Of a stretch of 64,000 bases of DNA, positions 1 to 64,000 are shown piece by piece. The DNA lies in NCBI GenBank assembly GCA_021904315.1, contig CM038910.1, forward strand, positions 18,352,001 through 18,416,000, in the 5' to 3' direction. Below the pieces are notes generated by a model that made no database searches, was not told the DNA's origin, and worked only from the letters and a program-made list of their open reading frames with translations. Position 1 is the first letter of the stretch. Every line of letters begins with the position of its first letter. A program made the position numbers and the translations under genes. This stretch comes from Sphagnum magellanicum (lineage: Eukaryota; Streptophyta; Sphagnopsida; Sphagnales; Sphagnaceae).

Positions 1-1
1 G

Positions 2-313
2 ATAAAAGATAAAACACTACTCACTAACGATGAGCCAAGCAAGGCCCTTTGAAATTCCAAATGTAGTGATTTCCTCATTGAGTCTTTTAGAGGACATAAA
101 TTGTTAAAAAAGAATGTCCATTGGTTTGACCTGACGTCCCATTTGTGGCCATCTTTGGTTGGATTGCCATTAGTGAGAACAATTGGTGTCAATTATGAAA
201 TCATTTTCAAATATTCAAAGCACTGTTTAACTTCTTCTTCACTAAATTATTCTTGGTCCATGCAATATATGAAAAATGATAATGGGGAAATGGAAATAAT
301 CAACTTCCTTTAG
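2..313 (+). pseudogene. C-terminal fragment of an FCP1-like HAD phosphatase pseudogene (copy C)
   Basis: One frame reads from the window edge to a TAG at 311-313, with a single in-frame TGA at 50-52. It opens with a TLLTNDEPSKAL stretch like the late HAD motif (LIDDxP) of FCP1/CTD-type phosphatases. It then runs through FLIESFRG, SHLWPSLVGLPLV and YSWSMQYMKNDNG. The same words, diverged, occur at 16845-17167 in copy B, so this is one member of a local family. The catalytic N-terminal half would lie to the left, outside the window. HAD phosphatases of this type remove phosphate from serine residues. This copy cannot be functional as read. The family call rests on copy B, where the DxN/DGxL motif is visible. 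Confidence 0.5.
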
Positions 314-709
314 GTATGAACTCTTTTTATACTTGAGACAAATTAATTTTGTGTGTTTTTTTTGTTCACCTTAAAATTATGTTTATTTATCCAATTACTG
401 AGTTTTGCTTGTAGTTGGTTCATATTATTGTTTGTAGACCATACAATGACGTTTGTAGTTTTAAAGGGTTAAATACTATGTTATTTAGTTAAATTTCTAT
501 TTTGAAAGGGTGCCAATGTAGTTGCATATGTAATTGCTCTAAGATCACAATTATCTTAATTGGGTTAGTGATAATATGCTAGCAAATGATGTTTTCATTG
601 GGCTTTCAAACTTCCATTCAAAGTTTCCTAGTTTTTACTTTGTAGGACACAATCTAATGTTTTATTTATATAATAAAAATTAATGTAAAACGATGGATCT
701 TTCATGATT
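314..709. other. AT-rich intergenic DNA, no gene seen
   Basis: No coding frame, RNA gene or repeat structure could be supported here. Confidence 0.6.
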
Positions 710-1003
710 ACTCTTTTATTTTGGAAATGTTTTAAATCTTTAAAATCCTTTTGAGTCCTCCATTTTCACTTTTTAACACCTAGTGACCATTGGGTCTTAA
801 TTCTATTTCATTTTTGCTTTTGTGATTTACACAATATTCAAATTATCTTCCTAAACCCTCTTTTACTTTGGAAATGTTTTAAATCCTTCAAATCCTTTTG
901 AGTCCTCCATTTTCACTTTTTATCACTTGGCAACCACCAAATATTAATTCTATTTCATTTTTTGCTTTTGTGATTTACACAATATTCAAATTATACTTCT
1001 CTC
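710..1003. repeat. Tandem duplication, period 147 bp, two copies
   Basis: The words TTGGAAATGTTTTAAATC, CCTTTTGAGTCCTCC and TTTGTGATTTACACAATATT recur 147 bp apart (first word at 721 and 868). The two copies differ by scattered substitutions and a few short indels. No coding content is seen. Confidence 0.8.
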
Positions 1004-1582
1004 ATGTGATTGTTGTGATAACTACCAAGATTTTTTTTCAAATTCCTCAAGTAGGTGTATTGGCGAGGATCCTCAACATTAAAATTAACAATAAATGGTG
1101 ACTGTTTTGGTGGATTAGTAGATCTTTTTTAGAACCCTACTTGGTTCTAGCAGCCTAATGGAACACATTGTTTAAATTTAACAAAATTTTACTTTTTTCT
1201 CTTTCGAAATATGGCGAATTTTTAAAAAGAATCTCAAAAATCCTTTTGTTGGATTTGTTAGCCCTTTTTTATGTTGCCAGGTGGCAAAAATTCGCCACAA
1301 AAAAAAACCCTGATCACTACTAATAATGATAATATGTATTGAGCCTATTGGCCACGAAGTTCAATTTACAATTTTGAATTTATAAAAACTATCCAAATTG
1401 TTTAAAGTTATTTTCAAATTTTTCCAAATTTTGGAATTAATTAAATGCATGTTATGGGTCTAATGATTCCAAAGAATCCAAACAAGGGTTGTACAAATCC
1501 ACATATACAACCTATAGGTTATTTCACATCCATAGAATATGTTGTCCCTATCTACCTTGCTTTACATAAATTCAATCACAAG
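1004..1582. other. AT-rich intergenic DNA, no gene seen
   Basis: Nothing beyond short homopolymer runs is visible. Confidence 0.6.
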
Positions 1583-1900
1583 TTAGATTTGGGTATTTTT
1601 GGCTATGGCCCCTATTGAGCTTGTGACCAAAATTTAGTTGCATGCTAGACATGGGTCCTTTTAGCTATGACCCTTGTCTAAATTGCGATCGAAATTCAAT
1701 CACAAATTAGACCTAGGTCCTTTTGGCCGTGGCCCTTGTCTAGTTTATGATCATATTTAAATTGTAGCTTAGATTTATGTCCTTTTGGTTGCAACTACTT
1801 TCTATTTTGTGAAGAAATGTTGATCACATCCTAGACCTAGGGTCTTTTTGGTTGAAGCCCATGTCCATGTGACGATCAAATTTTTGGCCTAGCCCTTGTC
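1583..1900. repeat. Degenerate tandem repeat, period about 62-64 bp, about five units
   Basis: The unit is marked by TAGAYYTRGGTCCTTTTGG followed by a CTATGGCCC-like word, then a TTGTGATC-like word. Units begin near 1583, 1648, 1710, 1768 and 1832. The copies are strongly diverged, so this is an old minisatellite. Confidence 0.65.
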
Positions 1901-4279
1901 TAACTTACAACTAGACCCCTATTTAGCCCTTATAATTTCATGAATCAAATGCAATTTTTTGTGTGTTGGTCCAATGAAGGAAGCTAATTATAAAACTAGA
2001 AGAATAAAAAATTACACATTAAGAAATGAGGTGCTTAGATTAAAGTAAAATTGGACATAGAAAATGGTTGTTAATTCATCACAAGGTAGTGAATTTAGAA
2101 ACAAATGAAAACTTCCAATTCTTGATTTTTTCATTACATAAGATGGAAGTCAATAGTAGGAAAAAATAAAACCCAATATAACAAAAAATTGGTCATATGG
2201 AAAATTGTTTGTATGATCATTAATGTGGGTAGTGGCGATCAAATAACCTTAAACCCATATAGGTGCAACCTTATTTTGAATTGGAATTTACTTTTATTGG
2301 TGATGGTCATTGCCCTTATTATTACCTTCCCCCCATTGCATAACTAATTGTTAGAGAACACCACAAGTTGCGATTTTAGAATCTTTGATTAAAATCTTTT
2401 GTAAGCCATGAAACGACATTACCTTTAGACAATAGAAAAAAAACCCCATTTTTTTTACTTGTCTAGGCAATTAAAAGTGTCTTTTGCGACTATTTTTGAT
2501 CAAGAAATAATTGCAAAAGAAATTTTTAGTTCCCTAAGACAAGTCGAAAAATGGGGTTTTTCCTATAGTGGGAAAAGTTGGAACATATGGGGGGCAAATT
2601 GGTTGAACAAACAATTTTGAATTGCCTCAAACAAGAGTTGACCATGGAATTGGAGGTCCTTTTTAATGGATTCATGTGGAACCTTGGGCAACATTTCCAC
2701 ATTGAAAACATTCCTATAAACAACCTCCCTTTGCAAGTTGAACCAATTGTTGTTTGGATGTGTTTCAAAGTGAGATTACTCTTGCACCTTATCTCAATAT
2801 CCCTTTGCCATTTGACAAAAAAAATTTCGATATCTAACATGATTTGGATCAAAGTACAAAGCATGGTAGGTTGTAATGACCGTTGACAAAGATCATTACA
2901 AAATCTAGCATATGCACCTTGGGGGGGGGGGACATTTAGGGTAAATTTTGGGATTTATGTGTGTCAAACAACCATTTTTAGGGGGGTGGGTGTCAATTAA
3001 TTGTCCAACTTATTTCTTATCACCCTATTGTTATTTAATTTTTAAATATATACATATTTAAACCACCCTATATTAATTATAATCCATTATTTCAGATTAT
3101 TACATACCCTATATTATAATTAAATTGATTATTTGAATAAAATGTGCCCTATTTTAACTAATTAACTTATAATTTTTACCCAACAACTAATATATTGCAC
3201 CTTATATTTTTACTCATGTATTTTCTACTTTTTTTTACTAGTGTCCCTCCTAGGGTATGCACACCATTTTGCCATTTCCATACAAGGTTAACCCCCATTT
3301 CCTTTCATAGTCAAGTGCATTTTCGGCATTGTATTCCCAATGTGGTGGCACATAATGTTCTTGGTTGAGCATTGCATACAATCACCTATAGAATGGCACT
3401 TGACATAACACACATCGCTTATGTTGCACCATGAAGGGAAATTATGATGCATTGAAGATGGTACATGTGGGCACATGTGTCCAAAAACCAACCACCCCTT
3501 TTTCAACCCATATAGGTTGAAGTAGATTGGGCATGTGGTGCCATCATATGTGACTTAGGCTTGAGGCGTTAGCCAAAAAAATCATTTCACCCATGTGCGA
3601 GTTGGGCTAACTTGTATTCCCACTCTAAATGCAGATGGTTGGGCCAATCTATGCTATATATTATTCCCATTGCCATGTTTAAATAGGTTTTAAGGAAACA
3701 ATTTTGTAATCATGGTCTAGGATGTTATTCTTTGTGCTTAAAAGGCCCCATCCTCTTGTAAATCCACATCAATTTGTATAAGTTTAAACTCAAATTGCAC
3801 CCCCTCATTACTACAAAATAAGGTGCTTTTCACTATTTATTTTTTGACCATTTAATGACTAAATTGTAAAGTTTTGAAGTGATTTTTTGGTCCTTTTTGC
3901 CCCCCTCTCAAAATAGGTGCATGTCTAATTTGATTAAGTCGACTAGTAATTTAAGTCAAATAAGACAATGTCACTTACACATAGCCCTAGCCATGTCAAT
4001 GTGGTGCTAGTGCCTATTGAAATGTGATTAATTTTAGTCATGCCATAAATTATGTGGATTGCTACATGCTAATGTAGTGTTGTTACCCACTTTAATGTGA
4101 GTAATTTTAGTCATGCACCATAAATGATGTGGTTTGTTACATGCCAACCTAGTGCTAATGCTTATTTTGATGTGGCTAATTTCAATCATGCCATAAATGA
4201 CATGGCAAATTAAGTAGGTAGACATAAGGTAGGTAGGTAAATAATGGGTAGGTATACTTATGTAGTTGAAGTTAAACTT
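1901..4279. other. AT-rich intergenic DNA
   Basis: No supportable gene. A run of 11 G lies at 2921-2931. Around 3960-4200 a phrase with AATTTTAGTCATGC and ATGATGTGG recurs about every 100 bp. A TAGG-rich stretch lies at 4213-4255. The short reading frames here lack codon bias or recognisable motifs. Confidence 0.55.
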
Positions 4280-5215
4280 TTAATTAATTTAAAGCAAAAC
4301 TTGATTAAACTTGGCTAAATTATAATTTTTTGCCCAAATTTGGTTAAACTTGACTAAAATTGGTTAAACTAAAGCATTATAGTTAAGCTTTGTTAAATTT
4401 GACTGAATTATGATAAATTTGATTAAATTAAAACATTTTAGCTCAATTGATTTAAGTAGGGTAAATTGGCTAAACTTGAATTAAGGTTTATAATTTAACC
4501 AAGATTAATAAAATTTAGCAAAATAATTTATGTTTAATTAGTTTAATTAAAGTTTCCTATTTTAGTTAATTTATTTTAATTTAGTTAAACCAAATTTGAC
4601 CAAGTTTAGCCAATTTACCCTACTTAAATCAATTGAACTAAAATGTTTTAATTTAATCAAATTTATCATAATTTAGTCAAATTTAACAAAGCTTAATTAT
4701 AATGCTTTAGTTTAACTAAATTAAACCTAATTAAACCAATTTACCTTATTTTAGTCAAATTAAACCTAGTTTAACCAATTTACTTTAGTTTAGCCAAGTT
4801 TGACCAAGTTTAACCAATTTATTTTAGTTTAGACAAATTAAGTTAAGTTTAGTTACTTTACCTTAGTTCAACCAAACTAAATGTAGTTTAAACAATTTAC
4901 CTTAGTTTAGTCAAATTAAACCTAATTAAACCAATTTACTTTAGTTTTGCCAAGTTTAACCAAGTTTAGTCAAAATTAGTCATTTTTAACAAAAATATGC
5001 TAGGTTAACATAGTTTAACCAAAAATAGTCAAATATATTCTAGTATAATTAAAGTACTTTAATTTAACCACGTTGAGGCAAAATTAACCAAGTTTAACTA
5101 CAATACCCAAGTTTAGCCAATTTTAACCAAATTTAATTTAAGTACTCAAGTTTAGCCATATTCAATCTAAATAGCAAAATCTAGCAAAATTTGGTCAAGT
5201 TTAATTTAAGATTAG
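4280..5215. repeat. Degenerate array of TTTAGCCAA / TTTAACCAA words
   Basis: The stretch is built almost entirely from variants of CCAAGTTTAGCCAATTTA and its complement. Left of about 4480 they read mostly as TTGGTTAAACTTG; right of about 4560 they read as CAAGTTTAACCAA. The orientation switch coincides with the large inverted repeat at 4363-4716. The base composition is extremely AT-rich and no coding is possible. Similar words fill 39900-41160 and 49020-49735. Confidence 0.75.
4363..4716. repeat. Inverted repeat with 116-bp arms and 122-bp spacer
   Basis: Left arm 4363-4478 and right arm 4601-4716 are reverse complements of equal length with no gaps. I count three mismatches in 116 positions, and all three are transitions. 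The single strand could form a 116-bp stem. No target-site duplication or transposase is visible. It could be a foldback element or MITE, or a palindromic duplication inside the degenerate array around it. If transcribed, such a stem is a good dicer substrate (inference). Confidence 0.85.
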
Positions 5216-5289
5216 TGTGCATGTGAAATTCCAAATGAATTTGAATTTATATTTTTGCTATCACATTATTAATCATCATGTGAAGTGTT

Positions 5290-5356
5290 ACTAGGATGGT
5301 TAATGCTTTGGCTTGTCACCTTGGAGGTGAGAGGTTCAATTCCCTATTGTGACACC
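5290..5356 (+). repeat. tRNA-derived SINE-like sequence (tRNA-Asp-like)
   Basis: The stretch has a D-arm-like GATGGTTAATGCTTTGGC (box A position), an anticodon-region TTGTCAC resembling tRNA-Asp(GUC), and a T-arm-like AGGTTCAATTCCC (box B). Acceptor-stem pairing is lost, so it is not a working tRNA gene. It most likely comes from a tRNA pseudogene or a SINE head. It sits just right of the TTTAGCCAA array. A comparable tRNA-like piece accompanies the array near 39900 in the matching relative order. Confidence 0.45.
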
Positions 5357-7923
5357 ATGGTCATGCCTTAAGACCTACAAATGGTTTACATGCCTATGGG
5401 AGGTTTACAAGTGGCCCACATGCTTAAAATAATTTTACAATTGAGCTATGTGCCGTGGGGAAAGAGGGTCATGCACATGCCTAGAAGGCCTTACCTAGGT
5501 CCATAATTTGGGTTTACTGGGAGTGGTACAATGAACGTCAAGGAGCTTGAATTAATGAAATCCAAACAATTGAAAAATTCGGACCTCACCACTTTCTTCC
5601 AAGTGTAAGGTAGTGATTGCTCACACAACCACCTAATTGTCACATGTTGAAAAAGAAGTGAAGTTAGTGGGCAGGAATGGCACCCATATAAAGTCCCACA
5701 TTCTTTTCCCTCTTCTTTCTTCAAGAATAGTTGACACACATGTTGAATTTTGATTATCTTCTTCGTTAAAAAATGATGCATTATTGCAATTAGGTTTAGG
5801 GCTTGCAACTAAATGTGACCAAAAATGAATAGGTCTAGTCACTCCTTGTTGAACTTGCAATCAAATTTCTTCATTTTTGGTCACAAGCTATAGGGGTGTT
5901 GTGTAGCTTGTGACTAAAAGTGGACATGTTTTGATCACAAGCTAAATAGAGGGTGATTTGTTTAACCAAATATTAGTTTAGTGATATTTTTCATGTGGCA
6001 AATGGTCTTGAAGTGTGTTAATTATAAGGTTATTACAATATGTGTTCATTGATTATGGATAAACAACAATAATAAAAACTATTCTAAATTTTTTTACTTT
6101 GACAATGTCAGCTTGTGTGTCAAAACCAACACTAAAAACAACACGTCTAGACTAATGCCAACATGACAACCGATGCAAAAATGGTATGTCACATCGGTTT
6201 TGACAACCCTGCTTACAAGTGTCACATTTTCCACTTGATGACATATAATTGGTCCATTTGAAATTCCTACTAGTTCAAGGTAATGCAATACTAGAAACAC
6301 ATGTGTAGAGTTGATGTCCAAGACCAATTTCATGGCTATTTATACCCTGCAAAGGTGAGACAATAAATGATGGCATCAAATCATATTCCACCATGGTGAA
6401 CTTCTACATTATGTAAAAACACATATGACATGTTTTGGCAAGTCTCAAGAAGCAATGTCACATTCGAAGTTCAATGTTTCTTTGACTAGGGCTTTCATCA
6501 AGTGAAGCATTTTTCCTACTCCAAAAAAAACCATAATGGTAATGGCTTATGTACCCACTCCATAAGGTTGCGTTATTCCATGTAGTGGACTAAACAACTA
6601 TGAGAAGTAGGCTATGTGTGGGTGTGTAAAAAGAGAGTGAAGTCACATTGTCCACTAAACAATCTGGGAGAAAGAGGCTGGGTGTGATGTGTAAAAAGAA
6701 AGTGAACTAGTATTGTTCATCATGTGAGAATGCTATGGTTTGTTTTGGTGTTTGTTATGTAAAATGACATAAAGCATCCACATAGATTGTATGTTAGTTT
6801 AGTTGGCAGAAGCGAACCAACATCATGATTGGTTGGCTTATCAAGTTCAACTCCTAAAGCCAGTGACATATGATTTCTTTAATAATTTTTCTATCGGCAA
6901 TGTTGCTCTATGTAAATTTCTTCAATCATTAAAAAAATTAAAATGATATGAATGTGTTCAGCTAAGGTTTCCTAATTTTTTTGTGAGATTTTGTGATCAA
7001 TCTTCAGAATTTTTTGTTTTCTATTTTGATTTTTAAAAATTCTTTAAATTGCGCAAATCTACAAATGTAGGTATGACTCAATTTGTAATGCATCAGAAAA
7101 TTCCTATCGCTCCCAAAAAGAAAGGGAAAACCTCAAGAAGCCAAACTCAAACTGTGGAGTTAAGGAGTTTGCCCTTGCTCCAATGAACCCACCCTTCCAA
7201 CACCCCAAGTAGGAAAAAGCGGGAAAGGAAAATGTGCCCAACGCGGCATGAGGGATAGCATACCATTCGCTCGACGTCAGGGAACTGAAAGAAAAAAAAA
7301 CCCTGGTCCATCCGACTCCACCATTCCCTCATTTAATTACACTACATGGTCTAAAATCAATGCAGGGCTTACTATCAATTGCTTAATGCTATAATAAATG
7401 ACACCTATTAATGGCCATTAGGAGAATTTGGGACCTACCTAAATAGGGACCCCAAAAACCTGGCGTATTAAGGTAGGAATGCCCCAAAAACAAACACTAG
7501 TACAATTTAGTACATTATCCTCAGATAACGTTAATAAGAGTCTACTGGTAGAGGGGGGCGTCAGTCAGAACCTTTTTAGAACAGACAAGCCGCGACGTGG
7601 TCGTGCATTTAGTAATTGGCTTCTCTGGCTAAGGGCTGGCACTGCATCTAATTTCGGCGCTTTGAAGCTGAGCGTCCCACGAGAGTCTCGTTTTCCAACG
7701 CATCATCGATATCTGCTCGTATTTTGCTGCCCCATTTGTAGCCTCTTCCAGCTTGCCTCCCAGTGCCAGCCATTTCTTTCGCTGGCTATTTATTTACACA
7801 AACAGAAAGCGAAATTAACAAACAATGGCCCTGCCATATATGTAATATTGACAATGAATATTATAAGATAAATTGGTAAATGAAATATGCTATTCAATAT
7901 TCCATTTTCATATTTCTGCAAGT

Positions 7924-7926
<3 letters not shown>

Positions 7927-7954
<28 letters not shown>
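7927..7954. repeat. (CA)14 microsatellite
   Basis: Fourteen uninterrupted CA units are seen directly. Confidence 0.97.
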
Positions 7955-7958
<4 letters not shown>

Positions 7959-8074
7959 CTTGTTGTGACATGCAAATTTGAATGTTTCCAATCACATTGT
8001 CACATCTTGAAAGAATTTTATGAATTTTTGTGTATGATGGATGCCTCAATCATTTTTGGAGAAGGTAGTTTTAG

Positions 8075-8092
8075 ATATATATATATATATAT
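8075..8092. repeat. (AT)9 microsatellite
   Basis: Uninterrupted AT units, seen directly. Confidence 0.9.
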
Positions 8093-8390
8093 TTGGGTAA
8101 GTTATGGATAGGCCACAAAGTCATTTGGGGATGCATGTGCAATTTACGAGGTAATAGAAAAAAAACAAAATGTCATAAGATGAATGTGCATCCTTTTACA
8201 AACAGATTAAGATGAATCATCTCACCTAGTTTCCAGCGGGGCAAAGTCCCTTGAAGCTACTATACTCACTCTATAATGATTCTCAACACAATATCCTTGT
8301 GCCAAAAACTAAAAGTGCTAAAATCGAAGTTTAAGAAAAAAAAAAACTTGGGCCATATCACCAAATTGACCCCAAATACAAACCCAAAAA

Positions 8391-9011
8391 AACATTGCGA
8401 GTCAGTGCTACTAGCCGCTTCTCGCCCCAGCCAAAATCCAAAACCATGGGAAGCAATGCAAGAGCAGCACCGTAGTAGACAGTAGCTGGCGTTGCCTTTG
8501 CTAACCAGATCGATCACCTTCACGAAGTTGATCAGTCATCTTCGGACCTAGCTCTTGTAAGCAACTAAATCTCTGGCAGCTGGAAGCGAAAATAATTCTG
8601 GGTGTAGTAGAGCCTAGACTACATACACAGAACATGATGCGCAAATGATTGTAGAGAATGAACTTTGAAGTTTGAGTAAAGATTGTAGCTGTTGTCGCAT
8701 TTTCGTATTTACTAGTAGATCAGTTATGCTGCTGAAAGTGCCCATGTGAGGAGTCACGAGAGCTTCTATTTTCGCTGTTTGTTTGTATGTAGAGATTTTT
8801 GAGCTTGTATCAGGTGGTAATCTTGTTTACATATCACGATCAATAGATCTGTTTGTTTGTGCGCAGTCTTTTATAATGTCTAATTATTAACATTTTAAAA
8901 GTTGTTTGTTGTCTTGGGTGGTTATAGATTTGTTGCTGGCCAGGTTCCCAGCTGCGTGGGGATTTTTTAATTTATTAGTCTCCTGGAGTTGCTGTAGTCT
9001 TGACGGAGAAG
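8391..9011 (+). promoter_or_regulatory. Probable 5' leader with a leader intron for the two-membrane-segment gene
   Basis: G+C content rises from about 8391 to 8556, as expected for a transcribed leader. A donor-like CTT|GTAAGC ends this stretch at 8556. A pyrimidine-rich stretch ending GCTGTAG at 8997 would be the acceptor, 14 bp before the start codon at 9012. This would give a leader intron at 8557-8997. No convincing TATA box was found, so the transcription start is unknown. The splice call is an inference from signals only. Confidence 0.35.
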
Positions 9012-10998
9012 ATGGACGTGAGTCTTAAACTGATGGAGCCGCTGAAAGAGGAGTACAAGACTCCCGGCGCTGGGTATTGTGAGCGCGTAGCTAACCACTT
9101 GGCGGCACTGGTGAATCAGGTTCCTGCAGATCTGCATGAGTAAGTCTTTTCCTGCTCTCTGTTGTCAATGTTGCCATACATGTATGGGGCCATGTCGATT
9201 CTGCAAAAACTTAAGCGGACGCAATTTCATGACTGCACATTATTGTATGTTGATTCTGCAAAAACTTACGTTGACCTGTTTTCATGACCTATTTCTTGCA
9301 CATTTTATATGTCAATTCTGAAAAAACCTAAGTCGACATGACTTGCTTCTTGCACATTATTGTATGCCGATTTCGCAAAAACTTAAGCTCGACATGCTTC
9401 ATAATGACCAGCCTCTTGCACATTGTTGCGTTACAAGCTTTCTCAAAGTCTAAAGTAGAGTTTTTCAGGTGGAAACTGTTGTTGAGCGACTTTGGCTCGA
9501 GTGTTGGGTGAAGTCGAATTGTTATCTGATGATCAGATACTTTTTTTTTTTTTTTTTTTTGCTTTGTGGACTCAATGATCAGCAGTCGGAAATCCGTGGA
9601 GGATCAGCAGGAGCTTGGTTGCGCATGCTTCTGGCGGGCAGTCGTGAAAGTCTTGGTATGGATTCTCGTAGTTGGGCACCTCATTGCGGTAGGTTGTGCC
9701 TACTTCTTCCTGTTTTTCGCGCCTAACACAAGGACGGATCGAGTGTACCTTCAGCATGGGTTTGAAGACTATGCAATCAAAACCCACTTCAACGAATTGG
9801 CGTCATATGGACTGAATGTGAAGGAATCAGAATATCCGGTCTCCGGCAATCATGTCGTCTCCTGCCCTTGCACTACAACGACAGTCAGCTGGACCGATTT
9901 CGTTCACTTTTATGTCATTTACAACTCCCGAGGCGATCTAGTCTACAAATATGATTCCAACGACAACTTGATAGACTTCACCTACGCAGGCTGCGATGAT
10001 TCCATCGATCCTAAGTACCTGAGCCGGACTTTCAAGCTGAAGAAAGACAATGTGTGTACTTTCTGCGGATCCGAGCACGTGAATATCTTTCCCCATGCGC
10101 TACACACCGGTCACAATCTCAATACTGATTGTGAGTTCATTTCCAACCTCTTCGTTACCACCCAAGAATCAAAAGCTTCATGGGGAAGGAATTGGAGGGA
10201 CAATGCGATCTCATACTTCCAATCGCCAGTCCTTCTCCACCAGAAGTTCCTGTACTCCAACACCATCCAGCTGCTCAAATGTACGTAGTCTTTCTCCTAC
10301 TTATCATGACTATGTAATGTACTTTCTATTGAGATGTAGCCAATATCGTCAGTGGGCAGTCAAGGCCGCTTGTCGCAGCTGCTGCTATTCGTGATGAAGG
10401 CCTGATAATGGGGTCTGATATCTGACACATTGTGAGTTACTTAATTCTCTCTCTGCACTAACTGCTGATCTAAACCTTTGAACTGTGAGCTGCAGCGCAA
10501 CTGGATAAACAATTTTTGCTGCTGCGAGTGAACCCACTGACTGTGGAATGCGTGAACACAACACATGTGGAGATGTTTCATGAGGGCTTGGCACAACAGT
10601 GGATAAACGTGCTGGAGACTTTCGCAGCCAACTCCGGCAGCTCCGATTCCGACTACTTCAAGAACGCGGGATCGAGAGCAGTAGAGTTCTACAAAAGCAC
10701 GTCCACTTACTACAAATACCATTTCATGGTGGTCTTGGATCCAAAGGGCCAATCCGTTCTGGGTATGAACATGGACTGGAAGGAATACTACAACCAGTGC
10801 AAACCTCACTACTGCGACGTCACAAGACCCAACTCCTTGTACCGCCGCATCTACCTCATTGCGGCACAGCTTGGAGGACTGGCGGCCTTAGTGTATTTCT
10901 TGCTTCGCTGCATTGTGTGCCCTCTCCTCCCCAAAATCATCAATCGGAGTACTAGGGCATACAATTATCGCTCAGAGAGTTTGTCAGTGGGTCATTAA
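9012..10998 (+). CDS. Two-pass membrane protein with a sensor-like outer domain, unknown function
   Basis: I read four coding exons: 9012-9139, 9469-9507, 9583-10280 and 10496-10998. All junctions are GT-AG and phases match (2, 2, 1), giving 455 residues. The ATG at 9012 has an AAG upstream and G downstream, a good plant context. Residues 1-74 are soluble. A hydrophobic segment spans about 75-101 and a second about 407-429, followed by a short basic tail. Between them lie about 300 residues, presumably outside the cell or in a lumen, with CPC and CTFCG cysteine pairs. Two strand patterns, FYVIYNSRGDLVY and FMVVLDPKGQSVL, recall the core strands of CHASE4/Cache sensor domains. No kinase, cyclase or GGDEF domain follows. 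I do not recognise the family; the sensor reading is tentative. Codon use and G+C content contrast sharply with the flanks, supporting a real gene. Confidence 0.75.
9181..9427. repeat. Intronic minisatellite, about four units of 62-65 bp
   Basis: The first intron is nearly filled by copies of a unit holding TCGATTCTGCAAAAACTTAAG, a TTCATGAC-like word and CTTGCACATTATTGTATG. Units are diverged by about 15-25% (estimate by eye). Confidence 0.75.
9540..9586 (+). other. Long T tract and tandem CAGCAG splice acceptor
   Basis: A run of T (9540-9560) precedes the acceptor of exon 3. The acceptor itself reads ATCAGCAGT, so either AG at 9581-9582 or AG at 9584-9585 could be used. Both keep the downstream frame and differ by one residue (Gly-Ser against Gly). 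Such NAGNAG acceptors often give both products. Confidence 0.55.
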
Positions 10999-11612
10999 GG
11001 TGGACTCTAGAGTACTGACGACATGGGTCACAGCCGGATTCTGACATCTCTGTTAGACTTGGGTTTAGGGTTTAAACTACTCTATGTCTGAGTTTGCAAA
11101 TACGGATCATGTCTATGGTGGTCTTGGCTTTTCCGCAATTAAGCAGCTTTTTCCATCGTGAATTCTTCTCCTCTTTTGTCGATTTCTCTGATCAGGTAAA
11201 CCTCAGATCGTGTTCCTGGATCTGTCATTTCATGTGTAGATGAGAGGACTTTGTTTGGTGTAAAAACCTGCCCTAATTTTTGTAGTGTATTTAGAGGCAC
11301 AAGAACTTTGTGAGGATCTTCCATGGTGGAAGCTCATGCCCTCTTGATATTAGGGCAAGTTTTTACAATGGAGAAGGGCAGAGCCTTTGGCCCTTCCTTG
11401 TTTTCCAGTGCCTGTCACTTGGAGTACCACCCTTGTGTCTAGGCACCTCTAACAAAGGAGGGGCCGAGGGCCCTACCCTTCCCATACACATAACCTTTTG
11501 TATTAGACTCGGAGCTGGTAGAAGCTTGCACCTAATTAGCCCTTGTGATTTGGTTCCTTTCAAAATGTATGTACACATTTTTGTGGCCCTTAAAAACTGG
11601 AGCCATCTTTGT
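10999..11612. other. 3' flank and intergenic DNA, no gene seen
   Basis: The first 150 bp probably hold the 3' untranslated region of the upstream gene. A small self-complementary stretch (GAAGGGC / GCCCTTC) lies near 11373-11398. No coding feature is supported. Confidence 0.5.
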
Positions 11613-11700
11613 GTAGGAGAAGGGCCAGTCTTGAGGGCCATCTGCGCTCTCCTAGGCATCAAGAAAAGCGGATGGCAGAAAGACTGGCCCTTTCTCCTGA
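11613..11700 (+). ncRNA. microRNA-like hairpin candidate
   Basis: AGGAGAAGGGCCAGTCTT (11615-11632) pairs with 11680-11698 over 18 base pairs with one bulged T. After a small internal loop, CCATC (11638-11642) pairs with GATGG (11671-11675), then CGCT with AGCG. The terminal loop is about 18 nt. Length and shape fit a plant MIR precursor, but the duplex is palindromic in either strand. No promoter or target is visible. It could be the relic of a small inverted-repeat element. Confidence 0.3.
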
Positions 11701-13184
11701 CTAAAGACCACGGATGAATTTATAAATGAAGAAGCCATGATAAAGAACTGAAGAGGTATCACCTCTTTCCAAGTGTAAGATTTGTACTCTTCCACAGTTG
11801 AAGATTCCTCAATGTATTCTGTCTGACAGTAAATAACAAAGGAAAAAAATCCCAGTCTTTATTTGTGTAGGCTAAGGATACAGAACAGGGCTTTTCCCAG
11901 ATCTGGGCTTTTCTGGGAATCCCAGCCCCATACACGAAGCTGAATGAGGGGACCAGAGTTCCCATAACAGCCCCATTTGAGGTCCTTACGGACTTCCCTG
12001 GCATAGAGCTTTTTTGTTGGCCTTGCCTACCAATGCAAGGATATTGTGTTTAGATTCCTTATAGACTATAGTAGCTTAAGAGATTTTGGCCCCTAGGTAA
12101 TAGGTCTATTTTTATGTGAGGATTTTTGAAAGATGATATTTTGGCTTGTGTTGAAACTTGAGATTAGTTATAGAGTTTTAATAATATCTTGAAGGATTTT
12201 GGTTTCTTTTCGATGATTTTTTGAAAATTATATTTTTGCACGGTGAAATATTTGAGTTTCCATAATTCTTCTTTTGCTTTAAGATACTTTTAAAGGTAAA
12301 TGGCAAGGCCAGAGTGTGACACACCCCTTGTTTAATAATGGTGGCTGAGATCCGGTTTAGAGGAGAAAAGGAGGTTCCTCATTCTGCCCATCCTCCTTTG
12401 AGGCAGAAAATTTTATTGAGGGTGAGGTGACCTCCAAACAAACTAAGAAAATTCTACTGGGGTTATTTATGGCATGCAGACCAATCAGTTTCTCCAGATT
12501 CAGACTGGAGAAGTTAACCCCAGCAGTATTTCAGAGTCTTGGGAAGTTGCCTACATTGATATTGTGAATTGTTTCATTTCCAGGTTGATAGTAAACCAGC
12601 AACCATCAATACACCGTGCAGCATGGATGGTATGTGGCGAGCAAACACTTTTGCATTGTATTCTTGTCCTATAGGGTGATCCAATGTTATTTTTAAGGAA
12701 TGTGACAAATAGCCTTAATGGCAAGAGTGCACCTCAGCAAGCGGGCCCATAAACACACATGCCAAGACATGGGCCTTAAGTCCAAAATAGTGTTAAATGT
12801 ATAATGGGCCTAAAGACACAAAATAGTGTTAAATGTAGTATGAAACTGGCGAAAGAGGAGCAGGTCAGCTCTTTAATCATCTGACGAATTTGTCTCTAAA
12901 AAGCACCTGCAAAATTATAGCTTAGTAGTAGCGGGACCCAAAACAAAGGCAAAATCCGACACTAAAAAAATTCTCTATGGGCCATAGCTAATCACTGTGG
13001 TGCTAAGGGCAGTTAACTATGTGCTAATGATCCACATGCATCTACCTACCTAGTAACCATTAAGTGTCTCACCTGATTATTTACATACATAGTAACTACT
13101 TATGTTACCTACCTACTTGTCAATGATACTCACCCACTTACATATATAACCTAGTTACGTAGGTATTGAGGTGGAAGTAGAGGC
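11701..13184. other. Intergenic DNA, no gene seen
   Basis: Base composition is mixed. No frame of useful length carries a recognisable motif. The phrase CAAAATAGTGTTAAATGTA occurs twice near 12785 and 12820. Confidence 0.5.
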
Positions 13185-13689
13185 TTTACCAGGCTGGTTA
13201 CCAAAGTGAAACCTGATAACTCAATTGTGGCTCATCAACAATGTAATCATAACCGGTCATTGAGGGGTGCCTTGCGCTCCTATTGGTTGGCTGGATGTAA
13301 GTCATAACTCATATCCTGTATGTGCCATGCTGCCTGATTGGCTGAGGTGACAACCTTGCATCTACATTGGTGGGAGCATGTATGACTGGTGGAGTGTCAT
13401 AACCCATGCGTAGTGAGGGGGGAGCAACCGCATGCTCCGCACCCCTCCATGACCTGTTATGTGTGGTAACTAGCTAAAGCTACTGGGTTACCAAACGTAG
13501 TCTCAGCCTCGGTAGCTTCACTCCATTCCGTAACCCGGCAGCTCTCACAAGCTACTCAGTCCAGAAGACAGCTTTCCAATGCATTGTGCGCGATGGTGGG
13601 TGCTGAGTCTTGGGTGGTTTGTTGTAAGAACTGTGACTGGCTCTTCAGCCTTGATGGCTATTCATGTGATGTACACTGTCCTCTGCAGT
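13185..13689. promoter_or_regulatory. CCAAT-rich, moderately GC-rich block of unknown identity
   Basis: Between 13280 and 13375 the motif ATTGG (CCAAT on the minus strand) occurs three times, in TATTGGTTGGC, GATTGGCTGAGG and CATTGGTGGG. The block is richer in G+C than both flanks and ends at the palindrome array. It could be the U3 part of a solo LTR or an old promoter. No partner LTR is visible in this window, so the origin stays open. Confidence 0.25.
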
Positions 13690-14155
13690 GAATCGGGTGG
13701 CCACCCGATTCTTGCTATGTCTGAACTTTTGATATGTTTGAATCCGGTTGTTGTGCAATAATCTATTATCATCATTATAGAGTTTATAATCGGTTGGCCA
13801 CTCGATAGTCATCTTTTTTGGTGATCTTAGTGTTTATTTTCAGGCGGCCGCCCAGTAATTTATTACCCTCGTTATAGAATGAATATTGGGCGGTCACCCA
13901 ATACTAGTATTTTTTTATTATCTTAGTGTTTATTTTTGGGCGGCCACATGTTATTCTATTATAGTCATGATTGAGCTGAGAATTGGGCGGTCGCCCAATA
14001 GTCGTCTTTTTTTTATGATTTTAGTATTTACTTCTGGGCAGCCGCTCGATAGTCGTCATTCTTGATGATTTTAGTATTTGCTTTTGGGCAGTCGCCTGAT
14101 AGTCATAGTTTTTTATGATTTTAGTATTTACTTTTGGGTGGCCGCATGATTGAAA
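13690..14155. repeat. Array of GC-rich palindromes with a 49-bp period
   Basis: Nine versions of a GGGCGGYCGCCC-type palindrome recur with centres near 13700, 13797, 13848, 13894, 13942, 13991, 14040, 14090 and 14140. Spacing is 46-51 bp, with one double step. The first (13690-13711) is a perfect 22-bp palindrome. ATTGGGCGGTCGCCCAAT (13982-13999) and ATTGGGCGGTCACCCAAT (13885-13902) are near-perfect. The spacers are AT-rich and repeat TGATTTTAGTATTTACTTTT. A related CAGGTGGCCGACCGG lies further on near 14359. The GC palindromes in AT spacers look like a regularly spaced binding-site array or a satellite with hairpin potential. Confidence 0.85.
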
Positions 14156-14589
14156 CTATTCCATTGAACTTATTATGATTTCTTTGAAAGTTTCAACTTG
14201 ATTGGATTATTCAATTGTTATTGTATTTCTTTTTGGTTCAGTGTCGTTTTGCCGATTTTTGGCTGTTGTACAATACCAAGTGCCTAGGGTAGTTGTGTGT
14301 TCATGCAATTGGTAGAATGTTTTTGTAGTAGTTTGGTTTTTTATTTTTTTCTGGTATCAGGTGGCCGACCGGTGCTCTTTTATTGCAGTGTTCCAATTCT
14401 TTTTGTTGACTACAATTTTTCATTTCATTGCTAGGTATTTTGCAGGGGTGGAGAAATGTTTGCCATTGGTTACATTAGAGATAGCTGATGTGAATCCATC
14501 GATTTGAAGGGTATTCTTGTAGAGTATTGATATTTCACGATTAATTGTCTCCTACCTTCGCCCCATAATGAATTGTGGAATCCCGTCTA
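14156..14589. other. AT-rich DNA, no gene seen
   Basis: Apart from the single GGTGGCCGACCGG relic near 14360, nothing is recognisable. Confidence 0.5.
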
Positions 14590-15180
14590 GTCCAAGGAGG
14601 TTGTTTTAAGACCCAAGTTGAAGGAGTTTTTCATGAAGTGCCTAGAACAATTTACCATGTATATATGGATTTCAACTTGGCCTATGAGGATGAGTATGTG
14701 CTTGAAAAAAATCACTAAATATCCATAAATAACAAGTCTTGATTTGCATCGGATTATTGGCCAAGATTTGTGCAAAATTAACAAGCATATGTTACTAATC
14801 AAAAATAATAATATGTCCTTAGTCCCCATTACACATGACAAAAAAAAAAATTTCACAAAAACCTTGCTGATTTTTTCCCACGGTATTTGTATATTGATGT
14901 AGAAAATAAATTGTTGGTGGGCACTACCCCATACAAATGTTGCCAGAATCTTCTCTTTAATTTGATTTTTGTGCAGTCTTTTAGAAGTGAAAAGGAAGGG
15001 GAAGACCTGAAGAGGAAAATGATATAGTTGGCATTCTTCTTCCATATTTAAAATCGTTGCATTACTTTGGACTTAATGTTCCCATTTATGTCCAAGAGAA
15101 TCCTTTTGGTGCCATCAAGCATGTTACAGACGATGATACTGAGTACATCACGTTATTTGGAAAGTGTTCTAGCAAGTGTA
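14590..15180 (+). pseudogene. FCP1-like HAD phosphatase pseudogene, partial (copy A)
   Basis: Two separated pieces are homologous to copy B. At 14603-14676 the translation reads RPKLKEFFMKCLEQ then FTMYIWIS, the segment that follows motif I in FCP1-type HAD phosphatases. At 15028-15177 it reads ILLPYLKSLHYFGLNVPIYV then QENPFGAIKHV and a LFGKCSSK end. A GTGTAA donor-like site follows at the same position as in copy B, so intron positions were kept. This suggests DNA-level duplication rather than retroposition. The N-terminal catalytic motif and the C-terminal third are missing here. Stops and shifts separate the pieces. Confidence 0.5.
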
Positions 15181-15539
15181 ATGTTAGTTTTAGTAAAAAT
15201 TCTTTGGCATGTTAGGTAAGTAGTGGAAAGTAAAGTTGTTTCTCATCCTATAAAGGTTCTTTGTATTTTTTTTTTAATCGCATTGTCTTGCATACCATCT
15301 TGACCTCTAGTGGGCCTTTTTAATGGATTGCCCACTAGTTTCATGGTTTTGTTAGGTTATTGTGGTCAACCCTCAACCACCTAAAATGACTAGAATAATG
15401 GATGTGCCTATGAGATTTAAGGTTATGAGATGTAGAGTTCTCAAGTTTTCACCCATTGAATGTGGAACATTTGGATGAAATGCCTTCAAGTTCAAGTTGT
15501 GGAATTGAAGAAAAAAGACCTTGTTCGCTTTTACTAGAG

Positions 15540-17167
15540 GTCAATGTTTTCCATGTTATTTTCGACTTGAATGGAGTTCTTGTGGCTACACGCTTTGAAA
15601 TGGTTCAAAATACCAAATAACAAAAACCTCCAATTCCATTTCACATTCTTATCTTGAAGCCTAGATTGAAGGAATTCCTCGAACAATGTATTATGCAATT
15701 CACTGTGTATATATGGTCTGCCACCCAACAACAGAACATTAATAAGTATTTGGATCAAATTTAACAAGAAACCCAATTTACTATCGATCCTTCTAGGGTC
15801 TTTAGGGAGGAGTGTTGCACCAAAAATGTGCATTTTTTGCCTTCTAATATAAACAAGCTTGTTTTTCACAAAAATCATAATTTTTTCTTTTTTAAAATAC
15901 CTTGAGACTCATGCTAGTAACACATTGTTCATAGATGATACGCTTTATAAGAATATGTTTAATAGGCCATTTAGTGCCATTTTTGTGGAGTTGTTTAAAG
16001 GTTTTGGTAGGGTTGAGAATTATTTGTGACAAACTATTCTTCCTTGCTTAGAATCTTTTCATCACTTTGGATATGGTGTAGCTATTTTTGTAAAGGACAA
16101 CCTTTTTGGTAGGATTAAAAATATTGTTCACAACAATCTTGGACAATATAAAACGTTATACCAACATTGTAGTGCTAGGTGTGAAATGTCATATTGTACA
16201 AATGTGAAAATGAAAATGAAAAAAATAAATTGTAAATTATCTATTATTATTTCGTTTCTTTGAAAATCTCTAATTTATCATTCTCTTTTTACTAGGTAAT
16301 ATTTTCTTATGTGTTGAATCCACTAATTGATTAAGTTAATTATTTAGTTAATTGATGTTGAAGATAAATATTGTTGATTATTTCCCAATTTGCTGGATTA
16401 GACTATATACTATGCAATTGGATTTTGTTATGCTAGCTTCTCCTAGTTTTTGGTAGGTTGTTTTTCTGTGTCCATTTGCATCTACTACACATCCACCCAC
16501 ATGTTTTCATTCACATCCTTCCAAACCCAAAAAAATTATTCATTCTCAGCATGAATGGCATCATGTGTTACTTTCCACAAAGTGCTATTCCACATGAGCG
16601 TAATCATGTGAGGGGGAGAAATATTGACATCAGCATAGTGGAAACAAAAACTAGAATGCAACATTGTTTTTCTTTAGCATTCAAAAAGTTTCATATTGCA
16701 ATTTGGTTTTGAATGTTGTTGGAAGTTGTTATGGAAATTCTTCCTATATTAATGCCACAAGTATTTGTTGATCATTTGGGGTCATGAACATATTACTACC
16801 TCAAGGATTTGAAATGTGTGTATTTTACTTGTCGAAAACCTCCCTATGGCAAAGAAGACCAAATGTTGCTCATTGAGGATGAGCCAAACAAGGCCCTTCA
16901 AAATTCTCATTGTAGTGGTCTTTTAATTAAATCCTTTAGAGGACAAGAGTTGTTGAGGAATAAGGTTTAATGGTTCGACAGTTGGACCTTGCATCTCATT
17001 TATGGCCAATGTTGATTGGATTACCATTGGTAAGTGCAGTTAACATCCATTATGAAATCCTTGTCAAATATTTGAAGTCACGTTTGAATTCTTTTTCACC
17101 AAATTATTTTTGGTTTATGCAATATATGGAAAATGATAATGGGGATGGTAGACTCCACTTCCTTTAA
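15540..17167 (+). pseudogene. FCP1-like HAD phosphatase pseudogene (copy B, most complete)
   Basis: At 15555-15590 the frame reads VIFDLNGVLVATR, the HAD motif I of FCP1-like proteins, with the nucleophile Asp codon at 15564-15566. RLKEFLEQCIMQFTVYIWSA follows at 15660-15720. A second block at 16030-16185 reads ILPCLESFHHFGYGVAIFV then KDNLFGRIKNI. A third at 16848-17167 reads LLIEDEPNKAL (late HAD motif), SFRG, SHLWPMLIGLPLV and FMQYMENDNGD. The gaps behave like introns. A TAA and a frame change near 16970 break the last block. Plant members of this family are usually predicted Ser/Thr phosphatases. No active product is expected. Confidence 0.55.
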
Positions 17168-18189
17168 GTATGCACTCTGAACCTCAACACCTTGAAAGCA
17201 ATTAGTTCATGTGTTTTTATGGTTTTTCTCTTGAATTATGCATTCTTATAAAATCGATTATTGGGTTTTGTTTGTAGTTGGTTCAAATTATTATTTGTAA
17301 ACCGCATGAAGATTTTTGCAACTATGAAATGTAGAAAGCGATGTTGTCCAATTGGATTCTTGTTTCAAGATGACATTGATGTAATTGTGTATCTAACTAT
17401 TAGACAATGATGGATGCTCTAAGTATGTGGAAATTTAAGTATTAAAATTTGCAAACTTGCAAATTTAATTTTTCTAGTTTTGATTCAAATGATAAAAACT
17501 TGATGTATCAATATGATTTTACTTATTTGGATGAGAGCACAGTAAAGTATGTCAATGACTTTTCTTTTTTAGTGGAAAATATCCATAAACTAAAACTCTA
17601 TACATTGAAATCATGAATATTTTTTACTTTAATGATCAATAAGAGGAAGATCTTTGACTTCATTACATAATATTGAATAATTACATGTTTTAATATGCAT
17701 TTAAGTAAATTTTTAGAAATAGAAGTACAAGAAAATAGGTGTCACACTCCTGCTTCAAGTATATGAAAGTACAATTGTAATTGGATTTCTTGTACTTTCA
17801 AATGGACAGAGCATTAATATGTATCAATGTGTTTAAATTTTTTTCATATCATAGTCATAATTTATCAAAATTTTCATACAAAGGTATGTTGGAAATCTTG
17901 AAAACCCAATTAGTTTAGAATATACTTTTCATCCATTTTTCTTATATGAAAAATCCTCACATTTTATGTGTAGTTTACCATAAATTCGATGGAATGCACC
18001 ATTGCCCATAATGAAAGTTAAAGAAGTTTTGAATAGTTTTTTTCATTTATGCCATAAATATGATCGTGACTGCATGTGTGACTATTTTTTTGGCATACTT
18101 TACCATGTTTTCACCCATTTGGATGCATGATTTTCCACTTATTCATTTTGATGTTTTACATTTAATTTTTTTTTTTATTGTTATCCTTC
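17168..18189. other. AT-rich intergenic DNA, no gene seen
   Basis: The first 150 bp resemble the stretch after copy C (about 314-480: shared TTGGTTCA.ATTATT.TTTGTA wording), so the duplicated block extends past the pseudogene. Beyond that nothing is supported. Confidence 0.5.
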
Positions 18190-18735
18190 TTCAAGGTTAT
18201 CATCCACCTAGTGGACACCATATTATCATTCAAGTCTTTTTGAATCCATATATTGTGATCATGTGGGTGGCTACCAGCTTTTGATTCAACTTTTTCTCGT
18301 TCCTTAAAAAGGTTGTGCTCCATTGGTGGCCACCACATTTTCATCCAAGTATTTTTAAATTCATATAAGTATTATGATGTTGTGGGTGACCATAGGTTCT
18401 GATTCATTTCTTTTTCATTCCTTGAAAGGGTTGTGTTCCACTTGATGGCCACCAAGTTTACATCTAAATATTTGTGAGTCTATATAGGCATTATGATGTT
18501 GGGGGTGATTACCAAGTTTTGATTCAACTTTTTTTATTCCTTAAAAGGGTTGTGTTCCATTTGGTGGCCAAGTTCTCATCTAAGTCTTTTTGAATCCATA
18601 TAAACATGATTATGATGCTGCAAATAACTGCCAAGTTGTCATTCATCATATTTTAACTTCTTCAAAAAATTGTGATACACCTTGTGGCCATTTGGTTCTT
18701 AATCAAGTATATCTCAATCCATACTATTTAATATG
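18190..18735. repeat. Tandem repeat, period about 119 bp, four to five units
   Basis: Units start near 18193 (partial), 18311, 18429, 18548 and 18669 with GGTTGTGTTCCAYYTGGTGG. They carry ATCTAAGTATTTTTGAATCC, ATTATGATGTTG and TTTTGATTCAACTTTTTT. Copies are diverged but spaced 118-121 bp apart. No open frame runs through them. Confidence 0.85.
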
Positions 18736-19140
18736 GTTATTTTTTGACTCCAAAATTTTTATTGTTATTTTTGGACTTTTAAAAAGTCTAGAATTATTTA
18801 AATACATGTTCTATCCACAATGCAAAGTAGTGAAATTTTGGAATATTTCCACTTTTTTTAATGAAAAATTTATTAAAATGACTTTGCATCCGAAAAATAT
18901 ATATATATTCAGTTTCCATAAGCAAAAAAAAACATATACAAAAAAAATATCTAAAAAACTTAAAATAAAAATAAAAATAAATGGAAATCAACATTGAAAA
19001 GAATCATGTATTTAGGTGAATGTGGTCACAGGTCAAAACTAAAGCCATTGTTTGTTCCACATCCATTGTCCCACACCTACACAAAGCTAGAAAAGGGGGA
19101 AATACCTTGCCACTCATTAAACAAAAGTAGAAGCAACAAT
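18736..19140. other. AT-rich DNA, no gene seen
   Basis: A-rich stretches near 18925-18985 only. Confidence 0.5.
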
Positions 19141-19700
19141 GGCACTAGGTGAACATAACAATGAAAAAAGCACAAATGGTAGCATGTGAAGATATTTGAA
19201 AGGTTAACACGACCATGAAAGAAGCATGAACAATAACACTAACGATGATGTTAGGTGACCATGACCACAAAGGAAGCAACGACAACAACGATGTCATTAG
19301 GCAACCACAACCACAAAGGAAATAGTAACAGTGATGGTGCCAAGTGACCATGACCATGAAGAAAGCAACAACAACAATGATGGCACAAGACGACCATGAC
19401 CACAAAGGAAACAACAACAACAATGGCACTAGGCAAACACGACCACAAAGGAAGCACCAACACCATTAGCGACCATGACTATGAAAGAAAGACCAACAAC
19501 AATGACGATGGTGCCAGGAAATCATGACCACAAAGGAAGCACCAACAATAGCAATGGTGTTAAGCAACCACAACCATGAAAGAAACAACAATGACAACAA
19601 TGGTGCATTGTGACCATGACCACAAATGAAAGCACCAACAAGAGCAACGATGGTATCATGAAACCACGACCAGAAAGAAGATACGAACAAGAACAACAAC
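19141..19700. repeat. Degenerate minisatellite of about 50 bp units
   Basis: About ten units contain GACCATGACCACAAAGGAAG followed by CAACAACAACAATGATGG and a YGCCAGGC-like word. Minus-strand frames over it give repetitive Leu/Val/Trp-rich peptides that simply reflect the repeat. Confidence 0.75.
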
Positions 19701-20319
19701 AAACAATAAACCTCAAAATAAAACAAGCTCTATTCTCTAAACTCTCTCACAAAAGTCACAAGCAAATGTAAACAACCATCAAAGAAAAAAGTGCTTTGAA
19801 GTTCTTTATACTTCTCTTCCGAGAGGCGTCACACCCCCGCTCAAATCTAACCATTACTCTAACCACTAACCAAAATCTAATGGCCTAACCCAAGCACTAA
19901 CCTAATAAACTAACAGCTACATCAAGAAACCCTGAGAACTGTATCTGGGTTTTATGAGAAAACCCAACCAATTTTCTTTTTTAAATTAGAAACTCAGTCC
20001 AGTTCTCATCACTAGTTCTCACATGGGTGAGAACTGGAAGGTTGGTTTTCTAACCGGTTATCAATAAATTTAATTCCCATCTATTCTCAGTCTGAAAACT
20101 GGACTGAAAACTGATTCGAGAACCACCCAACACTGGCCCAAAGACAGGAGACAGGGTGACTTTAGGGACAACTCTAATAGCCAGGAAAAAAGTCAATTCA
20201 TTTGGCATGAGCTGAGTAAGAGATTGAGCCTTGTTGAATGATTCTCACATAATCAGCTCTGCTTCCAATTTTTATTTTTATTTTTATTTTTTAAAAAGCA
20301 TAACAGCAGATTTGACCTG
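19701..20319. other. Intergenic DNA with short inverted words
   Basis: Between 19975 and 20130 GAACTGGA / TCCAGTTC and GGTTGG / CCAACC words alternate, ending in CACCCAACACTGGC. This could be the relic of a hAT-type MITE related to 44107-44556. Nothing firmer is seen. Confidence 0.35.
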
Positions 20320-20440
20320 ACAAGCTGTTGGCAAAGCCCAAGTCAAGCTCATTAGCAGAGGGCTGGCAAGAGTTTCACCTGCACACCACTGGGTTGAAAC
20401 TCAGGACCCTTTTGAGGTTCTAGGGTCCCAGAACGGGCTA
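20320..20440 (+). repeat. tRNA-derived SINE-like sequence
   Basis: TTAGCAGAGGGCTGGC fits an RNA polymerase III box A and GGGTTGAAACTCAGG fits box B at tRNA-like spacing. The flanking G+C content is higher than the surroundings. No poly-A tail or clear duplication was found, so this is a tentative SINE head. Confidence 0.35.
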
Positions 20441-23400
20441 TCCAGTGAGCCCTCATCCCTGAGGGTTGCTTCCAAGTTTTTGTTCTCAACACAATTTTGG
20501 CATGTCAATGTCCATGTGTATTCGGAAGTAAGACTCACCAGCGCAGACCAGTGTTGTGAGGTTTCCTGGTTTGGAGTGTTAAACCCAGGGGTTCAAGTTA
20601 TTGTGATCTGGATTTGCATAAGCAATCTTTGGGTGGAAGACCATGGAACTAAAAATGGTCCACAACATCTTGAAAACAAAAAATTGAACATATTTTCTTT
20701 ATGCAAGGAAGCTGAACTTTTTGGAATAGTTGACAAGTAAACTGAAATTCATAAATACTTGATTAATTTTAATTAGTTGTCAAACTCCATACCTATATAA
20801 TTTTAAATTTTAATTTGTTGGAAAATTTTGTACTTGTACAATCTCCAATCTTGGAGAGCATGTACATGCAAAGAACATCAAAATCAAAGAACTGCTGGTT
20901 CCCATTAATTTTTAAACCTCTAAAAAATACCAGTTTTCATGAAAGAACCAGAGGTTTTAGAGGTGGTAATTTGATTTTTTCCAAATTTTTTGAGAACTGG
21001 GGGATATATTGGAATCTGCTCTCTTTTTAGTGTGAAATTTCTCCTAAATGTGAAATTGTTTTCGGGGTTCCGACCCCTACAAAGGCTTTTTTGAAATGTT
21101 CTTCATGAAATCACCATAAAAGCAAGGTTTTTGAACTGGGTTTGCCGAATTGAGAGCGCCTGCTCTTGCAAGTCACCAAAAAGCTGCAGGATAACTACAG
21201 AGAACAATGGAAGGGGAAAGAAAAACTCACACACAGAACAGATTCCATTGATGGTCATTTTTCCAAAAGCTTGCAAATTGAAAGACAGAATGCAGAGCTC
21301 ATTACTACCCCCAAAACAATTGTACAGATTCAACAAAATCCATCTCAAACTGAAGTCGATCTATCAAATCAAATCTTGTCTAGTGAAAAATATCTTAAGT
21401 TGTGACGAACATTTGTTGTGGATTTTCATTAGTAAAAAATTTAGTTTAAAATTCTTCTTTTGATGGGTCAAAGTTTGAACCAGTGATTTTTAAGAGAATT
21501 TTGTGATGTAACCAAAGTGACAATCATCCAGAAAATAATTCAACCAAATTTGGCTACATACCAGATATGAAAGTTTGTTTTTAAAAAATATTTTTTATAT
21601 TCTAGGCCAACTGCTGGAACTTATCATTAAAAATCTGGTTATTTGGATCCCCCCTCCCCACCCCCACCCTTCAAAATCTGGTGAATTTCAGCCTTCTTTC
21701 ATGAAAAATTCGAAATCATATTTTTCAGGTCAAAATTTAAAAAGAACATTGCCAAATAAAAAAACACTGGTTTGGACTTGCTTCAGAAGGCAGGGATAGG
21801 GTCCAAAAATGGGAAGCACCTAATGGCTGATGGGATGTCATGAAATTTGGATTGGGAACCTGGGAACTACAAAGAAGTTCCACAAACATTTGTTGTGGGT
21901 GTTGTGAACAACATCTATCTATGAAGGAAGGTAGTTTGTTTTGTTTTGTTTTTAGTTATGAGATCCACTGAACTGGGATGCTTCAGATTGTGTTCTTGGT
22001 GCCTTTGGAAAGCTCTTCACAAGGAGCAAGGGGCTTGGTTCCATGGCATTTGGACTTGCAGTGCAAAAGTTCTTGAATATTGAATGATTTCTTCACTAAA
22101 AATTCAATTGAATTGTAGCTGAAAATTTAGGAGGAATTGGAATGTGCCTTTGGTATTGTTGGAAAGACCTTGATGAGCAGGATTTGATGGAATTTATTTG
22201 GTAAGATTTGGATTCAGATGGTGGGAGATATTGATTTTTAAGTGATTTCTGCCACTGAAAATTCAAATAAATTCTCAAAAATTTGGTTTTGGAAGGAAAA
22301 ATCAGTTGAGGACATGGTAACACTTGGGCCAACGGCACAGGCCACACTAGTGAGACTGAAGGCGACATTGGCATTATCAATGATGGAAGGATAGAAAGAA
22401 AGAGGGAACAATGGTCCTAGCCAGGTAGTAGTTTTTCCACCTATATGACCAGAAATCCCATCGCCTTGCAGAATAACTAGGAAAAATCAGGAAATAAGTC
22501 TCCAGACAAACGGACAAAGAAGATCATAAGGTGATTGCTGCTGTACTGGAAATTTCTTGTCTAAAAAGACCATGTGTTGTTGGCAAAGTCTTGGGAAGTT
22601 TTGAGAACTCATTCTACCAAACTCCAACATGTTGCAATCCCAATGGCCGTCATTGCCAATGATGTGGATGTTGGTCAAATTATTGACATTTTACCACAAT
22701 AGATGTATCATGATGATATAGAAGTGTTCATACAAAAAAGGTTGATAGGATGGTTAAAAGGGCCTATTGATGATGGAATATAATTGAAAATGTTGTTCCT
22801 TGTGTGCCACACTTGGTCAATAAAGTTGGGAAATGAAAATTCCATGTCTCTTTGCATCTACCTATTGCAAGAAGGAGAATTCGTCTATTAGGCTTTCTTG
22901 TTCAATTTGTCTACATTTTGAACCTACCCCTATGACCACTTTTAGCCTTCCCTTCCTTCCTTCAACTATAGTCTATCATCCATTAATAGAAGCTAACTAA
23001 TGGCAACATTATTGTATTAGCTTTTTACTAAGAAGAATTATTTAAAAGAGAAATATAACATTCAAGAAAATGTAATTTTTAAAAAACTACAGGAGAATCC
23101 TTTAGGACTTTTCAAGGAAGATGTACATTGGGATGGACAAATCCCCAGCCTAAGTACTAGGAGATAGAAACTTGAAATGCCACGAAATTGAAAAACTTAG
23201 AAGGAAGGATCAAAAGAAAATATCGTGAGTTTAAAAAATGGAAGCTAAATTAAAGCACATCCCATGCTTCTTTTATGTTCAAAGGCACACAAACAACTCA
23301 TGAAGGCCCAAAGTGTAGAGAGGACACTAATGGCTTGCTTATGTGAACCACATGATTAAAAAGGCTTGCTCCTATCTTAACATCATAGACTTGAAGGGGA

Positions 23401-26400
23401 TAACATTAGTAATGGCTAACTTGTTTCACTTATTATAGCTTTTAAAGGGATCACATTAGGAACTAATGTAACTCATTTGGGATGACAATTGGGAACTTAA
23501 TGGCATAGTTGACAACTTCTTGAATGCCATATAAGAAAGTATGAAAAGAAGTTTAACAACCATTGCAACATTGTGCTTCCAACCATCATGTGTTTGTTCG
23601 ATTTCAATATTTACATATGGGAATTTCAGCTCAAAACCTTTCATCCATTTGTAATTGTTTGAACACCTATCATTTGTCATTCTCATGATTTTCTCATTTT
23701 ACCTCTAACAACCATTCAATGTTACCAATGATCAAGCTAAATATGCAACTAGGTCTTTATTGTTTAATTGTGATGAATATGATTGTTCATTCATCCCATT
23801 CATCCCATTTCACCTCAATGCTTTCCTAATGTAGTTTAATCACCATGATGACAAATGAATTGCAACATATTGTTAACTATTAATTGCATTTGCATTGGTT
23901 CATCCACAGTTGCACTTCATTCAATAGTTGAAAATTTAAAGAGAAGGAATATTAAAATACACATGATGAAAAGTAGCCTTTTTTTTATTGGCAATTTTTC
24001 ATCAAAAAGTGAATCTAAAATTTGAAATTTTGAAAAAACCAATTTTGAAGGTTTTTAATTGCTACAAATGAAAACAAGTGAAAATTGCCATATTTGCATA
24101 TTTGGTTTTTAATGTGTAGTCAAACATATAGCATGATTCTTACATATTTTTATTTCTATGGATTTGATTTATAGTCAAATTTGGCTAAGTTTTCCTTGGG
24201 ATGATCACCATTTTGGCTACAAACAATTTTTTAAAAAAATAACATTGATGAAGAATCTATAATGCTCTTTTAATGTGGGTATGTTGCATTTAATTTGGAA
24301 ACTTTTCAATTCACATGAAATGGAGGAGGGGCCAAACAATTTTTTTGGACCTTACTATAGGTGTTCATGACATGTTAGCCATATCGTGGGCCATTCTAGC
24401 ATAGTTCAAGAATGTGTCCAACTTCACTACCACAAAGTTTGAAGAGTTGGCATCACTTATGGTGCCTACTTCATCCCATGCTAATTCTACAAGTGAGACC
24501 TATATTGTTTTAAGAAGATCATCAAAGTTGACCTTTGAATAATTGATTTAAATTTTTTTTGTTCATGAAACATGATAATGTCACAAGGCATGACTCTTTC
24601 ATATGAAATTGGACTTGGAGTTTATGTGTGATGATGCACTTTTCATTTCATTCTCATTAATTGTCTAACCTATGATTTAGAAAAAAGCTACCTTGGGTAC
24701 CCATCTACAAGAGTTATCAAGTTGTAAATAAGGTTTAAGGATGGGACCTGGGTTGACATTTAGAAACCTTAGAGGGATGAAACACACAAGACTTGGGTCA
24801 ATGGCTGAAAGAACATCTATTTTATGAACAATGTATTACTATTCAAATGATCAAAATGGCTTGTTCATTTACATAAACAAAGGCTACCCAAGCTTTTAAC
24901 ATGATGTCAATAATATCTACCACTCCAACATTTACAAAGATTAGTGTTAATACTTTATTCATGGGGATGATTACTTTGAATACATGTTGAAGATCTAGGG
25001 TATATGGGAAAAGAAATGTTCATAATGTAAAAGATACGAAAATAGTAGCTAGCTCCCAATGCAAACCATTATATAATGTGAACATTGAAGATGGAAACTC
25101 ATTTTAGTAATATTTCAATTTATCATTGAAATGCAATATACACAACAAATTATAACCACATCATATAACCAAAATTTTCCATTTCCTTTCATTATTGTTG
25201 GTTTGACATTTGTTTATTTTTTATGCCCATATTGTAAAAATTGAATAAACATATCTTATAATTACATTTCAACTTATATGTAACATACACACATTATCAC
25301 ATGTTTAACTTCTCATCAAATTTTAGTATATAAACAACACATTAAAATCATACAATTTTAAAACTACAAGCCTCACATTTACACACAATAATTTAAATCC
25401 TAAATAAGGTCTTATAAGCAAAATTAGAATGCATTGTTTTCTAATTTCCCCAAATATAGATGTAAAATTACCTTCACTTTTGTTGTCTTAACATAAAAAT
25501 ATATTGAATTTAAATGGTTTGAAACCTACACCATCAAAGTTCATACTCAATAATTCAATTTAATTGTATAAAATCTGATAAATTAGCAACATTATATTTT
25601 TAAATATGCATAAGAACAATCCAGATGATATGGTAAATGCACAAAACAACATGAGTGTTGAAAAATATTTATACTTGAATTACACCCAAAAATTATAAGC
25701 TTTATAATTTCACATAATCATTAAAAAAAACTTTATTCATTTCAATCAATATTCTTATACAAAAGAAATAGTTATATTCAAATAAAGAAATGAACAACAA
25801 TAAATCAAATGTTTTTTTTCCAAGTTATTTAAATGAAAGTGGATTTTTTTACTAATTTGAATTAAGAGCCAAAAATGCAAAAGAATGTTATGTAGCATGT
25901 CTCCTAGTTGTCTCATAAGAAATCAACAAGATTAATATTAAAAAGAACAATTTTTTCCTTGTTCATCCTTTATAAATTTTTGATACTAAACACAATTGCA
26001 TGATAATTGTCAATGCAAATCCTAAGATCTATTAAAACTAATGGCAATGTGTTACAACATAAGGGCATATCCCACACAAATTTCAAATTTGCATAGGTAG
26101 TTAAAACCTAGTTGAAATGTAAAATTATATTAATTACGTATAGAACCTTAATTGCCTATTAGTTTCATCATAGTTTCTTGTAGGAACTTTTATGTAACTT
26201 ACAAATGAAGTCAAATGACCTTGACCAAAATCATATATATATAAGGCATATTCCAATCATATAAGGGGTTTTTTTTTCAACTCATATGTGACTATAATAA
26301 AATGTTGTGAACTTCAAACATGGCATTTTATTTTTAAAATGTCCCATATTTTTGTGGAACAAATGCAACATAATTGCACATCAATTGCACCAAACATTTA

Positions 26401-26489
26401 GATGTAGGGTAATGAGGTTTCCATAGATGTGATTTCTCGTAACATTTAAGTCAAATGGCACTACAAATTTTCCTTTTGAAATTCCAAAA
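20441..26489. other. Long AT-rich repeat-derived region, no gene supported
   Basis: At 20450-22500 the sequence is less AT-rich and looks like degraded non-coding retroelement DNA. A phrase CCAAATTTGGCTACATACCAG (21546 on) recurs in variant form near 51037. One frame at 21166-21405 has a gene-like hydrophilic composition but no recognisable motif. From 22500 to 26489 the DNA is very AT-rich without open frames of note. Confidence 0.45.
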
Positions 26490-26780
26490 ACTACATACCA
26501 CAAATATAGTTTAAAATGTTACCTCAATACCTACTAACCACCTACATAGTCTTCAAATCATTTTTCACTTGAGCTACAAACCACAAATAAAGTTCAAACT
26601 ACCCCTTCATTACTTGTTGACCCAATACAAAGCTCATAAATACTTTTCCATGAATTGGAAATCATAAATAGAGTTCAAAATGCCACCTCATTACCTATTA
26701 ACCCAATATAAAGCTCACAAATCATTTTTGCAATAACTACAAATCATAAACAAAGCTCAAAATGCCCACTATGCAATAAC
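26490..26780. repeat. Degenerate tandem repeat, about four units of 81 bp
   Basis: ACCACAAATAWAGTTCAAA, a TACCTCATTACCT word and a CCCAATAYAAAGCTC word recur near 26497, 26580, 26661 and 26740. Confidence 0.65.
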
Positions 26781-29700
26781 CCATTATATTGTTCGATCAC
26801 AAATCCTTCTTCAAGGTTTGGGGACCACCCACAAAATTCATTTATGCATAATCCTAGTCCTTTTTACCCACTTACAAGTGTAATCAACTAATGAATTTCA
26901 ATTTGACAAACATAACTAGTCTTGATTTCAAATAAAAATTGCATGATGTCCAGTTAAATGGGTCATTTAATTTTTAAATATAATTTTTAAAATATTTTGA
27001 AACAATAAATTAAACATTGGTTACATTATCTAACAATGTTTTTAAATATTTGATAAAATTTAGTGAATTTAGTAATTGCAATGAATAGGACCTAATGGGG
27101 ATGTAATGAATTCACTAACGTAGTGAATGGGGATTAATGAACTGAACCCACATTCTATACAAGACCTTTACATTTTTTTCCCATTGTTAATCACTACCCA
27201 TAGTTCATGCCTTCAAAAAATTGCCCACCATTTACAAAATGAACCTTTAAAAAATGGTCCAAGAGAACTTGCAAACTGCAACATGGGCCTTTAAGTTACC
27301 TTCTCCCATAGCCCATTACCCACTTACAAAGGTCAAAACCCTAGTTCCTTGAGTTATAAACCATTTCCAGAAGTCAAAATACAATTTCATTTACCCACTA
27401 TAGAGTTCGAAATGTAAATTCCTTGAGTTACCACTTAAAGAACTCAAAAGGACATATCACATAGGTTTAAACCCTTACATCACATTGCCATGTATGCATA
27501 ATTCATGTCTTCTACAAAGTTGCCCACCGCTTCCAAATACACCTACAATTGTTGCAAAAACCTTAGTACGTATACAAATCACATATAGAGGTCCAATTTA
27601 AATCACAATTGACTAGTAGACCTTCAACTCACATGTAAATGAAGTGCATAAAGGGTTAAACAACCTACTTAGTTTTCTATTCAAAAGTTGCATTTACAAT
27701 TTGTGAATCTTCATCTTTGGGTTATCAAGTTGCACATCCACAAATGATAATTTAAGAATCCAACTTCAAATTGTAATCACTTTTGAAGAGAACACATTTT
27801 AAGCCCTATAAGTAAATGGTTTGATGGTAGAAAAAAATTGTCCCAATATTTGAAAATCTCAAGTGCATGTGATTCCAAATTCTCACCCACAATTTTATTA
27901 TACCATTGTCTACTTAATTAATGTAATTTCCATAGGTCATGGAAGGGTTTTTATGCAAGTGCAAACATGTTAGAATTTGTTCTATAATAATTGCATCATG
28001 AGAGGGGTGGCAAGGTGCTCACATAACTTTGGAGGTCAAGTTTGTGTCTATGTGGTGGTTAAATTGGAATAAATGGGGAGAAGACTTTTACTTGTATTGA
28101 AGACTCATTATGGAAGTGCTTAAGGGATTGTAGTAGCCATGCACTAATTAATGCTTGAACTAGTCCACAAAATTTGTGGTAGAGGATATAAAAAGATTGC
28201 AATTATAGTAGAAAGGCCTCCCAAATGGATAGGTCTTGAGTGTGACAATCAACCTTTGTCTTCCCAACCATTATTCACTAACACCATATCTTATTTCCTC
28301 TCCACAATTTTTCTAATTGTGAGAAAACTCTTACACCTCACTTGCAAAATCAAGAAAACTTCTAACTTTGCACTTCACCAAATTATTGCACTCTTGTGCA
28401 CATTGTGGCACCTCTTCACATGAATGTTCTAGTCCATTGTTGTTCCAATCAACTTGCTATTTTATGCATCTTCATTCCACACTTTTTTGCACCATTTCCT
28501 TACTCTCTTTTCAATGTGCATGAAGCTCCACCAAACCTCTCTATTTTTTTTTAACCTTCAAACTTTCTTAGACAAACTTCATGTCTTTCTTCTTTGTTAT
28601 TTTTAGTTGCCTCCTCTTTTTGCATCAAACACAACTTTCTTTGAGTGAAATCACATTACAAGGGGGTTCACCAACTTGGGGAGTTTTATGATATTTGCGT
28701 GAAATATACACCTATAAAATGTGTTGCATTTAATCTTGGGTTTCACTTTTAGTGTTTGGGCTTTACATTTTTTATTTTCACAAAGTTAATGTTATTTAAT
28801 ATTATTTCAAAAAAGAAATAAATTTAAAAGATTAAATTGGAACAATGCATATATTTACGGTATATGTAATACAATAGAACCCATTCCTTCTTTAAAATTG
28901 CTTGTGCATTAGGTTTTAGTTTGAATTAGTTAATCAAAAAATGTTTGAAATGAAAATTTAAAAAATGGCCTACTTCATATATCTTGTGATTTTCCATTTG
29001 AAAGTGATTGTCTATCAACCATATACTTACAATCATCACCTTGAAAAAATTCATTTATCATATAATAATTATCAAATTCTTCACATGGCTCGCAAACTTA
29101 TTCCAATCATATGGAATCACAATGGTTAGTAAATACTACAAATTTCATAAAGATTAAAAATCATTTCCATCATATTTGGAATTTTTATTTTATTTTTTAA
29201 ATATGTCATGACATTTTATTTTTTTGCACAAATATATTATAACATCACATCATATGAAATTTTTAAATGTAACTTCTTTGGCATTTGACTTCTTTGAATT
29301 TTGACCTACCATAATATGCAAAAACATTGTGAAAATCTTTCATAATAATGACATGGTTGAAATTCAAACATGGGACCTTTGAAAAATAACACAATGTGAC
29401 AACAATCTTGACCTTCATGTAGTGTGCTTTTATCCCTTCTCTTTTCCTTTTGATTTCATTTTACGTAAAATGAACACACTCAAACATAGCAAACACTCAA
29501 ACATAAATTAAAAATGCACACACATGATCCACAACAAAACTCTTGTAGGCATGAAGTATTCTAATGGGAATGTGCCATGAATTGGGGACCAAACTTGTTT
29601 GATCATGAATTTTGGGGCCAAAAACAAGTTTGAATCCCTTTGTTTAAATTTTGCACCATAGTCCACCCCTTGGTTCAACAAAATTAAAGGTTCGAATGCT

Positions 29701-29921
29701 TTGTTTGGAGGACTTCATGAATTACTCTAAGAGGTGTCAAATAGTCCAAAGACCATAAGATTAATTTTGTGAAATGAATGTTCATGGGCATTTTTTATAT
29801 TTTAAATGAAAGATTTACATACACAATGCCAAAACGTGGCATTTATGACTACAAAAATCCAAGATTGTCTGTGCCATCTATGACTAGAGATGATTACATT
29901 ATTACTAGTTGAAAAGACCAC
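26781..29921. other. AT-rich intergenic DNA, no gene seen
   Basis: No coding frame or ordered repeat could be supported. It runs up to the left end of the retrotransposon. Confidence 0.5.
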
Positions 29922-30212
29922 TGTCATGTTTGTACATGGCCTCATACATGATGGCCAATTACGGGCATGCCCATGTGCGATTTTAGGGTTGATGTACAGT
30001 CTTAGGCGACTGTACGCTATTAAGTACTTAGGGTTTCAGTTTGTTGACGATGGTATAAAAGGCCTAAACCTTTCTTTCTCCTTTTAGTTTTTCTAGAATT
30101 CCTTTGTCATGAGCTTCCTCCATAATAAGCTAGGATTTTTAGATGCTCACGACGACCATTGCACGACCATCGTCTACATACAGTTCATTTCCTTCTTTCT
30201 TTGCAATTCAAT
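29922..30212 (+). repeat. Left terminal block (partial 5' LTR)
   Basis: It starts TGTCATG and matches 38530-38820 over 291 nt without a gap. It contains TATAAAAGGCC (30054-30064), a credible TATA box, in a position where the right copy reads TATGAAAGGCC. Sequence to the left (before 29921) does not match the left of the other copy. Sequence to the right continues as probable R/U5 and leader until the gag start at 30923. Confidence 0.75.
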
Positions 30213-30922
30213 TCTAGAAAAACTTTATTCCTTGTTGTTTCATGTTGAAAGTAACAAATTTCTTGTGCTTTTGAAATTCTTGAGTTGCTATTCGTGTTGT
30301 TGTTGTCGGAAGGAGCACACTACTAGTGTTGCTATTGGTGTTATTAGAGGGAGTTTGCGTTTCTTACAACCAACGAAGCCGGGACACTAAAGAGCAGGTG
30401 TCAAAACTTCTTTCTTTCTCCCATTCTTTTTTTCTCTTGAAGTTGTCGAGTAAAAAACAAAAAAAATAAAATGCTACAATGCAACATTGGCCAGGGCTGT
30501 AACGTGCTACCAACCATCGCAACAGCACTGTGAGGTCTAGCCGTTGCCAACCATCGCAACAGTGGTGCCGACCAGCACCACGAGCTGTAGCGCTCCCGGC
30601 CATTGCTATACTGTTGCGTTGCGAGGAGCTGCAGTGTAGTGCCATTGCCTGCCATCGCCACAGTGGCGGCTAAGCTTTACACGTCCGACGTAAGTCGGAC
30701 GTTCGTCCACAGACTTCCGTCCGTCGGTCTTGCGCCCTGCCATCCTACGTATTGTTTTGATGTCTTGCCTTTTCATCCAACATCTGTTTGACTTTCGTGC
30801 GATCTTTGCGTGTCACAAATCATTCCCAACAGTGCATTATATTCTTCAAATTATACGTTGTGTTAGAATTTTGTAGTTAGTGCTATGTACTATCACAACA
30901 TTTTAGGGCATGGGACAACACC
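30213..30922 (+). other. Probable R/U5 and untranslated leader of the retrotransposon
   Basis: It includes a G+C-richer part (30480-30780) with repeated CCATCGCAACAGTG-like words. A CCCAACAGTG near 30825 looks like the end of many plant LTRs, but no TGGTATCAGAG-type primer site follows. The LTR boundary is therefore not settled. Confidence 0.4.
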
Positions 30923-32700
30923 ATGTCTTCGAATGATGAGAGCATTACTATTCGGCCAGAGCCCAAGTATCAACTACAAAATAACACACAATCCTTTGAG
31001 CTGATTTGTTTAAGTTCACAATCTTCATGACAATACCATCAAGTGTCTACAACACCATTGTCATCTAGTACAACTCCTACCAGGAATTCAGGTTCAGGTT
31101 ACATTACATCAACAATACATCAAAGTCCATTTGGAGGGGTTAATCAGTGGGGTACGCCCATTGCTGCACCTACTTTCACACCATCACCGTATACTCCGTT
31201 GCAAGCTGTGACTTCAACACCGATTTCCACCATGGAGGTCAACAGTTCCTCTGGGAGAATTGTGAAGTTCAGCGAAAGGCCAGGTACTATTTCTTTGAGG
31301 GAGTTCAAGGCAACTTTCTCAACTGTGGTTTGTGAATTAGAGCTCAAATATGGCACTAATTCCACCGAGGCGTTTGCATTCAAACAATTGGTTCGTATGT
31401 GCACTATGAGGCATTAAATGTCTATGAGCAACATTTTGCAAGGATTTTGGGTGTCACCCAAATTCCCAATCCAGCTTAGGCATAGCCATTACCACCGCCT
31501 CTCAAGCTGCATTGCAAGCTGCAATTGCACATCACGGGACTGTGCCGAATAATCCAGACCCGGTACCTACCTCAGTAAACCTTTTTCTTCAACAACTCAG
31601 TGCTGTTACTACAAACATTCCTCCCACCACCGATGCGCTAGCTTTTGTTGATCCAGTGGGGAAATTCTTTCGAATTCTTGAGTTGGAATTTCCAATCAAA
31701 AGTTTTGAAAAAATTATACAGCTTACCACCTTTTTTCGGCAGAAAGATGAAACCCTCAAGATGCTCTACAAGAGGCTTCTCAAACTCAAAGAGGATACCC
31801 AGAGCATCACCGATTTGGAAGCTGCCCACCAGTATCTTCGTTCATTGGAAGGTACTCCAACGCTCCACGCGCAGGTTTTGTAATGGGCCTTTGCAGAATT
31901 TGGAGATTTGTACACTTTGCTAGATGTGTACAACATTTCCGAAAAGTTAGAACTGGCTCATGCACACTATGAGGCCAATACTATGAGGCCTTCATCATGT
32001 TCAAGGACTCAACCTACACAAGTTGCGCCAACTAGATCATCACATTCTTCTTCAAGGACTAAAGCGGTGCACACGGCTACACCCATCCTACCTTCTTGCA
32101 ACTACTGTGGCAATCCTGCCCACAATGCTAATGAGTGCAACATTCCTTCCGAAGATCTCTTTTGTGATTATTGTGGGAAAGAGGGACATCAGGAATTTGT
32201 ATGTTTTGCCAAGTTCCCAGAGTGGAAGCAACTCCGATTACAACAGCAAAATCTGCCAGCATCTTCCGTTGTCCCTCAACCAAAAGCCAAGGCACCTTAG
32301 CCTTCCACTCAGGCTTTGCTGACCAAGGGTAATTCCAACAAGAATGTTAAGAAGAAGGAGCACAATGTTGACAAGAGGGAGGTGCTTCAAGCCCATGCAA
32401 TTCAAGTTCAGACTTTACAAAATGAACTCGAATCATTGAGGGCTCAACTTGCTAATCTAAAAGGCAAGTCCTACCAACCAGCTAATCATGCCCAACCTAT
32501 ACAAGGTTCAGGATCACGAGAGGGACCTCCTAGATCGTTCTATGGCCTTCCACACGATGCCATGGTTGGGGAGTATGTTCTTTCCACTCCACGTAATCTA
32601 GTCTCACACCAAAATTTGCTACTTCTTTTTGCCCTTCCTATGTTGCGGCACAAGAAGCTAGTGTGGCACCCAGAGTTTCTGCCACTAGGCAGGTAATTTA
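30923..32700 (+). pseudogene. gag (nucleocapsid/capsid) of the gypsy element, broken
   Basis: The likely start is ATG 30923, in frame with the stretch at 31043-31417, after an early TGA at 31028-31030. A frame change near 31398 leads to a second frame running 31512-32696 with a TAA at 31881-31883 and a TAG at 32298-32300. Capsid-like text includes KFSERPGTISLREFKATF and FRQKDETLKMLYKRLLKLKE. Two CCHC knuckles (CX2CX4HX4C) lie at 32097-32138 and 32163-32204. A coiled-coil-like stretch rich in Leu, Gln and Glu follows at 32380-32470. Gag packages element RNA into particles; the knuckles bind RNA. The copy is inactive. Confidence 0.8.
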
Positions 32701-32938
32701 GACTGATGGATTCGCATCTGGTTCAAATCCTATTACTAGGGCTAAAGGAGCTCGAGTAGTCATGCCACAATCTTTTCGTCCTTTCAACATGGAAGAAGAA
32801 CGCACCTTGTTGGCGAAAGGGGAGGAGACGACTACACCACAAGCTGTTAGGGCATCAAATTCTCGTGTCCCAAGAATACATGTACATCAAGAAAACACAC
32901 AATTTTCCACTGATTAACTTATGGAATGTTAACTTCAA

Positions 32939-33710
32939 ATGCATGAAATGGCGCAAAAGCTTGTGAATACACCATTGTTTAGTTTTCAAGATTTGAAGCT
33001 AAGCACCAAGGACATAATTGCAATCTTAGAGGATACCTTGAACACTACATCAGGTCCTCTACCAATCCCTGATCCACATGCTACAGAAGTCCCATCCAAC
33101 ACCTTGGAGAGACATTCGATTAGCTCACGTGTTGCAAATGGTGTTCGTAATCTGGTTTCTAATTCTAACATGGCTAAATTAGTGGGCTTTCCTACCTCTG
33201 ATTCTACATTCACATATTAGAAGGGAGTTCAAAACACCTCACTTGTGGATTTGTTACTTAGCAAAGGTGTTGTGGATAGCCATTCTCTCCACAAAGTCTC
33301 TCATTCATTTATGAAGGTGTTGCTTAGTGAGAGAACTTTCATCGCCACCGGAGTTGCCATTATCGACAACACTGGGTCAGCAATCCAAGTGGGAGGACAT
33401 ACACCCAAAGTGGTACTTCTTGACAGATGTGCCCAACCAGTGATTCTTGGAGTTCAATTCGCCAAGAAGATGGGCATGTTTGACTCCAAACTATGGAAAT
33501 CTATGTGGCAGATTCGCACCGCTAGTGGGAGCGTAAAGGAGGTACTTGGGGAAAGCTCGGATTTGATTACACTTAAGTTCAATGAAGGTACAGATCAGGA
33601 GCTTTGCTTATAAGTCAGATGTTTAGTCACCAATGCCACAAGTTATGATGTGCTCATTGGGCAAGAGGCCCTGTTTCCACCAAGTTTCACAATTGACAAC
33701 TAGTTTGAAC
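32939..33710 (+). pseudogene. Retropepsin-like aspartic protease region, active site damaged
   Basis: The frame reads PKVVLLDRCAQPVILGVQFA around 33410-33465, the place of the LDSGAQP-type active site in gypsy proteases. The Asp codon stands at 33422-33424, but the following Ser/Thr-Gly is Arg-Cys here. Further on TNATSYDVLIGQEALFPP (33631-33684) matches the second conserved loop (YDVLLG). A TAG (33218-33220) and a TAA (33611-33613) interrupt the frame. The enzyme would have cut the polyprotein into its parts. Confidence 0.65.
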
Positions 33711-33720
33711 ATGCGTACTA

Positions 33721-35280
33721 CTAAGTGGATTAGGAAACTGATGGCCACCACCTGCGATACATACCCTTGATTTACATGGGAACCATAGTCCTATGGCTCA
33801 CCATTGTATGCTCAAGGAAGCACACACCATTTCTTACATCCAACAAGCTAGCCACGAATGGATAGAGGGAGATGAGGAGGAGATAGTTTATGCTTAAGCT
33901 ACTTAAAGCTTGAAGGTGGTTCCTACTGATATTTAACATGGACCAGAGGTTTTACAAAGGTTCAAAGTAGCCCACAAGCCCTTGGTAAAAGCTTTGTCTA
34001 GTTTTGAAAGCATGGAAAGCCATGGCGAACCGATTAAGCCATTACTTCGTCAGCTAATCACCTGGACACCACCGAAGGAAGGGATTACATTACTAGAGCT
34101 CTTTGGTAGTATTGGTACAAGTCTCGAAGCCCTACTATAGTCAGGGATGGTGGTTCAGGGGTATTTTTATGTAGACATTGATCCTATTGCAAGGCAAGTG
34201 GCGGCATCAAGAATGAGGGAGTTCATAACAAGATTTCCACAACAATTTGCAACCACCGCATGGAAGGCTAGTTTCACATTTTTGCCCTCTGACATACAAC
34301 TAATTCAGAAGAAGCATACGGAATTACTTGGCCTTGTCGACCTCATCATTTCAGGTTGGGAATGTCAAGGATTTTTAGCGGATGGATTTGGAGAAGGCTT
34401 GAGTGACACAAGATCTAGTCTTTTCACGGACATGATACGATTGATCACCTAGGCTCAATCCATTTCTCCTACACTTGGTTATGTAATTGAGAACATTTTT
34501 TCTCAGTTTGATCAAAGGGAGAAAGTCCAGGAGCACTACACACTAGTCAAGCATTACCTTGGAGAACTGCTCTTACTTGATGCGGCACAATGTGGTTCCT
34601 ATGCGCACTAGCTGCGCAATTGGTGGACCAACTTGGCACCACTCTCAGTTTTGCAACTAGTTCTAAAATACACTATCAGAGACCCGAACCTGTAGGTTTC
34701 TCACATATTGGAGGATCAAAGTTCTTGCCAACCAGTTACAAGGCAAGAAAAACCTCCTTGGTTTCCTATAAACACAATAGGAAAACCAAGAGGTGCTTGG
34801 CCCACCTTTGTTTCCTTCCCAGGAGCACACGCCTTTTAGGGAGATGGGCCAGGCCTGGTGTATCGTCATGTTTCAACCACTTGGGATGAACCAAGCCCAA
34901 AAGAAAGAGAAAAGGCTATGGGGTTCCAAGCTGGCACTACTAGTCACACTAAGGTGACTAGATTGGAGCGTAATGCTCTACTAGGGAGAGGCATGGACCT
35001 GAACTCTCTTACATGGTTGTTGGTAACTTGTGTACTCTTTCAAATGTACACAACACCAACATTGATTCAATCAACTTACAATTCTAGCGATGCAACCACA
35101 TGGCACCCCGACCAAGTACACTTACCTATCTTCAACACTTTACATTTCACTCTCAATGTTGGGGGGGAGGAGGTACCATGTAATTTGACTCAAGTTGTGT
35201 CTAATACACTTGGAGGTACATCCACTTCTGGAGAAACAATCACAACCTTCTACGAATCTATGCAGTTGGATAGTGGATAA
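33721..35280 (+). pseudogene. Cytosine-5 DNA methyltransferase domain inside pol
   Basis: One frame runs from about 33721 into reverse transcriptase. Within it 34093-35040 shows the ordered motifs of C5-methyltransferases. Motif I is LELFGSIGTSLEAL (34093 on), with an acidic VDIDP 30 codons later. Motif IV is SGWECQGF, with the catalytic Cys codon at 34363-34365, then GLSDTRSSLF. Motif VI is YVIENI (34480 on). The late motifs are LDAAQCGSYAH and LRNWWTNL (34576-34635), INTIGKPRGAWPTFVSFPG, EREKAMGFQAGTT (34909 on) and ERNALLGRGMDLNSLTWLL. The late part resembles DNMT3-type enzymes, in linear rather than DRM-permuted order. Five in-frame stops (34138, 34450, 34609, 34693, 34837) are all TAG; no indel was needed across 950 bp. 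Glu replaces the usual Pro of the PC motif. It would methylate DNA cytosines using S-adenosylmethionine. Confidence 0.85.
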
Positions 35281-35349
35281 CCCAATACACTAGGTTCTTC
35301 AAACACACTTTCCAACTCCATTCCATGTGTTTCCAACTACCCTTTCGTT

Positions 35350-36330
35350 ATGGGGAACCATCTCACCAAGAAGGAGAGAGACCAAGTCATAAACTTGTTA
35401 ATTAAGTATGAGAATGTGTTTGCATTCTCAATGAAAGACTTAAGTAGGTGTAAGACCATGCAATTCTCTATAGACCTTACAAATGAGACACATGTCTATC
35501 AAAGGACGCATAGGTTGAACAAACATGAATGGGAACTAGTAAATGAAAGATGCAAAGAGCTCCATGAGGCCGGTCTCATTCAGCCATCAAAATCTGATTT
35601 TGCAGCTGCTGTAGTAATGCCAGCAAAGAAAGATTCAGCTAGATTATGGACTGAAAAAAGGATGTGCGGGGATTATAAGCCTTTGAACCTAGTTACACCT
35701 TAGGATAGGTACCCCATGCCCATCCTGGAAGAATTGTTTGATAGCATTGGAAATTCAAACATCTTCACAATTGTGGATCTAAGGCAAGGTTTCAACCAGA
35801 TTGTGCTCGTTGTGAAGGATCGCAAGAAAACATCATTCCATGGAAGCAACAAGTTATGGGAATGGCTTGTGATGCCTTTTGGATTGAAGAATGCACCTGT
35901 CTTCTTTTAATGAATCATGGACCAGGTTTTCGAAAGGGCAGATTTCCTGAAATGCTACATAGATGACGTCCTAGTGCATAACAAGGGACTCCTACAGCAT
36001 TTGGCCCATCTTGAGGAGTTATTCAAGAGGCTCCACGAAGTCAATATGAAGATCCATCTTAAAAAGTGTGAGTTTGTTGTCACTTCAGTAATCTACCTTG
36101 GACATAGAATTTTGCCAAATGGTATTATGGCTCATTGGGCCAAAGTAGTAGCCATTTTGGAGATGCCCAATCCTACTAATGTTCACACGTTGAGGAGTTT
36201 CATTGGATTATGTAATTACTACAGAATTTATGTCCAAGACTTTAGTACTATTGCTCATCCTCTTTATGCATTGCTAAAGAAGGATGTTATTTGGACATGG
36301 AATGATGAGGCTCAAGAAGCTTTCACAGTT
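35350..36330 (+). pseudogene. Reverse transcriptase of the gypsy element
   Basis: It shares the reading frame of the methyltransferase. Thumb-side text RTHRLNKHEWELVNERCKEL, then CGDYKPLNLVTP, precede motif A FTIVDLRQGFNQI (catalytic Asp codon 35776-35778). LVMPFGLKNAPVFF is motif B. CYIDDVLV at 35953-35976 is motif C, YIDD in place of the more common YVDD. GHRILPNGI, KVVAILEMPNPTNV and LRSFIGLCNYYRIYV follow as usual. Stops occur at 35701-35703 (TAG) and 35908-35910 (TAA). All three catalytic aspartates remain. It would copy element RNA into DNA. Confidence 0.92.
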
Positions 36331-36745
36331 CCCCATTTTGAGAATACCGGATTTCAACAAGGTTTTCATTCTACACACTTATTGGAGTGCTCTTGGTATT
36401 GGAGCTATTCTTGGCCAACTTGATGAGGAAGGCAAGGAATATGTTATCGCCTATGCATCTCGAAGCAACAACAAGGCTAAGAGCAACTACTCTTCATACG
36501 AAGGGGAGTGCTTTGTTATTGTATGGGTCGTCATACATTTCAGGCCCTATCTTTATGGCACCAATTTCAGTTTGTATATAAACCACCAGCCTATCAAGTG
36601 GTTGATGACCAACGATAAGCTTATTGGTAAGTTAGCTCGTTGGGCACTTATACTTCAAGAGTATGAGTTCAAGGTTATTCACCAACCTGGTATTACACAT
36701 CAGAATGTGGATACCATGTCACGAAGACCCCTCACTACCTTTGAA
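36284..36745 (+). pseudogene. RNase H domain of the gypsy element, first catalytic Asp lost
   Basis: After a frame change near 36325 the text PDFNKVFILHTYWSALGIGA appears, then AYASRSNNKAKSNYSSYEGE and a YLYGTNFSLYINHQPIKWLM stretch. Gypsy RNase H normally has Asp after HT; the codon at 36380-36382 is TAT (Tyr), so the first metal ligand is missing. Asn replaces the usual Asp in the INHQPIKWLM block. The domain would degrade the RNA of RNA-DNA hybrids. Confidence 0.85.
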
Positions 36746-37012
36746 GATTTTTCAAAAGCCAGGCAAGATTTTGACCAAATTCCAGCAATACATGTATCTG
36801 AAGCATTTAGTTATCTTGTACTATTACAATGTAACTTGGTTGAGCATCCCATTCTGGATATATGGGAGGACTTGGACACTTTGGGGTTTCTTCAACATGG
36901 GGAATACCCTCCCCAATTTACATCAAATCAGCGGGATCGCATACAACAGCGGTCCAAATGCTATTGGTGGAGGGACAATCACCTCGTCCGATGCTTATCA
37001 TAAGGCGATAGA

Positions 37013-38142
37013 GTGGTTCCACCACCACATGAACGGCCTGGTCTTATTCAAAAGGTACACTCGGAACTTGGACATTTTGGAGTTAAACGTACTTATAGCC
37101 TTCTCGCTCTTCATTACCATTGGAGAGGTATGTATGCTCAGGTCCGAGACATCATTGCTAGGTGTGAACAATGTGATAGAGTGAGAACTTATTTCTCCTT
37201 TCGACAGTTCATGCTTTCTCCACTCTTTATTCAGGGCATGTTCTATCGTTGGTCATGTGATTTAGCTAGAGAGTTACCACAAACCTCCAGGGGTAATGTT
37301 TACATCATGATTATGATTGAGCATTTTTAAAAGTGGGTTGAGCTTGTTGTGTTACCGGACAAGTCATCACACAGCACTAGCTAGGCTTTTTTATAAAAGG
37401 TTCTAAGTAGGTTTGGGGCTTGTGCTAAGTGCCTTATTGATCAAGGATCAAAATTTAGGGGAGAATTCCAAGACCTATTTGACCATGCTTTCATTGACCA
37501 TCGTCAGACTTCAAGAGATCATCCCTAAGCTGATGGCCTTGCAGAAAGGATGGTTCAAACGTGCAAGAAGGGACTTCGGAAGATTTGTTTCACTTAGAAC
37601 AAAGAAGAGACCTGGCCTTCCCATACATCGCCATGGGTTACAAGATGTCCAAACACGTCTCTTTATCTCATTTCTCTCCTTACTTTTTACTTTTTGGGAG
37701 ACACCCCATTCCACCCTCTTCCATTACTGCTCAAATGGACCAGGTTATGGACTTGGATTCCCCAGCCACTTGGGCTAAGGTCATTGCAGAAAGGGTTGCT
37801 TTATTCAGGAGGGTTATGCCCATGGCCATGGGAAACCTATCCATTGCACAACATCGAGACACCTTATGGTATGCACACACACGAGGTGGCAGTTACAAAC
37901 CTAAGGTGAGACAATTTGATGCTGGTGATTTTGTATATCTCCAGTGGCAACCAAATGATACTCTAGAGACTTCTTCTGGTCGCACTATCTTGAAGATTAA
38001 GGCGATCAGGCCTTCAGGTGTGTTGGAGCTACAAGGAGTTGACGGACGCACAATTTGGGATCATTCCAAAAATTGTGCACCCTGCCACATGCCGAACTTG
38101 GACCCTACCATCATCACGTCAACTTGGATTCCCTCCACTTGA
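37013..38142 (+). pseudogene. Integrase of the gypsy element (HHCC, D,D35E core)
   Basis: The zinc-binding HHCC is complete: His codons at 37058 and 37073, Cys codons at 37163 and 37172. The catalytic triad is also complete: Asp 37259 (CDLAREL), Asp 37439 (LIDQGSKF) and Glu 37544 (DGLAERM). Spacings are 60 and 35 residues. Stops at 37328 (TAA), 37379 (TAG) and 37529 (TAA), and a frame change near 37605, break the frame. The C-terminal part reads FPYIAMGYKMS, FLLFGRHPIPP and RQFDAGDFVYLQW, the usual end domain of gypsy integrases. No chromodomain follows; a PHD finger does. Confidence 0.9.
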
Positions 38143-38302
38143 TTATCCATGTCAGGTATGTCAGAGGATGGATGATGCCGATTAGATGTTGCTTTGCAAC
38201 AACTGTAATGGTGGATACCATCTCTTCTGCCTCAAGCCGAAGCTCACTCAAGTTCCCGCTGGTAATTGGTACTGTTCATCATGTTCTTTTATAACACCTT
38301 GA
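38132..38302 (+). pseudogene. PHD finger at the end of the integrase
   Basis: In the frame one step from the integrase, the text LDYPCQVCQRMDDAD is followed by one TAG (38183-38185), then MLLCNNCNGGYHLFCLKP and LTQVPAGNWYCSSCS to a TGA at 38300-38302. The eight ligands fit the Cys4-His-Cys3 order: Cys codons 38150, 38159, 38195, 38204; His 38219; Cys 38228, 38273 and 38282. Trp stands two residues before the last Cys pair, as in PHD fingers. PHD fingers commonly bind histone H3 tails, often methylated Lys4. Its place corresponds to the chromodomain of chromoviruses, so it may have steered integration (inference). Confidence 0.8.
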
Positions 38303-38340
38303 TTCCTATTCAAACCATGCCATGTTTTTCCCGGCTCAGG

Positions 38341-38351
38341 TTTGGGGGGGG
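38341..38351 (+). other. Polypurine tract candidate
   Basis: TTTGGGGGGGGATACATGAG stands after the PHD stop, the usual place for the plus-strand primer of reverse transcription. If so, the 3' LTR should begin at about 38352, but the shared LTR block begins only at 38530. Confidence 0.55.
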
Positions 38352-38498
38352 ATACATGAGAATTTCATCTTAGCTTCCCTTATGCATTGTATATATATGT
38401 GTGCATGCATCTCTTTTTAGTTGATTAGTTTATATCTTTGACTGGCTTTAGTTTTTTTGTTTAGTATAATTTACTACGTATTTACATCTTTACGACAC

Positions 38499-38849
38499 CG
38501 TACGTCACGACACTACACGGCACGACAGCTGTCATGCCTATACATGGCCTCATACATGATGGCCAGTTACAGGCATGCCCATGTGCGGTTTTAGGGTTGA
38601 TGTACGATGTTAGGCGATTGTACGCTATTAAGTATTTAGGGTTTCAGTTTGTTGACGACAATATGAAAGGCCCAAACCTTTCTTTCTCCTTTTAATTTTT
38701 CTAGAATTCCTTTGTCATGAGCTTCCTCCATAATAAGCTAGGATTTCTAGATGCTCACGGTGGCCATTGCACGGCCACTGTTTACATATAGTTCATTTCC
38801 TTCTTTCTTTGCAATTCAATCGTATGTCACGACACTACACGCCACGACA
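38499..38849 (+). repeat. Right terminal block (partial 3' LTR) flanked by 29-bp direct repeats
   Basis: The block 38530-38820 matches the left terminal block. It is bracketed by two 29-bp direct repeats, 38499-38527 and 38821-38849, with two mismatches (shared core GTCACGACACTACACG). The second repeat starts exactly where homology to the left LTR copy ends. The right LTR therefore looks truncated or rearranged at 38820. Confidence 0.75.
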
Positions 38850-39780
38850 CCACATCATAAATGCCATTAATCACATTAGTTGTAACCACATTAATGCTTA
38901 TAATTCACCATGATTATAGTTGCAAAGGACATAATCTTGGATCCAACAAAACACATGGCAACTTCACAAAGTCCCACGTGTCACAATTTTTAAAAAATAG
39001 AAATACATATATATATATATATATATATTCCAATCAAATATTGCCACATGCTCACCTCTTAACCTAAGGGACCCAACCTAAGAACCTAGCTTAAGCCACT
39101 TAACCTAGAAAACTTACTTTAAACAACTTATCCTAAGCACTAAAAACAATTCATATGTTAAACAAGCCACCAAGGTATTTAGGCATTTAAATGTTTAAGT
39201 GTTTAGGTTTGAAAGTGTCAACAACATGAAGATCCACAAGAACAAAGGCTAAAAGAAACTACTAACAAGAACATGAGATGTACAAGACAAATATGAAAAC
39301 AAATCTTTATTAACATATGCAAACATGAACATGAAAAAAACATGACAAGGCTATGGTGCAAAATCATGCCTAAGACTAATGTTAAACAAACTAAAGGAAG
39401 TGAAGGGTCGTACTTCTATTTATACCCCTTTGGGGACCTAGCTAAAGGAAGCTTTCAAAGAGGTTTTTATGTATGCATCAAGTAAAAAAGCTTGTTAAGA
39501 ACCTTTCTAACTAAAAGTCAACTATGAATTAATTGAAACTTAACTAAAAGTTAATTAAAATTTAATTAAAATTCAATTAAAAGTTAATTAAAAATTAATT
39601 AGAATTAATTGAGACTTAACTAAAACTTAATTAAAATGAATTTAAAATCAACTAGAAATGAACTATGAATTAAATGGAAGTGAATTAAAACTCAATTGAA
39701 AGTCAACTAAAAATGAACTGAAACTAAATTAAAAGTTAGGTACATGGATAAACATTCAAATGAACGAAGTCAATGGCATG
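38850..39780. other. AT-rich DNA, no gene seen
   Basis: It holds a TA repeat at about 39006-39027. From 39530 to 39735 it has a degenerate array of AATTAAAAGTTAATTAAAA-like words. Confidence 0.55.
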
Positions 39781-39850
39781 ATAGAAAGTGTGAGGATTTG
39801 AATTCCTCACCTCCACTTTGGGGAACAAAACCTTAACCATTGCACCATGT
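39781..39850 (-). repeat. tRNA-derived SINE-like sequence (minus strand)
   Basis: On the minus strand TGGTGCAATGGTTAAGG resembles box A and GAGGAATTCAAATCCTCAC a T-arm with box B. The stretch shares GTGGAGGTGAG with the tRNA-like piece at 5290-5356. The acceptor stem is not formed. Confidence 0.4.
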
Positions 39851-39899
39851 CATTTATTTATTATAACTATTACTTACCATTAATTTATAAAGAATAATT

Positions 39900-41160
39900 T
39901 TTAGCTCAAATTAACCTAGCTCACCTCAAGCTAACCTAGGTTAGTTTAAACTACCTAATAGTCTAGCCTTGGCTAACATAGGTTAATTTAAACTAATTTA
40001 AGCATTTCTAACCTAAATACAAGCTTGCTTACCATAAACTAATGTAGATTAAGTTAAAAGTAGGTTAAACTTGACTAAACTAACATAAATTAGACAACAC
40101 AATTGTTTAGGCTAAATTTGGTTAAACTTGGCAAAATTATGTTAAACTAAAACACTTAAACAAAACCTAGCTACACTTGGCAAAACTTGGCTAAAATTTA
40201 AATAAATTCAGCTAAACTAGGGTATTGAAAATAAAAGTGGCAAAACTTAAATAAATTATACTAAAGTAAAATATTGAAACAAAACTTGGCAAAACTTGGT
40301 TAAACATGGCTATTTAGGTTAAATTTGGTTAGACTTAAGGTGTAGTCACAATAAAAGGAGTCACTTGTGGCAAGGTCTAATCCATTTCAAAGACCAAATT
40401 GCACGTGTGGCCTTCTTGTATTAATTTATAATGCATTTTTAAAAATAACTTTTCAAGCTAAATAATGGATGGATATCAAGTTTGAAGCCAAATATGACCC
40501 AAAACATAGTAAATAATTACTTGCTTTACATCATGCTCTACATTAAAATCGCATGTACAACTTTTCTTTTAACCATGATGATAAATTATGAACTATTCTA
40601 GTCATTAAACATGTTTAAAACCATTTTAATTAGTCATGTAAAAAGTTTCCATATAAACATGTAAAAATATTTTTGAATGATTCGACACATGGCCCATTTT
40701 TCGTGAAGTATATTAGAGTTCATACAAAATTTGAAAGCATTTGGTGAAGGTTTGAATAACAAAAAACGCATTCATGTTTTATGATTTTTTTTAGCACATG
40801 TCAACAAGTCCTTTGCATATGCAAAAGGACCTTCATAACACAATGAAATGACTTAAAATTCATAGGATGATAACTTCATGAGTTAATGAACATAATATTA
40901 AAAATATTATATTTATATCATTTAAATGTTACATATGATACATTTTCAAAGTAGACATGGTACATAAAAAATTGACTATCAACAAGTCCTTTGGCAGAGT
41001 TTAATTGTGATTTCACCCATTGGCGAAACTTGGATAAATTAGGCTAAATTAAATTTAACTATGTTATTTAGGCTAAATTAACTTAAAGTAAAGTAAATTG
41101 TGTTAAAGTAGGTTAATCTAAATTATGATAAACTAAACTAGATTATTTAAGCATTTGTTT
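39900..41160. repeat. Degenerate array of TTGGCTAAA words (second array)
   Basis: Variants of GGTTAAACTTGGCTAAATTA dominate 39900-40340 and recur at 41020-41150. They are the complement of the words at 4560-5215. A less repetitive 600 bp lies between. No coding content. Confidence 0.65.
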
Positions 41161-44100
41161 GGCCTTTTCAAACTAAATTGAATTTGATTATATTATTTCA
41201 AATTTGAATATTGCTTCAATATGAATACACTAGTTGTATAGTCATATTCCTAGTCATAATTACTTCTAGTCCTAATTATAATTATATGTATAATTATGTA
41301 ATCATAATTTTGACCATAATCATTAAGATGATAATAACTAAAGATCACATATGACTACATGAATATATTTGGACATTAGTCACAAGATGTTCTAATCATA
41401 AAAACCACATTTTGACATTATGATATGAAAGCAAAAATTGGTAAGGACCCCATATGAGAGTCAATAGGTGTCCACAAGGAAAGCAAGGACAATTGAATCA
41501 AATTAACATTTAAACTAATGAACATGTAGTTTTGAACAAGATTATCCAAAACTTCAATGATATGGTCAAGATTTTGAATACCTAAAAGTTGGGACATCAA
41601 GTCTCTAATGGGTTCAATGGTACACATAATCTCGGTAGGGGCCCAAAACTCTAAACATTACAAAAAAGAATCGAACAAAGAAATTGCATGTGAAGTGATT
41701 GAACCCTCTATTGATACTTAAGGCTAGTCGACTATAGTTTTGGGTCCAATTTTAATTGTGAAATGAAATATAATATTTTTTACCCAAAGGCATATTACCT
41801 TTTGGATCATAAAGTCCTTCACAACTGAAACCTTTGGTTTTGAGTTTCAACGCGTTCCACTGACTATGGAAATAAATTAACTATGAAAATTAGGATGTTG
41901 TGGATTAGAAGTAGCATCTAGCATTTACAAATTTGTAGGTGGGACATGGATCATAGCCAAGGTAACAAGACTTTGAGATGTCATTGTTGGCTCCACATAT
42001 GTTAGGACATGGTTGGGGACATTGACATGGATGGCTTAAAATTTTTGTCATGTTTTATTATTTGCTAGACTATATATACTATCAATGCTTGTGTTTGCCA
42101 CCATGCAAGTTTTGTCGACAAAATAAAAACGAGTTCTAACACTAGTCAACCAATCCCATAGGTTATATCATGGTTCCTCCATTGAAAATGTGCTCTATTT
42201 GCTAACCCAAGCAGTGATTATTATTTTTTGGTGTTGAATTATCGCCATTTGGAAAATAAAACTAAAAAAATGAGAAAATTTTGGAAAATTTGAAACATCA
42301 AATGTGTTTTTCCAGCAATTTATATGTTGGTCTCTTTTGTAAAATCAGAAAACTGAAACCAAAAAGAAACTCTCAACCCAGGGACAGTAGTGTAAACCCT
42401 ACCCTTCATCACATTTGAATACAAGATACACTGGGAGGCGTGGGCTAAGGGCTTCTTCTATCACAAGGCCATCCATGATAAGGTTGATCCCGTGTTGACT
42501 GTATTGAGTCGTCAAAGAGCTGGTAACCAACTATATATCATGCAACTACGTATGCAACTATACTCGGTGTCCACATGTGATAATTCAGTATATCATAGAG
42601 GACTTAAAAAAATTTCCCCATTCATTTTCACTCACCACTCTTTTTAAGGAAAATTTTCGTACTATGCTGACTAAAAGAAAAAGGTGGATATTAAAGGAAA
42701 ATAATTCTCAGGAAAAAATTTCATGCAAAAAATAAATCAAAAGATTCCTCAATTTTACACCTAACTTCTAAATAGGCCGTGAGAAAAATGTCAGAAATAA
42801 CAAGACGCGTGAAATAGTGAACACAATCCACGTTGCCATTGAATGTTCTGTCTCTCCTTGAATGCTTGCCACTGACTCTTCAATGGAAAATTCAGGAAAA
42901 GAAATCCTTGTATGGATTTTCCCATGAAGAAACCTTCAAGATTTGAATTTGATTTTCAAAGAATCTGTTTTTGTAAGGTTAAATTTTTTTGAAAAAAATT
43001 GGCATAAGATACGGAGCTTTTTGAGACTCTTCCTGGGTTCCAAGGGGATGCGCACTCAAACAGAAGAAAGAGCCTAACTTTTTGCTTAAGCTCTGCACAC
43101 ATACGCATGTTAGCACTAAAGTTTGCCACTTGCAACTTCTGGAGTTGCTTGGAATTTGGACTTGCACCTCTACATTCCAATGAGTGGGTTCTTTGGAGAA
43201 AGCAGCAGCCATGTAGCAGACAGGCCAATTGAGATCAGTTGCCAAAAAATTGGGAAAACATGGGACTTTTTTTATTTTTCCTAGTGTAAATTCAAAAAAC
43301 TTGCTAATTTTTTTAAAAATTCACCAAATTTCCAATATCAAAAAAACAAAAGAAGGAAAAAAAACAAAAGGCCTTGATATTAGCTCAAGGTGGTAAGGGA
43401 ATCCTCTCAAACCTAAAAGTGCCTGAGCTACTGCACTCCACATCCAATTATTAGGCATTTCAGTGTGGCTGCATGCATATAGACAGGACGCCAGCATAAG
43501 TTGTACAGCTAACATCTAAACACTATAACAAGTCTAAAAGTCTAAACATTGTAACGTGCTTTCCATCTGAAGAATGTTTATCACATTGGCAATTTCAGTG
43601 TGCATAATTTACAGTTTTTTTTTGCGGTTGCTTTTAGGCTCATGAAAATGGCTGGACAAGAATCAAGAGTCATCATTCATCTTTCTTTCAAACAAATGTA
43701 AGTCTCTTTCGGGCGTGCTCATGCATGACTCAGACAGAGCTTTAGTGTCCAAAAACAATGATTTCACAAGGAAAGCATAATGCGAAGTCAGTTGCAGGAA
43801 ATGGGTCATTGAGTTGAGGGTTCTTTTTCAGTACACAAGGTACTAAAAAAGGATATTCTTCGCCATCACCAAACCTTGGACTCCTCTCATCACCCTCACA
43901 CAATAATATAAGGCTAAATAGATTCCAAATGCAATGCATACCTGGATGATATTCATCCCTTTTTTTTCCTTGTTAACTAGCAAACAATCCTGCACACTTT
44001 CATCTCTTCGATCTGCCCCTGGTTGTAATATCAATTTCATTTGAAATTAAGGCTTAAGGCTAGTTGGTAACTGCCCTTTGATCATAGAAAGTGTCATTCA
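41161..44100. other. Intergenic DNA, no gene supported
   Basis: It is AT-rich to about 42350, then slightly richer in G+C to 44100. A stretch at 43400-43470 holds TTAGCTCAAGGTGGTAAGGG, box-A-like, without a matching box B. Minus-strand frames at 42956-43245 have no recognisable motif. Confidence 0.45.
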
Positions 44101-44106
44101 AGGGTG

Positions 44107-44556
44107 ATACCAGTGTTGGCTGGTTATTGAGCTTTGAACTCGGTTATCAACTCAGTTATTAATATCCTACCTGCCAGTTAGTGATTTTTATAACCGACTA
44201 ATAACCTAACTGATTAATATAAAAATTTCAAAATCTAATAGCCTACCCAGATGACCTAGTTATCCTATGAGAGTAGGTTATCAATTCTAAAACACTAAAA
44301 AAATATATGATAAAAAGCCAGGAAAACAGATTTATAAAAAAAAAACTTGTACCTTGTAACTGAGAAGATAATTAGTGATTATCAATTGATTATTTGATAA
44401 TCTACCCATATGCATAATTGGTGGTTATTGCTAAAAATATATTGATAAATTAACAGGCACTCAATTTTTAATATTGATATTGACAACCTAATTGGCACCC
44501 AAAATTTTAAAAACCTACCAGTGATTATGAAAAAAATCAATAAGCAGCCAACAATA
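44107..44556. repeat. MITE-like element with 20-bp terminal inverted repeats
   Basis: The left end CAGTGTTGGCTGGTTATTGA mirrors the right end, TCAATAAGCAGCCAACAATAG at 44527-44547, read in reverse complement. TGATACC occurs on both sides (44104-44110 and 44550-44556), a candidate target-site duplication. A CAGTG start and a TSD near 8 bp suggest a hAT-derived MITE. A second diverged copy of the left part starts at 44557 with CAACGTTGGCTGGTTATTGAG and runs to about 44705. Confidence 0.5.
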
Positions 44557-44705
44557 GTTGATACCAACGTTGGCTGGTTATTGAGTTTTGGCTTGGTTAA
44601 TCCAATTATCAATAACCTACCAATCATTATTGATTTTTTGATAACTAGTTAATAACCTAATCACTTGGTATTGAATTTCAAAATCTAATATCTACCCAAA
44701 ATATA

Positions 44706-46589
44706 TATACATGAATGATAGGAAACAAAAAAAATTTAAATAATTTTTTTAGTTTAAATGACCCTATGACCAACTTGCTTAGCTGATTTTGAAGCTGGTG
44801 GGATGTAAGAGTGCTTACATATTGGTATAATAATCTACAGACTAATAAAAAATAGAACAAAATTAACTATAAAAGAGTAAATTAGGGAAGAGTGTTTTGA
44901 ATGGTAACAACACTTTGCTATGACTATGTTTCAGTCATTTGTAATACTAATTGCTATTGCCATAAATCACATCATTAATTGTGGTTTACATTTGTATCCT
45001 TCATAACCTTTATTTGTATCTTTTAGAATAATTTAGTTCACTTGTTAGGAGCTAAGTTCTAATGTCAAATTCCCATAGTTATATTGAGTAGTTTTATAAA
45101 GGTGAACATCTTCAAACAATGTGCTCTAAATAGAAACCAATTACTCTGATTTATATTTGCAAATAAATGAAACTTAATTTTATCAAAGTACAACAATATA
45201 TGGCTCACAACTTCATAGCATATGATTAAATGATTTGTACAAACATTGTGTATTAAGAACAATTAATTTTTAAAAAACAAATCATAAACAAATTCATTTT
45301 GCATTCAAATTACTTAACTGTGTCAAATGGCTCCATCATGCTATGAAGAATAGAACCAAACCAAAAGGATTGGTTGAAAATGTATTTTAATATTTTACAT
45401 TCTTGAGGATTTCCCATATAACCAAATCAAAGAGTGAAAGGTTGTTCACATGCAATATGCATTAGATAGCCAACTACTAATCTTAAATACCAACACATTA
45501 CACTTATGTTATTTTGAATTTTGGTATACTATAGTAGATTATGAACTTCTTTTAGTTGATTGCCATTAGCTGAACTTGTTTTTGTTGTTGTTTTCCAATG
45601 TGATTTGCTTTTAATGTTGCTTAGTTGCTGCCTTCTTGTTTATGTTTGGCATTGTTGTCCATGTGCTAGAGTTGTGTGTGATGCATTAGAACTAATTTTG
45701 TTGCATTGGAAAGCTCAGAATTCATCATACACATTGCATATGTATTTTTCGTGGTAGAGTTGTTGGGTACTTAAAGGAGTGTCTAGGGATGATGTATCTT
45801 CATGGCTTTGTGATAGTTTTAGTATTTTGATGGCTTTTGTCTCAACAATCATAGTGACTTTGCCTTGTCAAACCAGCTTTATTAATTTTACATCCTATAT
45901 GTCCCTTGCACAGGTACACTCACGCAACTATTGAGTCCTGAGGTCTTTGTTGATTTCACCTTGTCATCTCATGTAAGGAAACAAGTCAATTAGTAGACAT
46001 CGCCATGGCCACCCTGATATTACTATTGCAGTCACAGTAACAAAATTGGCAGCAATTTCTTGCTATTTTGTGAACTTCTTTTGAGAACCATGTTGGAAAA
46101 ACATGTTTTCCCATTGCAAAATGTGCTTTTTCGTTTTTCCATTGTAAAATTGTGTTTTCTTTTCTTTTTTGCATTATAAATAAGTCTTTTTTCCGGTGTT
46201 GTACAAGTACCTTCTTCAATGGGTAATAATGGTCAGTTCCAGTTAGAAACAACCAGATTTGAATTGGGATTGCTTTTCATAATCAAAATTGAAAATGAAA
46301 AATAAAATAAAATTGAAGAACCGGACTTGGAACTGAATTCTAGTTATGCATGGAACCAAAACTAAATTGAGATTTTTTTTAAAATTAAAAAACAGGGACT
46401 GGAACCAACCATTAATCGACAATGAATCACCAGTTCAAGTCCCGGCCACTAATAAGAACATGATCCAGACCTTAATTTCATGGGCCAGAATGAACCAACA
46501 CCCACCAATGCACCAGTTGTGGATGAGACTGTTTTGGCCATTTTGGGATGAACCCAAACCATTTAACCTAAACCAAACTAAACATTGAG
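44706..46589. other. AT-rich DNA, no gene seen
   Basis: A T-arm-like AGTTCAAGTCCCGGCCAC lies at 46432-46449 without other tRNA parts. Nothing else is supported. Confidence 0.45.
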
Positions 46590-47600
46590 GTGGATTTTTT
46601 TTTTCTTTTCATTGGCCCACCTTTCCTGAGATTTCAAAAAATTCCCCCCTTCTTTTCCCTCCTCTTCCTTCTTCTTCTCTTTTGTTCTTTCTTTCTTCTT
46701 CTCCTCTTTGTTCTTTCTTTCTTCTCTTCCATTGCTCCAGTTTTTTCTTCATCAATTTTTTTTCCTCTTTTTCATATTGCTATTGTTATTATTATTTTTC
46801 CTTCTCTTTTGTTTGTGCTATAGATTATTTTTCTTATCATTTTTTTTTTCATTTTTGTTGCTACTTTAGTTTTTTTTTCATCTTTAGTTTCTTTGCTTTC
46901 CTCTATTGTTACAATTTTTTTTATCATTTTTTTCTTTTTTTCTTTTCCTTTTCCCTCTTCAAGCATTTTCTTTTTTTCATCACATTGTTTTACTTGTTGC
47001 CATTGTTACATCATGATTAGTTATACGCATCATGCAAGGTATCCTTTAATCCTTTTTCTTGTCTTTTTTTTGTTTTGGTTTGAAAGTAGAAGCAAAAAAG
47101 AAAAGTAAGAAAAAAAAAGAGAAGAAGACAAAAGAATAAAAGAGAAGGAAATTGAAATTTTAAAAAAAAGAAGACAAATATTGTTTTTGTTTTTTCTTGT
47201 TTTTTTAGTTATTTTTACTTTTTAAATTGTAGAAGAAGAAGTTTGGATTTTTATTCTTTTTTTTTTCCTTGAAGATTTTTTTTTTCTTGTTATTGTTAAT
47301 TCAAGAAGAAGAATTATATATATATTTTCCTTTTTAATTGCTTTTTTTTCTTTCATTTTCGTTTCTTTAAGAATAAGAAAAAAATTTGGGTTTTTTCGCC
47401 TTTTTTTTCACTTTTTCTGTTTTTTAAATGTTGGAAGATTTTTTTCCTTTTACTATGTTTGTCCTAAATATTTCTTTTTTTATCCTCCTATTTTTCCATT
47501 CTTTTTGGTCTTCAAAATTCTAAAAGCTAAAGTTTTTTTTTCTATTTCTTTTATGTTGTATGTTCAATTTTTTTCCAACTTTCCTTTTTTTTAAAAATCT
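46590..47600. other. One-kilobase T-rich, pyrimidine-biased tract
   Basis: The plus strand is dominated by T with TTC/TTCC interruptions, strongest at 46590-47000 and 47160-47590. A short A/G-rich part lies at 47085-47180. Frames here give Phe/Ser-rich or Lys/Glu-rich peptides that reflect composition only. Confidence 0.7.
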
Positions 47601-49019
47601 AGTAGATTATATATGTTCATACCCATGTAATTTTTTGGGGTTTGGTTTATATTTTTCAAATTTGCATATTAATGTGTATCATGTGTTTCATGCAGACTTT
47701 GAATAACTGAAATACCAATTTGTAACCAATGTCATTCAACTTCAATTGTAACACTATCAACATTACATTCATCAACATGTTATTAAAGTGATTACAACAA
47801 CAACAACTTATCAATGAACACATGACATGGTGATTAATAAAAATAGGTTTAAAAAGGTGTCTTTTGAAGTTTGAAAGTAGCATGCATATTTTATTTAGGT
47901 TTCTTTGGCATAAACAATGGCATGGAGTTCATGTTTTCCATATTTTGGGCATTTTAAAAAAATTTGATAGATGTGATACCTCCATCAATACATACAAGTT
48001 TTGTCTTATTGCAATTGTAACCTCATGTTTATATTATGTTTACATGCTTTGAATGTGAGCATTACATTAATACTTTGTTGAAATTTTCCCTAAAAATATG
48101 AATTTGAAACATATTGCAATGTTGCATTATTGCATTAAAAGAACTTCAAAAACATAAAGTTCAATGTGAAATACTTGCATAAATGTTACCAAATAAACAT
48201 TAGTTTTGTTAGAATGATTTTGCAATACCCACATTTGAAGTATAAAATGTCGACTAGTTTTTTTGGATGGTTTGTGCAATACCCAAATGTTGGGCATAAA
48301 ATATGCATGTTCAATGAAAAAAATGATAACAATAAAAAAAAATTAAAAATTAAAAGAAATAAACTAATTGTGATCAATAATAGAAGAAAATAATTTAGAA
48401 CAAGAAAAAGAAAAAAAGAATTTAAAGGAGAAAAAGTTTTTTAAAAAAAATTTAATCCCAAATTTTTAAAAAATGCTTACATTTTGGTCACAAAATATGT
48501 AATAATTATTGAAGTGTATTGTATTTGAAATGACATTATTTTCATATGTGGGTATTATATTTTGTGATTGGATTTTCAAGTACTTTAACTTTTAACAATA
48601 AATACCAAAATATGCAATACTTATGTGTGGATCACAAAAGTTGATGAAATGTGCAATACCCGCATTCAAGGTTACCATTTATTGACTAAATATGATTAAA
48701 ACGGTTGTTCATTCATTTAGTGCAATACTTTCATATTTTGTAGATCATACATTGGAAAATATTAACATCATGTAAATGATAGGTAAGTTGGTGAGTGGGG
48801 GTGAGTAAGTAAATAAATAGTATGTAGGTAGGCTAGTGGTTAAACAAGTAGGTATGTACACAAATTAAAAACAAATTAGCTCAATAATGTAATTATGTCA
48901 ATAAGATGGTTAAGTCAATAAGGTAACCAAAAGTCTTATTAAAATATTTTGTTGAAAAAATAATCTTTAAATTAATTCGAGAAATATATATATAATTTTA
49001 AATAAAAAATTAACCAAGA
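47601..49019. other. AT-rich DNA, no gene seen
   Basis: The phrase TGCAATACCCACATTT and variants recur several times between 48220 and 48670. A TAGG/TAGT-rich stretch lies at 48780-48860. Confidence 0.5.
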
Positions 49020-49460
49020 AAAGATAGAGGTTTTAACGAAAGCTAAAAGTTTAACCCAAAAAAGATAAGGGTTTCACCAAGAGGTAGAGGTTTAGCCAGG
49101 AAAAATTCAAAGTTTTTTTCAAGTGGTAGAGGTTTTTAAAATTCCAATGTGCATAATAATTTTTCTTTTTGCCATAAAATTTTACTGATTGGGTGGGCCC
49201 TTTTTGCAAGTGCCAAAACAAATGAAGGCTCCAATAAATAAAATCCATAAAGTGACTTTGACTAAATTTATAAAGGTTTTATTGAAAGGTAAAAATTTAA
49301 CTAAGAAAAGGTTAAAGTTTTACCAAGAAATAATATTTTAATCAAGAATAAATAGAATTTTTGCCAATGTGTAATGGTTTAGCCATGAATAGATGGAGGT
49401 TTTGTCAATAGATATAGGTTTAGCCAAAAAAATTAATTTTTTTTTCAAAAGGTAGAGGTT

Positions 49461-49518
<58 letters not shown>

Positions 49519-49735
49519 TTTTGTTGAAAAATAAAAGTTTTGCCAAGAGATAGACATTTAGTTAAAAAGATATAGAGATTTTGTCAACATTTAAATGCTT
49601 AACCATGAAGAAATGGAGGTTTAGCCAAGAAGAGTTAAAAATTATGCGAAAAGGAAAAGGTTTAGCCAAGAAAAATTAAAAGTTGTGCCAAAAGACAAAA
49701 GTTTAGCCATGAAAAAATAGAAGATAGATAGATAA
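49020..49735. repeat. Degenerate array of GTTTAGCCAAGAAAA words with a (TA)25 tract
   Basis: A unit of roughly 30 bp, AGAGGTTTAGCCAAGAAAAA and variants with TTTTGTCAA, repeats throughout. A pure TA repeat of 50 bp sits at 49465-49514. The core TTTAGCCAAG is shared with the arrays at 4280-5215 and, inverted, 39900-41160. Confidence 0.7.
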
Positions 49736-52025
49736 GGGGTTGGTAGGTACAGCCAAGATGTAGGTCAATAATGTAGCTAGGTAAGTAAGGTAGCTAGGGT
49801 GATTAGGTTGAAAGGTAGTACGGTCAGGGTTGAGAAAAAAACACACAAAATAATAAAAAGAGTCAAAGGACAGCAGCCCAAAAAGGTTGACTGTGGTAGA
49901 ATGTTGGGTTAACACAGGGTCGGGAACCGAATGAAGAAACACAGCCCATCATATGGACAGAACGACCAACTGGTGCACTGGTGGGTGCTGGCTCACTCTG
50001 GCCAATTTCATGGATCCTATAATTTCTTTGGCAATCTCCAACTTGTGCTCTTAAGCTTTTATTTGCCTTGTACTTCTTGTGTACGGGTTCCCATCCCAGC
50101 CTTTTGTATATACAGGGTTTTCAATCCCTCTCCACTGACATCCAAACTCTTAAAATGTTTGTCAAATCCTGCTTCCAAAACATACACAAAATTTGTTTAT
50201 GAGGATGAGAGTCAATGCCTCCACCTCCATGATTTGGCCACATGATTCTTCACAAGCTCCCAGTATCAAAACTCCTCCACAAAATCCAAGCTGTTGAATC
50301 TACCTTCTCAAAAGTGCACAAAAATTGTCTGAAAAGAAGAAGAGAGTAAAATAAGTTATCCTCCATTATTTGGCCACAAAAGTAGTACATGATAATTCTT
50401 CACATGTCCTCATCAGCCTTTTATTTCTTTTCCATTTTGGTGATGTAGCACTTCTGGGGGATCATCCCCAAAAAGATTTAGCAGCAAGAGCAACAAGGTT
50501 TGTCAAAACTCCCAAAAACTGTCAACAAGACCTGCCCAAGACCTGCCCTAACACTCAAAACATGTCCAAATTTGGCAAAATTTGTCAAGAATTTGCATTG
50601 TAACATTTTATTTTTATTTTTGAGTTTAAAAATTTGTCCCAGTTTTCCAGAAAATACACCATGGTCCTCCTCCTCATTGTATTTTTTTCAGGTGTGAAAT
50701 GTCGCAAAATTTCTTGCATGAAATGGGTCAGCACACAAAAAAATTGAGGATTTTTTTGAAAGCAAAAATCACCAGATATGTTGAGAAGAGGACTCATCCT
50801 TCACCAAATCCAAGCTCAAAAAAATTGTAGGTCACATAGAGATTCCAAAAGGCACACAAAAACTCTTATCTGACAAGACGAGAAGAGGACTAGAGTCAAA
50901 AGCTTCAATTATTTGGCCACCAAAGTAGTAAAAGCCTACATCATTCTACAATTCTGGTGGCCAAGACTTTAATAACTACAAACCTACAGTGCTCCAACTG
51001 TTGAGCCTTTTTTCCTCTTACTGGAAAGTGGCCAAAGGAAGATTTAGCCAAATTTGGTTATAAACCAGATATGAAATACAAATACAAATCTTTTCCTTTT
51101 CCCCTTCCAGATTGTTACTCTCTCTTTAATAATTATTGACAGGTTTCATTAGTATAATCTTTAATCATCTTTCTGTTATTTTTGGCTATATTCTGAAGAC
51201 CAAATAAAGAAATCTGACAATTTTTATCCTTTCCTGCCCCTCCCACTTCTGGCAATTGAAACCTCTAAAAAATCATTTCATTTTCAAAATTTTGCATTTA
51301 AGTTTCTCTTTTTGGTGAAATTTTGCTGCTAAAAAAAAAGGGCTGAGTGCTCCTCTTTCGCACATGGTGCTCTCCATTATGTGCTACAATTGGGTTTGCA
51401 TTTTGCATTGTGACTAAATCTTGAGGGAGGGAGAGAGTTCAGGCAAGCTCGACATCAAAAGACATTAGTTATTATTCTAATATGATAAATATTATAAACA
51501 TTCAAAGTTGGACTATGCAGTCTTGCCTGCAGGCAGTCCTTTTGTGAACCTCAACTGTGAATGAATAAGCCTTTATCACACATAGATTCAACTGTATTTT
51601 AAGAAAGCTTCACACTGAAGAATATCATGTTGCCATGTGCAAGAAAAAAGAAAAGAGTCGGAACCATCCACAAGGAGATTTAGCCACATTTGGCTATCCG
51701 TCAAAATAAAATTTTATTAAAATCCTTTTATATCCTGGCTACTTGATTGAACAATGTGTACAAACATGGAGATCTTTTTAGATCTTTCTTCTGGTTTTTT
51801 TTTTTTTTTTGACAAAAGGGAGAATATTTGAAAAAAATGTTTTTGAAAAAAAAACCCTGAATTGTCGAAAATTCGCCATTGAAAAAGCACTGATCATCAC
51901 CAGATTCAGCTAATTTTTCAACAAATTTTGTTCCTAAATTTTCAACCAAAAAATTTGGGAATTCATTTTTCCCGGTGTAAATTCCATAATTTTGCTAAAT
52001 TTTTTAACTGAAAATTAAAAACCCC
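49736..52025. other. Intergenic DNA upstream of the glyoxal oxidase gene
   Basis: No gene is supported. A promoter-like block at 50055-50110 (GCTTTTATTTGCCTTGTACT, then TTTGTATATACAGGG) is related to one at 56959-57018. GATTTAGCCAAATTTGG-like phrases recur at 51042 and 51678. Confidence 0.45.
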
Positions 52026-52056
<31 letters not shown>

Positions 52057-52112
52057 ATACGCCTTTTTTTTGTTTATTGTTTTTTTGGAGGGGTGGGGGG
52101 GAGGGGGGGGGG
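52026..52112. repeat. (TCA)10 microsatellite and nearby G tract
   Basis: Ten TCA units lie at 52026-52056. A G-rich stretch with runs of eight and ten G lies at 52087-52112, about 80 bp upstream of the TATA box of the next gene. Confidence 0.9.
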
Positions 52113-52175
52113 TTTGTCTACTCATATGATTTAGCTAATTTCCAAAAGCAAGATTCACTCTGCAGCACTTTGTTA

Positions 52176-52185
52176 TTATATATAG
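52176..52185 (+). promoter_or_regulatory. TATA box of the glyoxal oxidase gene
   Basis: TTATATATAG stands alone in a less AT-rich context. Transcription would start near 52210, giving a leader of about 390 nt. Confidence 0.6.
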
Positions 52186-52451
52186 CTGCGTACGTTTCTG
52201 GTTATAGCAGGAGGACATTGACAGTCGCGCAGGGCTGTGATTCTCGCTGAACGCTCAAGAAGAAAAGAATTCTGACACTCAAGAAATCAATCCATCGATC
52301 CCGAGAGCGAAGAAGTTGTCACCAGTTGTCGAGTGGTTTGTTGAATCTAGAGATAATTTCTACTCGCATTGAGTTCCAAGTACTTGGTGATTTCCAACGG
52401 TGAATTGATAACTTAAGCTTCAGAGCCAGGCTAGTTTTAGTTCTCACTGTC

Positions 52452-52480
52452 GAGAGAGAGAGGGAGAGAGGGAGAGAGAT
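52452..52480 (+). repeat. GA-rich microsatellite in the 5' leader
   Basis: GAGAGAGAGGGAGAGAGGGA-type sequence lies 120 bp upstream of the start codon. GA repeats in plant leaders can bind BBR/BPC factors (known); a role here is inference. Confidence 0.7.
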
Positions 52481-52602
52481 ACTCGACCTGCAGGACTGGT
52501 GTGGAAATTTAGCTATCCTGGGAAGGAGAGTGAAGACGATCAAGGAATTGACGTTCGGTGGTTCCTGGACCTCCAGTTGATCCGGACTGGTGAAAAGGCA
52601 AA

Positions 52603-54438
52603 ATGGGAGGAAGATGGTGGCGAGGAGGAGGCAGAACTGGGATGATGATATTCGTGTGCGTGCTCGCCTTGCTGAGCAGTGCTGACAATGTGCTACAAGT
52701 CTCGATGGGAGTAGCTGCTGATTCATGGGAGCTTCTGATTGAGAACGCCGGTGTTTCGGCGATGCATATGACGCTAGCGCATACCAACAAGGTGATCATG
52801 TTCGACCGTACCGACTACGGTCCCTCTGAGATCAAGCTTGCCAATGGCTTCTGTCGGCGCGACCCACAAGACTTAGCCCTGCAAGTAGACTGCTGGGCGC
52901 ATTCCATCGAACTGGACCTGGCCACAAACAGGATCAGACCTCTCACAGTCCTCACTGACACATGGTGCTCCTCAGGTGCATGGCAAGCTGATGGGATTCT
53001 GACCCAGACCGGAGGATGGCACGACGGAGGTACCACCATGCGTACCATCGGGTCTGATGGCAACAACGACTGGCGCGAGTTTCCCAATACGCTTGCAGTC
53101 CCAAGATGGTATGCGTCCGATCAAATTCTGCCGGATCAGCGAGTGATTATTGTGGGAGGTCGCCGCCAGTTCAACTACGAATTCGTCCCGAAACGGGGCG
53201 GAGGCGAGGCTGGTGCCATCCGGTTCCCGTTCCTGGAAGAGACTAATGACCCCGGCGCCGAGAACAACCTGTACCCGTTTACACATCTCAGCCCCGATGG
53301 CAACCTCTTCGTGTTTGCCAATCAAGACTCCATTCTTCTCAACTACGGCACGGGCGAAGTCGTGAAGCGGTTCCCCACCCTCAACGGCGGACCTCGCAAC
53401 TACCCATCTTCCGGATCCTCTGTCCTGCTCCCTATCAATGCTGCAAATGGGTAAGCTCGATCGCTTCTGCTGCGCGTACTCCTGTGGTTACTGGTACAGC
53501 TTCTTCGCAATTGTTTCCTGATTTCTTTATGAAGTCTCGTAGACTTCTTCCCTGTCGAAGAAAACCGCGCCTGCAGCTTGATTGCTTGCTTATTAAGAGA
53601 ACTTGTGGGATGCACTGTTGCTGTGAATTACAGGTACAGGACGGCCGAGGTCATGATCTGCGGAGGAGCACCTCCAGGCTCTTTTCAAGACGTAAACCGA
53701 GGAGTGTTTGTGGGTGCGCTAGACACTTGTGGAAGATTGGTTATCACAGATCCGAATCCTCAATGGGCGATCTCGGTGATGCCATCAGCAAGAGTGATGG
53801 GAGACATGCTGATTCTGCCCACAGGCGAGGTTCTCATCATCAACGGAGCAAGGCAAGGAACTGCAGGCTGGGGAGTTGCGAGGGAGCCGAATCTTGCCCC
53901 TGTTCTTTACAACCCCGTCTTCGACCGTTTCCAAGTGATGACAGCGACCAATATCCCTCGTCTCTACCATTCTACCGCAAATGTAATGCCTGACGGCTCG
54001 GTTCTCGTCGGCGGCAGCAACCCTAATTTCGGATACACTTTCACCGGCTCTCTTTACCCTACTGAACTGCGGATCGAGAGATACAATCCTTACTACCTCA
54101 ATGCTGCACACGATGCCCGTCGACCGGGGATTGTTGCTATCGACAATGAGGCACCAGGCTATGGAGTGGATTTCAAGGTCACACTGGCGATTCCTGGAGC
54201 ACCCGACGGCGTTGTCTTCCATCTGTATGCACCTCCTTTCACTACACACACGTACTCGATGAACCAAAGGATGCTAGTGCTCGCAACAAGTGCACCCGTT
54301 GCAGCTGGTGGCAGACAGAACTTCGTGACAACTGTTACTGCTCCTCCCAGTGCAGTTCTCGCTCCTTCCGGCTGGTATTTGCTTACAGCAATCAACGATG
54401 GTGTTCCAAGTCCCTCTTCTTGGATACATATTGGCTGA
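52603..54438 (+). CDS. GLOX: Glyoxal oxidase / galactose oxidase-like secreted copper-radical oxidase
   Basis: Two exons, 52603-53450 and 53634-54438, join in phase 2 through a 183-bp GT-AG intron to give 550 residues, the usual length of plant GLOX proteins. A basic start and a hydrophobic stretch (about residues 13-25) form a signal peptide. The N-terminal glyoxal oxidase propeller is followed by the DUF1929-type end domain. Copper-radical residues are all present: Cys122 (DTWCSSG) and Tyr170 (RWYAS) for the thioether cofactor, Tyr394-His395 (PRLYHS) and His488 (TTHTYS). The enzyme oxidises aldehydes such as glyoxal or methylglyoxal to acids with release of hydrogen peroxide, in the cell wall or apoplast. 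Plant relatives act in pollen, tapetum and defence. No neighbour shares a pathway. The gene is rich in G+C and has no break. Confidence 0.95.
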
Positions 54439-54599
54439 TGATACACTGCAGCAACAAAACATGTGTCTCTCGATGCAGCAGATCGACATCAAAACTACTC
54501 CGGATCAAATCCAGCCCCAACATTGCAAGAAAAACCCATCAGCTTCAGATCAATGTACAAACCACAAATCTCTTCCACTCCCAAATCTCTTCAGATCAT

Positions 54600-54755
54600 C
54601 AAACCCTAAACTCAAATCTCTCTCTTTCTCTCTCGCAGAGTCTTTCGCTTGCTCCCTCGCTCAATCTCCCGATCTCCTCGCTCTCGCTCTTTCGCTCAAT
54701 CTCGCGCACGCTCGCCTGCTCGGTCTCTCGCTCTCTCTCTCTCTCTCGCGCTGAA
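54600..54755. repeat. CT-rich low-complexity tract downstream of GLOX
   Basis: CTCTCT and CGCTCTCGCT runs fill this stretch in the 3' flank. Frames across it are compositional artefacts. Confidence 0.85.
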
Positions 54756-54815
54756 ATCTCTTCAGCGGTCCCAAGTGCCAAAAGTTTACTGTTCATAAAA
54801 TTTACTTTCACTGGT

Positions 54816-54957
54816 GGGAAATAAGACTAATTGGGGAGTTAATCCTTTTGGGAAATAAGACTAATTGGGGAGTTAATCCTTTTGGGAAATAAGACTAATT
54901 TGGGGCATTAATTCTTTTTGGGAAATAAGATTATTCTGGGGGTTTAATTATTTTGGG
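54816..54957. repeat. Tandem repeat of 34 bp, four units
   Basis: Units start at 54816, 54850, 54884 and 54920 with GGGAAATAAGACTAATT. The first two are identical; the third and fourth are diverged, with a 2-bp insertion. Confidence 0.92.
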
Positions 54958-56958
54958 AATTCAATTTTTTACATCCAGCAAATATGTGATTGATTGATAA
55001 TAAATGGGTGATTTGAATTGAGCAATTATTTAAACAGTGATAATTATGTTTTAATTTTCATGCCAACAAGCAATTTGGCAGGTTTTTTTTCCTAAAGATA
55101 ATAATTCTCCAACTGCAATTCTTTACACAAGTTCCACCATATACAAACTCATATATATGGTTGGAGCTTTTTTGGTGTATAGTTGTGGTTCTGATGGACT
55201 GCCCTTCAGTTTACTCTCATTTGTATATTTATTTGTTTCAAGGAGCTCTTATTTAGTTGAAAGAATTAGTGTGTGCATGGCTGTTCTAGAGAGACCCAAA
55301 ATGGTTAATAATGTCTTAGGGAGTAGCCCTTGTAATACCTATGTCCTTAGTATTGACGTCAATTGCAATAATTAGGGCTGCTTGTAGGGACTTTGCCACA
55401 ACTCAAGGCTTTTCACTTCATTTTGGGTAGCTCTAGTTTTTTACCATGTACCTCATGAGAGCTCTTTTCTCAATAAAGATTTCCAAAGTTCAAACTCTTT
55501 ATTGTCTAATAAAAGTTTTTTTTTTTTTCATGAGGGTAAGTTTGTTTGCTTTGTCCAACAAAGTCCCAAAATTACAAATTTTCAGATGTGTATATTTCTT
55601 GGTGTGTGGAGTTCATGTGAGTTAACTAATTTTGGTGGTAAATTTGGGGCTTTTGGCATCATTAGTAAAATAATGAGAATGACTAGGCAAATTTGGGTGT
55701 GTTATTTGTTTGACAATTGCATAAATGGGGACTAAGTTTTACATGGAGTTAGCATACTTAAGTAAGTTTCACACCTATTTAAAGTTAGCTTAATCTAGTT
55801 TATGTCACTTGAAATCACAAACATCACCATCCATTAATGGTTGAAAAAAAGTGTGAAGGAAAATGGCTTTAGATTTTGCTCAGAAACAACGAAGTACTCA
55901 CACCCATGTGCATTTCTCTATAATCATGTAGTTTCATGATTTTGCACAATCATGAACATTCACACGTAGGTTTCTTTGTTAGTTAGCTTTTTGTTCTTTT
56001 TTTTTTTGTTTTTAGGTTAACTCTTCATTGCCAAGATTTTTAAGCTTTTATTGTCTCTTCTCACTTCTTGAGCATCTCCAATCATGTCTCACATTTCTTT
56101 TTCCAACCTCTTATCTTTTCCTTGCCCTCATGCTTTTTAAGGTGTTGTAAAGCAATTTTGCACTTGGTTTTTACTCTTCAATGAAGTCATCATTGTTACT
56201 ACTATGGGAACTCAATGTTTTATGATTTGAATTCCTTTTGCAATCTACAATTGAGCTTTTCTAAAATTATTGTCATCATTCATGTTCTATGAATTGATGA
56301 CTTTGACACATAAACTTCATTGTGCTTCACTCTTCCCACTTTGCAACCTTAATTTTGTGCCATTGAAATTTTAGCATTTTTTTGTGTTTTGAAATTTTTG
56401 CATTGTATTTTTTCTTTGTAAGCTTTTTTGTTGTTGTATCCTTTCTTTTTGTGTGTGTTAAAAAATGTCAACTCATGAGATTGTAAGCATTGTGAAGCTT
56501 CCTATTCCCTATGGAAGTTGTGTTAAGCTTTGTTGTCTCTTGCAATTGGGTAAAGTTGAGTTCAAGGTATGCATTCTTTCCCTTTTTATTTTTTCTTTTT
56601 CATTTAGTTGATTATGTTTTGAAATATCACTATGTAGACCCATCAATCACACCAACAATATAATGACAACCATCATTCAGTCAAAAACCTATTAAACCCT
56701 ATTAAACCCAAAATGCAACATTGAAATACATTACACCATTTCAAAATCATCAAATTCTCAAACAAGCTATCATTCATTGCAAGTGTCTAAGTATCTAGTT
56801 TTGCAATACAAATACTCAAAACCCTTTCAAGAAAATTGCCTACACAAAAGAACATAACAATCAGGACACCACAAATACACTAATAAAACCCATAAACTAA
56901 AAAGGGAGTTTATTATTATTATGTTTTAATAAAAAACACCCATTGCCTGTTTTCTGGG
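54958..56958. other. AT-rich intergenic DNA, no gene seen
   Basis: No supported coding or RNA feature was found. Confidence 0.5.
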
Positions 56959-57296
56959 GCTTTTATTTGCATTGTACTTCTTGCGGGACCTTTCCATCCC
57001 TTCCTTTCTTATATAATACGTGCAGGGTATTTTCTTTGCTAGGCTTGTATAGGTTTAAGATTCTTTCTTGGGGACTTCCTTTTCCTTTGGTTTGGTTTGG
57101 TTTTTCTCCCAAGGCTCCAGATTCTCCTTATTAGCCAACCACTAGACTCCAGAGATGGCAAATGGGAATCAAGAGATGAAGGCATTAGTGTCAGTTCAGA
57201 AGCAGCATGCAATCAAGCAAGGTCACTTTGAACTTCAAAAGCCTGCCACAGGGCTGAATGGGTTTCTTGGAAGGCATGAAGTGAATGAAAGTTCTG
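56959..57296 (+). pseudogene. Orphan promoter and first coding exon, product unknown
   Basis: TTATATAATA at 57009-57018 is a good TATA box, followed by a pyrimidine-rich leader and an ATG at 57155 (AGAGATGGC context). The frame reads MANGNQEMKALVSVQKQH and LQKPATGLNGFLGRHEVN, then meets a donor-like CTG|GTGAGT at 57296. No downstream exon could be joined with confidence before the LINE at 57989. It may be the stranded start of a gene broken by that insertion, or a chance frame. I do not recognise the peptide. Confidence 0.3.
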
Positions 57297-57973
57297 GTGA
57301 GTTTGCTCTCCTGGCACCCATTTGTGGGTTACCACACTACTTACTGTAAATCCATTGAACCTCGGAAGAGAAATTCAGGCAGTTGAAAGCAGGGGAATTT
57401 GCAGTGCAGGTATTGTTGGGGTGGGCAGGGAGTGGCTGATTGATTGATTGATTGATACATACATACATACCTGGGGAAGATTTGGACTTAGGAGGTCCCC
57501 AGATATGTACAAGGATTTGACATACATTTCCATAACTTGCTCAAAATGCAAGAATGATATCTCGGACTTGAAGCTCACTCACAATCAACTCAGATGATAA
57601 TGCAAGAGGGACAATCAAGTTGTGAGTCACAATCTGTTTTGAATGCAAGATATTTGCAATTAGGAGTGTTGATTTCTTCTAGTGAAGCCATTTTGAAGGC
57701 ACCCAGACCTCAGGGGGTCTTATGCTGAGGCAAGAAATGCACCCAGGGAGGAGGAAAAGCATCACCAAAGTACTCTTCTGCAGCGAGCTACATATTCAAC
57801 ATTATTAGCAGTGGCTTGATGATGGACAAACTCGGGGCGGAGCTGAGGCGGGACAAGCGGTTCTGCGGTGAACCGAGGGGAGGCGAGCCACATGCAACAA
57901 GCCACACGCAATGAGCCACACGCACCGAGCCCATGCACCCGACTCACCCAACCACTCCCCCTTATAGTACTCT
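57297..57973. other. Intergenic DNA before the LINE
   Basis: GATT and CATA tetranucleotide repeats lie at 57437-57470. GCCACACGCA-type words repeat at 57885-57925. No gene is supported. Confidence 0.5.
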
Positions 57974-57988
57974 CTGTGACTCGTCGCA

Positions 57989-60742
57989 CTCAACAACTGG
58001 AGGCCTATAACGCTGCTTGGCAACGTTTACAAAATTCTGGCCAAGGTTCTCGCCAGAAGATTCCAAGCGGCCCTCCCGAACATCATCAGACCCAACCAAA
58101 TTGGTTTTGTGGAAGGGAGATCAATCCTAGACAACGTCTTCATGGCGCAAGAAGCCCTGGGCTGGGCCGAAGAAAGCAACCAAGATCTAGTTCTCCTACT
58201 ACTAGATTTTGAGAAGGCATTTGATCGGATCGAATGGAATTTCCTATTCACCGCACTGGAAAAGCTAGGATTCAAAGACATTTGGATTCGTTGGGTGAGC
58301 TCTCTCTACAAAGAGGCAACCTCAGCCATCAAGATGAATGGCGAGTTAGGGCCAGACTTCCAGCTAGCCAGATCAGTGAGACAAGGATGCCCCCTGGTGC
58401 CTTATATATTCATTTTCGCTACGGACGTATTGGGGTACATGCTGGCCGACCCCAAATATGGGATAGAAGGCCTCTCCCTTCCGAAGGGTGGCCTCATCAA
58501 AGACCAGACCTTTGCGGATGACACGACACTTTATCTCAAAAGGACTCCCCCCAACCTAGACAAGCCCCAAAGAGTGTTAAAGTTATTTAGCTCAGCCTCA
58601 GGCGCAAGAATCAACTGGCACAAGTCGGCGGCCATCTAAACAAGCAAGAACGTGCGGACCTAGCAATGGGGAATCGACGTCGGACTCAAATGGGTTCCGG
58701 ACGGAGAAGGTATTAGATACCTGGGAATACAAGTAGGCTCCCATCTCCCCCCAGAGGCGAATTTTGACAAGATGATGATGGTTCTAAAAAGCAAACTGAT
58801 CAATTGGAGCCACAATCAATTGTCCCTGGCCGGAAGGATCCTGGTAGCCAACCAGGTTCTTTTGGCCTCCATGTGGTACATTGCCGCGTGTTGGAACCCC
58901 AACCCCCGAATGACCACGCAGATCAGAAGAGTGGTAAGGAACTTCATATGGGGCGGCAAGGATGTTCCAGCACGCGCCAAAGTCAAATGGGACACCCTGA
59001 CACTCTCAACCACTCAAGGGGGGCTAGGAATCATTGATCCCAAGGCCCAATCCAAGGCCTTCCTGGCCAAATTGCTGATTAAAGGGCTCGCCCCGGGAAG
59101 AGAGCCTTGGAAAGAACTCATCCGGCATAAGGCCGACCAGATCTGGCTTCCCATCCACAGCAAGGGACCCAATATCCCAGACGTCAATTAGATCTTCGCC
59201 GCGCCGAAGGTCAAAAGGATTCCATGCTCAATATGGAAGAGCATAATCGGAGCTTGGATGAAGGTGAGGCCGGGCCTAACCAAGGAGAAACCATCCAACA
59301 TCGCGGAAATCTTCATGCAACCAATATTCGGCAATCCTCTAATTCTCAACAAAAGCGGAACTCCGCTAGGCCTGGGCGGATCGAAGGACGGGAGCGCCTT
59401 CATGAGAGCCGGCTGCTCCCGAACACAGGATCTCTGGAACCCGGGAGCTCAAACTTGGAAAAGCCTCGCAAAGCTCGGAATGAGCTACCATACATCGAAC
59501 AGGCAATGCAAAGAAACCATCATAGCCAGCATTCCTTGGTGCCTAGCTAAAAGCTCCAACACTCCGAAAGAAGGAGATTAGGTAAACAACCCCACCCCCT
59601 CCTCAGGAGCTCCCCTCGACTGGATCTACTTCGTGCTCAACGCAACCCCAAGCCAAACCAAAGCCATCGAATTCAAAAGAAATGCTCCCAGTGGACACAT
59701 TCAGGCCTCCACCAACCAGGTAATCACCATCGCCACCGGCAACCTCCTTCTGGTCATAATCTTATCCTAAGAAAAGCCCCAGGGCCTTCTTCAAGATCGC
59801 CAAGGAGCTGAAGACCCCCAGCAAGAAGACCCTAATCTTTTGGATCTTCGAAACCAGCTTCATCCAAGATCTCCCCTGGGCAGGGGAGTGGCATTGGCGC
59901 ACCTCCCCGCTGCTCGGGGACACGCCCTTCTTCAGCTACACCGCCAAAAGAGGCTACATCAACACCCGGAAATCCTCGCACACCCCGCACATGATCACTT
60001 TCATCCAAGGCCTCAACCTTCGGAACACCTCAACTCCACAAGCCATCACCAGAATATGGCATAGCGCCCACCCAAAAAAAGTGAGCACCCTCATTTGGCT
60101 CACCCTCAACCAGGGCCTCCAAGTCGGCTCCTAGCTCAAACTCATGGGCCTCCCCCCTCAATGCAAGGTATGCAGCTTGGGCGCCGAGGAGACCCCGCAA
60201 CACTACCTCCTCGATTGCCTAAGGGCCCAAATCGTCTGGAAAGCCTACGAACGCATTTGGGCCGAATGGAAAACCCACCGAAACCTCGCGCCCTCCTGGC
60301 CTTTCATGCTTCTCGGTGAAGTCGCCTTGGAACACGAAGACGACCCCCCCGGCCTCCTCGCGTATCACACTGGCGGCTTCACTTACCCCCGCCAACCCTT
60401 CGACATCCTCCGTAGCTTCATCCTTTACCATCTCTGGTCGAAAAGATGTAGAAAACACTTTGATGATCAATACTCCCTTCGCAAAGTCCTGCTCGATGCC
60501 TGGGTGGCGACGGTGGAGGTCGGTATGGCCACTTGGAAGGCCATTAGATCTCACCGTCCGGCCAAGGACCCGGATACTCAGCTTAGCATTGAGCTTGCCT
60601 TTAGGAAAGAATGGCTTCATCTGAACATTCTTGGAACGGACAATGCCACCATCAAATGGCATTACCTCCCCCCCATGTACTTCCTTAATTATTCTAATGT
60701 TTGAAGGGGCTGTTGCCTCCCTCCCCCTCTCCGGGGTTCTAC
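57989..60742 (+). mobile_element. 5'-truncated L1-type LINE, decayed
   Basis: Only the reverse transcriptase half and C-terminal part of ORF2 remain. The element begins abruptly inside the domain, typical of incomplete reverse transcription. CTGTGACTCGTCGCA at 57974-57988 and CTGCGACTCGTCGCA at 60743-60757 (one mismatch in 15) are a candidate target-site duplication that fits the truncation point exactly. No poly-A tail stands before the right copy, which is unusual. Confidence 0.75.
57992..60704 (+). pseudogene. LINE ORF2 fragment: reverse transcriptase and zf-RVT region
   Basis: The frame opens with NNWRPITLLGNVYKILAKVL, then GFVEGRSILDNVFMAQEALG, LLLLDFEKAFDRIEW, VRQGCPLVPYIF and FADDTTLYL (58511-58537), the RT motifs of L1 LINEs with the catalytic FADD intact. 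LAGRILVANQVLLASMWYIA and FIWGG follow. Stops fall at 58637, 59189, 59579 and 59768; the frame moves one step near 59775 and continues with WHWRTSPLLGD. A further stop lies at 60132. CKVCSLGAEETPQHYLLDC (60165-60221) is the zf-RVT zinc motif. The endonuclease is absent. The product would prime cDNA on nicked target DNA. Confidence 0.9.
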
Positions 60743-61217
60743 CTGCGACTCGTCGCAAATGAGATGCTCCTTTTGCTTGTTCCTCTTGCTCTCGTGACAT
60801 GCCACTGGCGATGGGAGCTCTCTGCTGTCTGGACGTGTATCAGAGAGGCTCATGATTCTCTTGTCCGAATGCACCTTTTTTTAGATGATTCTTAAGCGCT
60901 TCTTCTCAACAATGATGGAAATCTGCTCAGAAGCTGCTGATCCTCAGACCACCAAGCTTAACAAGTTCGTTTTGGTAGCTCATAGGATTAGGAAAGTTAG
61001 ATGTAGTGTGCGACCGGGACTCAGCAAATTCAAACTAAGACCAAAGAACGTCGGCGGCGCCCAAGCCTCCTCTCCAACGAGCAAAAAGAACTTACTTGCA
61101 GCCAACGGCTCTATTGATCCGGCATGGCCAGAACTCTACAAAGCTCCTGCCAAACCGATCTCTCTCCATTCTGGGGAAACGATCTGTAAGGAGGGAAGGA
61201 TTGCGAGTTCAGAAAAG

Positions 61218-61612
61218 GCGAATTCGATTGCTCTCCAGGATCGGTCGAGACTCTAGCAAACAAGCAAGGAAGCACAAGCTCTCTTACTCAGGAGCGATGG
61301 CGGACCACGAGGAGAGCTTCTCCAACGGTCATCTTCGCCAATCGCTCCTCTGGAGTCGCGACGAAACTCCCAGAGAGCAAGATTGAAAGCTTTGACGAAC
61401 TGCGCACCCCTCAGGCGAATTCGATCGCTCTCCAGGATCGGACGAGACTCCAGCAAACAAATAAGGAAGCGTAAGCTCTCTTGCTCAGGAGCGATGGCGG
61501 ACCACGCGGAGAGCTTTTCCAACGGTCATCTTCGACATCCACTTCTCTAGACGTCATGACGAAACTCCCGAAGAGTAAGATCAAATGCTCTGACGGACCT
61601 TGCACCCATCAG
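61218..61612 (+). repeat. Two tandem leader units of about 197 bp
   Basis: GCGAATTCGATYGCTCTCCA starts at 61218 and 61415. GGAGCGATGGCGGACCACG, GAGAGCTTYTCCAACGGTCA and GACGAAACTCCC recur at the same offsets. The likely ORF1 start codon (61556) lies inside the second unit. Confidence 0.85.
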
Positions 61613-63511
61613 GTACTTTCGAAAGGATCCTCTCCTCATCCCCGCAAGTCAGATTTATTCTCTGCATCTGCTGGTCTTGGAAGAGGCTCGGAGAACTCGG
61701 AAGCTGCTGCAGCCAGGCAATCGAAGAGGGAAGACCTCTCCGCTGCCAGAGCAAAAGCACCGAGAGTGAGAAGCTCACAACATAAGAACTCGATCAACTC
61801 AGTGACGACCCCCTCCCTCCACCCTCTGATCGCGCAACCAGGCAACGGGACAAGTGCTGACTTCCCCGAAGGGGAGGCAACCCAAGGCCCATCGCCAGTC
61901 GATTATAATCTGGAAATTGAGGCGGATTTTCCGAAGGATTTGGTGCTGACGATGCAAGAAAACACTGCTAAGAAAGCAAGGCGAACCGTAATTGGTAGAA
62001 ATTTAGGGGGCAGAGCAACCTTCAAGACGCTGCTCGATTGTCTCAAACTTCACCTCTCGGCCCCTTTCGTCTCGGTTACTCTCCTCGCAAGGGGATACTT
62101 TGAGATTTTGCTCGAAGATGAGGAGGGCGCGAAGGCCACCAGACAACTGACGGCAGTCGAATGGAGTGGCTTGGGTCTCTCTTTCTCACAATACATCCCG
62201 AACTTCGACGCAAGCTCGCAAGGAGCAGAAGCTCAACTTACTCACGCTATCAAGGTGCAGTTCCCCGACTTGCACGAATAATTTCGGAACACAAGAGCCC
62301 TGACCATCATGGCCAGCAAGCTCGGGGAGGTCCTAGAAATTGAAGCAACCGATTCTTATATCAAAAGGTTAGCCGGGCCCATGATAACAATCGAGCTAAG
62401 AGATATCTCCAAGCTTCCTGGCTACATTAGAATTCCGTCAATGGCGAAAGGAGCTGAGACCAACGACAGGGTAGCACAAAAAATTCTATACTCTGGACTA
62501 CCAAATCAGTGTAGAAAATGTAGGCGATTCGGCCATCACGCCCAGATCTGCACCATCAACAGAAGTAAACCCTGGGAAGGGGTGCCACCATCCAACGGCC
62601 CCCTCTCCATAAGTGGAACAGATGGAAAGAAGTCAGGAGGAAGAGCTTCTCAGCCAAAGCAGGATCAGGTTGGCAGACAGCCTCGACCTCAAAATGTCAG
62701 GAGCAACCAAACGCGCACTCGAAAGAACCCGTTGCACTTAGAAGCTCGCAGCTAATTAAAGCACCCCACCGATTCAGCCATCGCCAATTGCTCCGATAAG
62801 CTCCATAGAGCAGAAATACAACCAAGGGGTTCAAGCCAGATCGAAGTACTAGGGAGCTCAAAAGTTAATCACGTCATGACAAAACTTGCAAGCTCCCCAG
62901 GTCTCAATCACGACAGGCCTAGTCTAGTGACCAGAAGGCATCCAGAAAGCACCTACACATCCAAAGCAAAGCTCAATTTTAGTTTTCGAGAGGCAAACAA
63001 CCACCAGGCTCCTTACTCAGCTGCAAACACAAACCCGTTCGCGGCTCTGGAGGCTGTCAACCCAGAAGTTGAGGACGCAAAGGATAATCAAGAGGATCTG
63101 AGGGAAAGCTGGACCTTCTAAGGAAGAAAGAAGCACACTCCTAGGATCGCCTCGCCAAGGCAGGCCCTGCTTCAGTCCCCAACTCCCACCCCAAACCATG
63201 AAGTCACACCAGGGGGAAGAAGGAAACGAATGCACTCAGAAGTACATCGCTCCTATTTCACCTCCCTAAGCATCTCTGTACCACCAAGCCAAGAGCACGC
63301 CAAAACAAGGATCTGGCCGGTTTTGTCCAGAGAAAAAAATGACCAGAAAGAGATTTTAGTATACGCCAGGAACAATTCCCCGCCGAGCCTCACGCTTAAC
63401 ATCAGGATCACGGGCTCGTCAAAGGAAGAATGGACCCATGCATCCGCCCTTGCAAATATCACCCAGAGCATCGAATCAGAGCTCGAGGACAAGTCCTCAA
63501 ATACAATCTAA
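61556..63511 (+). pseudogene. LINE ORF1 (DUF4283-like domain and CCHC knuckle), interrupted
   Basis: From ATG 61556 one frame runs to 63511, broken only by stops at 62279, 62753, 63119 and 63509, with no frameshift needed. Residues about 120-290 resemble the DUF4283 domain of plant L1 ORF1 (FVSVTLLARGYFEILLEDEE, then TIMASKLGEVLEIE and GYIRIPSM). CRKCRRFGHHAQIC at 62512-62553 is a CCHC knuckle, and NPFAALEAVN near 63031 is a phrase common in plant LINE ORF1 tails. It would bind LINE RNA. The TAA at 62279 is a plausible CAA change. Confidence 0.75.
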
Positions 63512-64000
63512 ACCTCAAGGATCGCCTCTCCTTGGAATGGAATTGGCAAGAAGAACAGACCAGAGGAGGATGGGAATGCACCATACTCGCACACATCAGC
63601 ACTGGCACCAGCGCCATCAGTGTGAAGAATAAAAGACACCTCCACTGGAGGATGTCTGATTCCTTAACAAACATGAACAATGACATTGAGTTCTCGGGCC
63701 CGGCACATACTCTTTTGTTGAAATCCAGCCCCGTAAGCACAGACCGCCAAGTACGCAAAAGCGCGTCAGCCAGCCTGTTGGCATCCCCTCAAACAATTAG
63801 GAAAAAAGATTCATCAAGCTTGACCTCTCCAAACTGGAGCCCCCGTGCACGGTTACTCCTCTCAGCTCTGCGGATGACCAAGAAGCCCAAGGAGCAGGCC
63901 AGGAGGAAGTAGGTCAAACTGCGTGCACAGATATGGGATTGATCGGCTCACCAGCCGCCCAGAACCCACACACGCATGTTTGAAAAAACCCTCACCCTGG
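63512..64000 (+). other. LINE sequence after ORF1, reading in another frame
   Basis: A frame overlapping the ORF1 end continues to 63912 with NLKDRLSLEWNWQEEQTRGG and ECTILAHIST. It may be the shifted C-terminal part of ORF1 or the spacer before ORF2. No endonuclease motif is reached within the window. Confidence 0.4.

Follow-up and report, generated by a model that had tools for sequence, protein, structure and literature searches.

This locus raises the question of whether a cytosine-5 DNA methyltransferase lying inside a plant retroelement is a working part of that element or an accident of one decayed copy. In the window (the whole 64,000-nucleotide stretch of Sphagnum magellanicum DNA analyzed here), a decayed Gypsy-type element spans positions 29922-38849, with a C5-methyltransferase between its protease and its reverse transcriptase (RT). 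The parts of the element and the evidence for each are as follows.

29918..29921, no strand: left 4-bp target-site duplication, CCAC (same 4 bp at 38850-38853)
29922..30212, + strand: repeat A1, starting TGTC (self-comparison of the copy)
30054-30060, + strand: TATA-like box in A1 (by eye)
30086-30097, + strand: AGTTTTTCTAGA in A1 (by eye)
30213..30224, + strand: putative self-priming primer-binding site TCTAGAAAAACT, the reverse complement of A 30086-30097 (direct reading and relatives)
31031..32696, + strand: gag-like region (open reading frame translations; Pfam weak)
31884-32300, + strand: two Cys-rich knuckles in the gag-like region (by eye)
33221..33703, + strand: protease, decayed (weak Pfam match, E = 0.13)
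34093..35040, + strand: DNMT3-like C5-methyltransferase with five in-frame TAG stops (Pfam; class taken from relatives)
34354-34374, + strand: GWECQGF, motif IV of the methyltransferase
35281..36423, + strand: RT, stop-broken (RVT_1, 2.1e-11, in 35914-36420)
36278..36760, + strand: RNase H (PF17917, 2.2e-32)
37004..38139, + strand: integrase (zinc domain in 37004-37327)
38144..38296, + strand: PHD finger with one in-frame stop (PF00628, 4.7e-10, for 38186-38296)
38344..38351, + strand: G-run, polypurine tract adjoining B1 (G-run before B also in relatives)
38352..38527, + strand: repeat B1 (match to B of another copy)
38530..38820, + strand: repeat A2, 91% identical to A1 (self-comparison)
38821..38849, + strand: repeat B2, last 29 bases only, ending GACA (match to B)
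38850..38853, no strand: right 4-bp target-site duplication, CCAC (matches the left CCAC)

A sequence-only reading of this DNA had placed a C5-methyltransferase between the protease and RT of a Gypsy-type plant element that also carries a PHD finger, and Pfam searches, in which the stop-to-stop pieces of the window were submitted separately, recovered both domains. The piece at 34141-34449 matches PF00145 (E = 6.2e-6, 26.3 bits, cut-off 22), and 513 database proteins match the methyltransferase piece at E <= 0.01 (518 candidates), the best of the 120 listed at 99% identity. The motifs, located by eye, follow in order in a single frame, as that reading had held: I at ~34090, the motif IV Cys at 34363-34365, VI at ~34489, VIII at ~34594-34620, and IX/X at ~34900-35020. 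By its profile match and its ordered motifs I, IV, VI, VIII, and X, the domain belongs to the C5-cytosine methyltransferases. The usual Pro-Cys of motif IV is absent, with Glu-Cys in all 18 copies counted below, and the WEC reported in place of PC is indeed present in the window.

The description of the domain as complete and continuous with RT was right about the layout only. Five in-frame stops, all TAG, lie within 33937-35277, so the layout of the domain is complete while its reading frame is interrupted, and that frame continues toward RT with further stops on the way. In the window copy the methyltransferase is thus genuine and correctly placed but dead. For the TAG stops, decay of CAG codons through CHG methylation would be the simpler reading. 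TAG as a recoded amino acid was rejected, as relatives have Trp or Arg at two such places and as TAA and TGA also break the frame. The window protease reads LDRCAQP, where most relatives seen have LDTGAQP, and the integrase core (rve), present in relatives, was undetected by Pfam in this copy. Of the 292 sites shared by repeats A1 and A2, 26 differ, 25 through transitions, a pattern fitting an old copy that has been methylated.

Elsewhere in the window, a glyoxal oxidase-like gene lies in two frame pieces at 52594-54438 (PF07250, 2.5e-100; PF09118, 2.2e-22). A LINE-type element at 57980-62755 contains RT (7.5e-30), a weakly matching zf-RVT piece, and another open reading frame with a Cys-rich, knuckle-like stretch seen by eye. 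Two long open reading frames at 9533-10998 (251 and 169 amino acids) have no Pfam match at E <= 0.01.

The window copy belongs to a large family. A 574-amino-acid relative, P0122, gave at least 77 matches in the 439-Mb S. magellanicum genome, a lower bound because 76 of 1,344 candidates were scored (one copy accounts for two rows), and seven copies among these have no stop in the matched methyltransferase stretch. Across the same matches, we counted 207 TAG, 130 TAA, and 35 TGA stops. A 171-amino-acid RT piece gave at least 150 matches, likewise a lower bound (150 of 3,399 candidates scored). When the 40 best of the 150 RT rows were paired with 54 of the 77 methyltransferase rows, 29 RT places had a methyltransferase match directly upstream. 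Four of the remaining 11 were fetched and all four carry the domain, although one of them contains an insert and has only the C-terminal half of the methyltransferase inside the fetched stretch. Close RT copies without the domain therefore number 0 of 33 examined, the other 7 of the top 40 lying outside this count, and on this sample a chance insertion at the window locus is rejected.

Twenty of the at least 77 matches, mostly best-scoring ones, were fetched whole. One of them holds an unbroken stop-to-stop frame of 2,378 amino acids, in which Pfam places protease at 728-824, methyltransferase at 1025-1112, RT at 1487-1641, RNase H at 1729-1833, integrase zinc domain at 1952-2008, integrase core at 2027-2120, and PHD finger at 2330-2374. 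A second unbroken frame, of 1,936 amino acids, has the same domain order. At least two frames in this genome thus run through protease, methyltransferase, and RT without a stop, and the Gag-Pol frame of the family includes a C5-methyltransferase of DNMT3-like type, placed after the protease and before RT, as well as a PHD finger that follows the integrase. Its protease-RT-RNase H-integrase order, with a DDE integrase (rve), is that of Ty3/Gypsy elements.

Relatives are not confined to one moss. Named matches to the methyltransferase stretch or its relatives come from S. magellanicum, S. balticum, S. troendelagicum, S. compactum, and the liverwort Calypogeia fissa, in which protease and methyltransferase are read in a common frame; the liverwort match has 63% identity across 63% of the query. 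Two S. magellanicum gene models annotated as hypothetical proteins, P0162 (CY35_15G039600) and P0181 (CY35_01G105500), look like spliced readings of element copies, with pieces of the methyltransferase region and a PHD finger. Scans of viral contigs with the methyltransferase alignment, the methyltransferase-RT protein, the repeat pattern, and the GWECQGFS pattern yielded nothing, and a scan of genome contigs for relatives found none.

The claim of a Gypsy element holds for the domain order but not for a canonical long terminal repeat (LTR) layout. Comparison of each copy by blast with itself and with the A and B repeats of one copy defined two repeats, A (~311 bp) and B (~179 bp). Instead of the same LTR at both ends, the 20 fetched copies and the window copy read A-coding-B-A-B (9 of 21) or A-coding-B (11 of 21), and one is rearranged. 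The nine include the window copy, whose B2 has only 29 bp; L014, which shows only the first bases of A2; and L029, in which A1 and the last B went undetected. The 3' ends of 20 further copies read B-A(-B) in 10 cases and B alone in 7, with no B in the stretch in 3. About half of the copies therefore have the A-coding-B-A-B arrangement of DIRS elements. Tyrosine recombinase (PF00589) is absent from the matches of the unbroken frames at E <= 0.01, and the rve integrase is found instead. One copy (L016 with L033) has A inverted at both element ends and B inverted at the 5' side, suggesting a rearrangement. A second, more diverged repeat subfamily (L019, L026, L036, the window copy, and others) has the same layout; compared with the main one, its A is ~75-80% identical over most of its length and its B ~84-87%.

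In the 18 of 21 copies in which target duplications were read by eye (L014, L016, and L029 lie outside the count), 16 have exact 4-bp duplications adjoining the TGTC of A and the GACA of B; in L019 and L026, they differ at one base. DIRS elements are not known to make target duplications. At the B1|A2 junction, two bases separate GACA from TGTC in 18 of 18 copies; in three of these, a single base of the GACA and TGTC ends is substituted. A G-run directly precedes B in 18 of 20 relatives; in the exceptions, the L015 probe fell on the A2|B2 junction and the L029 probe was unmatched. The sequence directly after A1, TCTAGAAAAACT, is the reverse complement of AGTTTTTCTAGA at A position 182, ~30 bases behind the TATA-like box. 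Among the relatives, the complement adjoining A1 extends over at least 12 bases in 8 of 20 copies and over 7-10 in five; it is missing from L013 (mutated), L015 (A1 cut short in the stretch), and L020, and four copies have no A1 end. Those 8 copies were examined further on account of their long match (at least 12 bases), and of their 65,876 other interior 12-mers none is complementary to any part of A. One copy has identical A1 and A2 and identical B1 and B2, so the repeats look made anew in a single jump.

These features suggest how the layout might arise. The cDNA would start by self-priming, so that the RT-defined repeat would close with the last base of A; the G-run would make the first base of B its opening, and reverse transcription should therefore give B+A at both ends. 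Genomic copies start at A and finish at B, not with B+A at both ends, and A-coding-B-A-B is the expected B+A set shifted by one B. The integrase may join TGTC/GACA ends generated where B meets A, whether on a cDNA circle or through cleavage within each of the two repeats; with integrase ends inside the RT-defined repeat, copies would look cyclically permuted, as A-coding-B-A-B or A-coding-B.

The A-coding-B copies could come directly from such a route or arise later, when recombination between B1 and B2 removes one A and one B from an A-coding-B-A-B copy. We regard the second origin as an even call. It would retain the 4-bp duplications just as direct integration does, and the two forms are about equally common (9 versus 11 of 21 copies and 10 versus 7 of the 20 further 3' ends). 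A plain two-repeat circle also predicts A-B-A-coding-B, equally often in its simple form, and this arrangement was sought in the fetched copies and not seen. Against a recombinational origin, the A-coding-B copies include some with a stop-free methyltransferase, which would demand a rapid loss.

Among solved methyltransferases, the domain is closest to DNMT3. A five-row profile searched against PDB found DNMT3A first (2.6e-10) and then DNMT3B, ahead of HhaI (3e-5), 4onj (5e-5), DRM2 (0.03), and DNMT2 (0.05). A single stop-free copy gave DNMT3A (7e-9), DNMT3B (6e-6), 4onj (3e-3), and HhaI (7e-3), whereas chains named DNMT1, CMT, or DNMT2 did not appear at E <= 10. The 4onj chain, labelled only "DNA methyltransferase," is presumably a DRM. 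The alignment to DNMT3A covers motif VIII (AHRLRN versus AHRARY) and the C-terminal GF...LLGR block, and the motif order is unrearranged; judged by these resemblances, the domain is DNMT3-like. The profile check thus bears out the C5-methyltransferase through both PF00145 and the solved DNMT3 chains, and the earlier mention of DNMT3-like motifs agrees with DNMT3A as best solved relative, but PWWP and ADD, domains of animal DNMT3s, are not among the Pfam matches of the relatives' frames. DNMT3s of protists and algae likewise lack PWWP and ADD, according to the parts of PMC12344493 consulted. The predicted structures had mean pLDDT values of 43.1 and 32.9.

The Glu of motif IV, first flagged as a doubtful feature of the window copy, proved to be the usual state of the family, whose motif reads GWECQGFS. 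Among the 20 fetched Sphagnum copies less L017 and L028 (dropped for length), with the window copy left out, Glu and the catalytic Cys are present in 18 of 18 and the Glu of ENT in 17 of 18, counts biased toward intact motifs because the copies are mostly best-scoring ones. Across 25 database rows, conservation reaches 90% or more for each of these two motif IV residues. ECQ recurs in Calypogeia (P0150 and P0267) and in P0140 and P0164, and decayed database relatives such as P0015 and P0136 have lost the site. HhaI and DNMT3A, the solved relatives aligned, have Pro at this position. The distribution of the Glu indicates that it is old and kept.

Selection on the domain was estimated as pairwise NG86 dN/dS over shared codon columns. 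The methyltransferase gave 0.185 (bootstrap interval, 0.10-0.32) in the five copies without stops in it and 0.254 (0.18-0.36) in 15 copies, these intervals being rough because pairwise counts share branches. RT gave 0.238 and 0.255, respectively, and RNase H gave 0.465 and 0.289. The linker behind the methyltransferase reached 0.86 (0.29-3.38) and 0.65 (0.32-1.53), a weak control given the wide interval. The 15-copy run excludes the window copy, L015 for its frameshift, L017 and L028 for their differing lengths, and, by our choice, L019 and L029 as decayed or divergent; with the frame-shifted L015 included (16 copies), the methyltransferase gave 0.27 and RT 0.56. Within the methyltransferase, the N-terminal half, which includes the catalytic loop, is under weaker constraint (0.32 [0.15-0.64] in 5 copies; 0.35 in 15) than the C-terminal half (0.10 [0.04-0.23] and 0.19). 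By these estimates, the methyltransferase appears to be held about as tightly as RT, which supports its reading as a working part kept by selection.

What would such a part do? The account toward which we lean, if only slightly, is that of a family of self-primed Gypsy-type retroelements in which the selected DNMT3-like methyltransferase would mark the element's own cDNA or insert, the PHD finger would steer integration, and the integrase would join ends inside B+A. Most likely, the methyltransferase would travel with RT and methylate the cDNA or the fresh insert, so that copies would arrive pre-marked and quiet, and the PHD finger may direct them to particular chromatin. Self-marking had already been suggested in the sequence-only reading. 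Points that speak against this account are the motif IV Glu at a position where HhaI and DNMT3A have Pro, the weakness of the linker as a control for selection, the looser constraint on the methyltransferase half with the catalytic loop, and the yeast result for the algal domain described below.

Of the other readings, the one that survives best, while still unlikely, is that the Glu before the Cys leaves the domain catalytically dead and that it serves as a scaffold binding AdoMet or DNA, for instance by recruiting host methyltransferases or binding cDNA. DNMT3L is a scaffold of this kind. The constancy of the Glu in the Sphagnum copies, Calypogeia, P0140, and P0164 would suit this reading, as would the looser constraint on the N-terminal half and the outcome of a search with the exact back-translation of GWECQGFS, which had one out-of-context match in the bacterial/archaeal set, which we call chance, and none in viral contigs. 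Weighing against it, the catalytic Cys and the ENT Glu are kept along with motifs I and VIII, and a scaffold need not keep the Cys. Less probable again is an active enzyme with another substrate, such as RNA, host DNA, or the DNA of rival elements. RNA methylation has been raised for LINE-borne domains (PMC5890265, sections consulted) and antiviral roles have been proposed for transposon-carried methylases (PMC6338049, parts consulted), but the location beside RT and the resemblance to DNMT3 favor DNA. A chance passenger of the locus or unselected insert, for which the dead window copy might speak, is next to impossible given the domain's presence in all 33 close copies examined, its dN/dS of 0.19-0.25, and its occurrence in a liverwort.

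A bolder extension of the favored account, that of self-primed elements marking their own DNA, would unite it with an algal element described below. An old streptophyte Gypsy line of shared descent in charophyte algae, mosses, and liverworts would methylate its own cDNA through a DNMT3-like ECQ enzyme and insert via circular cDNA cut by the DDE integrase at GACA-NN-TGTC inside the RT-defined repeat. Such a cut would explain both the DIRS-like layout and the single-A, single-B copies; we consider the proposal as a whole doubtful.

In the open-access literature, with subscription papers outside the scope, we found no report of such elements from mosses or liverworts. As far as our searches show, what is new within that literature is the presence in these plants, the PHD finger, the ECQ site, and the mechanics of the repeats. 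Host silencing of transposons works via cytosine methylation, and here a parasite brings such an enzyme, which has been kept in a land plant. With many copies in peat moss, self-marking of new copies is now testable, and the repeat layout offers a test case for how an element with a DDE integrase can resemble a DIRS element.

Parts of this design are familiar from other elements. Gypsy elements of the Tf1/sushi type are self-primed: their primer-binding site pairs with the start of the RNA, which lies within the repeat. The Sphagnum element is predicted to share this arrangement, but Tf1/sushi-type elements have ordinary LTRs and are not known to carry a DNMT or PHD. Chromoviruses, as described in the parts of PMC2864245 and PMC3350952 consulted, have a chromatin-reader domain in the polyprotein, as does the Sphagnum element behind its integrase, where a PHD finger stands in place of the chromodomain. 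No chromodomain was matched by Pfam in the two unbroken frames. In Symbiodinium, SymbioDIRS-Dnmt3 and SymbioLINE-Dnmt likewise hold a DNMT inside a retrotransposon, the DIRS-borne domains methylated CG in yeast, and the DIRS type shares the A-coding-B-A-B repeats; unlike the Sphagnum element, with its DDE integrase and 4-bp duplications, these elements use a tyrosine recombinase (DIRS) or LINE enzymes (PMC5890265, sections consulted).

The closest counterpart shows that the type is already described, contrary to what the sequence-only reading had supposed. KnitGypsy-Dnmt3 of the charophyte alga Klebsormidium nitens has a DNMT3 domain in a Gypsy Pol, under purifying selection and with DIRS-like repeats, and its domain had no activity in yeast, a result judged inconclusive by its authors (PMC5890265, sections consulted); the parts of PMC12344493 consulted restate the streptophyte and dinoflagellate cases. 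The hosts differ, an alga there and mosses and a liverwort here. The PHD finger of the Sphagnum element has no counterpart term in the main text of PMC5890265 on KnitGypsy-Dnmt3, and the sections consulted do not mention target duplications or self-priming, the latter predicted here. The two elements are likened by description rather than by sequence, and no Klebsormidium protein is named among the matches listed. By that description, they share the Gypsy domain set, the DNMT3-type domain in Pol, purifying selection, and the DIRS-like repeat layout, and the Sphagnum element is of a kind already known from the alga.
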